Origin: Acetohalobium arabaticum DSM 5501 | Lineage (GTDB): Bacteria; Bacillota; Halanaerobiia; Halobacteroidales; Acetohalobiaceae | DNA length: 64,000 nucleotides | Direction: 5' to 3' | Assembly (NCBI RefSeq): GCF_000144695.1 | Contig: NC_014378.1 | Span: 2,387,289 to 2,451,288, forward strand | Shown here: in pieces, positions 1-64,000 of the stretch | Layout of the letters: each line of letters begins with the position of its first letter | How positions within the stretch are numbered: the stretch's first letter is position 1 | Position numbers and translations under genes: made by a program | Notes under the pieces: generated by a model | The model's database searches: none | Told to the model about the DNA's origin: nothing | What the model saw: the letters and a program-made list of their open reading frames with translations, nothing else

Positions 1-599
1 CCATTTAACTTTTTAAGCAGCATATCCACTGCCCGTTCAGCCGCTGGAGTTTCATCTTCTAACCAGACTTGATGTCTCTTCCCTCGTAGGAAATAGCCTT
101 CTTCTTCAGCTGAAAGTAACTCTTCACCATTTAAAATTTTGTTTCCAAAGTCAGCTACCTTCTTCATGTCATCTCTCATTTTAGCTGCACTTGCTCCACC
201 AGGAAAGATATGCAAATCCTTCTTAAACATGTCTACCCCAGGATTTTCTTCATTCATACAGGTAATTACTGGAACCTCAAATCTTTCCTTAACTGCTTTA
301 CCTATTGTTCCACAGGCAGATCCATATCTACCTGCTTGAAAGGCTGGACCAGCAATGAAGATATCAAAGTCTATATCTTCTAGAGCCTCTAAGATAGTTT
401 CTACTGCATCTTCCTCATTAGACCCCATGTAATTATCTCCGCAGATAACTGTATGAGTCACTTCAGCATCCAATAAATTATCTAATAAATTTGCCGGGCC
501 AACTGTACCTTCTTCAATGCTCGGTGGATAATCTGCTTCTTCCTCACCACCGATTTGCCCAAAGAACTGATTTATATAATGAACTGCTTTTTTACTCAT
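1..599 (-). CDS. grdH: betaine/glycine reductase component B selenoprotein subunit, copy 1 (C-terminus outside window)
   Basis: N-terminal about 200 residues of the GrdB/GrdF/GrdH family, the selenoprotein subunit of component B that binds the amine substrate and passes it to protein A. The visible part matches the second copy at 6130-7452 along its length, including the GQIGGE, CGDN-MGSNEE and GPAFQAGRYG blocks and the QVWLEDETPAA motif. The ATG at 599 follows AAGGAGG. The selenocysteine, residue 352 in copy 2, lies beyond the window edge. It is 28 bases after grdI copy 1, as in the second unit. Substrate (betaine rather than glycine or sarcosine) is inferred from the halophile context and the BCCT carrier. 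Confidence 0.9.
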   Translation of the reverse strand, partial: MSKKAVHYINQFFGQIGGEEEADYPPSIEEGTVGPANLLDNLLDAEVTHTVICGDNYMGSNEEDAVETILEALEDIDFDIFIAGPAFQAGRYGSACGTIGKAVKERFEVPVITCMNEENPGVDMFKKDLHIFPGGASAAKMRDDMKKVADFGNKILNGEELLSAEEEGYFLRGKRHQVWLEDETPAAERAVDMLLKKLN

Positions 600-627
600 T
601 TTTTGCACCTCCTTAAATATTAATTTA

Positions 628-1959
628 TTAAAATTCTTTCATTGTCTTAGTAGACCATCCAATAATCTGATCTCCACAGAACATAGAGTTATTCTCCATA
701 ATAATTGAACCATCTTCTTTCACTGAAGAACCTAATTCATCATCATCCGGCCAACCACCAGCTAAACCATCGCGAGCTAATGCTTCTAACTCTCCAATCA
801 CTGTCTCCATTGGAGGCAATTCAATCAAAGCTGATACATTACCAGTAGAAACAATAGCATCTGCTTTATCATCTAAAGCTACTAATGGCTGTGACTTACC
901 ATCTCTACCAGTACATTCATTAGTTAATCCTACTGTTTTAACGCCAGCATCTTCTAATGCTTCAAAGCATCCAATAAAGTCAGCATCAGGATTACCATAA
1001 CCTTCTTCAGTTAAAATAGCACCGTCAGCTCCTAGAGATTTAGCTATCTGTGCTACAAAGATAGCTGATCTTTCTTTCTCCTCTAGATTAACATTTAGAT
1101 TAGACATAATTACACCCAAAAAGTTAATTGTTTCTCCATGCTGTTCATATAATTTTTTAATAGTCGGACAATTTTGAAAGTCGTAAGTTGCCCACTTAGA
1201 AGAACAAGGCATGAAGCTTCCTGAAATCATTGCACCATCCAAAATTTCATTAGGATGCATGAAAGTAGGTACTACATGATTCATATCCCAGCCGTAAACC
1301 AAATCATTATATCCCATTTCTTCCATTTGTGATTGCGGCTGCATTACATAAACTACAGACGGAAGGTCAGATGTCTTATCATCACGCTTAGTAATAGGAG
1401 CTAACTCAAACTCCTCTACGCTTTCTTCCTCTGCTTCAAGATCCTTTACAGCAGTAGCTAAGTATTTAGCTAATCTGTGAGTAGCCCATCTGATAGCATG
1501 ATTCTTCTTCTGCTGTTCATGCCGTTCAAATTCTTCATCTGTATCTGCTACTAAACAGATATTATTCAGTCCAGAAAAATAAGTATACTTAGCACCTTCA
1601 CCGCTCATATCTATTAAACCATCACCAAAGCTACCCCAATGTTTACCAACACCTAATACACTACAATTTTTTAGGGCCTTTGTTTTACCGCTACCTACAC
1701 TTTCTACATCATCTGTTACTCCTGGAAAGACAGCACCTTCATCTTCTTTATATCTTGGCTCTACTGCTTCTTTAACTGGAACAATTCGCTTATCTTCTCC
1801 TGGACGAGCAAATACTATATCAGCTTCTGTAATATGCTCATCCTTTTTGACAACCTCTAAAGCTTCTTCTTTATTAATAGTCAATAAGCCGTCATTATAA
1901 GAGGTTTCATCTCCAAACTGCATTTCTTCTACAGGAAAATTATCTATTTCTAAACGCAC
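628..1959 (-). CDS. grdI: betaine/glycine reductase component B proprotein subunit (GrdE/GrdI family), copy 1
   Basis: 443-residue member of the GrdE/GrdG/GrdI family, the component B subunit that is normally made as a proprotein and cleaved to give a pyruvoyl group that binds the amine. A conserved Cys in the GSFMPCSSKW block near residue 252 is the likely pyruvoyl precursor by position (GrdE is cleaved near residue 242); this is inference. The GTG at 1959 gives the family-type MRLE start and follows GGGGTGGAG; longer frames up to 2007 lack a better ribosome site. The first 85 or so codons are almost identical in DNA to copy 2, while the C-terminal half is more diverged. Confidence 0.88.
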   Translation of the reverse strand: MRLEIDNFPVEEMQFGDETSYNDGLLTINKEEALEVVKKDEHITEADIVFARPGEDKRIVPVKEAVEPRYKEDEGAVFPGVTDDVESVGSGKTKALKNCSVLGVGKHWGSFGDGLIDMSGEGAKYTYFSGLNNICLVADTDEEFERHEQQKKNHAIRWATHRLAKYLATAVKDLEAEEESVEEFELAPITKRDDKTSDLPSVVYVMQPQSQMEEMGYNDLVYGWDMNHVVPTFMHPNEILDGAMISGSFMPCSSKWATYDFQNCPTIKKLYEQHGETINFLGVIMSNLNVNLEEKERSAIFVAQIAKSLGADGAILTEEGYGNPDADFIGCFEALEDAGVKTVGLTNECTGRDGKSQPLVALDDKADAIVSTGNVSALIELPPMETVIGELEALARDGLAGGWPDDDELGSSVKEDGSIIMENNSMFCGDQIIGWSTKTMKEF

Positions 1960-2011
1960 TGCTATCTCCACCCCTTTCTTTTTAGTGTTAAAATAGATAC
2001 CAGACATAAGA

Positions 2012-2100
2012 CAGATACCAGACTTTCAATTATCTGGTACCTGTTCTTTTTTCAGTACAAATAGGTAATAACCAACTCTTTTAAAAAGTTAGTTATTATC
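2012..2100 (-). promoter_or_regulatory. double hairpin between grdA and grdI, copy 1
   Basis: Two stem-loops fill the grdA-grdI gap. One begins just after the grdA stop (2064-2100, arms around AATAACTAAC and GTTGGTTATTACC). The second is 2012-2043 (arms CAGGTACCAGA and TCTGGTATCTG on the transcript). Both recur in unit 2 with stem-preserving base changes. Inference: an intercistronic structure that protects or partly terminates the grdA message so that protein A exceeds component B. Confidence 0.6.
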
Positions 2101-2102
2101 TA

Positions 2103-2576
2103 TTAATTATCTAAAAATTTACAGTATTCTTCTCTATACTTCTTAACTTCTTCAACAATATCATCAACTTCTAAAACCATTTCCATCATACTTATCTGGT
2201 CTTCATAAACATCCTCATCAATTTCTTCTTTAATCTCTGGTTCTACTACGTGATAAACTTTGAGTCCTAACTGGACTCCTGCTAATGGACCGGCAAAAGT
2301 AGGATCTCCATTAGTAACAGTCTCGGCCGCTAAACCAGAAGCTTCTGCTTCTGCACCGCCTAAGATTACTACTAAGTTTTCTTCTCCATGTTCCTCAGCT
2401 AACTCTTGGATCCTCTTTTGATTTTCCAGGTCCATAGCTCCTGCAGCTGTTCACACGAAACACTCTGTAGAACCAAAAACTACTTCGGCTCCAGTTGTTT
2501 CTATGCATTCTTGAATTGCAGGAGCTGGAATTCCGTCACGATCGCCAATAATAGCAACTTTCTTTCCTTCTAACAT
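2103..2576 (-). CDS. grdA: glycine/sarcosine/betaine reductase selenoprotein A, copy 1
   Basis: 157-residue selenoprotein A, the small carrier whose selenol takes the carboxymethyl group from component B and delivers it to component C. TGA at 2451-2453 is read as selenocysteine 42 in the family motif ECFVUTAAGAM (C-x-x-U). The frame continues cleanly from ATG 2576, preceded by GGAGGTGGAATT, to TAA at 2103. Length and motif match GrdA. The N-terminal 45 residues are identical to copy 2, and the remainder differs at only a few positions. A naive call would start at the Met after the UGA and lose the active site. Confidence 0.96.
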
Positions 2577-2625
2577 AATTCCACCTCCAAGTTAGATTTT
2601 TAATGAATTTATTTAGCTTGTTATT

Positions 2626-2654
2626 ATAATAACATAATCGTGATTATTTGTCAA
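2626..2654 (-). promoter_or_regulatory. grdA copy 1 promoter with palindromic operator in the spacer
   Basis: On the minus strand TTGACA (2649-2654), a 17-base spacer, then TATTAT (2626-2631). The spacer holds the palindrome ATAATC-gt-GATTAT (2634-2647), and a further ATGATTAT half-site lies just upstream near 2656-2663. An operator between -35 and -10 usually means repression. The same word recurs before grdA copy 2. The regulator is unknown. Confidence 0.75.
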
Positions 2655-3062
2655 CCATGATTATAAAATCGATTTAATATATTATTTATTGATATTTTTT
2701 ACAATTTTATTCTATTTTATTCTATAAATTTAAATCATAACTATATTGATATAATGTGTCACTTGCAATATTATCGCATATATTCTTTATTTATAGTTTC
2801 CTAGCATAACCGATATAATCTCATTTATGATATTACGGGAATAGTCAATATGTATCCGACGCTTGCCGTTCGCTCAACGTCCTGTTTCGCTCACTGTCAA
2901 AAACTGCCCCTCCGTCGTCTACTGGTCCTTATACCTCTAATACTTCCTCATCATAATTCTCCTTATCCACTTTAATCATTACTTTCATCTCCTTTCAAGT
3001 TTATAAGTTTAAGCTTAAGTTTAAGACTAAATTAAGTTTAACCTTAAACCTAAACTGATTAG
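2655..3062. other. non-coding gap with a thioredoxin stub and GC-rich scar
   Basis: About 400 bases between the TrxR fusion and grdA. The grdA-proximal 120 bases resemble the region upstream of grdA copy 2. Around 2858-2928 is a GC-richer stretch unlike its surroundings. The rest holds a 16-codon stub (separate entry) and an AAGTTTAAGC-rich repeat at 3000-3055. No intact gene is seen. Confidence 0.6.
2929..2979 (-). pseudogene. N-terminal stub of a grd-type thioredoxin
   Basis: ATG at 2979, nine bases after GGAG, opens the 16-residue peptide MIKVDKENYDEEVLEV and then TAA. The string resembles the beginning of thioredoxins encoded in glycine reductase operons (I-x-K-D-x-x-x-F/Y-x-x-E-V-L-E). 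It stops where a GC-rich segment begins, as if the rest of the gene was deleted or replaced. It lies between the thioredoxin reductase and grdA, where such a gene is expected. Identification rests on a short match only. Confidence 0.5.
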
Positions 3063-4268
3063 CTATACAAGCTCCTCTATTTCACTTTCTGTAGGTTGAG
3101 CAATTTTATCTGTAACTTCACCATCTTGAAGCTTAAGTAAAGTTGGAACTTCAGTTACATCATAGCGATTAGAAATACGAGTATTTTTATAAGTATCTAT
3201 CTTAACTAATTTAGCACCCTGAGCCTCTAAATCCATATTTTCTAATTTGTTTGTCATTTCCATACTTTCATCATTAGTAGGACTCCAGAAAGCTACTAAT
3301 ACATCTTCTTCTGCTTCTACTACATTCTTCTGCCAGTATTCTTCTTCTTCAATATATCCTCCAGCAGCAGTTGCAGTTGTAGCACCATCAGCAGCAGCTG
3401 TTACTACTTGGCGTAGGAATTTTTCTCTAACATCACCTGCAGCATAAACTCCAGGTACATTTGTTTCTAATTTATCATCAGTCTTTAAGTAACCATTATC
3501 TGTTAGTTCAACAGTTCCTTCTAAGAAATCAGTTCTTGGTACTCGACCAATAAAGATGAAGATACCATCACAAGAGAAATCTGTTTTTTCTCCTGTCTTA
3601 ATATTTTTAAGTACAGCTGTATCTACTAATCCATCTCCCTTAGCTTCTTCTAAAGTAGAATTCCAAACAAATTCAATCTTATCATTAGCGTAAGCTCTTT
3701 CTTGATAAATCTTATCTGCATCCATAGTTCCTTCATCATGAATAACAACTACTGTTACTTTACTAGCAAACTTAGTTAAATATAGTGCTTCTTCGATAGC
3801 TGAATTCCCATTCCCAACAACTACAACTTCTAAATCAACAAAGAAATCAGCATCACATGTAGCACAGTATGAAACTCCTTTACCTTTAAATTCATCTTCA
3901 CCAGGAACACCTAACCTTCTAGGTTCTGCTCCTGTAGCTACTATTACACTTTTAGCCTTATATTCTGTACCATCTTTAGTACTAACAGTCTTTATAAAAC
4001 CATCTGGCTTAATTTCTTCAACTTCTGCCTGTTTGATTTCAGTACCAAATTCTTCAGCATGTTCTCTAAAATTCTCCATTAACTCTGGTGCACTAGTATC
4101 AAGTGCTCCAGGATAGTTCTCCATTTCATGATAAGTAGACACCTGTCCTCCTACTTGACTATTTGTTTCTAATAATAAAGTATCAAGTTTAGAACGAGAT
4201 GCATAAAGACCTGCTGCTAATCCTGCTGGCCCTCCTCCAACTATTAATACATCATAAATCTTACTCAT
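3063..4268 (-). CDS. thioredoxin reductase-like flavoprotein fused to a cysteine-less thioredoxin domain
   Basis: 401 residues. Residues 1-305 are a low-molecular-weight thioredoxin reductase: FAD motif GGGPAGLAAG, redox pair CATC, second dinucleotide motif GNGNSAIEEA, and GDVR near the end. Residues about 310-401 are a thioredoxin fold with VAFWSPTNDES where WCGPC is expected, so it cannot do dithiol chemistry, while the cis-Pro loop EVPTLL is kept. The usual NADPH-phosphate motif HRRxxxR is replaced by VIHDEGTMDAD, suggesting an electron donor other than NADPH. Its place between grd units implies it feeds electrons to the reductase. GGGGTG precedes the ATG. Confidence 0.85.
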   Translation of the reverse strand: MSKIYDVLIVGGGPAGLAAGLYASRSKLDTLLLETNSQVGGQVSTYHEMENYPGALDTSAPELMENFREHAEEFGTEIKQAEVEEIKPDGFIKTVSTKDGTEYKAKSVIVATGAEPRRLGVPGEDEFKGKGVSYCATCDADFFVDLEVVVVGNGNSAIEEALYLTKFASKVTVVVIHDEGTMDADKIYQERAYANDKIEFVWNSTLEEAKGDGLVDTAVLKNIKTGEKTDFSCDGIFIFIGRVPRTDFLEGTVELTDNGYLKTDDKLETNVPGVYAAGDVREKFLRQVVTAAADGATTATAAGGYIEEEEYWQKNVVEAEEDVLVAFWSPTNDESMEMTNKLENMDLEAQGAKLVKIDTYKNTRISNRYDVTEVPTLLKLQDGEVTDKIAQPTESEIEELV

Positions 4269-4405
4269 TTAATTCACCCCTTTTATTTATGATTAATTAT
4301 TATGAAATATGTCAAGAACATATTTAAATGTTGTATTAACATATCTTATAACAATAGTAGACAACAAAATTTAATATTTCTTATAGGGAGTTAAAAAGCA
4401 AAAAT

Positions 4406-4471
4406 ATAAAAAAGTAATCATGATTACTTTTTTATCAAATGATAAGAGACGATTATTTCGTCCCTTATCAT
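4406..4471. terminator. perfect palindrome plus second hairpin between BCCT and TrxR genes
   Basis: Positions 4406-4435 form a 30-base perfect palindrome with core TAATCATGATTA flanked by an A-tract and a T-tract, so it can act as a terminator in either direction. A second stem (GATAAG...CTTATC, 4441-4469) precedes it on the transcript of the BCCT gene. The core equals the site found downstream of the promoter at 26873-26901, so it may also bind a regulator. Confidence 0.6.
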
Positions 4472-4490
4472 ATAAGATTACATTTATCTG

Positions 4491-6023
4491 CTAACATGTA
4501 ACCTCATTATTATTTTCAATTTTATCACTATTGCTTTTAATATCTTTCTCATAATTAGCAATATATGTTTTGTCTCCTTTTAAAGCTTTTACTAATGAAT
4601 ACATTGCAAATATCATTACAAAAGCAAATGGGAAGGCTGCAACTATTGACCCAGTTTGTAACGCATCTAAACCACCTGCAAGTAATAATACAGCTGCTAA
4701 TCCTGCAGTTAATAATCCCCAAATTATTTTCTTAGGAGTAGCAGGATTTAAATTTCCTTCTTCTGAAAACATACCTAATACAAATGTTGCTGAGTTAGCT
4801 GATGTAATAAAGAATGTAGTTAATAATAATACTGCTACACCAGATAATAATGTTCCAAGAGGATAATGTTCAAAAACTTTGAAGAAAGCTGTTTCTGTTG
4901 TAAATTCACCAATTTTATTATAAACATTAATTCCAACTGTTCCAAAAATTGAAAACCAGAAAAAAGATGCAATTGTTGGTGCAATTAATACTCCAGAAAT
5001 AAATTCTCTTATAGTTCTTCCTTTAGAAATTCTAGCAATAAAAGTTCCTACAAATGGTGCCCAAGCAATCCACCATGCCCAGTAAAAGACAGTCCACCAA
5101 CCATACCAAGAATCACTTGATATTGCAAAACTATCTGAAACAATTCCACCTAAATATAAACCTACAGAATTACTTAAATTATTTAAAATCTCTACTTTAG
5201 GTCCTACTAAGAAAGCTACAACCATTAAACCTGCACATAATGTTATATTCATATCTGATACAAGTTTGATTCCTTTTTCAATTCCCATTACAGCTGTTAA
5301 CACAAATAAGAATGTGATAATAGCAATTATAGCTAATTGAATCCCTTGGTTAAGTGGTAATCCAGCTAATAAATTCAATCCACCATTAATCTGCATAGTT
5401 GCCATTCCAAGTGAAGATGCAACACCAGCAACTGTAGCAAAAATTGCTAAAATATCGATTGTCTTACCTAGTGACCCTTTTGCTCCATCTCTTCCAATTA
5501 GCGGAATGAATACACTACTAATAAGTCCTGATTCTTTTCTTCTAAATTGCATATAAGCTAAAGCCAATGCTAAAACAGCATAAGCTGCCCATGGATGTAA
5601 TCCCCAGTGCAAGAATGATTTTCTAAAAGCAAAATCTGCTGCTGCTGCAGATTCTGGTGCTATCCCACTAAGTGGTCCACCAAAATGGTATAATGGTTCT
5701 GCCACGCCAAAAAATATAAGCCCTACACCCATTCCAGAACTAAATAGCATTCCAAACCATGATACTAAACTATATTCTGGCTCATCATCTGGTAATCCTA
5801 ATTTAATATCACCAAATTTACCAAATAGCATATATAGCGAAAATACCACAAACGTTGACATTGTTAAAATATAAAACCAACCAAAATTACCAACTAAAAA
5901 ATCAAATGATGCTGATGTTACATTTCCAAAAGCCTCTGGCATAAGAGCACCTAAACCTACAATAATAACTACTACTACTATTGATATTGTGAAAACTGGA
6001 TTCCAAAAATTATCTTTTTTCAC
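4491..6023 (-). CDS. BCCT-family betaine/choline/carnitine transporter
   Basis: 510-residue secondary carrier of the BCCT family (BetP, OpuD type) with the expected 12 membrane segments. Family signatures are the Gly-rich SSGMGVGLIFFGVAEP in TM3, and WWTVFYWAWWIAWAPFVG followed by FIARISKGRTIREF in the TM8 region. It most likely imports glycine betaine with sodium, both as osmolyte and as substrate for the flanking reductases. It lies between grdH copy 2 and the TrxR fusion on the same strand, separated from grdH by a strong hairpin. The exact substrate cannot be read from sequence. Confidence 0.92.
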   Translation of the reverse strand: MKKDNFWNPVFTISIVVVVIIVGLGALMPEAFGNVTSASFDFLVGNFGWFYILTMSTFVVFSLYMLFGKFGDIKLGLPDDEPEYSLVSWFGMLFSSGMGVGLIFFGVAEPLYHFGGPLSGIAPESAAAADFAFRKSFLHWGLHPWAAYAVLALALAYMQFRRKESGLISSVFIPLIGRDGAKGSLGKTIDILAIFATVAGVASSLGMATMQINGGLNLLAGLPLNQGIQLAIIAIITFLFVLTAVMGIEKGIKLVSDMNITLCAGLMVVAFLVGPKVEILNNLSNSVGLYLGGIVSDSFAISSDSWYGWWTVFYWAWWIAWAPFVGTFIARISKGRTIREFISGVLIAPTIASFFWFSIFGTVGINVYNKIGEFTTETAFFKVFEHYPLGTLLSGVAVLLLTTFFITSANSATFVLGMFSEEGNLNPATPKKIIWGLLTAGLAAVLLLAGGLDALQTGSIVAAFPFAFVMIFAMYSLVKALKGDKTYIANYEKDIKSNSDKIENNNEVTC

Positions 6024-6090
6024 TTTAACAAACCCCCTTATATAATAAATAAAATATATTAAAAGTAATACAAATACAAAACATTTAAAT

Positions 6091-6118
6091 TCCTAGGGTA
6101 CTATATAGTACCCTGGGA
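6091..6118 (-). terminator. hairpin after grdH copy 2
   Basis: GGGTACTATATAGTACCC (6096-6113) is a perfect 18-base palindrome extended by four further pairs including one wobble. No strong U-run follows, so it may be an attenuator or mRNA-stabilising 3' hairpin rather than a full terminator. Confidence 0.55.
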
Positions 6119-6129
6119 AATAAATTTAA

Positions 6130-7452
6130 TTAAATATCAACACTAAATACTGTTTGTTCCTCAACATCTGTAGTCAATGCATCTAAAGCAACACCAACTC
6201 TATGATATCTTAACTTCCACTGTTCTTCTTCAGAAGTTCCAGGATCCCCAAGTGGATAAGGGATAGAAATTGTTGGTACCATTCTATTTGCTCCTACTGT
6301 TTTAGCAACAGGTATTAAATTTGCCATTTGAACAATAGGAATTCCAGCTTTTTCAATCTCTTTTACGATCGTTGCACCGCAACGAGTACAAGTACCTCAG
6401 TTAGAAGTTAAAATAACAGCATCTACGCCATCTCTTTGCATCTCTTCTACCATCTCTTGACCCATTCTTGCTGCTTCAACTTCTGCGGTTCCAGTTCCAA
6501 CAGTCGCATAGAAATAATCATCAACTTTTCCAATCTTTCCTTCTTTCTCATAAGCTCTTAATGCATCTAAAGGTAAAACACGATTAGGATCTTCATTAGC
6601 AGCAGCTGGATCATAACCAGCATGAATTGTTTTAAATGCACCTGCTTCTCTATTCTCTAACTTATCCATACCGCTTACATCATATCTACCCCATCTAGTA
6701 GCAGAAGCAGATTGAATCTTATCAGGATTATCTACAGGAACAATACCACCAGATGTAGCTAGAGCTACTGTAGCCTCACTTAAATCTTCAATTGGATCAG
6801 CAATTGGTACTTTATCAATTTTAGGCATTGGTAATTCACTCTTGAACTCTTCACCATTTATCTTCTTCAATAACATATCCATAGCTCTATCAGCAGCAGG
6901 CGTTTCATCTTCTAGCCAAACCTGATGTCTCTTCCCTCTAATGTAAATTCCTTTTTCTTCTGCAGTAAGACCTGTTTCTCCAGCTAAAAATTTATTTCCA
7001 AGTTCAGCCATCTTGGTCATATCATCCTTCATTTTAGCTGCACTTTGACCGCCTGGCAAGATATCAACATCTTTTTTAAACATATCAACACCAGGGTTTT
7101 CTTCGTTCATAGAAGAAATAACAGGTACACCAAATTTCTCTTTTACAGCTTTACAGATTACACCACAAGCATTACCATATCGTCCTGCTTGAAAAGCTGG
7201 TCCAGCAAAGAAGATATCAAAGTCTTTATCTTCTAAAAAACCTAATATAGTATCTACAGCTTCTTCTTCATTTGATCCCATAAAGTTATCTCCACAAATA
7301 ACTGTATGACTTACTTCTGCATCTTCTAACAAATTATTAAGTAACATCCCTGCTCCAACTTGACCTTCTTTTATTACAGGAGCAAAATCAGCCTTATCTT
7401 CACCACCGATTTGTCCGAAAAATTGATTCAAATATAAAATTGCTTTTTTCAT
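6130..7452 (-). CDS. grdH: betaine/glycine reductase component B selenoprotein subunit, copy 2 (complete)
   Basis: 440-residue GrdB/GrdF/GrdH-family protein. TGA at 6397-6399 is selenocysteine 352 in the motif UGTCTRCGATIVKEIE, and the same frame continues to TAA at 6130 with PIPYPLGDP-type family sequence. The subunit forms component B with GrdI and activates the amine substrate. ATG 7452 is chosen because GAGGAGGTG lies nine bases upstream; a longer frame to 7470 has no such site. A selenocysteine hairpin follows the UGA (separate entry). It is 27 bases after grdI copy 2. Betaine specificity is inferred from context. Confidence 0.95.
6370..6399 (-). promoter_or_regulatory. candidate bacterial SECIS of grdH
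   Basis: Twelve bases after the in-frame UGA (6397-6399) the message forms CGUUGC-GGU-GCAACG (6370-6384), a perfect six-pair stem with a GU-containing apical loop. Spacing and loop fit a bacterial SECIS recognised by SelB. Confidence 0.7.
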
Positions 7453-7479
7453 GCATTTACACCTCCTCAAATATTTAAA

Positions 7480-8811
7480 TTAAAATTCTTTCACTGTCTT
7501 TGGAGACCAACCAAGTACCTGATCACCACAGAACATTGAATCATTTGCCATGATAATTGAATCATCTTCTCTTACTGAAGGACCTAGTTTTTCATCATCT
7601 TCCCAACCTCCAGCTAAACCATCTCGTGCTAATGATTCTAACTCACCAATTACTGTTTCCATTGGAGGAAGTTCAATTAAAGCAGAAACATTACCACAAG
7701 AAACAATAGCATCTGCAGCATCATCTAAACTTACTAGTGGTTGAGAATGACCATCTGAACCAGTACACTCATTAGTCATTCCTACCGTCTTAATCCCAGC
7801 CTCTTCTAAAAGTTTAAAGCATTCAATAAAATCAGCATCTGTATTACCATAACCTTCTTCGGCTATAATTGCTGCATCTGCACCTAAAGAAGTAGATAAC
7901 TGTTGTACAAATAATGCAGCTCTTTCTTTTTGCTCTAGAACTACATTTAAGTTAGACATAATTACACCTAAAAAGTTAATTGTTTCTCCATGCTGTTCAT
8001 ATAATTTCTTAATTGTGGGACAATTCTGAAAATCGTAAGTTGCCCATTTAGAAGAACAACACATATAACTACCACCTATAATTGCACCATCTAGTATCTC
8101 GTTAGGATGCATTAAGGTAGGTAACATTCGATTTGTATCCCAACCATAAACCAAATCATTATACCCTAACTCTTCTATCTGAGATTGTGGTTGCATTACA
8201 TAAACTACGGAAGGTAATTCCTGGGTTTTCTTATCCCTCTTAGTAATTGGAGCTAATTCAAACTCTTCTACATCTTCCTTCTGTGGTTCAAGATCCTTTA
8301 CAGCAGTAGCTAGATACTTGGCTAACCGATGAGTAGCCCATCTGATAGCATGATTCTTCTTCTGTTGTTCATGACGTTCAAACTCTTCATCTGTATCTGC
8401 TACCAGACAGATATTGTTTAACTGAGAGAAGTAAGTATATTTAGCACCTTCACCACTCATATCTATTAAACCATCACCAAAACTACCCCAGTGTTTACCA
8501 ATACCTAATACACTACAGTTCTTTAAGGCCTTTGTCTTTCCGCTACCCACGCTTTCTACATCATCTGTTACTCCAGGAAAAACAGCGCCATCATCCTCTT
8601 TATATCTTGGCTCTACTGCTTCTTTAACTGGAACAATTCGCTTTTCTTCTCCTGGACGAGCAAATACTATATCAGCTTCTGTAATATGCTCATCCTTTTT
8701 GACAACCTCTAAAGCTTCTTCTTTATTAATAGTCAATAAGCCGTCATTATAAGAGGTTTCATCTCCAAACTGCATTTCTTCTACAGGAAAGTTATCTATT
8801 TCTAAACGCAC
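7480..8811 (-). CDS. grdI: betaine/glycine reductase component B proprotein subunit (GrdE/GrdI family), copy 2
   Basis: 443 residues, paralogue of 628-1959. Start GTG 8811 (MRLE) follows GGGGTGGAG. The likely pyruvoyl-forming Cys is the second of GSYMCCSSKW near residue 252; copy 1 has Pro-Cys here, so only the second Cys is conserved. Further family blocks are NECTGSDGHSQPL and GNVSALIELPPMETVIGELE. It precedes grdH by 27 bases and follows grdA by the conserved double hairpin. Substrate class (betaine, glycine or sarcosine) is not resolved by sequence alone. Confidence 0.9.
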   Translation of the reverse strand: MRLEIDNFPVEEMQFGDETSYNDGLLTINKEEALEVVKKDEHITEADIVFARPGEEKRIVPVKEAVEPRYKEDDGAVFPGVTDDVESVGSGKTKALKNCSVLGIGKHWGSFGDGLIDMSGEGAKYTYFSQLNNICLVADTDEEFERHEQQKKNHAIRWATHRLAKYLATAVKDLEPQKEDVEEFELAPITKRDKKTQELPSVVYVMQPQSQIEELGYNDLVYGWDTNRMLPTLMHPNEILDGAIIGGSYMCCSSKWATYDFQNCPTIKKLYEQHGETINFLGVIMSNLNVVLEQKERAALFVQQLSTSLGADAAIIAEEGYGNTDADFIECFKLLEEAGIKTVGMTNECTGSDGHSQPLVSLDDAADAIVSCGNVSALIELPPMETVIGELESLARDGLAGGWEDDEKLGPSVREDDSIIMANDSMFCGDQVLGWSPKTVKEF

Positions 8812-8846
8812 TGCTATCTCCACCCCTTTCTTTTTAGTGTTAAGAT

Positions 8847-8935
8847 AGATACCAGACTTTCAATTATCTGGTATCTGTTTTTTTCAGCACAAATAGGTAA
8901 TAACCAACTCTGTTGAAAGTTAGCTATTACCTATT
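8847..8935 (-). promoter_or_regulatory. double hairpin between grdA and grdI, copy 2
   Basis: Counterpart of the structure in unit 1. Hairpin one (8892-8935) overlaps the grdA stop with arms AATAGGTAATA and TATTACCTATT. Hairpin two (8847-8876) has arms AGATACCAGA and TCTGGTATCT. Differences from unit 1 keep the stems paired or turn pairs into wobbles, which supports a function. Confidence 0.6.
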
Positions 8936-9407
8936 AATTATCTAAAAATTTACAGTACTCTTCTCTATATTTCTTAACTTCATCAACAATATTATCAACT
9001 TCAAGAACCATTTCCATCATACTGATCTGTTCTTCATAAACATCCTCATCAATCTCGTCTTTAATCTCTGGTTCTACTACGTGGTAAACTCTGAGTCCTA
9101 ACTGGACCCCTGCTAATGGACCGGCAAAAGTAGGATCTCCATTAGTAACAGTCTCGGCTGCTAAACCAGAAGCTTCTGCTTCTGCACCGCCTAAGATTAC
9201 TACTAAGTTTTCTTCTCCATGTTCCTCAGCGAGATCTTGAATCCTCTTTTGATTTTCCAGGTCCATAGCTCCTGCAGCTGTTCACACGAAACATTCTGTA
9301 GAACCAAAAACTACTTCGGCCCCAGTTGTTTCTATGCATTCTTGGATTGCAGGAGCTGGAATTCCGTCACGATCGCCAATAATAGCAACTTTCTTTCCTT
9401 CTAACAT
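8934..9407 (-). CDS. grdA: glycine/sarcosine/betaine reductase selenoprotein A, copy 2
   Basis: 157 residues with selenocysteine 42 encoded by TGA at 9282-9284 in ECFVUTAAGAM. ATG 9407 follows GGAGGTGGAATT, the same ribosome site as copy 1. It is the first gene of the second reductase unit (grdA-grdI-grdH) and the first grd gene downstream of selA-selB on this strand. It is almost identical to copy 1, with differences scattered in the acidic C-terminal half. Confidence 0.96.
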
Positions 9408-9455
9408 AATTCCACCTCCAATTTGATTTTTTGACAAATTCCTTCATTTATCTTA

Positions 9456-9498
9456 ATAGTAACACAATTATGACTATTTGTCTATGATTATTTGTCAA
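9456..9498 (-). promoter_or_regulatory. grdA copy 2 promoter and repeated operator half-sites
   Basis: On the minus strand TAGACA (9479-9484), 17 bases, then TACTAT (9456-9461). A second TTGACA is at 9493-9498. The word TGAyTATTTGTC occurs at 9471-9482 and 9485-9496, and a TGATTAT half-site follows at 9502-9508. The arrangement parallels the grdA copy 1 promoter with one extra repeat. Confidence 0.65.
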
Positions 9499-9597
9499 TC
9501 GTGATTATAAATTTGACTTAATATGTTATTTATTGACATTTTTTGCGAATTATTTTATTCAAATCATAACTATATTGATATATTGTTGCAGTTTAGA

Positions 9598-9803
9598 GTT
9601 GATATCTTGCAAACGCTCCAAAAATCAACCCTAATCAATTAGCAATAAATTAACTTTAGAGCTACTATTTAAATACCCTACTTTATATGTTAGCCATTTC
9701 CTCTTGTGGGGCTGCTTTACGACGAACAGAACGTTCTAGTGCTGACGCTGCAACAGGATGTTGCGGTTAACGTCAGTTAAGTCGCTTGTTGCAAGATATC
9801 AAC
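9598..9803. repeat. element bounded by 15-base perfect inverted repeats
   Basis: GTTGATATCTTGCAA (9598-9612) is matched exactly by TTGCAAGATATCAAC (9789-9803), about 205 bases overall. Near the right end a nested hairpin CTGACG...CGTCAG encloses GCAAC...GTTGC (about 9742-9776). No complete gene lies inside; a short minus-strand frame ending RRKAAPQEEMANI may be a gene remnant. It could be a miniature inverted-repeat element or a structured RNA. Confidence 0.45.
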
Positions 9804-9974
9804 AATAATTGTACAAAATAATCTGAGGAAGCGTTTAAAACCAGATCAATGAAAATTTAACTTATTTGCAATTAGCAACAGGAGAGAAAAAAGATCTGGA
9901 ACGGAGAAACTCCTCAAGCTGAGCAGAGCATTCTTGGCTACAAACTAGTCTTTTTCTATTCTAATAGTTTTAGT
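9804..9974. other. non-coding, no clear gene
   Basis: Between the inverted-repeat element and the intron remnant. CCAGATC (9841-9847) and GATCTGG (9893-9899) form a short inverted repeat. This may be the decayed 3' part of the intron, but I found no domain V. Confidence 0.4.
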
Positions 9975-10262
9975 ATGAATTTCTCCGTTATTTAGGCGGA
10001 TCACCACAGTTAAATGCCACCTCTGGTTCACTTTTGTTTCGGACTGACAGCACATCTCAGATTCTTCAGATTCTATCTCACGATAGACACCCTATCACTG
10101 TTGACTTCATGTACCATTTCAGTTTAGACTTAGGTTGACGTTTGTTTTCTCCGTTTGCTCACCCTTTTCGTCTGTGAGTGCCACAATATCTCAACCTTAT
10201 CTACCATGTTGAAAGCACAGATAGGACTTTCACCCATTGACAATGCAATTTACGGAACACAC
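9975..10262 (-). mobile_element. group II intron 5' remnant (domain I), no reverse transcriptase
   Basis: Read on the minus strand it opens GTGTGTTCC, the usual intron 5' end. Next come domain I-like blocks: GGGTGAAAGTCC, GTCTATCGTGAGATAGAA, TCTGAAGAA, AAAGTGAACCAGAGGTGGC and GGTGATCCGCC. These resemble bacterial group II intron RNAs as I remember them; no alignment was run. No intron-encoded protein and no domain V/VI are visible, so it is truncated. The 5' end lies just past the selB terminator hairpin, a site type favoured by class IIC introns. Confidence 0.6.
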
Positions 10263-10271
10263 CAACAAAAA

Positions 10272-10298
10272 AAACAGCACTTATAATAAGTGCTGTTT
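10272..10298 (-). terminator. selB terminator
   Basis: Perfect hairpin AAACAGCACTTA / TAAGTGCTGTTT with a run of eight U on the transcript. It ends the selA-selB unit and abuts the intron remnant. Confidence 0.88.
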
Positions 10299-10316
10299 CT
10301 ACATCATATTGTGAAT

Positions 10317-12227
10317 TTATTCAGCTAAAATCCGTTTATCCCCAACCCGTTTTGTCACGCCCTGCTGATCAAAGTAATTCAACAGCGGCAGTGTATATTT
10401 TCGGCTGCTATCTAATAAATCTCTATATTCTGCCAGCGTAATCTCCCCATTATCAGCTAAGAAATCTTTTAACCTTTCTCTAGCTTCATTTAGAGTTTCA
10501 TAGTGGAGATAGATCTCAGCATTGATTCTCTTTAATCTTCCTTTACATACTAATAAATCAAATAAATCCTCTATTAATTCTTCTTCAACCTCAAATTTTT
10601 GCTGTAATTCCGGTAGTGTAGGCGGCATGAAAGAATTATTCCTAAATTCATCTTCAATTCTATTCTTAAGCTCTTCTTCCTGTTCAGTTAACTTTATTTC
10701 ATGTTCGGTTAATTTAATATCAGCTTTCTTTATCTCAATTACTCCTTCTTCTTCAAGACTACTCAAAAACTGATCATATTCCTGCTTGCTTAACTCAAAC
10801 TGCAGCTGGCTCCTTACCTCTTCTTTAGCCCGTCCCCAGCGAAGATGATATTGACGGTGATACTCTTTTAGTGCTTCAACCACCTGATCCTTAAGACGAC
10901 TATAAACATTATAATGCAGATACGAAACCTGCTGTCCTGTAGTGAATTTGAAGATTTTATTCTTTTCAACCAACTTAACACACTTATCCTTTATCTCATC
11001 AACTGTTAAGCCTATTTCTATCATCAAATCTTTCGGCTTAACTGTCTGCTTATAATCCTGAATTACAACTTCAATCCTTTCTAAATCACTACCCTCTTCC
11101 TGTATCTGTAATTTAGATAATAATTCACTATTAAAGCGTTTATGTTTACCGCACCTCGGAAGCAATACTCTTCCTCCACCAACAGTTACTACTGGTGAAT
11201 AGCGTCTAATAACAAAGGGCTGATTATAGTAAGCAACCATAGATTCTTCTAACCTCAATTGGACATAGGCTTCTTCGCCAGGATAGATAGTTTCTTTATT
11301 TAGAATACTGATTCGGCCAAAGACCTCTTTAGCACCTAAATGGATCCTCAACCGCTCATTCTGCTCTAAGCTTAAAGGAGCATCCGGCAGCAGTTCCAGT
11401 TTAACATCCATTAATGTAGTCGAATCCAATGTATGCGGTTCAGCTAAAATATCTCCGCGTGAAATATCATCAACATCCACATCGGCTAGATTAGTTCCAA
11501 CTCTCTGCCCGGCTACTGCTTCCTCTACTGCTTCACCATGCACATGAAGATTCTTAACCTCTACTTCCTCTTGTTGAGGATAAATAATACCTTTATCCCC
11601 CTCCTGTAACTTACCGGCCATTAAAGTTCCGGTTACTACTGTACCAAAGCCATCTATCGAAAAGGATCTATCAAGCGGATAATAGACATTATCATCCTGA
11701 TTTTTAGGCTCCATTCCCTTAGCTATCTCCGTTAATTCTGCTATTAATTTTTCTATCCCAGTTCCTGTTACTCCAGAAACCGGAACTAAAGCTGCTTCTT
11801 CTAGAAAGGTACCGGCCAAATTATCCTTTGTATCTTCTTTAACCAGTTCCAACCATTCTTCTTCTACTGTATCTACCTTAGTAAGGGCTACTACTCCTTC
11901 TTCTACCCCTAAAAGCTCTAAAATATTGAGATGCTCCTCTGTCTGCGGCATAAAGCCTTCATCAGCAGCAACTACTAATAAAGCTAAATCTATCCCTCCA
12001 GCCCCAGCCAGCATATTCTTAACAAACTTCTCATGGCCCGGTACATCAATAATCCCCAGCTCTATCCCTTCATCTTCCAACTCAAAGGAAGTAAAGCCTA
12101 AATCAATGGAAATTCCCCGTTCCTGTTCCTCTGCCAATCTATCAGTATCAGCTCCGGTTAATTTCTGAATCAATGTGGTTTTACCATGGTCAATATGGCC
12201 TGCTGTTCCTAAAATCAAGTGCTTCAT
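10317..12227 (-). CDS. selB: selenocysteine-specific elongation factor SelB
   Basis: 636-residue translation GTPase that delivers Sec-tRNA to UGA codons marked by a SECIS hairpin. The N-terminus has GHIDHGKTTL (P-loop), DVPGHEKF (G3) and TKVD (G4). Beta-barrel domains follow, then about 250 C-terminal residues of winged-helix repeats that bind the SECIS RNA. It starts four bases after selA ends, so the two are co-transcribed. It serves the four selenoprotein genes in this window. Length is normal for bacterial SelB. Confidence 0.97.
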   Translation of the reverse strand: MKHLILGTAGHIDHGKTTLIQKLTGADTDRLAEEQERGISIDLGFTSFELEDEGIELGIIDVPGHEKFVKNMLAGAGGIDLALLVVAADEGFMPQTEEHLNILELLGVEEGVVALTKVDTVEEEWLELVKEDTKDNLAGTFLEEAALVPVSGVTGTGIEKLIAELTEIAKGMEPKNQDDNVYYPLDRSFSIDGFGTVVTGTLMAGKLQEGDKGIIYPQQEEVEVKNLHVHGEAVEEAVAGQRVGTNLADVDVDDISRGDILAEPHTLDSTTLMDVKLELLPDAPLSLEQNERLRIHLGAKEVFGRISILNKETIYPGEEAYVQLRLEESMVAYYNQPFVIRRYSPVVTVGGGRVLLPRCGKHKRFNSELLSKLQIQEEGSDLERIEVVIQDYKQTVKPKDLMIEIGLTVDEIKDKCVKLVEKNKIFKFTTGQQVSYLHYNVYSRLKDQVVEALKEYHRQYHLRWGRAKEEVRSQLQFELSKQEYDQFLSSLEEEGVIEIKKADIKLTEHEIKLTEQEEELKNRIEDEFRNNSFMPPTLPELQQKFEVEEELIEDLFDLLVCKGRLKRINAEIYLHYETLNEARERLKDFLADNGEITLAEYRDLLDSSRKYTLPLLNYFDQQGVTKRVGDKRILAE

Positions 12228-12230
12228 ACC

Positions 12231-13625
12231 TTATGCCTCCTTTATCAAACTGCTAAAGTGAGTAAATATTGTATCAATCTCCTCATCTTTGATAGTCCTT
12301 GCATCAATAATTATCTTCTCATCCTGAATCCTAGTAAAAAGAGGCGGGTCCAGTTCTCTTAATCTATTACCTGTTTCATTAGCTGTTAAATGATCAACAG
12401 AAACTTTAACTAGAAATGTTGCTAAGTCTTCATTGGGAAAGGCTCCTCCGCCTACCTGTGAAAAACCCTGCTCTACTTCTGCTTCTAAACCAGATAATTT
12501 ATCCAATCTTGAAGCCAGTCTATCAGCTCTTTGTCTTAATACTTCTGAGTCCATCGTCAACAACCTCAGCGTAGGTACCTTTTCAACTGCTGTTTCTAAA
12601 TCTAAATAGAGACGCAGAGTCTCTTCCAGGGCAGCCAAAGTGAACTTATCGACTCGCAGCGCTCTATTTAAAGGATTCTCCTTTATCTGTTGAATATACT
12701 CTTTTTTTCCAACAATGATTCCAGCCTGAGGACCTCCCAATAATTTATCACCGCTGAAAGTTATTACATCAGCCCCAGCTTCAACATTGTCCTGTACAGT
12801 AGGTTCTGGACTAAAGCCATACTGACTAAAATCAATTAAGGTTCCACTTCCTAAATCATTCAACACTGGCAGATCATGCTCTGCTCCCAGCTCTACTAAT
12901 TCTTCTAAAGATACTTGTTCAGAAAAACCTACAATTCGATAATTGCTAGTATGGACATCCAATAATAATCCGGTCTCCTCAGTAATAGCAGCTTCATAAT
13001 CCCTTAAGTGGGTCTTATTAGTAGCTCCTACTTCCACCAGTTGGGCTCCGCTCTGTTCCATTACCTCTGGAATTCTAAATGAACCTCCAATTTCAACTAA
13101 CTGTCCCCGAGATATAATAACCTCTTCTCCTTCCGCTAGAGTACTTAAAGCTAATAATACAGCCCCTGCATTATTATTGACAACTAAACTATCCTCTGCT
13201 CCAGTTAAATACGTCAATAATTCTGCTACATGATCATATCGTGAGCCTCTCTGGCCAGTCTGAACATCTATTTCTAATGTGGAATAATTCTGAGCCACCT
13301 CAACTAATCTTTTCTGGGCCTCTTCAGTCAGCAGAGATCGGCCTAAATTAGTATGGATCACCACTCCTGTTCCATTAATGACAGACTTAAGGTTTGGACT
13401 CAACCATTCCGCAGCTCTCTTGATCACCAACTCAACTACTTTAACCATTGATACTTCAAAGTCCTCAGGAATATCTTCGTTTAAAATCCTTTCCCGTAAT
13501 TCTTCATTAGCTCTTCTTATTACATCAACTACAGCTTCACGAGAATACTGAGCAACCAATTCCTTAATTGCTTTTTCCTGTAATATTTTATCAACAGCAG
13601 GAATCTGCCGTAAATACTTCTCCAT
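12231..13625 (-). CDS. selA: L-seryl-tRNA(Sec) selenium transferase
   Basis: 464-residue PLP enzyme converting Ser-tRNA(Sec) to Sec-tRNA(Sec) with selenophosphate. The PLP lysine lies in FSGDKLLGGPQAG, and other family blocks are VINGTGVVIHTNLGRS and VVNNNAGAVLLAL. ATG 13625 is preferred (GGGGTG five bases upstream) over a frame opening at 13640. First gene of selA-selB. Neither tRNA-Sec (selC) nor selD was found in the window. Confidence 0.97.
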   Translation of the reverse strand: MEKYLRQIPAVDKILQEKAIKELVAQYSREAVVDVIRRANEELRERILNEDIPEDFEVSMVKVVELVIKRAAEWLSPNLKSVINGTGVVIHTNLGRSLLTEEAQKRLVEVAQNYSTLEIDVQTGQRGSRYDHVAELLTYLTGAEDSLVVNNNAGAVLLALSTLAEGEEVIISRGQLVEIGGSFRIPEVMEQSGAQLVEVGATNKTHLRDYEAAITEETGLLLDVHTSNYRIVGFSEQVSLEELVELGAEHDLPVLNDLGSGTLIDFSQYGFSPEPTVQDNVEAGADVITFSGDKLLGGPQAGIIVGKKEYIQQIKENPLNRALRVDKFTLAALEETLRLYLDLETAVEKVPTLRLLTMDSEVLRQRADRLASRLDKLSGLEAEVEQGFSQVGGGAFPNEDLATFLVKVSVDHLTANETGNRLRELDPPLFTRIQDEKIIIDARTIKDEEIDTIFTHFSSLIKEA

Positions 13626-13640
13626 ATTTTCACCCCACAT

Positions 13641-13983
13641 CTAAGTTTTAATCTTAAATCTAATATTAACATAAATTTTTGGTTAATACCAATTCTCCTT
13701 CATCAATATTTCACTTCCGCAGTATAGTTATTACTTCGTTACTACCTAGTTTTTCGACAAAATTTCTTTTAAAACTAATCCCATCTTTTTTCAATATTTT
13801 AAGCTATACTGACTAATCAATTGTTATCTTAAAAAGCAATTTCAGGAGGAAGCCTAAAGTCTAGCTGTAACTATTTGCTGTCCAAAAACTAATAAATCAA
13901 TTATAAATTCGCTTCTTCAGCAACTTCTCTCGAGTTATCACCAAAAATCCCCGTCAAAATTAATGTAATTACACCATCTACAG
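13641..13983. other. non-coding upstream of selA
   Basis: AT-rich with no recognisable gene or tRNA. A plausible selA promoter should lie near 13650-13720, but no convincing -35/-10 pair is visible. Confidence 0.4.
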
Positions 13984-14126
13984 TTATATTACTTCATCTT
14001 CAACGAAAGTTTCCATTATCCAAGCAGCTACTTCACCAGTTATTTGAATATAGTGTTCAGCCCGCTCAGGACTATCAAACTCAGTAAAATCTTTAGTAAG
14101 TACGCGACTAATTGTTCTTGATTCAT
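13984..14126 (-). pseudogene. internally deleted copy of the C_GCAxxG_C_C family gene
   Basis: Opens with ATG and MNQEQLV, like the start of the intact gene at 24037-24498 (MNQKQEKLV). It then jumps, in another frame, to RVLTKDFTEFDSPERAEH and EVAAWIMETF, matching the intact protein's last 43 residues. The middle about 100 codons with the cysteine motifs are missing. DNA identity with 24040-24170 is high, so this is a recent duplicate that decayed. Confidence 0.8.
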
Positions 14127-14200
14127 AATTAGGAAATAATCCGTAACCCTCCCTTTTTCAAATGGGAGATATAAGGATTAGCAAATATTAATTTAAACAA

Positions 14201-14229
14201 TTGATATTTGCTTCATAATTTGTTATAAT
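14201..14229 (+). promoter_or_regulatory. promoter of the structured RNA
   Basis: TTGATA (14201-14206), exactly 17 bases, then the consensus TATAAT (14224-14229). Transcription should begin near 14236, about 15 bases before the structured part begins at 14251. No gene is read in this direction, so the product is the RNA. Confidence 0.75.
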
Positions 14230-14235
14230 TTGAAT

Positions 14236-14521
14236 ATGGATTACAAGTGAATATTGGAGGTTGCAGTAGCTAAACCTCTACTGTGTAAAATATTCAGGGT
14301 GCTCGTTGTAGATAGAAGACACTAAATCTTCTAGTAAGCACTTATAGAGGTGCTTACACTTCTATCTTGAGCAGAGTAAAAGTATCTCTGAGTCTAGCAC
14401 TTATGCTAGATAGGAGTAGTGACGTTGGACACGCCAATTGGGTAACTTGCTTGATATTACGGGTAACTCCCATAAAAGCAGGCGACCATGAAGCTCGGTA
14501 TTTCAATGCCGAGTAGTTCAC
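14236..14521 (+). ncRNA. orphan HEARO / omega-RNA-like structured RNA (IscB-type), no nuclease gene adjacent
   Basis: A dense fold follows GTGA (14247-14250). An outer stem GAATATT/AATATTC encloses a pseudoknot: AGGTT pairs AACCT while CAGTAG pairs CTACTG. A long arm AGATAGAAG/CTTCTATCT contains hairpin GTAAGCAC/GTGCTTAC. Next is hairpin CTAGCA/TGCTAG, then a final hairpin CTCGGTATT/AATGCCGAG followed by TAGTTCAC, typical of IS200/IS605-superfamily right ends. HEARO RNAs are known to sit directly after ATGA or GTGA, and IscB omega RNAs carry the guide at the 5' end; the layout fits both. Assignment is from remembered family features, not a covariance search. Alternative: a TnpB-type transposon-end RNA or PATE. 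Confidence 0.6.
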
Positions 14522-14545
14522 TCACTCCTTAAGTTTATAATTAAA

Positions 14546-15310
14546 TTATACAGTACTATTCCCTATCACAGCAGCCCCTAAAGCACCTGCAATCTGTGAA
14601 TTAGAAGAAACAATAATTTCCTTTTCTAATTTATCACTTAGTACTTCTTTTATTCTCTCACTTTTAGCCAAGCCACCAGTAAATAAAATCTCACTATTGA
14701 TGGGAATTTTATTTAGCAATATTTGAGCCTGATTAGCAATAGCATGTACTATTCCTAAGGCAATTGATTCTTTAGCAACGCCTTGTGATAGTAGACTAAT
14801 TACTTCAGATTCAGCAAATACTGTGCACATACTGCTAATATTTTGAGGTTCAGTATTCTCTGTTAGTTGATCAAGCTCATTAATATTTTCTCCTAAAGAG
14901 TTAACCGTTATCTCCAGAAACTTCCCAGTCCCTGCTGCACATTTATCATTCATCATAAAATCAACTACATTTCCCTGTTTATCTATGCTAATTGCCTTAC
15001 TATCCTGGCCTCCAATATCTATAATAGTTCTTACTCGCTCATCCAAAAAATGTCCTCCCTTAGCATGACAGGTTATTTCTGTAACTACCTTATCTGCAAA
15101 ATCAGCAGATACTCTACCATATCCTGTAGCCACTACCTGCTTTATATCTTTTCTAACTAAATTATTATTTTTCAATAAATTATCTAAAGCTTCAGCCCCA
15201 GCTTCTTTTGGATTCCAGCCGGTAGGCATTATAACTTGATCAACTATATCTCCATTAAATAGAACTCCTTTAGTCCCTACTGATCCTATATCTACTCCTA
15301 TTGAATACAT
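14546..15310 (-). CDS. ATP-dependent activator of a double-cubane/2-hydroxyacyl-CoA dehydratase-type reductase, copy 1
   Basis: 254-residue ASKHA-fold ATPase of the HgdC/BadF/BcrD type. It uses ATP to push an electron from its [4Fe-4S] cluster into a partner reductase. Motifs are GVDIGSVGTKGVLF, IDIGGQDSK, NDKCAAGTGKFLE and SSMCTVFAESEV; the last two supply the cysteines that hold the cluster between two monomers. Start follows AGGAGGG. It lies 19 bases after its partner (15330-16487), so the two form a reductase-activator pair. The final gene of the sulfur locus, it faces the structured RNA at 14236-14521. Confidence 0.88.
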   Translation of the reverse strand: MYSIGVDIGSVGTKGVLFNGDIVDQVIMPTGWNPKEAGAEALDNLLKNNNLVRKDIKQVVATGYGRVSADFADKVVTEITCHAKGGHFLDERVRTIIDIGGQDSKAISIDKQGNVVDFMMNDKCAAGTGKFLEITVNSLGENINELDQLTENTEPQNISSMCTVFAESEVISLLSQGVAKESIALGIVHAIANQAQILLNKIPINSEILFTGGLAKSERIKEVLSDKLEKEIIVSSNSQIAGALGAAVIGNSTV

Positions 15311-15329
15311 TTAATCATCCCTCCTAAAT

Positions 15330-16487
15330 TTATAACATTTCTACAAAAGCAGAAATCCGAGTTTTTAACTGACCAACATCAGATTGAGAATAATCAGTTT
15401 CCAAATTTATATATGAAATCTCTTTTTTACCGGTTACAAATTCTTTAATCCTGAACGTTTCTACATTATAAGTATGACAGGCCTGCAGAACCATATCAAT
15501 TACTCCATCTACCTGATATTCATCAATTAATTCTGATAATAAATCAATCCTATTATCATTAGGGCTCATACAAGAACAGGGAGTATTCAAATACTTTTCA
15601 GTTAAGGCATCTATAGGATTAACCTCTTCGTTTACTAATTCTTTATTTCTTTTTACTCCAGTACAATTCTCAAAACAAACAACTACTCCCCCACTTTCTT
15701 CAACTAGTTTCACTACCTTTTCTGTAGCATTCCCGATAGGACAGCCTGTAATCAGAATTCTGGGAGCATCCTTTGAAATTCTTATGTCTCCATTATTATA
15801 ATTTTCTCTTACTTTCCTTGTAATGTCTTTAGTTCTTTGATTAGCCAATTCTTTATCAAATGTAAACTTAGAAATATTTAATACCTGCAAAATCTCAGTT
15901 CCATATAATGGAGAAGGGTTGAGCTTAGCTAATTCATAAAATTCCTTTAAAGTCTTTCGCTCTAAATTTTTCTTCTTTATTTCTTCCTTTAATCTTTGGT
16001 CAGTAATTGTAACATCAAATTTTTCCTCAAGTTTATTCTTTAGGATGATCATTTCCCGTTTCCAATTTTCAAAATCTTTCTCTTTGTCATTTGCCTGCGG
16101 AAGCTTCATCACATGGACCGGTGTTATATCATCTAAATACTCATACATTTTCTTCTTTCCATCACAGGTAGTTTCTCCAACTATTAAATCAGTAAAATGA
16201 AAATAAGGACATTTATCAGTTATCGCATAACCATAACTGGATTTAATCAGCGGACATAAGTTACGAGGCAAATGTTTTTCGGCATCTTTAATAGTAGCCT
16301 CACTTGTACTACATAAAGTTACTGGAACTGCTTCTGCTGCAGAAATTAATTCATAGGGAGTAAAAATACAATAAGTTCCTACTATATTTTTATCCTCCTT
16401 TTCTTTTAGATCTTTAATTACTATTGGCCCATATCCCTCAAGTTCTTCAGGATTTAGACAGTTAAAAAATTCATCCAAATTACTCAT
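15330..16487 (-). CDS. 2-hydroxyacyl-CoA dehydratase-superfamily, double-cubane cluster protein-type reductase, copy 1
   Basis: 385 residues of the HgdB/FldB superfamily. Conserved cysteine blocks are NLCPLIKSSYG, DKCPYF, GETTCDGKKKMYE, FENCTG, TPCSCMSPN and QACHTYNVE. As a single-subunit protein beside one activator it fits the double-cubane cluster proteins (DCCP, [8Fe-9S]) characterised from Carboxydothermus better than the two-subunit dehydratases. Those enzymes reduce small molecules at very low potential, and the natural substrate is unknown. It sits directly after a C-S lyase gene, hinting at a sulfur compound. Paralogue at 24654-25931. Confidence 0.8.
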   Translation of the reverse strand: MSNLDEFFNCLNPEELEGYGPIVIKDLKEKEDKNIVGTYCIFTPYELISAAEAVPVTLCSTSEATIKDAEKHLPRNLCPLIKSSYGYAITDKCPYFHFTDLIVGETTCDGKKKMYEYLDDITPVHVMKLPQANDKEKDFENWKREMIILKNKLEEKFDVTITDQRLKEEIKKKNLERKTLKEFYELAKLNPSPLYGTEILQVLNISKFTFDKELANQRTKDITRKVRENYNNGDIRISKDAPRILITGCPIGNATEKVVKLVEESGGVVVCFENCTGVKRNKELVNEEVNPIDALTEKYLNTPCSCMSPNDNRIDLLSELIDEYQVDGVIDMVLQACHTYNVETFRIKEFVTGKKEISYINLETDYSQSDVGQLKTRISAFVEML

Positions 16488-16550
16488 TTTAACTCTTCCT
16501 TTCTATAAAAATCTATTAATATTTTAATTTACTAAAAATTATAGATTACT

Positions 16551-17708
16551 TTAAAGATGATTAACTACTTTTTTTAATCTAGTAAGCCCTTCTTTTAACA
16601 TTGACCTAGGACAAGCTATATTAATTCTTTGAAAACCACTTCCTCCAGTTCCAAAGATATGTCCTGGATTTAAAACTAATTTACCTTCTTTTTGAATTAA
16701 ATCATTAAGTACTTCATCTTCTAAACCTAGGGACCGAAAATCTAGCCAAACTAAGTATGTCCCTTCCGGTTGAATTACATTTATCTGTGGTATCTCTTCT
16801 GTTATATAGTTACATAAAAAATCAAAATTATCCTCCAAATATACTAAAAGCTCTTCCAGCCATTCTTCCCCATAATTATAAGCTGCTTCTAATGCCGTAA
16901 CAGCAAACGCATTCAATCTGCCAATTCTAGTTTGTTCTAAACTATGCTGATATAAAGTCCTTATTCTTTTATTGGGAATAATGATATTTGATGCTTGAAT
17001 TCCTGCTAAATTAAATGTCTTACTTGGAGCATTACAGACTATACAATTCTGCTTAAACTCTTCTGAAATAGAAGCAAATACTGTATGTTCATATTCTTCA
17101 AAAATTAAATCTGAATGAATTTCATCTGCAATTACAATTACATTATTTTTGATACATAATTCTCCAAGTCTTTTCAACTCTTCTGGAGTCCAGACTCTTC
17201 CTACTGGATTGTGCGGACTACACAACATCATTAATTTAACTCTTGAATCAATTTTTTTCTCTAAATCATCCAAGTCCATAGTATAGCGTGTCCCATCAAA
17301 CTGTAAAGGATTATCAACTATATGACAACCGTTATTTTTTATAGCATCAAAAAATGGATAATAAACAGGTGGTTGAATGATAACTTTATCTCCTGAATTA
17401 GTTAAACATCTAACTAACATATTTAAAGCAGGAACAACTCCTGGACTAGTACAGATCCACTCTTTTTTTATATCCCATTGATGGCGCTTTTTCATCCATT
17501 GAATAATAGCTTGATAATAAGAATCAGAAATTTCGCTATAACCAAAAATACCATGTTCTACTCTTTCTTTAAGGGCCTTTCTAACTGCTTTAGGCGATTT
17601 AAACTCCATATCAGCAACCCACATAGGAAGCATATCTTTATCATCAATTATATTCCACTTAAGAGAATTAGTATTCTTACGATCAATTACTTCATCAAAA
17701 TTAAACAT
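16551..17708 (-). CDS. MalY/PatB-family PLP C-S lyase (cystathionine beta-lyase type)
   Basis: 385-residue fold-type I aminotransferase-like enzyme of the MalY/PatB subgroup, which typically cleaves cystathionine, cysteine or cystine to thiol, pyruvate and ammonia. Seen: LPMWVADMEF near the N-terminus, PPVYYPFF, LCSPHNPVGRVW, and NAPSKTFNLAG with the PLP lysine. ATG 17708 follows GAGGAGGAG; the upstream frame to 17729 lacks a better site. It is preceded by a strong hairpin and a cystine-type ABC transporter and followed by the double-cubane pair, suggesting degradation of an imported sulfur amino acid. Confidence 0.88.
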   Translation of the reverse strand: MFNFDEVIDRKNTNSLKWNIIDDKDMLPMWVADMEFKSPKAVRKALKERVEHGIFGYSEISDSYYQAIIQWMKKRHQWDIKKEWICTSPGVVPALNMLVRCLTNSGDKVIIQPPVYYPFFDAIKNNGCHIVDNPLQFDGTRYTMDLDDLEKKIDSRVKLMMLCSPHNPVGRVWTPEELKRLGELCIKNNVIVIADEIHSDLIFEEYEHTVFASISEEFKQNCIVCNAPSKTFNLAGIQASNIIIPNKRIRTLYQHSLEQTRIGRLNAFAVTALEAAYNYGEEWLEELLVYLEDNFDFLCNYITEEIPQINVIQPEGTYLVWLDFRSLGLEDEVLNDLIQKEGKLVLNPGHIFGTGGSGFQRINIACPRSMLKEGLTRLKKVVNHL

Positions 17709-17734
17709 AATAACTCCTCCTCTAAACAAATTAC

Positions 17735-17764
17735 GAACACAGATACTTTTCAGTACCTGTGTTC
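17735..17764 (-). promoter_or_regulatory. intercistronic hairpin before the C-S lyase
   Basis: GAACACAG(A/G)TACT on both arms gives a 13-pair stem with a four-base loop and no U-run. It lies between the transporter ATPase and the lyase ribosome site, so it may adjust relative expression or protect the upstream mRNA end. Confidence 0.55.
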
Positions 17765-17780
17765 ATAATTGTTAATAATA

Positions 17781-18512
17781 TTATAAAACTGTTTCCAAAA
17801 ACTGCATAGTTCTAGGGTTCTGAGGATTATTAAATATTTTCTTAGGTGTATCTTGCTCTACTATCCTTCCATTATCCATAAACACAATTCTATCCGCTGC
17901 TTCATTAGCAAATCCCATTTCATGAGTAACAATTAACATAGTCATATCTTCTTTTGCCAAAGATTTTATAACTTCCAATACTTCTCCAACTAACTCAGGA
18001 TCTAAAGATGAAGTAGGCTCATCAAATAACATAACTTCCGGATTCATAGCCATTGCCCTACCGATTCCAATTCTCTGTTTTTGTCCACCCGATAATTGAG
18101 ATGGATAACTATCTCTTTTATCACTTAATCCAATCTGTTCAAGGATATTTAATCCAATCTCTTTAGCTTCTTCTTTATTCATTTTCTTTACTACAACCAA
18201 GGCTTCAATAATATTCTCTAGGGCTGTCTTATTTTTAAATAAATTATAAGTTTGAAAAACCATAGAAGTCTTTCTTCTCAATTTGTGAATATCATATTTG
18301 GTCATCTCTTCTATATTAACTTTTAAATCACCAATGTCAATCATACCTTCATCCGGTTCTTCCAAATAATTTATACATCTTAATAATGTAGATTTTCCTG
18401 TACCTGAAGGTCCAATTATTACAACTACTTCACCTTTATTTATTTCTAAATTTATTTCTTTTAATACTTTTAAATTATCAAAACTTTTATATAATCCTTC
18501 TATTTTTATCAT
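17781..18512 (-). CDS. amino acid ABC transporter ATPase
   Basis: 243-residue ATPase of the polar amino acid uptake family (GlnQ/TcyC/HisP). Walker [11 protein letters not shown]-loop FQTYNLF, signature LSGGQKQR, Walker B VMLFDEP, H-loop [11 protein letters not shown] 18512 follows AGGGTG; the frame opens nine bases earlier at a GTG that is part of this ribosome site. With the permease and binding protein upstream it forms a complete importer. Substrate is probably cystine or another sulfur amino acid, judged from the C-S lyase and rhodanese neighbours only. Confidence 0.9.
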
Positions 18513-18522
18513 ATTAATCACC

Positions 18523-19191
18523 CTAATAAGCCTTATTCATCTTTATTTCTAACTTTTTCTGTAGATAACTAAATAATTGCACAATACCCCAATATATAAT
18601 TATAACATTAGTAAAAGCTTCAAAGTATCTATAAGCTGCTGCTCCTTCCATTTGAGCTGTAGCCATAACTTCAGTAACTCCTATTGTAAAGGTTAAAGCT
18701 GTACCCTTTATAATATTTATAAAGCTATTAGACAGTGCTGGAATAGCAACTCTTGCTGCTTGAGGTAAAATAATTCTTTTCATTGCTTGCAGATAAGTCA
18801 TTCCCACAGATAAAGCTGCTTCCATTTGTCCTTTCTCCACAGAAGATATAGCTCCTCTAATAGCTTCAGACATATACGCACCTGAATTAAGGCTAAGCCC
18901 CATTATTGCAATAGTAAAACCACTTGCTTCCTTTAAAACCGGAATTAATTGAGGCAGACCAAAATACAAGAAAAACAATTGAGTAATCAAGGGCGTTCCC
19001 CTGAAAAAAGAAACATAAACTTTTGTAAGAGGATATAAAATTTTTACCTTTGTTTGAATAATAATAGCAATAATTATTGCTATTATTATTCCAAATAACA
19101 AAGATAGTAATGACATGCCCAGTGTTATGTTTAATCTCTTAAGCATTAATGGAAATAAATTTAAAGCAAAATCAAAACTAAAAGACTGCAT
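18523..19191 (-). CDS. amino acid ABC transporter permease
   Basis: 222-residue HisM/GlnP-family inner-membrane permease with about five membrane segments and the EAA-loop region [23 protein letters not shown] 19191 is chosen because GTGGGG lies nine bases upstream and itself begins the longer frame. It ends 10 bases before the ATPase and follows the binding protein by 26 bases. A single permease implies a homodimeric channel. Confidence 0.9.
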
Positions 19192-19217
19192 AATTATAAA
19201 CCCCACTTATTAAACTT

Positions 19218-20039
19218 TTATTTTTGAGTAGTATCAAGACCAAACCATTTCATAGATAGCTTCGATAATGTACCATCTTTATGCATTTCTTTAATTACTT
19301 TATTGATTTCTTCTATTATTTTTTGACTATCAGTACCTTTAACAAATGGATAAGCATTTACTTCCGTACCTACTTTCGTGTTTGCTCCCATTAACTGCAA
19401 ATCTAAATTTCCTTGTTCAATAACAGTTTGAGACTTAATTGCTGCCTGCCAACAAGCATCAAGTCTTCCTGTTTCCACTAACTTCTCTAAAGGAGCTCCA
19501 TCATAAAGTTTCATATTTAAATTAAGATTTCTCTTTTTATTTAACTTTTCTAGGGTTCTTTCACCATTTCCACCTAACCAAGCCCCAACTTTTTTACCTT
19601 TTAAATCTTCAGGAGTTTTATAAGAACTATCTTTTCTTATTATAAAATCATATTTACTATAAGCATAAGGTGTTGTGAAATTATACTTTTCACTTCTTGC
19701 TGGAGTAATAGACATTTGATGAGCAACAGTATCTATTTTACCAGCATCCAACATCCCCATTAATCCACTAAATTGAGATACTTTAAATTCAACTTTATAA
19801 CCAGTTCTTTTAGCTATTTCATTCCATACATCAACTTCAAATCCTTGCAGTTTATCATTCTTTTTAAAACACCACGGATTATAAGTACCCCCTGTTCCCA
19901 CTGTTATAACCTTTTCATTCTTCTTATTTACATCACCATCTCCAGATAACCAATCAAAAAATCCTGCCATTGTTGCTGTCGTCATTGCTACTACCATAGT
20001 CAAAGCTAAAATTGTTACTAATAAACTTTTCTTGTTCAT
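19218..20039 (-). CDS. amino acid ABC transporter substrate-binding protein
   Basis: 273-residue SBP_bac_3-family protein (cystine/polar amino acid class). Signal sequence MNKKSLLVTILALTMVVAM ends near ATMAG and there is no lipobox Cys. The mature protein opens GFFDWLSGDGD, a motif shared with the rhodanese upstream (GFFDWFTGG). Ligand-site-like sequences are PWCFKKNDKLQGFEVDVWNEIA and SITPARSEKYNFT. AGGAGGG precedes the ATG. First gene of the importer, separated by 144 bases from the rhodanese. Confidence 0.9.
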   Translation of the reverse strand: MNKKSLLVTILALTMVVAMTTATMAGFFDWLSGDGDVNKKNEKVITVGTGGTYNPWCFKKNDKLQGFEVDVWNEIAKRTGYKVEFKVSQFSGLMGMLDAGKIDTVAHQMSITPARSEKYNFTTPYAYSKYDFIIRKDSSYKTPEDLKGKKVGAWLGGNGERTLEKLNKKRNLNLNMKLYDGAPLEKLVETGRLDACWQAAIKSQTVIEQGNLDLQLMGANTKVGTEVNAYPFVKGTDSQKIIEEINKVIKEMHKDGTLSKLSMKWFGLDTTQK

Positions 20040-20183
20040 TTTATTCCCTCCTAAATTTTTAATCTATAGTGATTAAAACATCACCATCTCTATATGATTA
20101 CTAAAATCTCCTTATGTTTTTTTATATTTACTCCTTTTTTATTAAATCTTATATTGTATATATAAATAATTTATACTCTTTAA

Positions 20184-21962
20184 TCACTCTTTTCTTGGAT
20201 CTCCAAACTCTACAGGATTTTCAGGATTTCTACTCCATTCATACCAACCACCATCAAATACTGATATATTTTTCCAGCCCATTAAATAAGCATCAAACAT
20301 AGCAAGTCCACCTCTCCATCCTGTTCCACAGAAAAACGCAGATTCATTTTCAGGATTAATATCCCAGTCAGCCCACATCTTTTCTATTTCTGGATAACTC
20401 CTCATAGTCCAATCTGGATCAACAAAATGTTCAGAATGGTATGCATCTGAACCACCATGTCCCCAGACAGAACCTGGAATACGTCCTTTTTCATCAAAAT
20501 AAGAATATCCACCATTATTTTTGCCTATATATTCATCCCAAGAAACAACTGCTACCAATCTACCATTAGGATCTTTAAGTAATTCCTTTGCTTGGGGGAC
20601 GTTGATATAATATTCTGGATGAACTGGAATCCTAGCTCCAAAATCAGCTCCTGTTTGCCATTCTTTTATTTCCTTTTTTAAAGAATGTCCAGTTTTCTTC
20701 CAAACTTGATAGCCTCCTACTTGCCATTCATTCACTCCTTTTTCTAATGAATAACCTGCTCTTTCCCAAGCCTGGTATCCACCATCTAACATTCTAACAT
20801 CTTCTACTCCAGCATACATAAGTACTGAAATCAATCTTCCTGCAGCCATAGGCTCTTCACTATATACAACAACTAATGTATCTTTAGTTATACCTGTCTT
20901 TTTAAAAAGTTCTTTTAATTTGGCATCAGAGACTATATTCCACAACGGTGGTCCTTCAATTTCATTAGTATCAACATATATAGAAGTTGGAATATGCCCT
21001 TTTTTATAGTGACCAAACTTTTTATAGTTAGTATCAATTATTACAAAATCTCTTCCATCATAGGTTGCTGGATCTTTACCATCAATTAAATCCTTAACCC
21101 AATTAGGAGAAACAAGTTTTGAATAGTTTGGCAGTTTATCCATTGGAAGATCATTATTAGCACTCCACTTAACTATTCCATTCTTATAAATTGCTACATC
21201 TTTATAATCTAATTCATCTTTTAAAAACAGTCCTAACTTTTTACTTTGAGAATCTTTATAACCATAAATTACAATTTTTCTATCTGATGTAACTCCTTTA
21301 TTTTTTAGAGTATCTATTAACTCTTCATTTTCTAGTAATTCAAGCCAGGATACTGGAAAATGTACTGCACCTTTAATATGTCCACCTCTTGTCTCATCTT
21401 TTAATTTCCAACCATTATAAGCAGCATCACTACGAACATCAACTACTACTAAATCTTGAGTTCCTAATTGAGTTGCTAACTTTTCTGTAGAGATAGTAGC
21501 TAATTTTTCATCAACTACTAATTGCTCATATGGCCAACCAGCTTGTCCATTCTCTAAAATATAAAGTCTCTTTTCTTTAATACCTTGAGAAGAGAGATAC
21601 TGATAAGTTCTTTCTGCTCCTCCACCACCACGAGGACAGACAATTACAATATCATCATCTGACTTTTTAAGCTGGGTTAATATTCTATCTAACTTAGCTT
21701 TATCTTGCTTTGATTTCACTGGATAAGCATATGTACCAATAGCCCCTTTAATATGATGATTATTAAAGTCCTCCTGTGGTTGAATATCAACTAATAGAAA
21801 TTCTTTCTCTTGCTCTATACTTTGCTTTAACTTTTTAGGGGAATAATACTTAAATTCACTACCACCTGTAAACCAATCAAAAAATCCGGCCATTGTTACT
21901 GTGCTTACTGCAAGTACCATTACTAAAAATAAGATTGTTACTAATAAAGTTTTTCTCCTCAT
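20184..21962 (-). CDS. exported four-domain rhodanese
   Basis: 592 residues with an N-terminal signal (MRRKTLLVTILFLVMVLA) ending near TMAG. Four rhodanese folds follow, judged from HIKGA/HIPTS-type and GRIPGS motifs. Domain 1 has catalytic VCPRGGGG. Domain 2 has IYGYKDS and domain 3 VYSEEPMAAGR, both without Cys. Domain 4 has FFCGTGWRG. So the first and last may transfer sulfane sulfur and the middle two look structural. Between domains 3 and 4 a 22-residue tandem duplication (GYQAWERAG / GYQVWKKTG) is visible. ATG 21962 follows AGGAGG. It acts outside the membrane, next to the amino acid importer. Confidence 0.85.
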   Translation of the reverse strand: MRRKTLLVTILFLVMVLAVSTVTMAGFFDWFTGGSEFKYYSPKKLKQSIEQEKEFLLVDIQPQEDFNNHHIKGAIGTYAYPVKSKQDKAKLDRILTQLKKSDDDIVIVCPRGGGGAERTYQYLSSQGIKEKRLYILENGQAGWPYEQLVVDEKLATISTEKLATQLGTQDLVVVDVRSDAAYNGWKLKDETRGGHIKGAVHFPVSWLELLENEELIDTLKNKGVTSDRKIVIYGYKDSQSKKLGLFLKDELDYKDVAIYKNGIVKWSANNDLPMDKLPNYSKLVSPNWVKDLIDGKDPATYDGRDFVIIDTNYKKFGHYKKGHIPTSIYVDTNEIEGPPLWNIVSDAKLKELFKKTGITKDTLVVVYSEEPMAAGRLISVLMYAGVEDVRMLDGGYQAWERAGYSLEKGVNEWQVGGYQVWKKTGHSLKKEIKEWQTGADFGARIPVHPEYYINVPQAKELLKDPNGRLVAVVSWDEYIGKNNGGYSYFDEKGRIPGSVWGHGGSDAYHSEHFVDPDWTMRSYPEIEKMWADWDINPENESAFFCGTGWRGGLAMFDAYLMGWKNISVFDGGWYEWSRNPENPVEFGDPRKE

Positions 21963-21976
21963 TTCATTACCTCCTA

Positions 21977-22303
21977 TCAAATAGTAGAAAAAATAATTTT
22001 TCTTTCCTCAATAATATTAGATAAAGAAGACTTAATTGTATCTAGATAAGGACAAGGGGCATCTCTACAACTACTATCAGTAATACAAGAGGTTAGTATT
22101 ATTTTATCTGCTCCTTCATCAATTAGCTTCTGAGCTCTAATACTTATCCCCTTACCTGGACAACCACCACATGTAACCATTCCTACTAACTCTATCTCTT
22201 TTAGATCTTTAAATTTTTTCTTTCGCTCTTTAATTAAGTCTAAACATGGTTTAGCAATACATTCATCTTCCTTTTTTAGACACCTAATAATTGCTACTTT
22301 CAC
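21977..22303 (-). CDS. CGGC-domain protein
   Basis: 108 residues with cysteines in IIRCLKKEDEC, KPCLD, VTCGGCPGK and TSCITDSSCRDAPCPYLD, the pattern of the CGGC domain family, small proteins thought to bind metal or act in redox. It starts overlapping the stop of the upstream small gene by a base and ends 14 bases before the rhodanese start, so all three are one message. No function is established for the family. Confidence 0.75.
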   Translation of the reverse strand: MKVAIIRCLKKEDECIAKPCLDLIKERKKKFKDLKEIELVGMVTCGGCPGKGISIRAQKLIDEGADKIILTSCITDSSCRDAPCPYLDTIKSSLSNIIEERKIIFSTI

Positions 22304-22521
22304 TAAATATTCAACCCCTTAGTAAAAAATCTATCTAAATTACTTAATTGTGTAGTCTTGAATCTATTTAATAAAATTTCTTTAAATGTACTATAATGAG
22401 TCCAGTCGATAACTGTAATATCTTCTTGAGCTATCTTTTCTTTCATCTCTTCTAAATTAGGACAGGGAAAATCTATAGGAGTTCCTAACTTAATACATGA
22501 ACCTATTAATCCTAGCTTCAT
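22303..22521 (-). CDS. small CGGC-like protein
   Basis: 72 residues: MKLGLIGSCIKLGTPIDFPC then PNLEEM. The G-x-C...FPCPN pattern echoes the C-terminal DAPCPYLD of the next gene. Stop and next start overlap, indicating translational coupling. It could be a shortened relative of the CGGC family. Function unknown. Confidence 0.55.
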   Translation of the reverse strand: MKLGLIGSCIKLGTPIDFPCPNLEEMKEKIAQEDITVIDWTHYSTFKEILLNRFKTTQLSNLDRFFTKGLNI

Positions 22522-22686
22522 TATTCCACATCCTTAATCTTAGCCTATTCTGCAGGATAAAATAGTAAGAGAGACAAAATTATTTTATCACCTGTTTACT
22601 TTATCCTAAAAAGCTCTTCAAGTTTTCCTTTATTCAACCTCTTACCTATAAAGCATACTTTACTAGTTGTTATAAAATTATTTTTA

Positions 22687-23031
22687 TTAATCGATTTCTT
22701 TTTTACTGGAAAAATCATCTTGACTATAAAATATATCTTGAAAATCTACTTTTTCTTTTTTTAAAAGTAACTTTAATTTATTTAAAGATAATTTATTCCA
22801 ATCTTTTGTTATTATATTGGCCTTTGCATTTAACTGTCTTAGAGAATCAATTATATTGATAATCTTTTCTTCATCTACAAACTGACTCTTGCTTAATAGC
22901 AAAGTCGAAGCATTAACTATTTGATCTTCAAAAAATTCTCCAAATACTTCACTCTGCTCAAAATAATCTACACTATCAATTATAGTAATTAATGAAGGTA
23001 ACTTTACATACTCTATATTAAAGTTCTGTTA
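22687..23031 (-). pseudogene. CobW/P47K-type GTPase remnant lacking the P-loop
   Basis: Open frame reading FNIEYVKLPSLITIIDSVDYF, then QIVNASTLLLSKSQFVDEEKI and KANIITKDWNKL. This follows the CobW family order (switch region, LLxKxDLVxEE-like block, LNxxAxI-xxT-W). In the family the G4 motif would read NKxD; here it is SKSQ. An in-frame stop lies just before the first residues and no N-terminal P-loop is present, so the gene is truncated. The annotated-looking 71-codon frame from 22902 is only its tail. Confidence 0.55.
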
Positions 23032-23073
23032 AGTTATATGAAATTTATATCTTTCTCCTTTTCAATGATCTTA

Positions 23074-24036
23074 TTAAGCTACTTCTGTTTCCTGACTCTG
23101 TTGTCGATTCCAATTACGATAAAAATAACCTAAGTATTTAAATAAAACAAATAAAACTAAAATAATTGATAAAACTTCCATGATCTGAGCAGAATAACCA
23201 AGTAAAGGATTACCAAACTGCTCTTCTAAAAATTTTATAGTTAATTTTAAACCTATTGCCGTTATAACAAAGGGAAAAGTAAAAGCAGAAAAACTAGGAT
23301 AAAACCCAACTTTAAGCATTCTAGGAAGATAAATAACAACTCCCGTTGCCATTATCAAGGTCAATACTGTTAGCCAACCTACCAATAATAAATTTTTTTC
23401 TGGAAAAGCATTCATATACCCAGCTAAACAAAGCCCTGCCGGAGCTGTAAAGATAGAAATGGTAGGTAATGCTGGCTTTTTAATCTCTTTAATCCAGAAA
23501 ACTCGATAACTAACTACTGGAAGTAAAATCATATAACTAATAAACCCAAACCAAAAGATTGACTGGCCTAACAGAATATGATTAAAAGCAGGAGCAGTTA
23601 CACTAGCAACTACTATTCCTACATAAACGATAAAGTAACTAGGAAATACTTGCTTAATATCAAAGTTCAAAATAAAACGACTAGAAAATGAGATAATCAA
23701 CAAACCATGAAGAATTATCCCACCATACCAAATATACAAAGCCAATGGAAAAGAAAGCTTAATAATATAACTAGCTAAAATCATAATTCCCATAGAAAAG
23801 GTAGGAGCTACACTTGCTACTATAGAATTTTCCAACTCCTTTAAAAAATTTTCACGGTCAATAAGAAATCGTATAACTAAAAGCACAGCTATTAGTGTAG
23901 ATAATATTCCAGCTATATATCGATATTGACTACCATAAGGACGAATTAAATTCCCTAGACCAGCCAGTCCAAGCATCAAACCTGCTATCGGAATTGGGAT
24001 TTGTTTAAAAATATTAGTCATCTTAACCTTCTTCAT
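23074..24036 (-). CDS. TDT/SLAC1-family membrane transporter (TehA-like)
   Basis: 320 residues with about ten predicted membrane helices. The N-terminal IPIPIAGLMLGLAGLGNL and the central FTAPAGLCLAGYMNAFP are typical of the tellurite-resistance/dicarboxylate/SLAC1 superfamily, which includes sulfite exporters and anion channels. ATG 24036 follows the stop of the upstream gene directly; a second in-frame ATG at 24021 has GAAGG before it. In this sulfur locus an export role for sulfite, thiol or another anion is plausible but unproven. Confidence 0.8.
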   Translation of the reverse strand: MKKVKMTNIFKQIPIPIAGLMLGLAGLGNLIRPYGSQYRYIAGILSTLIAVLLVIRFLIDRENFLKELENSIVASVAPTFSMGIMILASYIIKLSFPLALYIWYGGIILHGLLIISFSSRFILNFDIKQVFPSYFIVYVGIVVASVTAPAFNHILLGQSIFWFGFISYMILLPVVSYRVFWIKEIKKPALPTISIFTAPAGLCLAGYMNAFPEKNLLLVGWLTVLTLIMATGVVIYLPRMLKVGFYPSFSAFTFPFVITAIGLKLTIKFLEEQFGNPLLGYSAQIMEVLSIILVLFVLFKYLGYFYRNWNRQQSQETEVA

Positions 24037-24498
24037 TTACTCAATCACTCCATCGACAATAAATCTTTCCATTACCCAAGCAGCTACTTCACCAGTTATT
24101 TGAATACAGTGTTCAGCTCGCTCGGGACTATCAAATTCAGCAAAATCTTTAGTCAAAACTCGACAACAAGTAGAACCATACTCCTCTTTAATATAATCAT
24201 GTAAGTCAGCACTAGCTGGAAAACATTCCTCAGGCATAGGCGCTCCTGGTTCAGTTCGACCATACTTAAGTCCTAAAGCCATAACTCCTCCACTAATTGC
24301 CCCACATAAGCATTTAGACTTTCCAATTCCAACTGGAAAACCAGAAGCTAACTTAACCATTTCAGGTGGCATTTCTTCTCCTACTAGCTCATTAATTGTA
24401 GTTAATACAGATTCTGAACAGAAAAAATCCCCTCTTCTAAAATATTCTTCTGCCTTCTCTCTTGCTTCTTTAACTAATTTTTCTTGTTTTTGATTCAT
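24037..24498 (-). CDS. C_GCAxxG_C_C family redox protein
   Basis: 153 residues with FFCSESVL, KCLCGAISGGVMALGLKYGR, EECFP, STCCRVLTKDF and EHCIQITGEVAAW. This is the conserved C-GCAxxG-C-C pattern of a family thought to bind metal or undergo redox chemistry. It ends at the start codon of the TDT transporter, so the two are coupled. A deleted copy of this gene lies at 13984-14126. Exact function unknown. Confidence 0.82.
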   Translation of the reverse strand: MNQKQEKLVKEAREKAEEYFRRGDFFCSESVLTTINELVGEEMPPEMVKLASGFPVGIGKSKCLCGAISGGVMALGLKYGRTEPGAPMPEECFPASADLHDYIKEEYGSTCCRVLTKDFAEFDSPERAEHCIQITGEVAAWVMERFIVDGVIE

Positions 24499-24553
24499 TA
24501 TTATTCCCTCCTATAATTATAAGATTTCTTTTTATCTCATCCTTCTAATTATC

Positions 24554-24587
24554 AAAAGGAGTTTCATAATATTATGAAACTCCTTTT
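24554..24587. terminator. 34-base perfect palindrome terminator
   Basis: AAAAGGAGTTTCATAAT and its exact reverse complement with no loop bases. A- and T-tracts at the ends let it stop transcription from either side. It separates the second double-cubane pair from the C_GCAxxG-TDT genes. Confidence 0.75.
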
Positions 24588-24653
24588 ATCTTAGAATTTG
24601 CCCTTATACTACTCTATAGTCTAAGCCTGCATCTTTTTAAGCAATAATACAAC

Positions 24654-25931
24654 CTAACCTTGAATCATTTCTAAAAAAGCCTCAATTCGAGTATTTAACT
24701 GGCCAGTATCACTATCACTAAAGTCACTTTCAATTTGAGTAACTGGAATATCTTCTTCCTTTAAAGCTTGCGAAATCTTTTTATATTCCATACTATAAGT
24801 CTGACAGAATTGTAGATTATAATAAATCACACCATCAACATCATACTCCTCAGCTAATCTTAATATATCATCAACCCGATCATCATTAGGAGTAAAACAA
24901 GCACAATTAATATTCATTGCTCTTTCTGTTAAGTTATCAATCTGTTCTTCTAAAGTTTCTCCACCTTCTGGTACCTTGTTTTCAAAATAACGAGTTCCTG
25001 TACAAGTCTCTTCACAAACTACAACCCCACCATTACTTTCAATCAAGTTATGGATCTTCCAACTAGGTAACGGCATAGGAGTTCCAGCAACTAAAATTCT
25101 AGGTGCATCTTCATCTGCTATACCTTCTCCAGCCTCAATTCTATTTTCTAACTCATCACAAAGTGTACTAGTCTTTTCAATAAATCGTTCTGGATCATCA
25201 AAAAAGGCTAACTGGGTAATTAATAAAGCATCTTTACCACTAATTGGAACTGGATCTGCTTTTCTAGTATCATATAATCGCTGTAGCACATCACGTTTTT
25301 TATTAATTAATTCAATAGCCTCAGCTGCTTTTTTCGCCTTAATTTCTCTACCACTAGTTTCTTCAATATGTTCTTTAAAACGATTAATTTCTGACTTCCA
25401 TAATTCACGAGCAGCATCTGATTTAGTTTGTGGTAATTCCATCACATAAGTAGGAATTTCTTCATCTAGTATCTCCCAAGCCTTTTTCTTCCCATCACAA
25501 GTTGTTTCTCCTACTACAAAATCTGATACTTCAAAATAAGGACAAATTTTATCCATTTTAAACCCTAATGAAGATTTAATTAACGGACATAAGTCATTGT
25601 TAGGCAGCTCTTGTTCAGCCGCCTCAATAGGAAATTGAGCCCCTGCACAAAGACCTATACTAGCTCCTCCTGCAGCAGTAACTAATTCATCAGGTACAAA
25701 CACACAAAATGAAGAAATTACCGGATTGCCAGCCTCTTTTTCTTCAACTAATTCCTTTACTCTAATTCCATGAATATCATCAACTACAAAATCAAAATAA
25801 TCCATTCCTGCTGGTCGATTATCCTGACTAAGATAAACTTCTTCGTAAACTTCTGGTAACGGCTCTAAAAAATCATCATGTTTTTCCACATCCATTCCTA
25901 AACTTTCCCACATGTCATAATGTTTAGCCAT
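24654..25931 (-). CDS. double-cubane cluster protein-type reductase, copy 2
   Basis: 425 residues, paralogue of 15330-16487 with a longer N-terminus (MAKHYDMWESLGMDVEKH). Conserved cysteine blocks: NDLCPLIKSSLGF, KICPYFE, GETTCDGKKKAWE, CEETCTGTRYF, INCACFTPND and LQFCQTYSMEY. Single subunit plus single activator again points to the DCCP type. ATG 25931 follows AAGGAGG; the frame extends to 25952 without a better site. It follows its activator by 65 bases. The substrate is unknown. Confidence 0.8.
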   Translation of the reverse strand: MAKHYDMWESLGMDVEKHDDFLEPLPEVYEEVYLSQDNRPAGMDYFDFVVDDIHGIRVKELVEEKEAGNPVISSFCVFVPDELVTAAGGASIGLCAGAQFPIEAAEQELPNNDLCPLIKSSLGFKMDKICPYFEVSDFVVGETTCDGKKKAWEILDEEIPTYVMELPQTKSDAARELWKSEINRFKEHIEETSGREIKAKKAAEAIELINKKRDVLQRLYDTRKADPVPISGKDALLITQLAFFDDPERFIEKTSTLCDELENRIEAGEGIADEDAPRILVAGTPMPLPSWKIHNLIESNGGVVVCEETCTGTRYFENKVPEGGETLEEQIDNLTERAMNINCACFTPNDDRVDDILRLAEEYDVDGVIYYNLQFCQTYSMEYKKISQALKEEDIPVTQIESDFSDSDTGQLNTRIEAFLEMIQG

Positions 25932-25996
25932 TAATTTTTCCTCCTTGAGCATATATTATATTCTTTATAAATATTTCTTATCTACTCCCCAAATTT

Positions 25997-26764
25997 TTAA
26001 CTTCTCTCACGGGCCAACAAAGCAGCCCCTAAAGCTCCCACTAGCTGTGGTTTATCAGCTACTTTAAGATTTTGGTTCAATTTTTTCTCTAAAGCCTTGA
26101 CTACTCCACTGTTTTTAGCTACTCCTCCACTCATGGCTATAGATTCCGATTTCCCAATACTTTTAACCTGCTTCATAATTTGATTAGCAACTGAGTTGCA
26201 AAGCCCACCGACAATATTTTCTATTTTTACTCCTGAATGAAGATGGGAAATCACTTCTGATTCAGCAAATACACTACAAACATTGCTTAAAGAAATCGGC
26301 TCGTCTGATTTTTTAGCTAATTCACCTAGCCGATTAATATCTATATCTAAAGTTAAGGCCATCATCTCTAAAAATTTACCTGTTCCAGCAGCACATTTAT
26401 TATTCATCGAAAAGTTTATCACTTTTCCAGCCTGATCCAATTCAATTACTTTACTATCTTGACCTCCAATATCTATCAAAACTTCTACCTCCGGGAACAA
26501 AAAATTAATCCCTCGGGCATGACAAGTTATTTCAGTAATCTCTTGATCAGCAAATTCTATATTATTTCTTCCATAACCAGTACTAACAACTTCTTCTACT
26601 TCAGATTCAATCTCAACCTGTAATTCTTCAAAAATTTTTTTGGCCCGTTCTTTATTATCCGGTCCTGTTTTTATCACTCGGTAAGTAACTAATTCTCCTG
26701 AATGATCAATAATAATCCCCTTACAGGTTCGAGAACCGATATCAAATCCACCAAAATACTTCAT
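25997..26764 (-). CDS. ATP-dependent activator of the double-cubane reductase, copy 2
   Basis: 255-residue ASKHA ATPase of the HgdC/BadF family: GGFDIGSRTCKG, LIDIGGQDSK, NNKCAAGTGKFLEM and SNVCSVFAESEV carry ATP and [4Fe-4S] ligands. ATG 26764 follows GGAGG. Here the activator precedes the reductase, the reverse of the order in copy 1, so the pairs are not a simple tandem duplication. It is driven by the strong promoter at 26873-26901. Confidence 0.87.
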   Translation of the reverse strand: MKYFGGFDIGSRTCKGIIIDHSGELVTYRVIKTGPDNKERAKKIFEELQVEIESEVEEVVSTGYGRNNIEFADQEITEITCHARGINFLFPEVEVLIDIGGQDSKVIELDQAGKVINFSMNNKCAAGTGKFLEMMALTLDIDINRLGELAKKSDEPISLSNVCSVFAESEVISHLHSGVKIENIVGGLCNSVANQIMKQVKSIGKSESIAMSGGVAKNSGVVKALEKKLNQNLKVADKPQLVGALGAALLARERS

Positions 26765-26841
26765 CAAAAATTAGCCTCCATTTCAAAACTATGATTCATA
26801 TAACCAATTAAACAAAGATCAGTAGGATATTTTCATCTTAG

Positions 26842-26901
26842 TAATCATGATTAATAATTGAACTTTATATTTATTATAATTAATATTTATGTTTTTGTCA
26901 A
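26842..26901 (-). promoter_or_regulatory. consensus promoter with downstream TAATCATGATTA operator
   Basis: On the minus strand TTGACA (26896-26901), 17 bases, TATAAT (26873-26878): an exact sigma-A consensus. A perfect 12-base palindrome TAATCATGATTA (26842-26853) lies about 20 bases after the -10, where a repressor would block transcription. The same core is in the palindrome at 4406-4435, and related half-sites control both grdA genes. Confidence 0.8.
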
Positions 26902-26917
26902 AATTTTTTTAGTAATA

Positions 26918-26946
26918 AAAAAGACTCCCGAATAACGAGAGCCTTT
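26918..26946 (-). terminator. fdhD terminator
   Basis: Stem GGCTCtCG / CGgGAGTC with a small loop, then six U on the transcript. Ends the formate dehydrogenase operon. Confidence 0.75.
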
Positions 26947-26949
26947 AGT

Positions 26950-27735
26950 CTATTTCTTAATCCGCCAATCATGCGTATAGATATTTATTCTCCTTCTTCG
27001 TGCAAAACAGATCAAAGTTAGATTCAGCTCTTCAGCCATCTTAACTGTAAGAGAAGTGGGAGCAGCCCTCGAAATAAGAATCGGCACCCCCAGTTTAGCT
27101 GTCTTTAATAGAATCTCCGAAGAAACCCGGCCGCTAGTAACCAACAGCTTATCGTCCAATTCAATTCCTTTCATGATCGTTTCCCCAACTATCTTATCTA
27201 CAGCATTATGGCGGCCAATATCTTCATTAAATAACAGCACCTCTTCTGAATTACAAAGAGCTGAACTGTGAGAACCGCCGGTCTCCTGAAATAAACCAGC
27301 CTTCTGCTGTAATCCTTTAACCAGCTCCAAAGCTTCATCTACTCCAATCGTTAATTCAGCTTCAATTTTACTACACTGCATAGAATCAATTACATTATAA
27401 AAGACAGTTCCCTTACCACAACCAGAAGTAATTGTTCTTGTATCATATAACTTCTCTACTAAAGAAGAAGTCTCTCGTTTGGTTTCTACTTCAACGATTC
27501 CTTCTTCTTCATTAATCTTAATATCTTCTATATCATCTCGGTCAGTAACTAGTCCTTCTGATTTTAAGAAACCTATAGCCAAATAATCCATCTTCTCAGG
27601 CGTACAGAGCATAGTAACTACTTCATCGCCATTGAGGATAATAGTTAAAGGCAATTCCACAACCACTGAATCAGTTACTTCTTCACTTCCTTCTTTACTT
27701 GCCCTTATGATAGAAACTTCTTCTAATCTGGCCAC
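26950..27735 (-). CDS. fdhD: formate dehydrogenase accessory sulfurtransferase FdhD
   Basis: 261-residue FdhD, which delivers sulfur to the molybdenum/tungsten bis-MGD cofactor of formate dehydrogenase. Family blocks: LAIGFLKSEG, SGCGKGTVF, GGSHSSALC, NEDIGRHNAVDKIVG and VSSEILLKTAKLGVPI. The loop has one Cys (SGCGKG) where several homologues have two. GTG 27735 follows GGAGG by seven bases; the ATG at 27753 has a weaker site. It follows fdhA in the operon. Confidence 0.95.
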   Translation of the reverse strand: MARLEEVSIIRASKEGSEEVTDSVVVELPLTIILNGDEVVTMLCTPEKMDYLAIGFLKSEGLVTDRDDIEDIKINEEEGIVEVETKRETSSLVEKLYDTRTITSGCGKGTVFYNVIDSMQCSKIEAELTIGVDEALELVKGLQQKAGLFQETGGSHSSALCNSEEVLLFNEDIGRHNAVDKIVGETIMKGIELDDKLLVTSGRVSSEILLKTAKLGVPILISRAAPTSLTVKMAEELNLTLICFARRRRINIYTHDWRIKK

Positions 27736-27765
27736 TTTTCTACCTCCAGCCATTCATCCCGCTCT

Positions 27766-30471
27766 TTATTGATTACTTACCTTTTCTATTCGAACTGCTG
27801 TTACTTTATATTCTGGAATCTTACCTTCCGGATCTAATTCATCATTAGTTAACCTATTAGCAGGACTCTCAGCATAATGGAAAGGCATGAATATCTTTCC
27901 TGGTTTAACTACATCTCCTACTTTAGCATAGGTTTCTACTTCTCCTCTACGAGAAGCAACTTTTACTCTATCTCCAGTTTCTATTCCTAAATCTTTAGCA
28001 TCTTCCTTATTAATCTCTACATAGGCATCCGGTTCATACTCATCAATAGATTCAGAATTTCTAGTCATAGTTCCAGTATGATAATGATACAACATCCTTC
28101 CAGTCATCATTATATAATTATATTCTTCATTTACTTCTTCTATTGGCTTCATATGATCTACTGGATGGAATATACCTTTTCCGTGAGCAAATTCACCCTC
28201 ATGTAAGAACTTAGTTCCCGGATGATCTTTGTCAGGACACGGCCACTGTAATCCTTTATCCTCTACTCGATCATAATCAATGCCGCCATAAATAGGAGTC
28301 AGATCAGCTATTTCTTTCATTACCTCAGCAGGTGATTCATAATTCATTTCATACCCCATTCTATTAGCCAAGTCACAGACAATCTCCCAATCTGCTTTAG
28401 CTTCACCTGGTGGTGATACTGCTTTACGTACTCGCTGAATTCTACGCTCTGAATTAGTAAATGTTCCTTCTTTTTCAGCAAAACAAGCCGCCGGTAAAAC
28501 AACATCAGCATATTCAGCCGTTTCAGTTAAGAAAATATCCTGAACAACTAAGAATTCAAGCTCCTCTAAAGCTTCTTCAATATGATTTTGATTTGGATCA
28601 GAAATTACCGGATTTTCACCAACAACATATAAACTTTTTATTTCTTCTTCATCAATGGCATTAAACATTTCTACTACAGTAAGACCAACCTCATCAGATA
28701 ATTCTGCTCCCCAGGCCGTCTCAAATTTCTCCTGAATATCAGAATCATCAACATTTTGGTAGCCGGGATAGACATTAGGCAGTCCACCTAAATCACAAGC
28801 ACCCTGAACATTATTCTGGCCTCTCAGAGGATTAACTCCAGTACCTTCTCGTCCTAGATTACCAGTTAACATAGCTAAACAAGCAATTGAAGTAACATTC
28901 TTGGTACCAGATTTATGCTGAGTAATTCCCATGGCATAATATATAGCTCCTCTATCAGCGGAAGCATATAATCTTGCCATTTCAATTATATCCTCAGCCG
29001 GAATACCAGTAATTTCTGCTACCTTTTCAGGAGGATAATCTTTCACAATTTCTTTTAATGCTTCAAAGCCTTCAGTTCTCTCTTCAATAAACTCCTTATC
29101 ATGTAAATCTTCTTTAATAATGACATGCATCAATCCATTTATTAGAGCTATATCACTTCCAGGCTCCTGATTGACTGCAATATCAGCTACAGAAGATAGC
29201 CCAATTTCACGTGGATCAGCTACAATTAATTTAGTCCCATTGTTAACTGCTTTTTTAATCTTACTGCCTATTACTGGATGGGCTTCTGTAGTATTAGAAC
29301 CAGTTACAAAGATTACATCAGAAGTTTCAACTTCATTAATAGAATTTGTCATTGCTCCACTTCCAAAACTTTTGGCTAGACCAGCCACAGTAGGAGAGTG
29401 TCACAAATGAGCACAGTGGTCTACATTATTCGTACCTATTACAGCTCTCATAAACTTCTGAATCAAATAGTTATCTTCATTAGTACACCTAGCTGAAGTT
29501 AAATTACCAACAGCCTGACTACCGTATTCTTCTTTGACTTCACTTAAATTTTCAGCTACATAGTCTAAGGCTTCATCCCAACTAGCTTCTTCAAACTCCC
29601 CATCACGCTTAATTAATGGCTTAGTTAAGCGATCAGAATTATTAATAAACTGATATCCAAAGCGTCCTTTAATGCATGTTTCTCCAGCCGGATTGGGTAT
29701 GCCATCTTTATAAACCGAACTAACTTTAACTACCTCATTATCTTTAATATTTAACTCTAACTGACAGCCTACACCACAATAAGGACAAGTCGTCTCTACC
29801 TTGTTATCTATATCAAATTCTCTTACTTGCCCCTTAGAAGGCTTATAAGTTAGGGCTCCTGTTGGGCATACTTCTACACACTGACCACAGAAGACACAAT
29901 CAGAATCTTCACCACTCAAATCCTGTTCATAAGCAGTAGAAACTTGAGCTTCATGACCCCGTTGACTAAATTCAAGAGCATCAGAACATTGAATTTCCTG
30001 ATCTACCTTAACACATCTACCGCATAAAATACACTTATTGGGATCATATTCAATAAAAGGATTTTTATCTTTTATTTCTAATCCTTCTTTTTCATTAGTT
30101 CCAAAAATAGGCTCTGAAACATTATATTCATAACAATAATCTTGCAATTTACAATTTCCTGATTTTTCACAAGTTAAACAATCTAATGGATGATCTGCAA
30201 TTAATAAACTTAAAATATTTCTTCTGATTTCCCTTACCTTTTCACTATGAGTATATACTTCCATACCTTCTTCTACATTTAAAGTACAAGAAGTAGGTAA
30301 GTTACTGAATCCTTCAACTTCAACTATACATAATCTACAAGCACCATGTGGCTCTAAAACTTCATTATAACAAAGAGTAGGTATCTCTATACCAAGCTCC
30401 TTACAGGCTTCAAGAACAGTATAATCTTCAGGTACCTCTACTTCCTTACTATTAATGGAAAGTTGAACCAT
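27766..30471 (-). CDS. fdhA: selenocysteine formate dehydrogenase alpha subunit
   Basis: 901 residues when TGA at 29401-29403 is read as selenocysteine 357 (NVDHCAHLUHSPTVAGL), the active-site ligand of Mo/W; the frame is open on both sides. Order: [2Fe-2S] ferredoxin domain (cysteines in LCYNEVLEPHGACRLC), His-Cys3 cluster (DHPLDCLTCEKSGNC), two [4Fe-4S] motifs (CILCGRCVKV, CVFCGQCVEVCP), the N-terminal cofactor-domain cluster (CPYCGVGCQL), then the bis-MGD domains ending KVTAVRIEKV. Interconverts formate and CO2. Transcribed with NuoE/F/G-like partners, hence NAD-linked. A naive call splits it at the UGA. Confidence 0.96.
29373..29403 (-). promoter_or_regulatory. SECIS of fdhA
   Basis: Thirteen bases after the UGA the message forms UGGCU-GGUCU-AGCCA (29373-29387). 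The GGUCU loop equals that of the E. coli fdhF SECIS and the spacing is as expected, supporting selenocysteine at UGA 29401-29403. Confidence 0.8.
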
Positions 30472-30501
30472 TATAATTTAAACCTCCCTCCACTTTTGCT
30501 T

Positions 30502-31431
30502 CTAATTTGCCGAATTCTCCAATTTATCCATAACTTCTTCAAGCTCTAATGCTTCCTTCCATTCAACTGCAACAAACTTTCCATCCTTCTTCAAATATGG
30601 TTCTTCTACTTCCTCTACATTCTCAAATTCTGTCCAGAGTCTTCCTTTTAAGCATAGCGGTCTTCCTTCACCCGGGGCCTTAGCTTCTACCCCTATGTTT
30701 TTACCGTCTTTTTTGAGTAGATTGAATTCACAGCCATGTTCACATACATTACATGTAATTGCCTCTTTTTCTACTTCCCAACTTCTTGGCTTTTCCATAT
30801 TTCTTTTATCTATCAAGGCACCAGTTGGACAGACTGAAACACATCGATTACAGGAAACACAACCTGATTCCTCCAGCGTCATATCTGCATCAGCTGCAAT
30901 CTTAGTTTCAAAGCCTCGATCAGCAAAAGTCAATACCTGACGTTCTGAAACTTGCTCACAGACTCTAACACATTTACCACATAATATGCATTTTGCTTCA
31001 TCTCTTAAAATGTAGGGACTTGAAGTATCTACTATTCTTTCTCTTGTCTCTCCATCATGCTCTCTAAATTTAACATCATATCTATAAGCATAATCCTGCA
31101 GCAGACATTCGCCAGCTTGTTCACAGACTAAACAATCATTAACATGATTATCTAACAGCAATTGCAGTATCTCTTTTCTTGTACTTACAACTTTTTCACT
31201 TTCAGTCTGAACCACCATTCCTTCTGCTACTGTTGTTGCACAAGAAGCCTTAAGGTCATCACTACCCTCTATTTCAACTACACATAGCCTACAGGAACCA
31301 ACTACTTCTAAACTAGAATCATAACATAAAGCTGGAATATCTATATCCATGCTCTCTGCAGCCTCAAGAATACTATAATCTGCCGGCACTGTAACCTGCT
31401 GCTCATTTATCGTTAAAGTAACACTCTCCAC
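30502..31431 (-). CDS. NuoG-like iron-sulfur electron-transfer subunit
   Basis: 309 residues matching the front end of FdhA/NuoG/HydA-type proteins. It has a [2Fe-2S] domain (LCYDSSLEVVGSCRLC), a His-Cys3 site (NHVNDCLVCEQAGEC), two [4Fe-4S] motifs (CILCGKCVRVC, CVSCNRCVSVCPTGAL) and one cluster of the molybdopterin N-domain (CNVCEHGCE). It stops where the cofactor domain would begin (WKEALELEE). It therefore carries electrons without a catalytic site. Starts at GTG 31431 after GGAGGTG. Sits between the NuoF-like subunit and FdhA. Confidence 0.85.
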   Translation of the reverse strand: MESVTLTINEQQVTVPADYSILEAAESMDIDIPALCYDSSLEVVGSCRLCVVEIEGSDDLKASCATTVAEGMVVQTESEKVVSTRKEILQLLLDNHVNDCLVCEQAGECLLQDYAYRYDVKFREHDGETRERIVDTSSPYILRDEAKCILCGKCVRVCEQVSERQVLTFADRGFETKIAADADMTLEESGCVSCNRCVSVCPTGALIDKRNMEKPRSWEVEKEAITCNVCEHGCEFNLLKKDGKNIGVEAKAPGEGRPLCLKGRLWTEFENVEEVEEPYLKKDGKFVAVEWKEALELEEVMDKLENSAN

Positions 31432-31447
31432 TCAATTCACCTCCAAA

Positions 31448-33244
31448 TCATTCCTTAACTATAGCATCAAATGGACAGACATCCACACAGGCTCCACACT
31501 TAATACATTCATCTACATCTATGGTATGCTGCTCTTTAGCCTCTCCACTAATAGCATCGGCTGGACACTCATCTACACACTTAGTACATCCTTCACAGTC
31601 ATCGGTAATCTTATAATCCAATAAGGCTTCACATGCACCGGCAGGACATGTCTGTTCCTCAACATGGGCTTCATACTCATCTCTAAAGTATCTTAAAGTT
31701 GATAGAACCGGATTAGGTGCTGTCTGACCTAAACCACATAAGGAAGCAGTCTTAATTGTTTCAGCTAAACTCTCTAATTTATCGATATCAGCCAATGTGC
31801 CTTCACCATCAGTAATCTTTTCTAATATCTCTAGCATTCTTTTGGTACCTTCTCGACAAGGAGTACACTTCCCACAGGATTCTGATACTGTAAAGTTAAG
31901 AAAGAATCGAGCTACATCTACCATACAGGTATCTTCATCCATTACAACCAATCCACCAGAGCCCATCATTGCTCCAGCATCAAGTAAAGAATCATAGTCA
32001 ATTGGTAAATCCAGCTTCTCTTCAGGAAGACAGCCGCCAGAAGGACCTCCAATCTGAACTGCTTTAAAATCTTTACCTTCATCAATACCGCCGCCGATAT
32101 CATCAATAATTTCTCTCATTGTAATTCCCATAGGAACTTCAGCCAAACCAGTATTATTGATCTTTCCTGTCAAGGCAAAGACTTTAGTTCCTTTACTATC
32201 TTCAGTACCTATTTCACTAAAAGCTTCAGCACCATTATTGATAATCTCCGGAACATTCCCATAAGTTTCTACATTATTAATATTTGTCGGTTTGCCCCAC
32301 AGTCCTTTTTGAGCTGGAAAAGGCGGTCGAGGTCTAGGCATTCCCCGTTCTCCCTCAATTGAAGCCATTAAAGCCGTCTCTTCACCACAAACAAAAGCAC
32401 CGGCTCCTGCTTTAATCTGTAGATCAAAGCTAAAGTCTGTTCCGAAAAGATTCTCTCCTAATAAGCCATGCTCGTTAGCCTGATCAATTGCTTTCTCCAG
32501 ACGTTCAATAGCCAATGGATATTCTGCACGAACATAAATATATCCTTCATCTGCTCCAATAGCATATCCAGCAATAATCATGCCTTCAAGCAGTTTATGC
32601 GGATCCCCTTCTAATAAACTACGATCCATAAAAGCACCTGGATCACCTTCATCAGCATTACAGATAATATACTTCTTATCCCCCTCAGCATCATAAGCAA
32701 ACTGCCACTTAACGCCTGTCGGAAAACCGCCTCCACCGCGTCCACGAAGGCCGGATTTTTTAATTTCATCGATTACTTCCTGTGGCTCCATTGTTGTTAA
32801 GACTTCTCCTACTGCCTGATAACCATCCTGAGCAATATATTCTTCAATACTTTCAGGATTGATCTTACCACAGTTGGATAATACTACCCGCTGCTGTTTC
32901 TCATAGAAATCTATATCCTGATAGGACGGAATATTCTCTTTTGTCATCGGCTCCTTATAAAGCAGCCTCTCTAATATTCTCCCCTTTAGAATATGCTCTT
33001 CTACCAGCTCTTCTAAATCCTCGGGCTGGACCTCACAGTAGAATACTCCTTCAGGATATACAATTAAGATCGGCCCCTTTTCACAGAAACCGTGGCATCC
33101 TGTTTCGACAATCTTAATTTCATTTGTCAAACCCTGTTTATCCAGTTCTTCCTTTAAAGCCTCCTGTACTTCTTCACAGCCTGATGAAACACAGCCTGTA
33201 CCTCCACATACTAAGATATGTGATCTATAAATAGACTCTGACAT
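31448..33244 (-). CDS. NuoF/HydB-like NADH-binding flavoprotein subunit
   Basis: 598 residues. An N-terminal thioredoxin-like [2Fe-2S] domain (cysteines in CGGTGCVSSGCEE and GCHGFCEKG) precedes the FMN/NAD(H) domain (GLRGRGGGGFPTGVKW, CNADEGDPGAFMDR, GAGAFVCGEETAL). Then come the NuoF [4Fe-4S] motif (ESCGKCTPCREG) and a C-terminal two-cluster ferredoxin (CEGCTKCVDECP, CIKCGACVDVCPFD). This arrangement is shared with HydB of electron-bifurcating hydrogenases. It connects formate oxidation to NAD(H). Confidence 0.92.
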   Translation of the reverse strand: MSESIYRSHILVCGGTGCVSSGCEEVQEALKEELDKQGLTNEIKIVETGCHGFCEKGPILIVYPEGVFYCEVQPEDLEELVEEHILKGRILERLLYKEPMTKENIPSYQDIDFYEKQQRVVLSNCGKINPESIEEYIAQDGYQAVGEVLTTMEPQEVIDEIKKSGLRGRGGGGFPTGVKWQFAYDAEGDKKYIICNADEGDPGAFMDRSLLEGDPHKLLEGMIIAGYAIGADEGYIYVRAEYPLAIERLEKAIDQANEHGLLGENLFGTDFSFDLQIKAGAGAFVCGEETALMASIEGERGMPRPRPPFPAQKGLWGKPTNINNVETYGNVPEIINNGAEAFSEIGTEDSKGTKVFALTGKINNTGLAEVPMGITMREIIDDIGGGIDEGKDFKAVQIGGPSGGCLPEEKLDLPIDYDSLLDAGAMMGSGGLVVMDEDTCMVDVARFFLNFTVSESCGKCTPCREGTKRMLEILEKITDGEGTLADIDKLESLAETIKTASLCGLGQTAPNPVLSTLRYFRDEYEAHVEEQTCPAGACEALLDYKITDDCEGCTKCVDECPADAISGEAKEQHTIDVDECIKCGACVDVCPFDAIVKE

Positions 33245-33273
33245 TATCTATTACCTCCTTTAAAGCCTGATAA

Positions 33274-33639
33274 TTAATCTTCTAATTTAGCTACTACCAG
33301 CTCCTCTACGATATTACCATTAACCACATGTTCACTGATAATCCGCCGAGCAGCTTCCTTAGTTACTTCACCATAGGTAATTCTATTCTTTCCCGATAGC
33401 TGAACATCGACCAACGGTTCCTTTTCACACATACCTATACAGCCGGTCTGGGTTACCACTACATCCAGCTTTCGCTTATCTATCTCTTCTAACAGCACCT
33501 GCATAATCTCTCTTGCTCCAGCAGCAATACCACAGGTCCCCATTCCGACAATTACTTTAGGCTTGCCGTCTGCCTTTCTTGTCTTGAGATCTTGTTGGAC
33601 CTTTTCTTTTAATTCATTTAATTCATCCAAGGATTTCAT
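33274..33639 (-). CDS. thioredoxin-like [2Fe-2S] ferredoxin subunit
   Basis: 121 residues; VGMGTCGIAAGAREI and TQTGCIGMCEKEPLVDV place the four cluster cysteines of the thioredoxin-like [2Fe-2S] fold. It is equivalent to a free-standing copy of the N-terminal domain of the next gene and is common in HydABC/Hnd-type operons. GGAGGTG precedes the ATG. Probable electron relay within the formate dehydrogenase complex. Confidence 0.88.
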   Translation of the reverse strand: MKSLDELNELKEKVQQDLKTRKADGKPKVIVGMGTCGIAAGAREIMQVLLEEIDKRKLDVVVTQTGCIGMCEKEPLVDVQLSGKNRITYGEVTKEAARRIISEHVVNGNIVEELVVAKLED

Positions 33640-33690
33640 GGGTTAGTCACCTCCAAAGTTAGGTTAATAAATTTCGGTTATCATTTGTAC

Positions 33691-34182
33691 TTATTCATAC
33701 TCGGCTAATATTTCTGGTACTTGGTCAGGAGTTAATCGACCGTGGGTATCGTCGTTGATCATAATTACTGGAGCTAAACCACAGGCACCGATGCAGGCAA
33801 CTGATTCTAAAGTAAACTTAAGATCTTCGGTGGTTTCTCCATCATCAATTCCTAATTCCTCCTGAATCTTCTCCAGAATCTTTTCACCACCGCGCACATG
33901 ACAAGCAGTTCCCATACAGACTCTAATTACATTTTCACCGCGAGGATTTAAATGAAATTGAGAATAGAAAGTTGTTACTCCATAGATTTTACTGAGGGAA
34001 ACTCCTAAATTCTCAGACAATTCTTTTAAAACCTGCTGTGGCAGATAGCCATATTCTTCCTGTATAGCCTGTAGAATAGGAATCAAATTCTTCTTTTTCA
34101 TTTTATAACCTGCTAAAATATCTCTTAATGGTGCTAGATACTCTTCTCTACTCTTTTCTGAATTTTTACATTGACATGCCAT
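33691..34182 (-). CDS. NuoE/HydC-like [2Fe-2S] subunit
   Basis: 163 residues: helical N-domain (LIPILQAIQEEYGYLPQQVL, GVTTFYSQFHLNPRG) then a thioredoxin-like [2Fe-2S] domain with cysteines in VCMGTACHVRG and ACIGACGLAPV. ATG 34182 is nine bases after GGAGG; the frame to 34200 lacks this. First gene of the five-gene NADH/formate dehydrogenase operon plus fdhD. Confidence 0.93.
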   Translation of the reverse strand: MACQCKNSEKSREEYLAPLRDILAGYKMKKKNLIPILQAIQEEYGYLPQQVLKELSENLGVSLSKIYGVTTFYSQFHLNPRGENVIRVCMGTACHVRGGEKILEKIQEELGIDDGETTEDLKFTLESVACIGACGLAPVIMINDDTHGRLTPDQVPEILAEYE

Positions 34183-34437
34183 TACAGAGTACCTCCTCAA
34201 CTATTTATAATCTTTGCTTCTATGCAGCTTCTCTGTACTTATTCAATAATTAAATATATAACTTATTAGACTATAGCTTACTACTCACCCCCCCTTGATA
34301 TTATCCAACTATAACAAATATATCCTCAAATTATTCATCTATATATTACATATTAAAAAATCCTCTTAATATTTATAATTTTTTAAATCATTATATAAAT
34401 AATCTCACTAAACTAATATTATAAACTTAACCTAGTC
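34183..34437. other. AT-rich leader upstream of the formate dehydrogenase operon
   Basis: Presumed promoter region of the operon. No strong consensus promoter or clear Rex operator could be picked out by eye. Confidence 0.4.
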
Positions 34438-34519
34438 AGCTTCTCCATCCAAATCATAGATTTAGATGAAGCTTGCTAAGTTCAGATATGCTCATCATAT
34501 CCTAAAGAATATTAGCAAG
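34438..34519 (-). mobile_element. probable IS200/IS605-type right-end hairpins
   Basis: Hairpin 34438-34473 (AGCTTC..ATC..AAATC / GATTT..GAT..GAAGCT) lies next to an inverted repeat CTTGCTAA (34472-34479) and TTAGCAAG (34512-34519). These lie downstream of the tnpB remnant, where such elements end and where the TnpB guide RNA scaffold is encoded. Confidence 0.45.
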
Positions 34520-34647
34520 TTTTGCACCTTCTTAAACCTACAAATTGGTGATTCAGATTAAAGAAAGTAACGGGTTCGCCTGACAAGATTACGCCCATCC
34601 TTACTGTAAAAAAAATAAGAGCTACGAGTTACCTCGTATGCTATCTT

Positions 34648-34770
34648 TTAAATAGCTCGTTGAGCAATATTTACTGAAGCATTATAATCAGCATTTAACT
34701 TGTGTCCATTAGGACATACAAACTCACCTTGGCTTTTTCTATTACCTTTTTTACCACAAATCGTATTTAT
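34648..34770 (-). pseudogene. tnpB (IS200/IS605 OrfB) C-terminal remnant
   Basis: Minus-strand frame reading ICGKKGNRKSQGEFVCP, then HKLNADYNASVNIAQRAI and TAA (34648-34650). This is the C-terminal zinc-ribbon and RuvC-III part of TnpB (F-x-C...ADxNAxxNI). The second cysteine of each ribbon pair is altered (CGKKG, CPNGH) and upstream sequence runs into rex, so nothing of the main nuclease remains. Confidence 0.8.
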
Positions 34771-34808
34771 ATAAAGTTTATAAAATTTCTCTTTATTCTG
34801 TTGTTTTT

Positions 34809-35435
34809 TTAATCCTGAGATAAATGATAAGCTAAACTAATTAATCCAATCGATAGATCTTCATCCTTTAATTCAATCTCCTGAGGAACCTTTAAATGAG
34901 TAGGAGCAAAATTCCATAAAGCTTCAACACCTGCGTCAATTAAATCATCAGCAATACTTTGAGCATGCTCAGCCGGCACAACAATAATTCCCACTTTTAT
35001 TCCATTCTCTTTGACCACTTCTTGTAACTTACTTACATCATGGATTTTTAAGCCAGCAAACTTCTTACCAATCTTATTGGGATCAGCATCAAATACATAA
35101 TCAATCTTCAAACCTAATTTCCTAAATCCCCCATAATTTACTAACGCATGACCTAAGTTACCAGCACCAACTAAAGCCACTTCCCAAACCTGATCGAGTC
35201 CCAATATTTTTCTTAAATGCTTTAACAATACAGGCACTTCATAACCTACACCTCTCCGACCAAATTCTCCATAATAGGATAAATCTTTTCTTACCTGAGT
35301 AGAGGGAATACCGATCTTATCTCCTAATTCCTGAGAAGATATAATATCAACATTCATCTTATTTAATCTCTGCAGACAACGATAATAAATCGGCAACCTT
35401 TCTATTGTTGTAGTAGGGGTTATTGTCTTTTTCAC
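34809..35435 (-). CDS. rex: redox-sensing transcriptional repressor Rex
   Basis: 208 residues: N-terminal winged helix (SQELGDKIGIPSTQVRKDLSYYGEFGRRGVGY) and a Rossmann domain (VALVGAGNLGHALVNYGGF) that senses NADH/NAD+. GTG 35435 follows AAGGAGG by seven bases; the frame continues to 35486 without another site. Rex represses fermentation and hydrogenase genes when NADH is low, and may act on the formate dehydrogenase operon next door, although I saw no clear operator. The 3' end abuts the tnpB remnant. Confidence 0.95.
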   Translation of the reverse strand: MKKTITPTTTIERLPIYYRCLQRLNKMNVDIISSQELGDKIGIPSTQVRKDLSYYGEFGRRGVGYEVPVLLKHLRKILGLDQVWEVALVGAGNLGHALVNYGGFRKLGLKIDYVFDADPNKIGKKFAGLKIHDVSKLQEVVKENGIKVGIIVVPAEHAQSIADDLIDAGVEALWNFAPTHLKVPQEIELKDEDLSIGLISLAYHLSQD

Positions 35436-35634
35436 TTTTTTCCTCCTTAAATATACATAAATATCAATACACAAATTATAATACATACCTTATTTAAATA
35501 TAATACTAGATACTTTTTAAAAGTCCTTTTTTTCACAAGAAAATTACTAGCTGTTATTCATTTACATATAATAAGAAATACCATTATACTTTCATTATTC
35601 CAAATACAGAAATTAATTTCTAATTCTTAACTTC

Positions 35635-35663
35635 TTTACATAGTAAAAAAAATATATTATTAT
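35635..35663 (+). promoter_or_regulatory. lgt promoter
   Basis: TTTACA (35635-35640), 17 bases, TATTAT (35658-35663), about 40 bases before the lgt start. The ribosome site GAGGAGG follows. Confidence 0.75.
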
Positions 35664-35703
35664 ATTAACTAAATCTAGATTATCGAGGAGGATTAAATTT
35701 ATC

Positions 35704-36465
35704 ATGCTAAAACCAAACTATATAGACCCAGTAGCTTTTGAAATTGGACCTCTTACTATTCACTGGTATGGTATTATTATGGCTTTAGCCATCTTGCTAG
35801 GCTTAACTATTGCCTTAAAAGAAGCAAAAAGAAGGAACTTCAATCCAGACCTATTATTGGATTTAATTATTTTTGCCATTCCAGTTTCTATTATCAGCGC
35901 TAGAGCCTATTATGTTATCTTTGAATGGAATTACTACAGCCAGCATTTTTCAGAAATAATAGCTGTCTGGAAGGGAGGACTAGCCATTCATGGAGCTTTG
36001 ATCGGAGCCACATTAACTGCCATAGTCTTTACAAAGATAAGGAAAGTTGATTTCTGGAAAATGGCCGATATTACTGCTCCTAGCTTAATCTTAGGCCAAG
36101 CTATTGGACGGTGGGGGAATTTTATCAACCAAGAAGCCTACGGCTATAAAACCGATTTGCCTTGGGCTATGTATATTGATGGAGCTTACCGCCATCCTAC
36201 CTTTTTATATGAATCAATCTGGGATCTATTAATTTTTGGTTTTCTGTTATGGCTGCGAAAAAAAGAATGGATCAATAATGGCGATATATTCTTAAGCTAT
36301 ATCATAGGCTACTCTATCGGCCGTTTCTTCATTGAAGCCTTAAGAACTGATAGTCTAATGTTAGGACCTATTCGCGTAGCACAAGCAATTAGTCTTCTTT
36401 TAATAATTACTGCTGGAAGCTTAATTTACCAACATAGACAGAATAATCAGAAAAGAGCTGACTAA
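35704..36465 (+). CDS. lgt: prolipoprotein diacylglyceryl transferase
   Basis: 253-residue integral membrane enzyme that attaches diacylglycerol to the lipobox Cys of prolipoproteins, with about seven membrane segments. Signature GRWGNFINQEAYG and the HGALIGATL and YESIWDLLIFG regions are present. It is the only confidently identified protein-coding gene on the plus strand in the window, with its own promoter and a terminator overlapping its stop codon. Confidence 0.97.
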   Translation: MLKPNYIDPVAFEIGPLTIHWYGIIMALAILLGLTIALKEAKRRNFNPDLLLDLIIFAIPVSIISARAYYVIFEWNYYSQHFSEIIAVWKGGLAIHGALIGATLTAIVFTKIRKVDFWKMADITAPSLILGQAIGRWGNFINQEAYGYKTDLPWAMYIDGAYRHPTFLYESIWDLLIFGFLLWLRKKEWINNGDIFLSYIIGYSIGRFFIEALRTDSLMLGPIRVAQAISLLLIITAGSLIYQHRQNNQKRAD

Positions 36466-36484
36466 TTGATTAGCCAGCTCTTTA
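36451..36484 (+). terminator. lgt terminator
   Basis: AAAGAGCTG / CAGCTCTTT stem with further pairing CTAAT/ATTAG inside, followed by T-rich sequence. It includes the lgt stop codon. Confidence 0.8.
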
Positions 36485-36520
36485 TATATACTAAAAATAT
36501 TTAATTACTAATAATAAAAA

Positions 36521-36596
36521 TGGTGGCAAGACCCGGATTCGAACCGGGGACACGAGGATTTTCAATCCACTGCTCTACCAACTGAGCTATCTCGCC
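36521..36596 (-). tRNA. tRNA-Phe (GAA)
   Basis: 76 bases with encoded CCA. Acceptor GGCGAGA/TCTTGCC (one G-U), D-arm AGCTCAGTTGGTAGAGC, anticodon loop TTGAAAA (GAA, Phe), and T-arm CCCGGTTCGAATCCGGG. The anticodon stem GTGGA/TCCTC has one U-U mismatch. Confidence 0.95.
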
Positions 36597-36661
36597 ACTC
36601 AACTTACATTTATACATAATACTATAAATCAATTATTTTGTCAATAGAATTGAATATTTTT

Positions 36662-37513
36662 TTACTCTAGCCGCGGAAAATTATTAAATAACCTCTCAGT
36701 TACCGCTCCCGGTCTGCCTGTGCCGATTAATCTACCGTCCATCTTAACTATAGGGATAATTTCTACTGATGTAACTGTAGCAAAGGCCTCATCAGCTGTA
36801 TAGAAGTTATGTCTAGTTAAATCTTCTTCTTTAACTGTAATCCCCAATCTATCAGCCGTCTCCATTACTGTCTTACGGGTTATTCCAGCCAAAATTCCAG
36901 CTGAAAGAGGCGGAGTCTTTAAGATTTTATCTTTAACTATAAACAGATTACTGACTGTTCCTTCAGTTATAAACCCCTGCTGATTCAACATAATACCATC
37001 ATCAGCTCCAGCTAATTTAGCCTCTGCTTTAGCCAAAATATTATTTAGAAAGTTACAGGACTTAATTCTTGGACTTACTGTCGCTACCTGGTTACGGCGG
37101 GTAGGCACAGTAATTACTTTCCAGCCTTCCTCATATAATTCCGGGCTAGGCGGAGTTAACGGCTTGGTAATAATCATTAATGTCGGCTCTATATCTACTG
37201 TCGGATCAATACCTATCCTGGCCTCTCCTCTCGAAAAGCTAATCCTAATATAGGCATCTTCACCTACTAACTCGTTTGCTCCTAGTGTTCTTTTAATTTC
37301 AGAAATCAACTCTTCCTTAGAATACGGTATCTCCAGTAAAATTGCCTGAGCTGAATCATAGAGCCGGTCTAAATGTTCATCTAATTTAAAGATCTTGTCT
37401 CCATAAGAACGCATTGTCTCAAAGATACCGTCACCGTAAAGATAACCACGGTCCAATGGCGAAATCCTTGCTTCCTCTACTGGAGATATCTCACCATTGA
37501 TATTAACCTGCAT
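36662..37513 (-). CDS. pabC: aminodeoxychorismate lyase
   Basis: 283-residue fold-type IV PLP enzyme (PabC/branched-chain aminotransferase family), cleaving 4-amino-4-deoxychorismate to p-aminobenzoate and pyruvate. Seen: SPLDRGYLYGDGIFETMR, RIKSCNFLNNILAKAEA with the PLP lysine region, and EGTVSNLF. It overlaps pabA by 11 bases, and the pabB-pabA-pabC order strongly supports the lyase call over a D-amino acid or branched-chain aminotransferase. Confidence 0.88.
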   Translation of the reverse strand: MQVNINGEISPVEEARISPLDRGYLYGDGIFETMRSYGDKIFKLDEHLDRLYDSAQAILLEIPYSKEELISEIKRTLGANELVGEDAYIRISFSRGEARIGIDPTVDIEPTLMIITKPLTPPSPELYEEGWKVITVPTRRNQVATVSPRIKSCNFLNNILAKAEAKLAGADDGIMLNQQGFITEGTVSNLFIVKDKILKTPPLSAGILAGITRKTVMETADRLGITVKEEDLTRHNFYTADEAFATVTSVEIIPIVKMDGRLIGTGRPGAVTERLFNNFPRLE

Positions 37514-38102
37514 AATCGATCACACTGCTGTCTAATTTAGGCACTTCTAAGAAGTTAGCCAGCAGGTCATGGCCGGCCTTAGTCAGAATTGATTCCGGAT
37601 GGAACTGCAAACCGACAATATCATACTCTTTATGTCTGATCCCCATAATCTCTCCTGCCTCAGTATGGGCAGTAATTTCAAAGCAGTCAGGTATCGTCTC
37701 CCGCTCAATAATTAATGAATGATATCTAGTAGCTGTAAAAGGCGATTCAATTTTAGCAAAAACACCATCTTCATTATGATAGATTTCGGAAGTTTTGCCG
37801 TGCATCAGATTCTCAGCCCGTATAATATTACCACCAAAAACATGGCCGATACATTGATGTCCCAGACAGATACCTAAAATCGGCAGTCTATCTTTGAAAT
37901 GTCTGATCACATCATTTGAAATTCCTGCTTCCAGTGGAGTACAGGGCCCGGGCGAAATAATAATCTTGTCGGGGTCTAATTCCTCAATTTCTTCAATTGT
38001 TATCTTATCATTTCGATGAACCTCAATATCTACCCCCAACTGGCCGCAGTACTGAACCAAATTATAGGTAAAAGAATCATAATTATCAATCATTAAGATC
38101 AC
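37503..38102 (-). CDS. pabA: aminodeoxychorismate/anthranilate synthase glutamine amidotransferase
   Basis: 199-residue class I glutamine amidotransferase: IDNYDSFTYNLVQY, catalytic Cys in GICLGHQCIGHVFGG, and His-Glu in LQFHPESILT. It supplies ammonia to PabB for p-aminobenzoate and may also serve anthranilate synthase. Start overlaps the pabB stop (ATGA). Confidence 0.92.
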   Translation of the reverse strand: MILMIDNYDSFTYNLVQYCGQLGVDIEVHRNDKITIEEIEELDPDKIIISPGPCTPLEAGISNDVIRHFKDRLPILGICLGHQCIGHVFGGNIIRAENLMHGKTSEIYHNEDGVFAKIESPFTATRYHSLIIERETIPDCFEITAHTEAGEIMGIRHKEYDIVGLQFHPESILTKAGHDLLANFLEVPKLDSSVIDYAG

Positions 38103-39598
38103 TGAATATCCCCCTCTTCTACTAACGTAATTGTCTTCAGCAGCGCTTCAGCCTTCTTAAGTGATTCCTCATACTCCTTTTCGGGAATCGAATCATCGAC
38201 AATACCAGCGCCGGCCTGAATATAGGCTCTGCCATCTTTGATCACCATTGTCCTGATAACTATATTCAGTTCCATTTCCTCTCCAAAGCCTAAAAAACCG
38301 ATAGCTCCTGTATATGGCCCCCGTCGAACAGGCTCTAACTCCTCAATTATCTCCATTGTCCTGACCTTCGGTGCTCCAGTAATCGTACCACCGGGAAAGA
38401 CCCCCCTTAAAATATCAAAGCGATCCTTATTTTCATGTAACGCCCCGCGTACATTAGAGACTATATGAATTACATGAGAATATTCCTCAATAACCATCAA
38501 CTCATCGACTTCTACTGTTCCATAGTCAGCCACCCGTCCTAAGTCATTCCGTTCCAGATCGACTAACATAATATGCTCGGCCCGCTCTTTGGGATGATTA
38601 ATCAACTCATCGGCCAGAGCCTCTGTTTCGTCTTCGGTTTCACCGCGAGGTCTAGTTCCAGCAATCGGCCGTGTCTCTACAACTCCATCCAAAGACCGTA
38701 CTAAAAGCTCCGGCGAAGAACTGACAATCTCTAATTCGCCAAAGTTGAGATAGGCCATATAAGGCGATGGATTCAGCTTACGCAGTACTTTATAGATTGT
38801 AAAGGAGTCTTCAGTTACTGGAGCATCAACCCGCACCGAAAGATTAACCTGGAAGATATCCCCAGCTTTGATATACTCCTTGGCCTGCCGCACAGCAGCA
38901 GCAAATTCGTCCCTGCTGAAACTGGCATTATAATCCAAATCTTCTTCATTAAAAGCAAGATCAGTATCAGAAAAGTCTTTGATCTCATCCTGATAATCAT
39001 TACCTGTTATTGCTGTAATAATTCCATCAATCTCTTCCTGGGCCTGAGCATATAAGTTATCTACCTCCCCCTGCTCCAACCTTAGATTAGAAATGATAAT
39101 TAGTTCTTCAGCCACATGGTCAAATACAATCACTCTATCAGTAAAAGCAAAAAAGATCTCCGGTAATTCTAAATCATCTTCGGCATCTGTAGGCAGCTCT
39201 TCAAAGAATCTACCAACATCATAACTAAAATAGCCTATTGCTCCACCGTAGAATTTAGGCAGCTTATCAACTTCAACCGGCTGATACTGATCCATAATCT
39301 GCTTCAATTCTATCAAAGGATGTCCAGTCTTTTCTATTATCTCCTCTTCTTTGGTTATTGTAATCTTATCTCCTTTACTCCTAAAAACCATAAAAGGTTT
39401 ATAACCTAGAAAAGAATAGCGGGCAATATTCTCTGGCCCCTTCCCGCTCTCTAATAAAAAGAAGTCATCACTGCTACCGTCTAACTTTTCAATTACTGAA
39501 ATCGGGGTCTCATCATTTAGCGGAATCTTGCGGTATACCGGAATTAGATTTCCTTCTTCAGCTAGTACTTCTAACTCTTCTTTAGTGGGAAAGTACAA
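38099..39598 (-). CDS. pabB: aminodeoxychorismate synthase component I (PabB/TrpE family)
   Basis: 499-residue chorismate-using enzyme. C-terminal blocks: AGDIFQVNLSVR, NPSPYMAYLNFG, SSSPELLVR, RPIAGTRPRG, HIMLVDLERNDLGRV, and PGGTITGAPKVRTMEII. Start is TTG 39598 after AAGGGTGAT. Adjacent pabC indicates folate (p-aminobenzoate) rather than tryptophan synthesis, but TrpE activity cannot be excluded from sequence. Confidence 0.85.
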   Translation of the reverse strand: MYFPTKEELEVLAEEGNLIPVYRKIPLNDETPISVIEKLDGSSDDFFLLESGKGPENIARYSFLGYKPFMVFRSKGDKITITKEEEIIEKTGHPLIELKQIMDQYQPVEVDKLPKFYGGAIGYFSYDVGRFFEELPTDAEDDLELPEIFFAFTDRVIVFDHVAEELIIISNLRLEQGEVDNLYAQAQEEIDGIITAITGNDYQDEIKDFSDTDLAFNEEDLDYNASFSRDEFAAAVRQAKEYIKAGDIFQVNLSVRVDAPVTEDSFTIYKVLRKLNPSPYMAYLNFGELEIVSSSPELLVRSLDGVVETRPIAGTRPRGETEDETEALADELINHPKERAEHIMLVDLERNDLGRVADYGTVEVDELMVIEEYSHVIHIVSNVRGALHENKDRFDILRGVFPGGTITGAPKVRTMEIIEELEPVRRGPYTGAIGFLGFGEEMELNIVIRTMVIKDGRAYIQAGAGIVDDSIPEKEYEESLKKAEALLKTITLVEEGDIQ

Positions 39599-39641
39599 TA
39601 GTTTATCACCCTTCCAGATTATGTTAATAATATTTCTTATT

Positions 39642-39669
39642 ATTATACACTAACTTAAATTTTTTGCAA
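39642..39669 (-). promoter_or_regulatory. pabB promoter
   Basis: On the minus strand TTGCAA (39664-39669), 16 bases, TATAAT (39642-39647), 44 bases before the TTG start. It gives the pab operon independence from the upstream purine operon. Confidence 0.65.
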
Positions 39670-39686
39670 AAAATTTAAATATAAAA

Positions 39687-39712
39687 ACAGCGGAACATCT
39701 CTGCCCCACTGT
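39687..39712 (-). terminator. purine operon terminator
   Basis: Stem CAG(t)GGggc...CCgCTG with U-rich sequence downstream on the transcript, about 20 bases after purH. Confidence 0.65.
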
Positions 39713-39731
39713 ATATACCAGTTATCTACAT

Positions 39732-41297
39732 TTAATGTTTAAAGTGTCTCCGGCCAGTAAAGACCATAGCAATACCATGCTCATTAGCAGCTGCAATTAC
39801 TTCTTCATCCCTGATTGACCCGCCGGGCTGAATAATGGCTGTAATACCCATTTCAGCCGCCTGCTCAACGGCATCAGCAAAAGGAAAGAAAGCATCGGAA
39901 GCTACTACTGCTCCTTCTTTTCGCTCCTCAGCTTTACGGCCGGCAATCATCATAGCATCTACCCGGCTCATCTGTCCAGCACCCACACCGACAATCTGTT
40001 CCTCTCTACCTATTACAATAGCATTGGACTTCACATGCTTGACAACCTTCCAGCTAAATAACATATCTTTTAGCTCCTGGTCAGTCGGTTCACGATCAGT
40101 AACAACCTCAAGCTCAGACTCATCTAATTGGGCTAAATCGCGATCCTGGACTAAAAGACCACCAACTACCTTCTTTATATCCTTTTCATCAGTATCTTCA
40201 TCGATAAACAGCTCTCCTGTCTCCAATAAACGTACATTTTCCCAACGCTGCTGTAAGATTTCTAGGGCCTCTTCACTGAAACCAGGAGCAATTACTACTT
40301 CCACAAATTTTTCAGGATCTGCTATCTCCTCAGCTGTCTCTTGATCAACTTCGCGATTTAAAGCTACAATACTACCGTAAGCCGAAACAGGATCTCCAGC
40401 ATAAGCCTGCTGATAAGCCTCAGCTAAAGTATCAGCTACAGCCATGCCGCAAGGATTGGCATGCTTAATTACTGCTGCCGCCGGCTGAGCAGTAAACTCC
40501 TTGACTAATTCTAAAGCTCCATCGGTATCATTGATATTATTGAAGGATAAGGCTTTACCATGTAATTGTTTAGCCGTCGTGACAGATGGTTCCGTAGTCT
40601 CCGCCTGCCGATAGAAGGCTGCCTGCTGATGAGGATTCTCACCATAGCGTAGATCACTTACCTTCTCATATCGATCCCGAATTACTTCCTTGGCTTCATC
40701 ATCTTCTTTAACAAAGTCAAAGAGATAATCCTGAATTAAGTGATCATACTCTGCTGTATGTTTAAAGGCTTTATAGGCTAACTCTAACTTTTTGTCAGAT
40801 GATAGCTCTACTTCATTCTCCTCTAACTCTGCTAAGATCCCATCATAATCTGCAGGATCAACTACTACTCCTACATCATTACAGTTCTTAGCAGCCGATC
40901 TGATCATTGTAGGACCGCCGATATCTATATTCTCAACTGCTTCTTTAAATGTTACATCCTGAGCAATAGTTTCAGCAAAAGGATAGAGATTAACTACAAT
41001 TAAATCTATCGGTTTGATACCTAATTCCTTAAGTTCAGTCATATGTTCTTCATTATCTCTAACAGCCAGAATGCCGCCGTGGACAGCAGGATGGAGCGTC
41101 TTGACTCTACCATCCATCATCTCTGGATAATCAGTCACCTGGGGAATATCTACAACCGGAATTCCTGCTTCCTTTAATTTAGCCCCAGTACCACCTGTAG
41201 AGATAATATTAACCCCCAGCTCATGTAAACCTTGGGCAAACTCCACAACTCCTCTCTTATCCGAAACACTGATTAAAGCATATCTTACTTCTCCCAT
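39732..41297 (-). CDS. purH: bifunctional AICAR transformylase/IMP cyclohydrolase
   Basis: 521 residues. The N-terminal cyclohydrolase half has ISVSDKRG, STGGTGAKL and DGRVKTLHP. The C-terminal transformylase half has YGENPHQQAAFY, IKHANPCG, VASDAFFPFADA and IIQPGGSIRD. Catalyses the last two steps to IMP. ATG 41297 follows GAGGTGGT. Last gene of the purine operon. Confidence 0.97.
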   Translation of the reverse strand: MGEVRYALISVSDKRGVVEFAQGLHELGVNIISTGGTGAKLKEAGIPVVDIPQVTDYPEMMDGRVKTLHPAVHGGILAVRDNEEHMTELKELGIKPIDLIVVNLYPFAETIAQDVTFKEAVENIDIGGPTMIRSAAKNCNDVGVVVDPADYDGILAELEENEVELSSDKKLELAYKAFKHTAEYDHLIQDYLFDFVKEDDEAKEVIRDRYEKVSDLRYGENPHQQAAFYRQAETTEPSVTTAKQLHGKALSFNNINDTDGALELVKEFTAQPAAAVIKHANPCGMAVADTLAEAYQQAYAGDPVSAYGSIVALNREVDQETAEEIADPEKFVEVVIAPGFSEEALEILQQRWENVRLLETGELFIDEDTDEKDIKKVVGGLLVQDRDLAQLDESELEVVTDREPTDQELKDMLFSWKVVKHVKSNAIVIGREEQIVGVGAGQMSRVDAMMIAGRKAEERKEGAVVASDAFFPFADAVEQAAEMGITAIIQPGGSIRDEEVIAAANEHGIAMVFTGRRHFKH

Positions 41298-41316
41298 ATT
41301 TACCACCTCGCTATTA

Positions 41317-41928
41317 TTATAAAATCTCTACTCTATCATCTCTCACCTGTAACTTATTATCAGCATAGAGCTGAATTGCTTCCGGATAGATCCTATGCTC
41401 TTCAGCTAAAATACGCTTAGATAGACTTTCAACTGTATCATCCTCTAATACAGAGACTGCAGCCTGCATAATAATCGGACCGCTGTCCATACCTTCATCA
41501 GCAAAGTGAACTGTACAGCCGCTTACTTTAACGCCGTATTCAAGAGCCTGTTTCTGGGCATCAGTACCCGGAAAGGCCGGCAGCAGTGACGGATGAATAT
41601 TCATAATTCTATTGGAATAATGCTGAATAAAATAAGAGCTTAGAATCTTCATAAATCCAGCCATTGCTACCAAATCTACATTATTTTCTTCTAGAACTTC
41701 AATCATTTCTTCTTCATACTCTTCTGTATCAGCAAAATCACCCGACTCTATGCACTGCTGTTTAAGCCCGTGATTTTCTGCCCGTAACAGAGCTTTAGCC
41801 TCTGGATTATCACTGATTACAATTCCAATCTCGGCATCTAATCTACCCTCTTCAATACTATTAATAATTGACTGTAAATTAGTTCCCCTTCCAGAAGCCA
41901 AGACTCCAACTACTAATTTCTTGCCCAC
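41317..41928 (-). CDS. purN: phosphoribosylglycinamide formyltransferase
   Basis: 203-residue 10-formyl-THF-dependent GAR transformylase: VLASGRGTNLQSI, AMAGFMKILS, NIHPSLLPAFPGTDAQ and GCTVHFADEGMDSGPII. GTG 41928 (MGKKLVVG) is preferred because GAGGTGGAG lies just upstream and contains the earlier GTG. Between purM and purH. Confidence 0.95.
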   Translation of the reverse strand: MGKKLVVGVLASGRGTNLQSIINSIEEGRLDAEIGIVISDNPEAKALLRAENHGLKQQCIESGDFADTEEYEEEMIEVLEENNVDLVAMAGFMKILSSYFIQHYSNRIMNIHPSLLPAFPGTDAQKQALEYGVKVSGCTVHFADEGMDSGPIIMQAAVSVLEDDTVESLSKRILAEEHRIYPEAIQLYADNKLQVRDDRVEIL

Positions 41929-41952
41929 ATACTCCACCTCACTTTTATAATC

Positions 41953-42987
41953 TTACTTAAGATTTAAATCAACTCTTTTATCTCCAGCTCTAATCTCCCC
42001 GATTAAATAAGCTTCTTCATTTAATTCATCAAGCTTAGCTAGGACTTCATCGGCCTGGTCAGCACTGACAACAACTGCCATACCGATTCCCATATTAAAG
42101 GTGCGGTACATCTCAGTTAACTCTATACCCCCTTCTGTCTGAATTATATCAAAGATCGACGGTGTAGGCCAGATATCCGAATCAAGCACTGCTTCAGTCC
42201 CTTCGGGCAGAATCCGCGGTAAGTTTTCGATCAAGCCTCCGCCAGTAATATGGGCTATCCCCTTTAATTGAAAGTTTTCTAATAATTCCAGGATAGGTTT
42301 AACATAAATCTTAGTCGGCTTCAGCATCTCTGTTCCTAACTCTTCATCAAGCTCTTCCAATTCTGTTTCTACATCATAGCCAGCAACTTCAAATAATACT
42401 TTACGGGCTAAAGAATAGCCGTTGCTGTGAATTCCATTAGAGGCTAAACCGATAACTTTATCGCCTACTCCTATCTCTTCACCGGTAATCACTTCTGATT
42501 TGTCCACAATTCCCACAGCAAAACCGGCCAGATCATATTCGTCCTGATTATAAAAACCTGGCATTTCAGCCATCTCACCGCCGATTAAGGCTGCTCCTGC
42601 TTCTTTACAGCCCTGGCTGATACCTTTGACAATTTCTTCAGTTTTGGCCGGAATTAAGTTATCAATAGCTAAATAATCAAGAAAGAAGAGCGGTCTAGCT
42701 CCTTGTACTACAATATCATTTACAGACATAGCCACTAAATCAATTCCAATAGTATCATGCTGATCCATCATAAAGGCTACTTTTAACTTGGTACCTACTC
42801 CATCGGTACCTGCAACAAAGACGGGTTCTTCATACTCAGTAAGATCCGGAGCAAATAAGGCTCCAAAACTGCCGAGCCCGGTCAATACTTCCGGCCCAAA
42901 AGTAGATTCCACATGTTGACCAATTTTATCTACTGCTTCTTCACCGGCATCGATATCGACACCGGCATCCTCATAAGAAAGTCCCAT
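41953..42987 (-). CDS. purM: phosphoribosylformylglycinamidine cyclo-ligase
   Basis: 344-residue AIR synthetase: GLGSFGALF, GTDGVGTKLKVA, CKEAGAALIGGEMAEMPG and GLASNGIHSNGYSLAR. ATG 42987 follows GGAGGTGG; an upstream ATG at 43005 lies inside the purF end. Confidence 0.97.
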   Translation of the reverse strand: MGLSYEDAGVDIDAGEEAVDKIGQHVESTFGPEVLTGLGSFGALFAPDLTEYEEPVFVAGTDGVGTKLKVAFMMDQHDTIGIDLVAMSVNDIVVQGARPLFFLDYLAIDNLIPAKTEEIVKGISQGCKEAGAALIGGEMAEMPGFYNQDEYDLAGFAVGIVDKSEVITGEEIGVGDKVIGLASNGIHSNGYSLARKVLFEVAGYDVETELEELDEELGTEMLKPTKIYVKPILELLENFQLKGIAHITGGGLIENLPRILPEGTEAVLDSDIWPTPSIFDIIQTEGGIELTEMYRTFNMGIGMAVVVSADQADEVLAKLDELNEEAYLIGEIRAGDKRVDLNLK

Positions 42988-43004
42988 TCTTCCACCTCCA
43001 GTCA

Positions 43005-44432
43005 TTACTTCTCCAAAGCAAACTTATCTGTTCCAATCTCAATCTGATACTCACCATCAAAACAGGCAGTACAGAAACCATACCCATTGGTATTAATCGA
43101 ATCTAATAGCCCTTCCTGGCTTAGATAATGGAGTGAATCAGCCCCGATATGCTGACAGATACCTTCGATATCCTTCTGGGCAGCAATTAACTCCTTACGC
43201 CGTGATGTATCCATGCCGTAATAACAGGGATAAGCTACTGGCGGCGAAGAAATAGCCATATGGACTTCTTTAGCCCCAATGGATCTAACTCTGCGGATAA
43301 TCTGTTTACTGGTAGTTCCCCGCACAATTGAATCATCTATTAGGATTACCTTTTTATCCTTAATTATTTCTTTGATCGGATTTAATTTTAATCTCACCTT
43401 TAGGTCTCTGATCTCCTGAGTCGGCTGAATAAAAGTCCGACCGACATACTTATTTCGCAGTATCCCCTGCTGATAAGGAATTCCGGACTCCTCCGAAAAT
43501 CCTAAGGCTGAAGGAATTCCTGAACTAGGCACTGGAATTACTAAATCAGCATCTACATCCATCTCACGGGCTAACTGCTTTCCCATTTCCCGACGGGCTA
43601 AGTGAACATTCTGACCGCCAATATTACTATCAGGGCGGGCAAAGTAAATAAATTCAAAAACACAGAAAGTATGCGGTTTACGCTCAGTATAATGTAAACT
43701 TTCAATTCCATCTTCATTGATAACTATCATTTCACCAGGTTCAATATCTCTGATAAATTCTGCTCCAATAATATCAAAAGCACAGGTTTCTGAAGCAATA
43801 ATATAGGTATCACCTTTACGCCCTAAAGATAAAGGTCTAAAGCCATAAGGATCTCTGGCAGCAATTAAGCTCTCCTCTGTCATAGCCACCAGGCTAAAAG
43901 CCCCCTTGATCTGCTGTAGGCTATGAGTAATAGCCTCAATAACATCATCTTTAAAAGACCGGGCCACTAAATGAGCAATAACTTCTGTATCCAGTGTTGA
44001 ATGAAAGATTGAACCTTGGCTTTCTAAATTATGTCTTATTTCAGCACTATTAACTAAGTTCCCATTATGGGCTAATGATAAATCACCTTTGCTGGAATTA
44101 ACTAATAAAGGCTGAGCATTAGTCAACAGACTAGAACCGGTCGTAGAATAACGAACATGACCAATAGTAATCTCTCCTGTCAGATCCGTCAATATATCTT
44201 CATTAAAGATATTAGTCACTAATCCCATATCTTTATGAACTCTTAATTTTCCATCGTCATTAACACAAATACCGGCACTCTCCTGGCCGCGATGCTGTAG
44301 AGCATGAAGCCCCAGATAAGTAAGATTGGCTACATCACACTTACCATCGGTTGCATAGATACCAAAAACTCCACATTCTTCCTCCATTTTATCACTTAAG
44401 CCTCGATTCTGTCTGCAATACTTCTCTGCCAT
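43005..44432 (-). CDS. purF: amidophosphoribosyltransferase
   Basis: Class II glutamine amidotransferase that starts purine synthesis from PRPP and glutamine. The mature N-terminal Cys is in EECGVFGIY, exposed by propeptide removal; RHGQ-type [13 protein letters not shown] and PRPP motif [13 protein letters not shown] are present. A C-terminal cluster-type CYYGMD region suggests the [4Fe-4S] Bacillus-type enzyme. Start may be 44432 (37-base overlap with purL) or the ATG at 44387 right after the purL stop. Confidence 0.95.
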
Positions 44433-46585
44433 CTCTCTTTCATCTCCCCAATTTTGAGATTAACAGCATTATTGATTGCTAATCTATCGCCTGTTACTTG
44501 TCCTAACTCTGTCACAGGAACATCATAATCTGCTGCTATCTCATTTATTTCAGCTACATCCTCTTTAGTTGCTGAAATAAGAATTCTACTCTGTGATTCA
44601 GAGAAAAGAAGCTCTGCTGTCGATAACTCACTTTCTACTTCAATCTCTGCACCTATCTCTCCAGCAATACAGCTTTCGGCTACTGCTACAGCTAATCCGC
44701 CGTCAGCACAGTCATGGGCTGACTTAACAAGATCATCTTTAATAGCCTGTAGACAGGTCTGCTGGACACTCTTTTCTAACTCAAGATCAAGTTCCGGAAC
44801 TCTACCTTTCTCTAAATTATGAATCGCATTCAAATACTCACTGGCTCCTAATTCAGCCTTAGTCTCTCCTAAAAGTAGGATGACATCTCCTTCATCTTTA
44901 AAGTCAGCCGTTGTAGCCTGATCTAAATCCTCAAGTAAGCCTACCATCCCAACAATCGGTGTCGGATAAACTGCTGCTGTAGGACTCTCATTATAGAAAC
45001 TTACATTACCTCCAGTTACTGGAGTATCCAGGGCTAGACAGGCTTCACTGATTCCTGCAATACATTCTTCAAACTGCCAGAAGATCTCCGGCTTCATTGG
45101 ATTACCAAAGTTCAAACCGTCGGTAATAGCAATCGGTTCTCCTCCGGCACAGATTATATTGCGGGCTGCTTCAGCCACTGCAATACTGCCGCCGCGCTCA
45201 GGATCAAGATAACAATAGCGGCCGTTACAGTCAGTAGTAACAGCTAAACCTTTCCCGGTTCCCTTCACTCTCAATACCGCTGCATCAGAACCGGGTAGGA
45301 CAACAGTATTAGTCCGTACCATATGATCATACTGTTCATAGACCCATTCTTTGCTAGCAATATTCGGTGCTACAAGAATATCTAATAGAGTTTCATTGAA
45401 ATCTGCCGGTTCATTAAGCTCACTTACATTGAAGTCCTGTACCTCATCTAAATACTCTGGACGTTTAGATTCTCTATTATATTCTGGAGCATCATCGGCT
45501 AGGGAACTGGCCGGTACTTCAGCTAATACTTCATCTTGATTCTTTACTCTAAGCATTCCGTCATCGGTTACTTGACCGATTACCTCAGCATGTAGTCCCC
45601 ACTTAGCAAAGATCTCTTCTACTAAGTCCTCTTTGCCCTTCTTCGGTACTACCAACATCCGCTCCTGCGATTCAGATAACATTACTTCATAAGACGTCAT
45701 TCCAGTAGCCCGCTTAGGCACTAGATCAATATCCAGTTCAATTCCGGCTCCGCCGCGGCTGGCCATCTCACAAGAAGAGCTAGTCAGTCCGGCAGCACCC
45801 ATATCCTGAATTCCGACTAAAGAGCCGGTCTTAATTAATTCTAAACAAGCCTCTAACAATAACTTCTCCATAAAGGGGTCTCCTACCTGAACAGCCGGTC
45901 GGTCTTCTTCGGAATCCTCAGTCAACTCATCAGAAGCAAAGCTGGCTCCCTGAATCCCATCTCTACCAGTGGCAGCACCAACTACCATTACTGGATTACC
46001 AACACCTTTAGCAGTTCCCGTAGAAATATCCTCATGATCCATAATTCCAACACACATAGCATTAACTAACGGATTCTCCTGGTAAGAATCAGAGAAATAG
46101 ACTTCTCCTCCGACAGTAGGAATTCCGATACAGTTACCGTAACCGGCAATTCCAGAAACTACTCCATCCAGCAAGAACTTAACGCGGTCATTATCTAAAT
46201 CTCCAAACCGAAGAGAATTCAGACAAGCTATCGGTCTGGCACCCATAGTAAAGATATCACGAATAATACCGCCTATTCCGGTAGCAGCTCCTTCATAAGG
46301 CTCAATTGCTGATGGATGATTATGGCTTTCAATCTTAAAGGAAACAGCCTGCTTATCACCAATATCAATAATACCGGCATTCTCACCTGGCCCCTGTAAG
46401 ACCCGTTCACCTTCCGTCGGTAAGTTTCTAAGAACAGCTTTGGAATTCTTATAGCTGCAGTGTTCCGACCACATTACCCCATACATACCTAATTCAGTCC
46501 GATTGGGCTCTCTACCTAAAATATCAATAATCATTTCATATTCTGTTTCAGTTAATCCTTCATGTTCCCAGGGTTTATCGACCAT
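44396..46585 (-). CDS. purL: phosphoribosylformylglycinamidine synthase subunit PurL (small type)
   Basis: 729-residue Bacillus-type Pur[59 protein letters not shown] and [12 protein letters not shown]. Works with PurS and PurQ, encoded just upstream. ATG 46585 follows AGAGAGGTG. Overlaps purQ by 11 bases. Confidence 0.97.
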
Positions 46586-47273
46586 TCTTTTCACCTCTCT
46601 TAATTACATACTCTACAATAGAAGAAAAGATCTTATAGCCGTCCTCAGAACCATTGCCCAAAATAGATTCTGAACAGCGCTCTGGATGAGGCATTAAACC
46701 GAATACATTCTTTTTTTGATTACAGATTCCGGCTATATCGGCTACAGAACCATTTGGGTTCTCATTACTATATTTAATTACTATCTGATCATTATCAATT
46801 AACTTCTGCAGACCAGCTTCATCAATATGATAATTACCTTCGCCGTGGGCTACAGGAACATTTAAGACTTCACCTTCACTACATTGATTAGTAAAAGGAG
46901 TCTCTGCATTGATAACCTCCAGATCAATATACTTACAGGCAAACTTCAAACTATTATTGATCTTCATTGCTCCCGGCAGTAAGCCAGCCTCTAATAAAAT
47001 CTGGAATCCGTTACAGATACCGATTACTAAACCGCCATTTTCTGCATACTCAATTACTGACTCCATCATCGGTGAAAAACGGGCAATAGCACCAGTTCTT
47101 AGATAATCACCATAGGAGAAGCCGCCGGGTAGAATAATGCAATCATATTCCGATAAATCCGCTGTATCATCATGCCATAACATATCAGTAGATTCACCTA
47201 AAACTTCATGGGCTACATGGTAACAGTCCTGGTCACAGTTGGAGCCAGGAAAGGTTACGACTGCAAATTTCAT
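46575..47273 (-). CDS. purQ: phosphoribosylformylglycinamidine synthase glutaminase subunit
   Basis: 232-residue class I amidotransferase: [22 protein letters not shown], catalytic Cys in [18 protein letters not shown], and [12 protein letters not shown] 47273 starts just after the purS stop, with GGAGGG as ribosome site; the longer frame runs back into purS. Confidence 0.96.
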
Positions 47274-47274
47274 A

Positions 47275-47535
47275 CTATCCCTCCAACTCTTCAATTTCAA
47301 AAGTATAATCCTCAATTACTGGATTGGCCAACAGCCGCTGACACATCTCATCTACCTGCTTGCTAGCTTCTTCCTTTGACGGTAGATCCTCTAATTCTAA
47401 TTCTATATGCTTTCCTACCTGAACTTCAGATACGTTATTATAATCTAACTTCTCTAAACCACCCTCTACAGCCTGTCCTTGCGGGTCTAAAATGCTCTCC
47501 TTTAATAAAATTTTAATCTCTACTTTCCAATCCAT
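47275..47535 (-). CDS. purS: phosphoribosylformylglycinamidine synthase subunit PurS
   Basis: 86-residue Pur[27 protein letters not shown] and [16 protein letters not shown]. It bridges PurL and PurQ to channel ammonia. ATG 47535 follows GAGGGGG. Confidence 0.96.
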
Positions 47536-47557
47536 TTTACTGCCCCCTCTATTCAAA

Positions 47558-48268
47558 TTATGACTTCAGCCTCTTCAAAATTTCCTGATAAGCACCTTCA
47601 ACTTCGCCTAGGTCTCTGCGGAACCGATCCTTATCCAGCTTCTTTTGAGTATCACTATCCCAGAAGCGGCAGGTATCAGGTGAAATCTCGTCACCGAGAT
47701 AGATCTTACCGTCAGCTACACCTGTCCCAAACTCCAGCTTAAAGTCAACTAAGTTAATATTCCTCTCAGCCAAAAAGTCAACTAAAACTTCATTGATTTC
47801 AAATGCTAACTCCTTGATTTCTTCTAATTCCTCTTTTTTAGCCAGTTCTTCAGCCTGAATATGATACTCATTAATCAATGGATCCCCTAAATCGTCATCC
47901 TTATAATAAAATTCTAACACCGGCTGGTCCAATTTAGTTCCTTCTTCTAAACCTAGACGTTTGGCCAGACTGCCGGCTGCTATATTTCTCATTACCACTT
48001 CAACCGGAATAATCTCCAACTTCTTAACTAAGACATCCGTTTCATTTAACTGTTTAACCAAATGAGTCGGAATTCCCTTCTTATCTAATAATTCAAAGAA
48101 GATAGTAGAAATCTCTGCATTAAACTCGCCCTTTTCAGCAATCTGGCCCTGCTTTTGACCGTCAAAGGCTGTTGCATCATCCTTATACTCAACAATCACC
48201 TTATCCTCATCTTCTGTAGAATAGACTTTCTTAGCCTTTCCTTCATAAATCATTTCTAATTTTTTCAT
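47558..48268 (-). CDS. purC: SAICAR synthetase
   Basis: 236 residues: [40 protein letters not shown] and [14 protein letters not shown]. Joins aspartate to CAIR with ATP. AAGGAGG before the ATG. Confidence 0.97.
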
Positions 48269-48298
48269 TAGTATTTCCTCCTTATTCCCTTCTGAAGA

Positions 48299-49693
48299 TT
48301 AATTAATATCCAGCTTCTCCTTCCAGTGCTGTACAACCTTCTCCGTCTTCTCACTGGCCAAACCGGTATACTGTTCAGGATTAATCAGTAACTTCTTCTG
48401 CTTATCACTTAGCTGTTCCCAATAAGGCTTCAGTTCATCCTTCTGTTGAATCAACTCCCGCAGTGTCTGACCGGTCTCATCGGCTTCTAAAGTCAACTTC
48501 CGTACTGCTTCATGGGCATCAGGATGGCCTAAAGAAGCAAGTAAGATATAGAGCGGTTCTGCCACTATCAACTCCTTGCTTTGATTAAAGTTCTCCTCCA
48601 TTCGCTGCTGATCAACTACTAACTTTTCACAGGTTCTGATTAAGCGGTTGGTAGCCGATAGTAAGCCGACTATAACTTCAGGAATGAATCTACTAGAAGC
48701 CGAGTTGCTCAAATCGCGCTGATGTTCAGAAATCTGGTCCTGATAAAGCGTCATCATCCGCGGCATAAACTGCTTCCACATACTTTTGACATTTTCATAA
48801 TTAATAGGATTCCGTTTGTGAGGCATTGTCGAAGAGCCGACCTGATCTTTATCGAAGTGTTCACCTACTTCGCCGATCTCTGTCCGCTGTAAGTGGCGCA
48901 TATCATCACTGAAATTAGCTAAAACACCAAAACAAGAGACTAAGGAATGAATAAAATCAGTAATATATTCCGGTTCTACTATCTGGGTTGAATGGATCCC
49001 TGCTTCTAAATCAAGCTCTGCTAAAACATTGGCTTCAAACTCCTCGGGATCATCAAAGAAGAGATGGCTAGCATTATAGGCGCCGACAGCACCAGCAATC
49101 TTCCCTTTTAGCTGTTGACTGCTCTCAATCACAGCTTCAATCCGTGTCCCTAATCTACTGACATACTCTGCTACAGCAAATCCGAAGGTTACTGGAACTG
49201 CATGCTGACCGTGGGTACGGCCAATCTGTACCGTCTCCTTCTCTCTTAATGCAATCTCCATTAAGACCTCTTCTAATCTCTTCAAAGTGGGAATAATTAA
49301 TTCTTCAGCAGATTCTTTATAACGTAAAGAGTTAGCAGTATCAACAATATCAAAGGAAGTAGTAGTGAAGTGAATATAAGGCTTAGCTTCATCACTGACT
49401 CTTTGTTGAATACAATTAACTAAAGCCCGAATATTATGCTTAGTCTTCTTTTCTTCTTCATATACCTCCTGAGGCTTAATCTCTTTAACAGCCTCCTCTA
49501 CTTCCTGGGCTACCTCTGTAGAACAGACATCAGCTTCAGCTAAAGCCTTTACTAGAGCTGCTTCCACTGCTGTTTGATATCTAATCTTGGCTCTTTCTGA
49601 TAAGTACTTCGTATAATCCTCAAATTCATCTTTACGCAGTGAATAACGATGATCTAAAGGACTAATATTATCAAAAATACTACGAGTAGTCAT
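48299..49693 (-). CDS. purB: adenylosuccinate lyase (long type), operon copy
   Basis: 464-residue fumarase/aspartase superfamily lyase with ISPLDHRYS, RTHGQHAVPVTFG, AGAVGAYNASH and GSSTMPHKRNPINYEN. Acts on SAICAR and adenylosuccinate. Its start overlaps the patatin-like gene's stop (TAATG). A second, shorter PurB (431 aa) is encoded at 55442-56737. The two differ in type, so this copy may be specialised for the SAICAR step. Confidence 0.88.
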   Translation of the reverse strand: MTTRSIFDNISPLDHRYSLRKDEFEDYTKYLSERAKIRYQTAVEAALVKALAEADVCSTEVAQEVEEAVKEIKPQEVYEEEKKTKHNIRALVNCIQQRVSDEAKPYIHFTTTSFDIVDTANSLRYKESAEELIIPTLKRLEEVLMEIALREKETVQIGRTHGQHAVPVTFGFAVAEYVSRLGTRIEAVIESSQQLKGKIAGAVGAYNASHLFFDDPEEFEANVLAELDLEAGIHSTQIVEPEYITDFIHSLVSCFGVLANFSDDMRHLQRTEIGEVGEHFDKDQVGSSTMPHKRNPINYENVKSMWKQFMPRMMTLYQDQISEHQRDLSNSASSRFIPEVIVGLLSATNRLIRTCEKLVVDQQRMEENFNQSKELIVAEPLYILLASLGHPDAHEAVRKLTLEADETGQTLRELIQQKDELKPYWEQLSDKQKKLLINPEQYTGLASEKTEKVVQHWKEKLDIN

Positions 49694-50643
49694 TAGTCTT
49701 CCTCCCTAAACTCTTCAATTGACTCCTTAATTTGATACACATAATCTCTTCCTACTTCTCTCCCTATCTCCAACAGATAAGGAATCTTATCTACATCAGT
49801 CAAACTAACCTTTCCTATATCAGGTTTAATTACTAAATCAGCATAATCCTTTAATTTAAGATCAGTAACTTCCTGGCCTACAATATCAAAAGATTGCAGC
49901 AGCATATCAAAGAGATTTCTAATTGAATCATCATCCTGAATTTCAAATCCCAGATCCACTGCTAACTTAAGATCAACATTTAACTTAGCCAATATATCGG
50001 CCGGTACATTATTCTTCAGTCCGCCGTCTACTAATAGACGGTTATCCAGTTCAACGGGAACAAATAAACCCGGAATCGAAATACTGGCTCTAATAGCCTG
50101 GGCTAACTGGCAATCTATAATAAAGATATCATCATCTAAACCCTGAATAACAATTTCATTATCCCTACCCTGCAGCAAAGGAGTCAGTCTACCTTCGGTA
50201 AAGACAATTAATTCACCGGTTTTGATATCAGTAGCAGTAATAGCAATCGGAATCTCTGTTTGATCAAAGTATTTACCTTCAGTCTGCCAGCACAGAAATC
50301 GCTCAATATCACGGCCTACAATTACTCCCTTCGGCATCTCTGCCCAGTAGAAGCCTAATTTTCCTATCAGAATTTTTAATAAAATTTTCAATACTCTAAT
50401 TGGATCAACATGTAAATTGAAATATCCACCTTCTTTAAAATCAAAAGCCAATTCCTTTAATTCCTGGATAGAACAGCCTACACTATATAATCCTCCGATT
50501 AGTCCTCCCGCACTACTGCCGCAGATAACATCAATCGGAACTTCATGCTGTTCAAAAACTTCTAAAATACCGATATGGACTATACCTCTAATGCCACCAC
50601 CGCCGAGAGCAAGTCCTATTGACGGTCTCTCCCCTTTTAGCAT
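49693..50643 (-). CDS. patatin-like phospholipase/RssA-family hydrolase
   Basis: 316 residues. Oxyanion motif GLALGGGGIRGIVHIG, nucleophile CGSSAGGLIGG, and catalytic Asp in VDGGLKNNVPADI define the patatin Ser-Asp dyad, so it is likely an active lipid acyl hydrolase or esterase. It lies inside the purine operon between purE and purB and is translationally coupled to purB. No purine role is known for the family. ATG 50643 follows GGTGAG. Confidence 0.88.
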   Translation of the reverse strand: MLKGERPSIGLALGGGGIRGIVHIGILEVFEQHEVPIDVICGSSAGGLIGGLYSVGCSIQELKELAFDFKEGGYFNLHVDPIRVLKILLKILIGKLGFYWAEMPKGVIVGRDIERFLCWQTEGKYFDQTEIPIAITATDIKTGELIVFTEGRLTPLLQGRDNEIVIQGLDDDIFIIDCQLAQAIRASISIPGLFVPVELDNRLLVDGGLKNNVPADILAKLNVDLKLAVDLGFEIQDDDSIRNLFDMLLQSFDIVGQEVTDLKLKDYADLVIKPDIGKVSLTDVDKIPYLLEIGREVGRDYVYQIKESIEEFREED

Positions 50644-50699
50644 CGGTCTCACCTACCTTATATATACATTATATGGACCGATTCTAAAAAGGTGTTAAC

Positions 50700-51224
50700 T
50701 TAATTCTGAGGATTCTCTTTTAGATACTCTTCATAGCCTAACTCTTCTAGCTCTGATGCAGTATCCTTGACTCTCTCATTCAATCTATCTTTATAGGCTT
50801 CAAATTCAGCCCGAATATCTTTATCGGCTATACCCAGCATCTGAACTGCCAGGAGTCCAGCATTTTGGGCTCCATTGATTCCTACTGTAGCTACCGGTGC
50901 TCCTCCAGGCATCTGCACAATCGAATAAAGCGAATCCAAGCCGCTTAATTTTGAAGTCTTAATCGGAACACCGATCACTGGCAGAGAAGTATGAGCGGCT
51001 GTCATCCCCGGTAAATGGGCTGCCCCACCTGCACCAGCAATAATAACTTCGATTCCTTTATCTGTTGCCTTCTCTGCATACTCCTGTACTCGTTTAGGAG
51101 TCCTATGAGCTGATACCACTGTCAATTCATAGGAAATGTCAAAATCATCCAACACTTTCGCTGCCTCCTGCATCACCGGTAAATCAGAATCACTCCCCAT
51201 GATAATTCCTACTTTAGGCTGCAT
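50700..51224 (-). CDS. purE: N5-carboxyaminoimidazole ribonucleotide mutase
   Basis: 174-residue class I Pur[35 protein letters not shown] and [13 protein letters not shown]. Pairs with purK upstream. Confidence 0.97.
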
Positions 51225-51227
51225 AGA

Positions 51228-52388
51228 TTAATCTCCTCCTATCTTAATCAGTTTACTTGCTTCTGAAGCAGTCCGGCTTGCTTGCTCCACTGTATCTGCC
51301 GTAACTGTCAAATGTCCCATCTTCCTATTCGGTCTTGTTATCTTCTTACCATAATTATGAACTTTAACATTGGGAAGCTTTAAAGCTTCTTCTATACCCT
51401 TAACTTTAGCTTCTCCTGTACTTCCTTCTTCACCAAGAATATTCCTCATTACCGAAGGCTTTACTAAGTCTGTACTTCCTAACGGCAGACCTGTAATTGC
51501 TCTGACATGGTTAGCAAACTGGGAAGTAACGGTACCTTCAATAGAATAATGACCTGAATTATGAGGGCGGGGAGCAACTTCATTAATTAATACTCTATTA
51601 TCTCCCGTTACAAACATCTCTATACAGAAGATTCCCACACCTGAAAATAACTCTATAACCTCACGGCCCAGCTTAAGTGCCTCCTCTTTAACTTGACAGC
51701 TAATATCGGCCGGAACCTTAGATTCAATTAAAATGCTACCCTGATGTTGATTCTCTCCGATAGGATAAGTAACTACTTCTCCATCAACACCACGACAGCC
51801 CAAAACTGAAATCTCTCTATCAAACGGAATAAACTCTTCTGCCATTAACAGATTATCCCCAACTCCCAAGGCCTGATAACCTTCTTTAATTTCACTCTTA
51901 CTTCTGATTAAGAAGTTACCCTTGCCATCATAACCTCCGGTACAGCTTTTTAACATGACAGGATAACCAAACTTATCACCTGCTCTTTTAATATCCTCTT
52001 CAGTAATTACCTTCATATGATCCGAAACCGGCAGATTATGCTCCTTAAATAGTTCTTTCTGGCGATACTTATTCTGAATAGTAGCCAAGGCTAGGGGAGT
52101 AGGATAAATATTATATCCTTCGCTTTCTAAGTCCTGTAAAACTTCTACTCCAATATGTTCAAATTCATAGGTTATAACATCGGATTTTCCGGCTAACTCT
52201 CTAATGGCTTCCTCATCATCAAAATCAGCTACAAGATGCTCATCAGCAATACTATGGGCCGGGCAGTGGGCTGTAGGATCTAGAATTATAATATAAAAAT
52301 CCATCTTCTTAGCCTCTAAAATCATCATCTTGCCCAACTGACCGCCGCCGATGATTCCAATCTTCCGTTTAGTCTTATCTATCGACAT
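51228..52388 (-). CDS. purK: N5-carboxyaminoimidazole ribonucleotide synthase
   Basis: 386-residue ATP-grasp enzyme: GIIGGGQLGKMM, KSCTGGYDGKGN, NEVAPRPHNSGHYSIEG and TSQFANHVRAITGLPLG. Makes N5-CAIR from AIR and bicarbonate. Ends four bases before purE begins. Confidence 0.97.
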   Translation of the reverse strand: MSIDKTKRKIGIIGGGQLGKMMILEAKKMDFYIIILDPTAHCPAHSIADEHLVADFDDEEAIRELAGKSDVITYEFEHIGVEVLQDLESEGYNIYPTPLALATIQNKYRQKELFKEHNLPVSDHMKVITEEDIKRAGDKFGYPVMLKSCTGGYDGKGNFLIRSKSEIKEGYQALGVGDNLLMAEEFIPFDREISVLGCRGVDGEVVTYPIGENQHQGSILIESKVPADISCQVKEEALKLGREVIELFSGVGIFCIEMFVTGDNRVLINEVAPRPHNSGHYSIEGTVTSQFANHVRAITGLPLGSTDLVKPSVMRNILGEEGSTGEAKVKGIEEALKLPNVKVHNYGKKITRPNRKMGHLTVTADTVEQASRTASEASKLIKIGGD

Positions 52389-52413
52389 TTAAGCACCTCC
52401 CCTTTTTAATCTG

Positions 52414-53685
52414 CTACTTATGATTCAAAGCTTTCTGTCCAATGTCAGTCCGATACTCTGCATCTTCAAACTCAATCTTCTCTATTCCCTGATATGCTTT
52501 GTTGATAGTCTCTTGGTAATCATCTCCTAACGCAGTTACTCCCAATACTCTACCGCCGGCCGTTACTAATTTATCATTCTTAACTTCAGTACCGGCCTGG
52601 AAGACAGTGGTACCATCTGCTTCAGTTTCTTTAATTCCGGTAATCTCCTTACCAGTCTCATAATCAATTGGATAGCCACCAGAAGCCATAATAACACAGA
52701 CAGCTGTCTTATCAGACCATTCTACTTCTACTGAAGCTAAGTCTTCAGCAATAACGGCTTCAGCAATCTCTACTAAGTCAGTCTCTAAAAGTGATAATAC
52801 CGGCTGGGCTTCCGGGTCTCCAAAACGCACATTATATTCCAATACTTTAGGTTCATTATCTTCAATCATTAATCCAGCATATAGAATCCCTTTATACTTA
52901 ATTCCTTCCTGCTGCAGGGCTTCAATAGTAGGTACCAGAATTTCATCATAGGCCTTCTGAAGCACTTTATCTGTAACTACCGGCGCTGGAGCATAGGCAC
53001 CCATACCGCCTGTATTCGGCCCCTCATCATTATCATAGGCCTGCTTATGGTCCTGAGAAGACAGCATAGGAACTATAGTTTCTCCATCAGTAAAGGCTAA
53101 AACAGTTGCCTCTTCTCCATCTAAATACTCTTCAATAACCACTCTTTCTCCTGCCTGACCAAACTTTTTATCTAACATAATTGTCTCTACAGCTTCTATA
53201 GCTTCTTCTTCCGTTTCAGCTATAATAACTCCCTTGCCCGCTGCTAAACCTTCAGCTTTAACTACAATCGGAGCCCCTACTTCTTTGATATATGTAATTG
53301 CGTTATCAACTTCAATAAAAGCATCATACTTAGCAGTTGGAATATCATATTTAGCCATCAAATTTTTAGAAAATACCTTACTTCCCTCTAACTTTGCCGC
53401 TTCTTTATTTGGACCAAAGACTTTTAGTCCCTCTTCCCTAAACCGGTCAACAATTCCAGCTACTAATGGTGCTTCGGGACCGACAAATGTCAAATCTACC
53501 TCTTCCTCTGTGGCAAACTCCACTAACTCTTCTACATCATTATCCTCTATATCCACATTTTCAGATAATTGGGCTGTTCCTGCATTACCTGGAGCAGTAA
53601 ATATCTTATCTACTTGTGGACTCTGATTTAATTTCCAGACTAAAGTATGCTCTCTTCCTCCACTGCCGATTACTAATACCTTCAT
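52414..53685 (-). CDS. purD: phosphoribosylamine-glycine ligase
   Basis: 423-residue ATP-grasp GAR synthetase: VIGSGGREHTLVWK, TAPGNAGTAQ, VVKAEGLAAGKGV, NTGGMGAYAPAP and YNVRFGDPEAQPVL. ATG 53685 follows AAGGAGGG. First gene of the operon, directly behind the tandem riboswitch. Confidence 0.97.
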   Translation of the reverse strand: MKVLVIGSGGREHTLVWKLNQSPQVDKIFTAPGNAGTAQLSENVDIEDNDVEELVEFATEEEVDLTFVGPEAPLVAGIVDRFREEGLKVFGPNKEAAKLEGSKVFSKNLMAKYDIPTAKYDAFIEVDNAITYIKEVGAPIVVKAEGLAAGKGVIIAETEEEAIEAVETIMLDKKFGQAGERVVIEEYLDGEEATVLAFTDGETIVPMLSSQDHKQAYDNDEGPNTGGMGAYAPAPVVTDKVLQKAYDEILVPTIEALQQEGIKYKGILYAGLMIEDNEPKVLEYNVRFGDPEAQPVLSLLETDLVEIAEAVIAEDLASVEVEWSDKTAVCVIMASGGYPIDYETGKEITGIKETEADGTTVFQAGTEVKNDKLVTAGGRVLGVTALGDDYQETINKAYQGIEKIEFEDAEYRTDIGQKALNHK

Positions 53686-53716
53686 CAAATCCCTCCTTAA
53701 TGTCATAAATACTAAT

Positions 53717-53778
53717 AAAGCCCAGACAGGAAGATTCCACCAGCTAGACTAAGAGCAGAACCTCCCCGCCTGGGCTTT
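53717..53778 (-). terminator. expression-platform hairpin of the purine riboswitch
   Basis: AAAGCCCAG(g)C and G(t)CTGGGCTTT pair across about 40 bases, with inner pairs GGAGGTT/AATCTTCC. The 5' arm includes the end of the PRPP aptamer (AAAGCCCAGG), so ligand binding and this hairpin compete. That is a transcription-control design. Only three U follow, so termination may be partial. Confidence 0.65.
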
Positions 53779-53845
53779 TCTCCCTTCGGTGTTATAATTG
53801 TACCGCTTGGACCTGACTAAAAATACGGAACCCTAGGTACACTTC
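53762..53845 (-). promoter_or_regulatory. PRPP riboswitch (ykkC subtype 2b)
   Basis: Minus-strand conserved words ACCTAGGGTTCCG, GGTCCAAGCGGTACA, ACACCGAAGGGAGAAAAGCC match the ykkC class. Location directly before purD and just after a guanine aptamer indicates the PRPP variant. PRPP, the substrate of PurF, would switch the operon on. ppGpp specificity (2a) is the alternative; the purine context favours PRPP. Confidence 0.85.
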
Positions 53846-53914
53846 CCTCATAGTCAGGTAGTTTACGGCTACCTGGTAGAAACTCGTAGGCCTTATTCCC
53901 ACAGTTATATGAGG
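53846..53914 (-). promoter_or_regulatory. guanine riboswitch aptamer
   Basis: P1 CCTCATA/TATGAGG closes the junction, with GAGTTTCTACC and GCCGTAAACTACCTGACTATG. The base in CTGACTATG that contacts the ligand is C, which selects guanine over adenine. It precedes the PRPP aptamer, forming a two-input switch: guanine off, PRPP on. Confidence 0.92.
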
Positions 53915-53946
53915 CTATCATTCGGATATAATCTTTTTTCAAATTT

Positions 53947-53975
53947 ATAATACCAAAGATATACCATTTAGTCAA
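53947..53975 (-). promoter_or_regulatory. purine operon promoter
   Basis: On the minus strand TTGACT (53970-53975), 17 bases, TATTAT (53947-53952), upstream of the riboswitch leader. Confidence 0.75.
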
Positions 53976-54088
53976 TATAAAGACGAATATTTTTTAAACT
54001 AATACTGATAATATTCATCTCTATTGAAAATAATTTCTTATATCACTTTTGATTACTTTTATTTCTGATACATGCCAAAAAATATAAA

Positions 54089-54112
54089 CCCGCCTAAAAA
54101 TAACTAGGCGGG
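54089..54112 (-). terminator. purA terminator
   Basis: CCCGCCTA / TAGGCGGG stem with eight-base loop and downstream U-rich tract. Confidence 0.85.
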
Positions 54113-54128
54113 TAATAATTCAAATTAC

Positions 54129-56737
<2,609 letters not shown>

Positions 56738-56793
56738 TAAAATTTTTCCTCCAATCTAAGTTAATTATAACCAATTATCAAAAACACACTAAT

Positions 56794-56822
56794 ATAATAG
56801 CAAAATAACTAGATAATGTCAA
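56794..56822 (-). promoter_or_regulatory. purB-purA promoter
   Basis: On the minus strand TTGACA (56817-56822), 17 bases, TATTAT (56794-56799), with no riboswitch in the short leader. Confidence 0.8.
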
Positions 56823-56868
56823 GCAATAGTCGAATTTAAATCAAGGATACTAGATAAATATTCGTTTA

Positions 56869-56900
56869 TTTTACTACTTTATCATTTTAAAGTAGTAAAA
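56869..56900. terminator. hairpin between dnaB and purB
   Basis: TTTTACTACTTT / AAAGTAGTAAAA, a perfect 12-pair stem with an eight-base loop and A/T-rich flanks. Probable dnaB terminator. Confidence 0.6.
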
Positions 56901-56962
56901 TATAAAATTAAGCCATTAATTAAAATGGCCATTTTAAAAGATTAATATAAAGTAATAACTTA

Positions 56963-58303
56963 TTATTGTGCTTCCCTATCCGCTAAATCAACAAATTTAG
57001 TATACTCCTTTTGAAAGGCTAATTCTACTGTTCCTACTGGTCCATTCCTCTGCTTACCGACAATAATCTCTGTAATTCCCTGTTTTTCAGTATCAGGATT
57101 ATAATATTCATCACGATAGATAAAAGCAACTAAATCTGCATCCTGTTCAATACTCCCGCTGGCACGAAGATCACTTAATTGAGGCCGCTTATCATTCCGC
57201 TGTTCTACTGCTCTACTTAACTGTGATAAGGACACAACAGGTACATTCAGCTCTCTAGCCAATCCCTTTAATGAACGGGATATTTTAGAAACTTCCTGCT
57301 GTCTACTTTCTACCCGCCCTTGCCCCTGCATTAACTGTAAGTAATCAATTAAGATCAATCCTAAGCCATGTTCAGCTTTCATCCTTCGGGCCTTAGCCCG
57401 CATCTCCATAGCTGTAATTCCTGGAGTATCATCAATGAAAATATTAGCTTCACTGAGGTTTCCAGCAGCATTAGTCAACCGATTCCAGTCATCCTCATTT
57501 AGATAACCTGTCCGTAAGCGATGACCATCCACTTGAGCTTCAGAACATAACATCCTCTGGACTAACTGTTCTTTTGACATCTCCAAAGAAAAGATTGCTA
57601 CCGGTATATCCTCCTGTACTGCTGCATACTGGGCTATATTTAAAGCTAAAGCAGTCTTACCCATACTCGGACGAGCAGCAATAATTATTAAATCAGACTC
57701 CTGGAATCCAGAAGTCATCTGATCCAAATCATTAAATCCTGTTGGAACTCCGGTTACACCATCCTTATTATCATAAAGCTTCTCTAAATTATCAAAGGTA
57801 TCCATTAAGACATCTCGAATACCAGAATACTCCTGGATTGATCTCTTTTGAGAAATATTAAAGATTAACTGTTCAGCTTTATCCAACACTACATCTATTT
57901 CTTTGTCTCCCTGATAACCTAACTGTGAAATTTGATTGGCTGACTTAATTAAATTTCTAAGCAGCGACTTCTCTTCTACTATCTTGGCATAATATGTAAT
58001 ATTGGATGCCGTTGGCACACTGTCTGCCAGAGAAGTAAGATAAGCTACGCCTCCTATATCTTCTAAGGCTTCTTTAGCCCTCAATTCCTCACTAACAGTT
58101 ACTAAATCCACCGGTTCCCCTTTATCAAAGATCTCATTAATCACTTCATAAATGATAGCATGGGCCTTACGGTAGAAATCATCCGGTCTTAGAACCTCTA
58201 TTGCCTTTGCTATAGCATCACGGTCAATTAACATGGCCCCTAAAGTTGATTTTTCAGCATCAATACTGTGAGGCGGTACATTATCATTTAAATCTGCTTC
58301 CAT
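56963..58303 (-). CDS. dnaB: replicative DNA helicase
   Basis: 446 residues: N-domain NVPPHSIDAEKSTLGAMLID, linker, then RecA-like domain with Walker A AARPSMGKTALALN, Walker B LILIDYLQLM and QEVSKISRSLKGLARELNVP. ATG 58303 follows GGGAGGGG. Near rplI and rpsR, as usual in Firmicutes. Confidence 0.97.
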   Translation of the reverse strand: MEADLNDNVPPHSIDAEKSTLGAMLIDRDAIAKAIEVLRPDDFYRKAHAIIYEVINEIFDKGEPVDLVTVSEELRAKEALEDIGGVAYLTSLADSVPTASNITYYAKIVEEKSLLRNLIKSANQISQLGYQGDKEIDVVLDKAEQLIFNISQKRSIQEYSGIRDVLMDTFDNLEKLYDNKDGVTGVPTGFNDLDQMTSGFQESDLIIIAARPSMGKTALALNIAQYAAVQEDIPVAIFSLEMSKEQLVQRMLCSEAQVDGHRLRTGYLNEDDWNRLTNAAGNLSEANIFIDDTPGITAMEMRAKARRMKAEHGLGLILIDYLQLMQGQGRVESRQQEVSKISRSLKGLARELNVPVVSLSQLSRAVEQRNDKRPQLSDLRASGSIEQDADLVAFIYRDEYYNPDTEKQGITEIIVGKQRNGPVGTVELAFQKEYTKFVDLADREAQ

Positions 58304-58322
58304 CTCTACCCCTCCCTCAAAT

Positions 58323-58514
58323 CTATTTATCTTCAATTAATATTTTATCCAATACTTCCTCAATATCTTCTATTAGATTAATTTTAACTCCATCTTCGTA
58401 CTGTGGAATCTCCTGAGAATTATCAATAGGTAGAAAGACTTCCTTAACTACAGCCTGTTTAGCCCCATATATTTTCTCAATTATTCCGCCTCCGACTACA
58501 TTAACATTTGACAT
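58323..58514 (-). pseudogene. lon-family protease C-terminal remnant
   Basis: The last about 63 residues (VGGGIIEKIYGAKQAVVKEV, NLIEDIEEVLDKIL) match the Lon C-terminus after the catalytic lysine (GGLxEKxxAAxxAGxKxVxxP, xxxxEVL). The catalytic Ser-Lys segment and the ATPase domain are absent. A continuous frame reaches 58598, but its first 28 residues do not look like Lon and overlap a GC-rich segment. A lonB/lonC gene commonly stands between rplI and dnaB, so this is likely its decayed end. Confidence 0.65.
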
Positions 58515-58760
58515 CCTCTCCGCCCGTTCGCAAAGCTCACGAACGAAACTGACTTTACACTGCAACTTCCCGACTGAAAGGTCTAGAGTTCCATTCAATT
58601 TAGCAACTACTGTTTATTTTTAATTTCAACTATCACATGAAGTTTATACCTTATACTTAGGTTTTTAATTTAAGCTAGGAACTTTAATTTCTAACTGTTT
58701 ATAGACTACCTTTGATTCTATTAAATCTAAAACATTAAAATTCAACTTAAAAATTAAAGA
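58515..58760. other. non-coding gap with GC-rich scar
   Basis: 58515-58580 is GC-rich and carries GAGC..TGCGAACGGGCG, recalling the scar at 2858-2928. The remainder is AT-rich and shows no gene. Confidence 0.4.
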
Positions 58761-58788
58761 GAGCAGTTACTCTCTTCTGTAACTGCTC
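58761..58788 (-). terminator. rplI terminator
   Basis: GAGCAGTTAC / GTAACTGCTC with an eight-base loop, then U-rich sequence. Confidence 0.8.
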
Positions 58789-58842
58789 CTTTTGTGATTA
58801 GTCAATTTTTTGGAGCGATAAGTACTGGAATGAATAGTAGAT

Positions 58843-59289
58843 CTAAGCTTCAACAACTTTAACTTTAACTGTAGCTGTCACCTCGGTATGTAGGTTAATA
58901 GCAACCTTTTTAATTCCTAATGTCTTAATATTATCATCAAGCTCTACTTTACGTTTATCTATCTTAACTCCAGTTTTATCTTCAATTACTTCAGCAATAT
59001 CATTAGTAGTTACAGATCCAAAGAGTTTCCCAGTTTCTCCAGCTTTAACGGCAATCTCAAAAATTTCACCTTCTAACTTATTAGCCTTCTCTTTAGCTTC
59101 ATTTAATTCCTGCTGTCTCTTTCGCTCTTTGGCCTGCTTCTTCTGTTCTAATTTAGCCAACTGACTATCAGTAGCTTCAACAGCTAATCCTTTAGGTAAT
59201 AGATAATTACGAGCATGTCCATCAGCAACTTCTACAACCTCATCTTTTTCACCTAAGTCGTCAACATCTTCCTTTAAGATAACTTTCAT
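58843..59289 (-). CDS. rplI: 50S ribosomal protein L9
   Basis: 148 residues: KVILKEDVDDLGEKDEVVEV, GHARNYLLPKGLA, a charged central helix and GETGKLFGSVT. Normal length. In many Firmicutes the gdpP phosphodiesterase gene stands just upstream, after the DUF2232 gene; here it is missing. Confidence 0.98.
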   Translation of the reverse strand: MKVILKEDVDDLGEKDEVVEVADGHARNYLLPKGLAVEATDSQLAKLEQKKQAKERKRQQELNEAKEKANKLEGEIFEIAVKAGETGKLFGSVTTNDIAEVIEDKTGVKIDKRKVELDDNIKTLGIKKVAINLHTEVTATVKVKVVEA

Positions 59290-59386
59290 TGTTAATCTAA
59301 CGCCTCCTTATAAATTATATAATATATTTAATCCCTTGACAATATTAGATTAATAGTAATTAATCCTAAAATTAGAATCATTAACT

Positions 59387-60286
59387 CTAATCCTTCTCCT
59401 CTAACCCCCTATAGTCAAACCAGGCATCAAACAAACCTAAAAAGACTATAATTTGATTAAGAGGAATAAGGGCTAAGACTACTAGGATTACTTTTTGAAT
59501 TTTATCAGAAATATTAAATCTTTTCAAATAATGGGCCGTTACTGCTAAACCTTGGATTAAAAACACGAAATTAAAGATTAAATATAGATTCTGACCTACA
59601 GCAGTATTAATTAAAATAATTCCCAGTAAATATCCAGAAACTAAATATTTAGGAAACTTCCATTTAGCAAAAGTAAGAGGGGATTCATAATTGTAACCTA
59701 ATTTATTCAAAACTAAAAGCCCAACATAATAATTAATTAATCCATTTATCGAGCCAGCAGTTATAAATAAAGCAGGTAGCAAAACCTGAATTGATTCTTT
59801 TAAATTATTTGTTATAGCTTCCAATTCCTCTACTGTTGCTTGATCGAGACCTAACTCCTGATATTTGTCTATTGCCTGAGTTAGAATTGTTGCAGGATTA
59901 AAATTGAATAGGTAAAAGTTAATTGCTACCATTAACAGTGTTGAAAGAATCGAAGCAATAATGGCAACTACAATTAACTTATAAGGTGAAAATTCTTCTT
60001 CAAAAGCTGCTCCTAAAACTACTCCTACTAAACCAAAACCAACTAATACAACCAGAATCATTATAGGGTTGAGTAAAACTCCGAGAATAATACCACTCAA
60101 GATTGCTGTTAAAATACTTGTTTTAGTCCCCTGCCTAACACCTACCACAATCAGCGGAACAGGTAAAATAAATAAAAGTATTACTCCAATAATTGGCGGT
60201 AAATAAAAAGCAATCAATGATAGAATAACTGTTATAGCCGTAAATAAAGCTCCTTCTACTAATGATTTAGTTTCTAATCTTGCCAA
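59387..60286 (-). CDS. DUF2232 (YybS-like) membrane protein
   Basis: About 299 residues with seven to eight hydrophobic segments, e.g. LLFILPVPLIVVGVRQGTKTS and LSGIILGVLLNPIMILVVLVG. The family usually lies near rpsR, gdpP and rplI, as here. TTG 60286 after GAGGTG is preferred; a GTG at 60295 is also possible. Function unknown. Confidence 0.85.
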   Translation of the reverse strand: MARLETKSLVEGALFTAITVILSLIAFYLPPIIGVILLFILPVPLIVVGVRQGTKTSILTAILSGIILGVLLNPIMILVVLVGFGLVGVVLGAAFEEEFSPYKLIVVAIIASILSTLLMVAINFYLFNFNPATILTQAIDKYQELGLDQATVEELEAITNNLKESIQVLLPALFITAGSINGLINYYVGLLVLNKLGYNYESPLTFAKWKFPKYLVSGYLLGIILINTAVGQNLYLIFNFVFLIQGLAVTAHYLKRFNISDKIQKVILVVLALIPLNQIIVFLGLFDAWFDYRGLEEKD

Positions 60287-60301
60287 GACCGTCACCTCTT
60301 A

Positions 60302-60625
60302 TTAGTTTCTCTTAATTATATGCTTTAATAATAAACTTAAATCGCCATACTCTTCTTCAATTTCATGGCCCTGATCAATATTCTCCTGTAGATTATCCCG
60401 AACCTTGCGCTCTAATTTATCCGGTGAAATACCTAAACGCTGTGCCAGTAAATATGTAGAGATTAATAAATTAGCTAATGCATCAATTATTTTAGATTGA
60501 CTATCTTGCAGCATTACTTTAAATAAATGAGAAACACTATTTAATAACTCACTCTTTAACCATTCTATTACTTTTAAGTTCTTAGTAATATTATTTTTCT
60601 GATTTTTGGAATTATACCCTTTCAT
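60302..60625 (-). CDS. MazG-like family protein
   Basis: 107 residues: VIEWLKSELLNSVSHLFKVM, IIDALANLLISTYLLAQRLGI and EEEYGDLSLLLKHI. Resembles small all-alpha MazG-like proteins often encoded beside DUF2232/rpsR in clostridia. AGGAGGAG before ATG. Nucleotide pyrophosphatase activity is not shown. Confidence 0.7.
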   Translation of the reverse strand: MKGYNSKNQKNNITKNLKVIEWLKSELLNSVSHLFKVMLQDSQSKIIDALANLLISTYLLAQRLGISPDKLERKVRDNLQENIDQGHEIEEEYGDLSLLLKHIIKRN

Positions 60626-60701
60626 TTCACTCCTCCTACTACTTATTTTCTATTAAAGTTATTTCTCGAGAAAATACCTTTTTTCCTGCTTAATAAAAAA
60701 A

Positions 60702-60724
60702 ACAGAGAGGAAATACCTCTCTGT
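60702..60724 (-). terminator. rpsR operon terminator
   Basis: ACAGAGAGG / CCTCTCTGT stem with a short loop and eight U. Confidence 0.88.
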
Positions 60725-60733
60725 CTTAGGTCT

Positions 60734-60949
60734 TTAATCAACTGTAAAGGGCAATAAAGCTATACTTCTGGCCCGTTTAATAGCTTTTGTTAACTGTCTT
60801 TGATGACGAGCACAGTTTCCAGAAATTCTCCGCGGGACAATCTTTCCGCGGTCAGTTAAATACTTGTCTAATTTATTAACTTCTTTATAATCTATATGGT
60901 CAATCTTATTAGCACAGAATTCACAAGACTTTCTACTACCGTATCCCAT
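60734..60949 (-). CDS. rpsR: 30S ribosomal protein S18
   Basis: 71 residues: [16 protein letters not shown] and [26 protein letters not shown]. It retains a zinc-type Cys pair and third Cys (CEFC...C). Third gene of rpsF-ssb-rpsR. Confidence 0.98.
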
Positions 60950-60974
60950 CTGACTTCCCTCCTTATCTTTGAAT

Positions 60975-61361
60975 CTAAAATGGAACGTCTATATCGTCTT
61001 CCTCAAGATTATCTGCTTGTCCCTGTTGAGAACGATCATCACTAGGCCAATCCAGAAAGCGAACATTATTAGCTACAACTTCTGATACTCTTCTTTGTTG
61101 ACCTTCATTATTTTCATAACTTCTAATCTGTAAACGCCCTTCTACTGCAACTAATCTTCCTTTTCCTAGGTGGTTGGCACAGTTTTCTGCCTGTTTTCTC
61201 CAGACGACTATATCAATAAAATCTACATCTCGCTCGCCTTCTTGATTAGTATAAGGACGTTCAACTGCCAAAGAAAAGTTAGCAACTGCTACTCCATTAG
61301 GAGTATATCTTAATTCCGGATCATCAGTTAATCGTCCAATCAAAATAATCTTATTTAACAC
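60975..61361 (-). CDS. ssb: single-stranded DNA-binding protein
   Basis: 128 residues: OB-fold [43 protein letters not shown], and the C-terminal acidic tip DDIDVPF. GTG start after AGGTGG. Confidence 0.97.
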
Positions 61362-61400
61362 TTAAAGCACCACCTTTATGATTAAACTTACTTCTCAAAT

Positions 61401-61688
61401 TTACTGCTCATCACGCAGAATAATAAATCTTAAAATATTATCATCCAATCTATAGGCTCTTTCTAATTCATCTATAGTTTCAGATTCGCCTTCGAAATTA
61501 ACAACAGTATAATACCCAGCCTTATGATCATCTAATTCATAAGCTAGATTTTTAGTTCCCCACTTATCGATATTGCTGATTTCTCCTTTATTTTCATCAA
61601 TAGTATCGGTGATCTTTTCTACTATTTCCTCAGTAGCGTCATCTTCTAAGTCAGGATTTACAATAAACATTGTTTCATACTTACGCAT
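61401..61688 (-). CDS. rpsF: 30S ribosomal protein S6
   Basis: 95 residues: MRKYETMFIVNPDLEDD, WGTKNLAYELDDHKAGYYT and YRLDDNILRFIILR. ATG 61688 follows GGAGGTG; the longer frame to 61715 lacks a site. First gene of rpsF-ssb-rpsR. Confidence 0.97.
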   Translation of the reverse strand: MRKYETMFIVNPDLEDDATEEIVEKITDTIDENKGEISNIDKWGTKNLAYELDDHKAGYYTVVNFEGESETIDELERAYRLDDNILRFIILRDEQ

Positions 61689-61755
61689 CTTTGTACACCT
61701 CCTCCACTTGGTCAATGGCCCTATTCTTTATAAATAGAGCATGGATTACTAGACC

Positions 61756-61784
61756 ATTATAACATTTTTAACTTAAAATTGCAA
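61756..61784 (-). promoter_or_regulatory. rpsF operon promoter
   Basis: On the minus strand TTGCAA (61779-61784), 17 bases, TATAAT (61756-61761), about 68 bases before rpsF. The leader may hold an S6:S18 autoregulatory element, but I could not draw one with confidence. Confidence 0.7.
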
Positions 61785-61787
61785 ACT

Positions 61788-62891
61788 TTAAACATTGAAT
61801 CTAAAGTAACAGACATCTCCATCCTGAATAATATAGTCCTTGCCTTCTACCCGTAGGACTCCCTCATCTCTAGCATCAGCAAAGGAACCTGCTTCAACTA
61901 ACTTATCATAAGTAACTACTTCAGCTCTAATGAAACCTTTCTGCATATCAGTATGAATCTTGCCAGCTGCCTCAGGTGCTGTCGAACCTTTCTTGACTGT
62001 CCAGGCTCTAACTTCTTTGGGGCCGGCCGTAAAGAAGGTAATCAGTCCTAACAATTTATAACCGGCTTTGATTAATTTATCCAAGCCGGACTCTTCAATA
62101 CCTAATTCCTCTAAAAATAATTCTTCCTCTGTAGTTGATAATTCCGCCACTTCTGCTTCCACTTCAGCACTGACAGTAATTACTTCTGCTTCTTCACTGG
62201 CAGCATGGTTCCGAATAGCTTGTACATGCCGGCTTTCTTCTTTACCAATTTCATCTTCACTTACATTAGCAACATAAAGTGTCGGTTTAAGAGTTAACAA
62301 ATGACAGTCTCTAATCCGTTCTTTTTCTTTAGATGATAGCTCCACATTTCGAGCTGGCTGTCCATTATCTAAAGCAGTTTTAATCTTTTCTAATACTTCC
62401 ATCTCTTCTTTATACTTCTTTTCTCCACTCTTTAACATTCTTTCCGTCTTTTCTATTTTATTTTCGACTGTCTCCAAATCAGCTAAAATCAACTCAGTAT
62501 TTATCGTTCCAATATCACGCAGTGGATCTATATCACCTTCAACATGAGTAATATCACTATCTTCAAAACAGCGTACTACATGAATAATAGCATCTACTTC
62601 TCTAATATGGGATAAGAATTTATTACCCAACCCTTCGCCATCACTGGCTCCTTTTACTAAACCGGCAATATCAACAAACTCAATTGCTGTGGGAGTTGTT
62701 TCTTGCGGATTAATAATCTCCGTTAAAACTTCCAGTCTTTTATCCGGTACTTTAACGATCCCCATATTAGGATCTATAGTACAGAAAGGATAATTTTCTG
62801 CGCCAGCCCCTACTTCAGTAATTGCATTGAATAATGTAGACTTACCAACATTGGGTAAACCTACAATCCCACACTTCATTCCCATTACCAA
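61788..62891 (-). CDS. ychF: redox-regulated ATPase YchF (Obg family)
   Basis: About 363-367 residues: CGIVGLPNVGKSTLFNAIT, NYPFCTIDPNMG, FVDIAGLVKGASDGEGLGNKFL, and C-terminal TGS domain GPKEVRAWTVKKGS. Start may be TTG 62891 (best ribosome-site spacing) or ATG at 62885 or 62879. Confidence 0.96.
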   Translation of the reverse strand: MVMGMKCGIVGLPNVGKSTLFNAITEVGAGAENYPFCTIDPNMGIVKVPDKRLEVLTEIINPQETTPTAIEFVDIAGLVKGASDGEGLGNKFLSHIREVDAIIHVVRCFEDSDITHVEGDIDPLRDIGTINTELILADLETVENKIEKTERMLKSGEKKYKEEMEVLEKIKTALDNGQPARNVELSSKEKERIRDCHLLTLKPTLYVANVSEDEIGKEESRHVQAIRNHAASEEAEVITVSAEVEAEVAELSTTEEELFLEELGIEESGLDKLIKAGYKLLGLITFFTAGPKEVRAWTVKKGSTAPEAAGKIHTDMQKGFIRAEVVTYDKLVEAGSFADARDEGVLRVEGKDYIIQDGDVCYFRFNV

Positions 62892-62974
62892 TAACAGCTC
62901 CTTTAACTTAATTATAATCTAAACCACAACAACGATTATAACTTAAATTGGCGTTATCTTCAAGCCCAACAGAA

Positions 62975-63160
62975 TTATTCCTTGGTTGCAACTTTTTCTG
63001 TTACACTTTTCTCAAATTTAGACCGTGGCAGCATAATTACCCGACCACAACTTAGACACTTAACCTTAAAATCCATTCCGGTTCTTAAAACCTTCCATCT
63101 GTCATCACCACAAGGATGTTCCTTTCTAAATCTAACCACTTCACCTACTTCAAACTCCAT
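62975..63160 (-). CDS. DUF951 family protein
   Basis: 61 residues: EVGEVVRFRKEHPCGDDRWK, VLRTGMDFKVKCLSCGRVIM and LPRSKFEKSV. Conserved Cys-His and CxxC suggest metal binding. DUF951 is usually next to ychF, as here. Function unknown. Confidence 0.88.
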   Translation of the reverse strand: MEFEVGEVVRFRKEHPCGDDRWKVLRTGMDFKVKCLSCGRVIMLPRSKFEKSVTEKVATKE

Positions 63161-63237
63161 TACTGACCACCTCCCTTCCCATATTTCTTTCTATTTTTAT
63201 TATTTCCTTCCTTAATTAAATTAAAAATCTTTAACTG

Positions 63238-64000
63238 TCAGATGACAATCTTACGCTTTATATAACTGATTAAAAGACAGAAACAAACAACTCCCCCTAT
63301 CTTCCCTAAAAGAGGATAAATTATAGTTACTAACGAAGCAAAATGGAATCTGGCTAATAAAAAACCGACTACCATAAATATGACCAATAATTGATTCAAA
63401 GAAGTATCAAGCTCATTATCTACTCTTTTCACTAATCCATAAAAGCTACTAGTTGCTGTTGTAATCATAGCCAACCAGAGAATTATAGCATATAGAAGAT
63501 ATAATTCCATACTTTTATAACTTAAAATCTCCAGCATTGGTATTTGACTATTTTCAATCAAATTAAAGTTTTGTATCAATAATATATTAATCACTAATCC
63601 CAAAATAGTCAATATTACTCCGGTTAATAAGCTACCTAATTTTAATAATTTTTTTTGCTTAATCTTAGTTGGTAGGGCTGTTAATACCGGTAAAGCTAAA
63701 AAGAAATTATAAATAACATAATTAATAGCATGCAGAAACCAATTATTAGCTACTAAAGTGTTGGTTTTATATTCATTAATAGTAAATGAAAGATGACTTT
63801 TTATATTACATCCAAAAATTATCATTATAATTAAGATTAACCCAGGAACTAAAATAACATTTAACTTCATAATTCCTTCAATTCCCGACTTGATAGCTAA
63901 AATTATAATCATAATTGTCACTAAAATACCGATATTCTTATTTAATTGGAAATAATGGAAGAAGACTTCGCCACTACCTGATAACATAATTATGAAACTG
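63238..64000 (-). CDS. YkvI-family membrane protein (N-terminus outside window)
   Basis: At least 249 residues with about eight membrane helices, e.g. ILVTIMIIILAIKSGIEG and VIYNFFLALPVLTALPTKIK. It resembles the YkvI/GerAB-like amino acid transporter relatives. The frame stays open to the window edge and homologues are longer at the N-terminus, so the start is missing. Substrate unknown. Confidence 0.65.
   Translation of the reverse strand, partial: SFIIMLSGSGEVFFHYFQLNKNIGILVTIMIIILAIKSGIEGIMKLNVILVPGLILIIMIIFGCNIKSHLSFTINEYKTNTLVANNWFLHAINYVIYNFFLALPVLTALPTKIKQKKLLKLGSLLTGVILTILGLVINILLIQNFNLIENSQIPMLEILSYKSMELYLLYAIILWLAMITTATSSFYGLVKRVDNELDTSLNQLLVIFMVVGFLLARFHFASLVTIIYPLLGKIGGVVCFCLLISYIKRKIVI

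Follow-up and report, generated by a model that had tools for sequence, protein, structure and literature searches.

A tnpB-less IS200/IS605-family element of Acetohalobium arabaticum with a conserved 5' pseudoknot domain and a putative stand-alone TnpB-type omegaRNA

The element, its copies and its ends

The window, a stretch of 64,000 nucleotides of the Acetohalobium arabaticum DSM 5501 genome, carries on its forward strand a short element (Table 1) that holds no protein gene and no open reading frame of more than 55 codons. Elsewhere in the window, a bacterial SECIS element (RF01990; 6359-6396, minus strand) is clustered with glycine/sarcosine reductase-like and SelA/SelB-like genes (7480-13640, minus strand) in a selenocysteine locus, and a purine riboswitch aptamer (RF00167, 86.7 bits) is found at 53831-53932 (minus strand).

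A whole-genome search recovered 10 near-full-length copies of the element at different loci, including that of the window, with different flanks at every copy; the window copy and one other are 100% identical over 393 bp. Sixteen further places in the genome match positions 14371-14522 only. The flanks diverge before a TTAG tetranucleotide on the left and after TTCAC on the right. TTAG precedes all nine copies in this genome whose left end is intact, as well as a related copy in the MAG of an uncultured member of the Halanaerobiales (L093). The first-pass annotation had placed the insertion after GTGA and had proposed to look for related copies at GTGA or ATGA sites; related copies exist, but they follow TTAG, and the real left edge lies about 115 bases upstream. 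When the flanks are joined after TTAG, continuous frames are obtained at two sites without target duplication, one in a HepT-like gene (L088) and one in a glutaredoxin-like gene (L089), both gene names being assigned by eye. The right-end hairpin, which had already been described in front of TAGTTCAC, is indeed present, and a compensatory change from T:A to A:T has occurred in it among the copies. By its hairpins at both ends, its fixed left target of four bases, the absence of target duplication and the lack of a protein gene, the element conforms to the IS200/IS605 pattern and is identified as a non-autonomous, recently mobile member of that family.

Intact tnpA genes are present in the same genome, where one tnpA-tnpB element has the same right end as the element described here. 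With blastn, no autonomous element sharing this left end could be detected in the genome, and searches of plasmid and phage collections and of viral contigs gave no match.

Table 1. Features of the element and its immediate surroundings (coordinates of the window)
Feature	Position	Strand	Remarks
TTAG target tetranucleotide (host side), candidate transposon-associated motif	14129..14132	+	
Whole non-autonomous IS200/IS605-family element	14133..14521	+	389 bases; ends placed where flanks diverge
Left-end hairpin AATCC...GGATT	14138..14179	+	imperfect palindrome, close to perfect in copies L078 and L089
Putative sigma-70-type promoter	14201..14229	+	TTGATA (14201-14206), 17 bases, TATAAT (14224-14229); 11/12 consensus matches; predicted start ~14236
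5' pseudoknot module	14243..14302	+	P1 14249-14255/14289-14295; pseudoknot helix 14263-14269/14278-14284; short P2 between
Family-specific long arm, from module to omegaRNA core	14303..14370	+	2/68 positions variable within the element family; differs between families
TnpB-type omegaRNA core and right end	14371..14521	+	151 nt; 88-91% identity to the stop-codon-to-right-end sequence of 16 own-genome tnpB elements
Right-end hairpin CTCGG...CCGAG, followed by AGTTCAC	14493..14514	+	common to all 16 tnpB elements
Host DNA following the right end, predicted as guide segment, TCACTCCTTAAGTTTA	14522..14537	+	deduced from the TnpB reRNA (~16 nt of flank)

The predicted RNA and its 5' module

The promoter proposed in the first pass is borne out by its consensus matches and by its retention, with few changes, among the own-genome copies, and a -10-like box also lies upstream of several distant copies of the 5' module. 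Promoter-like matches in the region occur at chance level (2 found, 1.9 expected). The fold claimed for the RNA was likewise recovered and far exceeds chance, with a predicted free energy of -96.5 kcal/mol between 14236 and 14525 (z -5.6) and none of 200 shuffled sequences as stable. The outer GTGAA/TTCAC stem did not hold up as a conserved feature, as relatives end in GTCAA or TTGAC. Among the own-genome copies, the module and the arm together vary least, with 4 variable positions out of 128, versus 23 of 110 in the left end and leader (p 2e-5) and 13 of 119 in the omegaRNA core (p 0.02).

The 5' module also occurs in related genomes, where its surroundings are unlike those in the window. The H-type pseudoknot already suggested at this place is supported by covariation, since its helix is paired in 12 of 12 sequences, with changes on both sides at six of the seven pairs. 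In 25 distinct sequences aligned without reference to structure, 96.6% of the cells are paired and both-side changes occur in 12 of 13 pairs; the covariation of the module reaches 0.707, compared with 0.243 in shuffles, and pairing falls to 26-53% when the partner strand is slid out of register. The GAATATT strand pairs locally with AATATTC (14289-14295), and this pairing also covaries. Around the covarying pseudoknot, the unpaired runs GTT, GTAAAA and CAAGGT are strongly conserved. No family of Rfam 15, ribozymes and riboswitches included, matches the module in the window or in ten relatives. The covarying pairs define a previously undescribed RNA domain, in which a stem encloses an H-type pseudoknot.

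With a covariance model of the module (R1), it was detected in 8 of 13 genomes of the order, in 14 of 59 genomes of the class Halanaerobiia and in 13 of 398 genomes sampled in the phylum Bacillota; beyond Halanaerobiia, it occurs in about 10 other sampled Bacillota. The idea that the module is a part of tnpB elements was rejected, as R1 gave a single clear match in over 40 tnpB/tnpA loci (L167), which proved to be a separate module element beside a tnpB element. Three well-paired copies (L126, L131 and L081, in genomes G158, G086 and G008, respectively) have no recognizable IS605 right end and lie near protein genes or a glycine riboswitch; these are remnants or possibly domesticated copies.

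Relationship of the 3' half to TnpB omegaRNAs

The 16 partial matches in the genome coincide with 3' ends of tnpB elements. Those that were read contain a gene of 433 codons, and there the match extends from its stop codon as far as the right end. The Rfam model sot0042 (archaeal sotRNA) matches the element weakly, below its gathering threshold (35 bits, E 1.5e-7), and it also weakly matches a tnpB right end. A consensus fold of the element and the tnpB right ends comprises 44 pairs, 8 of which show compensatory changes. Homologous to the segment that lies between the tnpB stop codon and the right end, and conserved in its secondary structure, the 3' half of the element is assigned as a TnpB omegaRNA.

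This assignment bears on the position of the guide. TnpB systems use as their guide the host DNA immediately 3' of the right end, and the reRNA, which consists of the right end and some 16 nt of flank, has been proposed to direct cutting of donor joints (PMC8612924). In the element, the guide would accordingly be the 3' flank and not the 5' leader. The leader had been taken for guide-like in the first-pass annotation; it is element sequence, common to all copies at their different sites, with only family-level substitutions between them.

The same annotation had assigned the RNA to the IscB-associated HEARO type, with a guide at its 5' end. A GTGA near the start, the pseudoknot and the IS605-type terminal hairpin give it a superficial resemblance to such RNAs, and iscB genes exist in the genome. 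Their RNAs are unrelated to that of the element, however, and neither iscB nor isrB lies beside the element, as had been stated. The Rfam HEARO model has no match to the element RNA up to an E value of 10, yet it detects exactly two RNAs in the whole genome, each located immediately upstream of an iscB gene. Together with the constant leader and the TnpB-type 3' half, this makes an IscB-type omegaRNA extremely improbable, and on sequence grounds that reading is refuted. The genome has four iscB-type genes or fragments (L038 to L041), two of which are accompanied by identical HEARO RNAs; the other two have a different upstream sequence that is missed by the HEARO model. No module motif was found upstream of L040 and L041, so that the module was also rejected as the omegaRNA of a non-HEARO iscB. 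An IStron was discarded after a search for group I introns gave no match to the element up to E 10, and none of the other Rfam families identified the element RNA.

The module is joined to the omegaRNAs of different TnpB proteins. Similarity between the 3' half of the RNA and tnpB right ends of the same genome amounts to 92-94% in G222, 98% in G102, 97% in G181 and 85% in G003. In five genomes, whose TnpB proteins have five unlike C-termini, the homology begins between -40 and +7 relative to the tnpB stop codon; the match in G181 is shorter and begins further downstream of the stop codon. At least 17 of the 25 module loci match some tnpB locus, a lower bound because only some tnpB loci per genome were compared. 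Right ends were recognized by homology to tnpB right ends, an automatic detector of hairpins plus motifs being too noisy, and most module copies have an IS605-type right end on their 3' side.

Exchange between families is best documented by L093. Its 5' 290 bp are 94% identical to the window element, and its 3' part is 85% identical to the omegaRNA of another TnpB, against 74% to the omegaRNA of the A. arabaticum TnpB; the two TnpB proteins are 71% identical. This comparison identifies L093 as a chimera of a window-type 5' half and the omegaRNA of another TnpB. At another locus (L011/L059, G000:C1:23199-23457), a window-type module, arm and partial omegaRNA are enclosed by a leader and a right end from a second module family, to which L028 also belongs; this locus is apparently a further recombinant.

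The resident TnpB is an OrfB_IS605 protein with a Cas12f1-like_TNB domain; open genes are present, and an intact tnpA adjoins one of them. The tnpB genes that were read among L012 to L027 encode VGDI (Gly-Asp) at RuvC-II, where Glu is normal; a Glu is present in the sequence EKYTS close to the zinc-finger region, the zinc finger itself being apparently degenerate. The resident TnpB thus apparently has an alternative-Glu arrangement, as known in other TnpBs (PMC10711439), and its activity would depend on this alternative position. The tnpB elements follow TTTAG at 14 of 14 sites, whereas the element copies follow NTTAG, with T at 5 of 10 (p 0.006), so that the complete motif recognized by the resident TnpB may be missing from about half of the donor sites of the element.

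Possible function of the element and alternative readings

The reading that we favor, with somewhat better than even confidence, is that this element without a protein makes a stand-alone, mobile TnpB-type omegaRNA that is used in trans. It is based on the copies, the tnpB-type right end, the matches within the same genomes, the L093 chimera, the covariation of the module, the compensatory changes in the omegaRNA helices, the low variability of module and arm, and the presence of open tnpB genes and an intact tnpA. Against it stand the difference between TTTAG and NTTAG, the failure to find an autonomous element with this left end, the altered RuvC-II site of the resident TnpB and the few module copies that lack a right end. 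Transcription would start from the element's own promoter, and the transcript would run through the right end into the flank. It would be bound by TnpB made in trans from the tnpB elements, while TnpA, also supplied in trans, would excise and move the element. TnpB would then be directed to the empty donor site left by excision (TTAG and flank) and cut it, and repair from the sister chromosome would restore the copy, as proposed for ISDra2 (PMC8612924). The element thus probably borrows a TnpB made elsewhere in the genome to stay in place. A normal omegaRNA is cut out of the tnpB mRNA by TnpB itself (PMC10278001); the 5' pseudoknot would stand in for the tnpB coding part of this usual precursor, and it may shield or mature the 5' end of the free omegaRNA. 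The outline of the first-pass proposal, an IS200/IS605-type element that lacks a nuclease, has a promoter of its own and supplies a guide RNA likely used in trans, is thereby retained, with the family and the polarity of the guide corrected. A more tentative extension, for which we have limited confidence, is that the pseudoknot domain makes a mobile RNA usable by many TnpBs in trans, the elements being guide-RNA parasites that retain this domain while exchanging their omegaRNA half to suit the TnpB at hand.

The element might instead be a plain deletion derivative, of the PATE or MITE type, moved in trans through its DNA ends, with the omegaRNA half a leftover and the RNA devoid of function. 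Terminal hairpins suffice for TnpA, and the high identity between elements would follow from recent spread; PATEs that consist of only their ends and a tnpB remnant have been described in Halanaerobium (PMC7290912). Nevertheless, we regard such an origin as unlikely, given that the 5' half does not consist of a tnpB remnant and has its own promoter, that its pseudoknot pairs covary across distant Bacillota and that the 5' module and arm vary least within the element. The omegaRNA core, which TnpA does not need, has moreover been retained and can be switched to that of another TnpB type. Alternatively, the 5' module might be a ribozyme or a ligand-binding RNA, serving in self-processing or in the regulation of tnpA or tnpB, with the omegaRNA half as cargo or as a decoy that titrates TnpB. 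The conserved unpaired runs around the pseudoknot do resemble those of small ligand-binding or catalytic RNAs, and a few copies next to genes lack a right end, but the absence of any Rfam ribozyme or riboswitch match and the IS605-type right ends that follow most copies make this quite improbable.

The preferred reading, that of a stand-alone omegaRNA, sets the element apart from the systems to which it is related. Like the known TnpB omegaRNAs or reRNAs (PMC8612924; archaeal sotRNA, RF02656; IS605-orfB-I, RF03065), it has a 3' half extending from stop codon to right end, a terminal hairpin and an expected 3'-flank guide, but it lacks tnpB, has its own promoter and carries a 5' pseudoknot that is absent from the tnpB elements examined. 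PATEs, which are known also in this order, are similarly ends-only and non-autonomous, with TnpA expected in trans (Halanaerobium hydrogeniformans; PMC7290912); the present element differs from them by its promoter, its conserved and unrelated 5' RNA domain, its complete omegaRNA core and its occurrence across Bacillota. With the HEARO omegaRNAs of IscB (RF02033) it shares the status of guide RNA of an IS200/IS605-type element, but it has no covariance-model match to them, its guide would lie on the other side and the nuclease would be different. Stand-alone omegaRNAs acting in trans were reportedly described for IscB by Altae-Tran et al. in 2021; they too are guide-RNA loci without a nuclease gene beside them, whereas the present element is of TnpB type and has an added 5' domain.

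TnpB omegaRNAs are normally regarded as processed 3' ends of tnpB transcripts. While PATEs and TnpB omegaRNAs are thus already known, a putative tnpB-less omegaRNA that has its own promoter and a conserved 5' domain shared across Bacillota, and that is matched to different TnpBs, appears to be new; a literature search conducted mostly outside subscription journals yielded no account of tnpB-less omegaRNA elements with this domain. If the proposed reading is correct, TnpB guide RNAs would spread as independent mobile genes that exploit TnpB in trans, and the module would be a new RNA domain whose function is directly testable.
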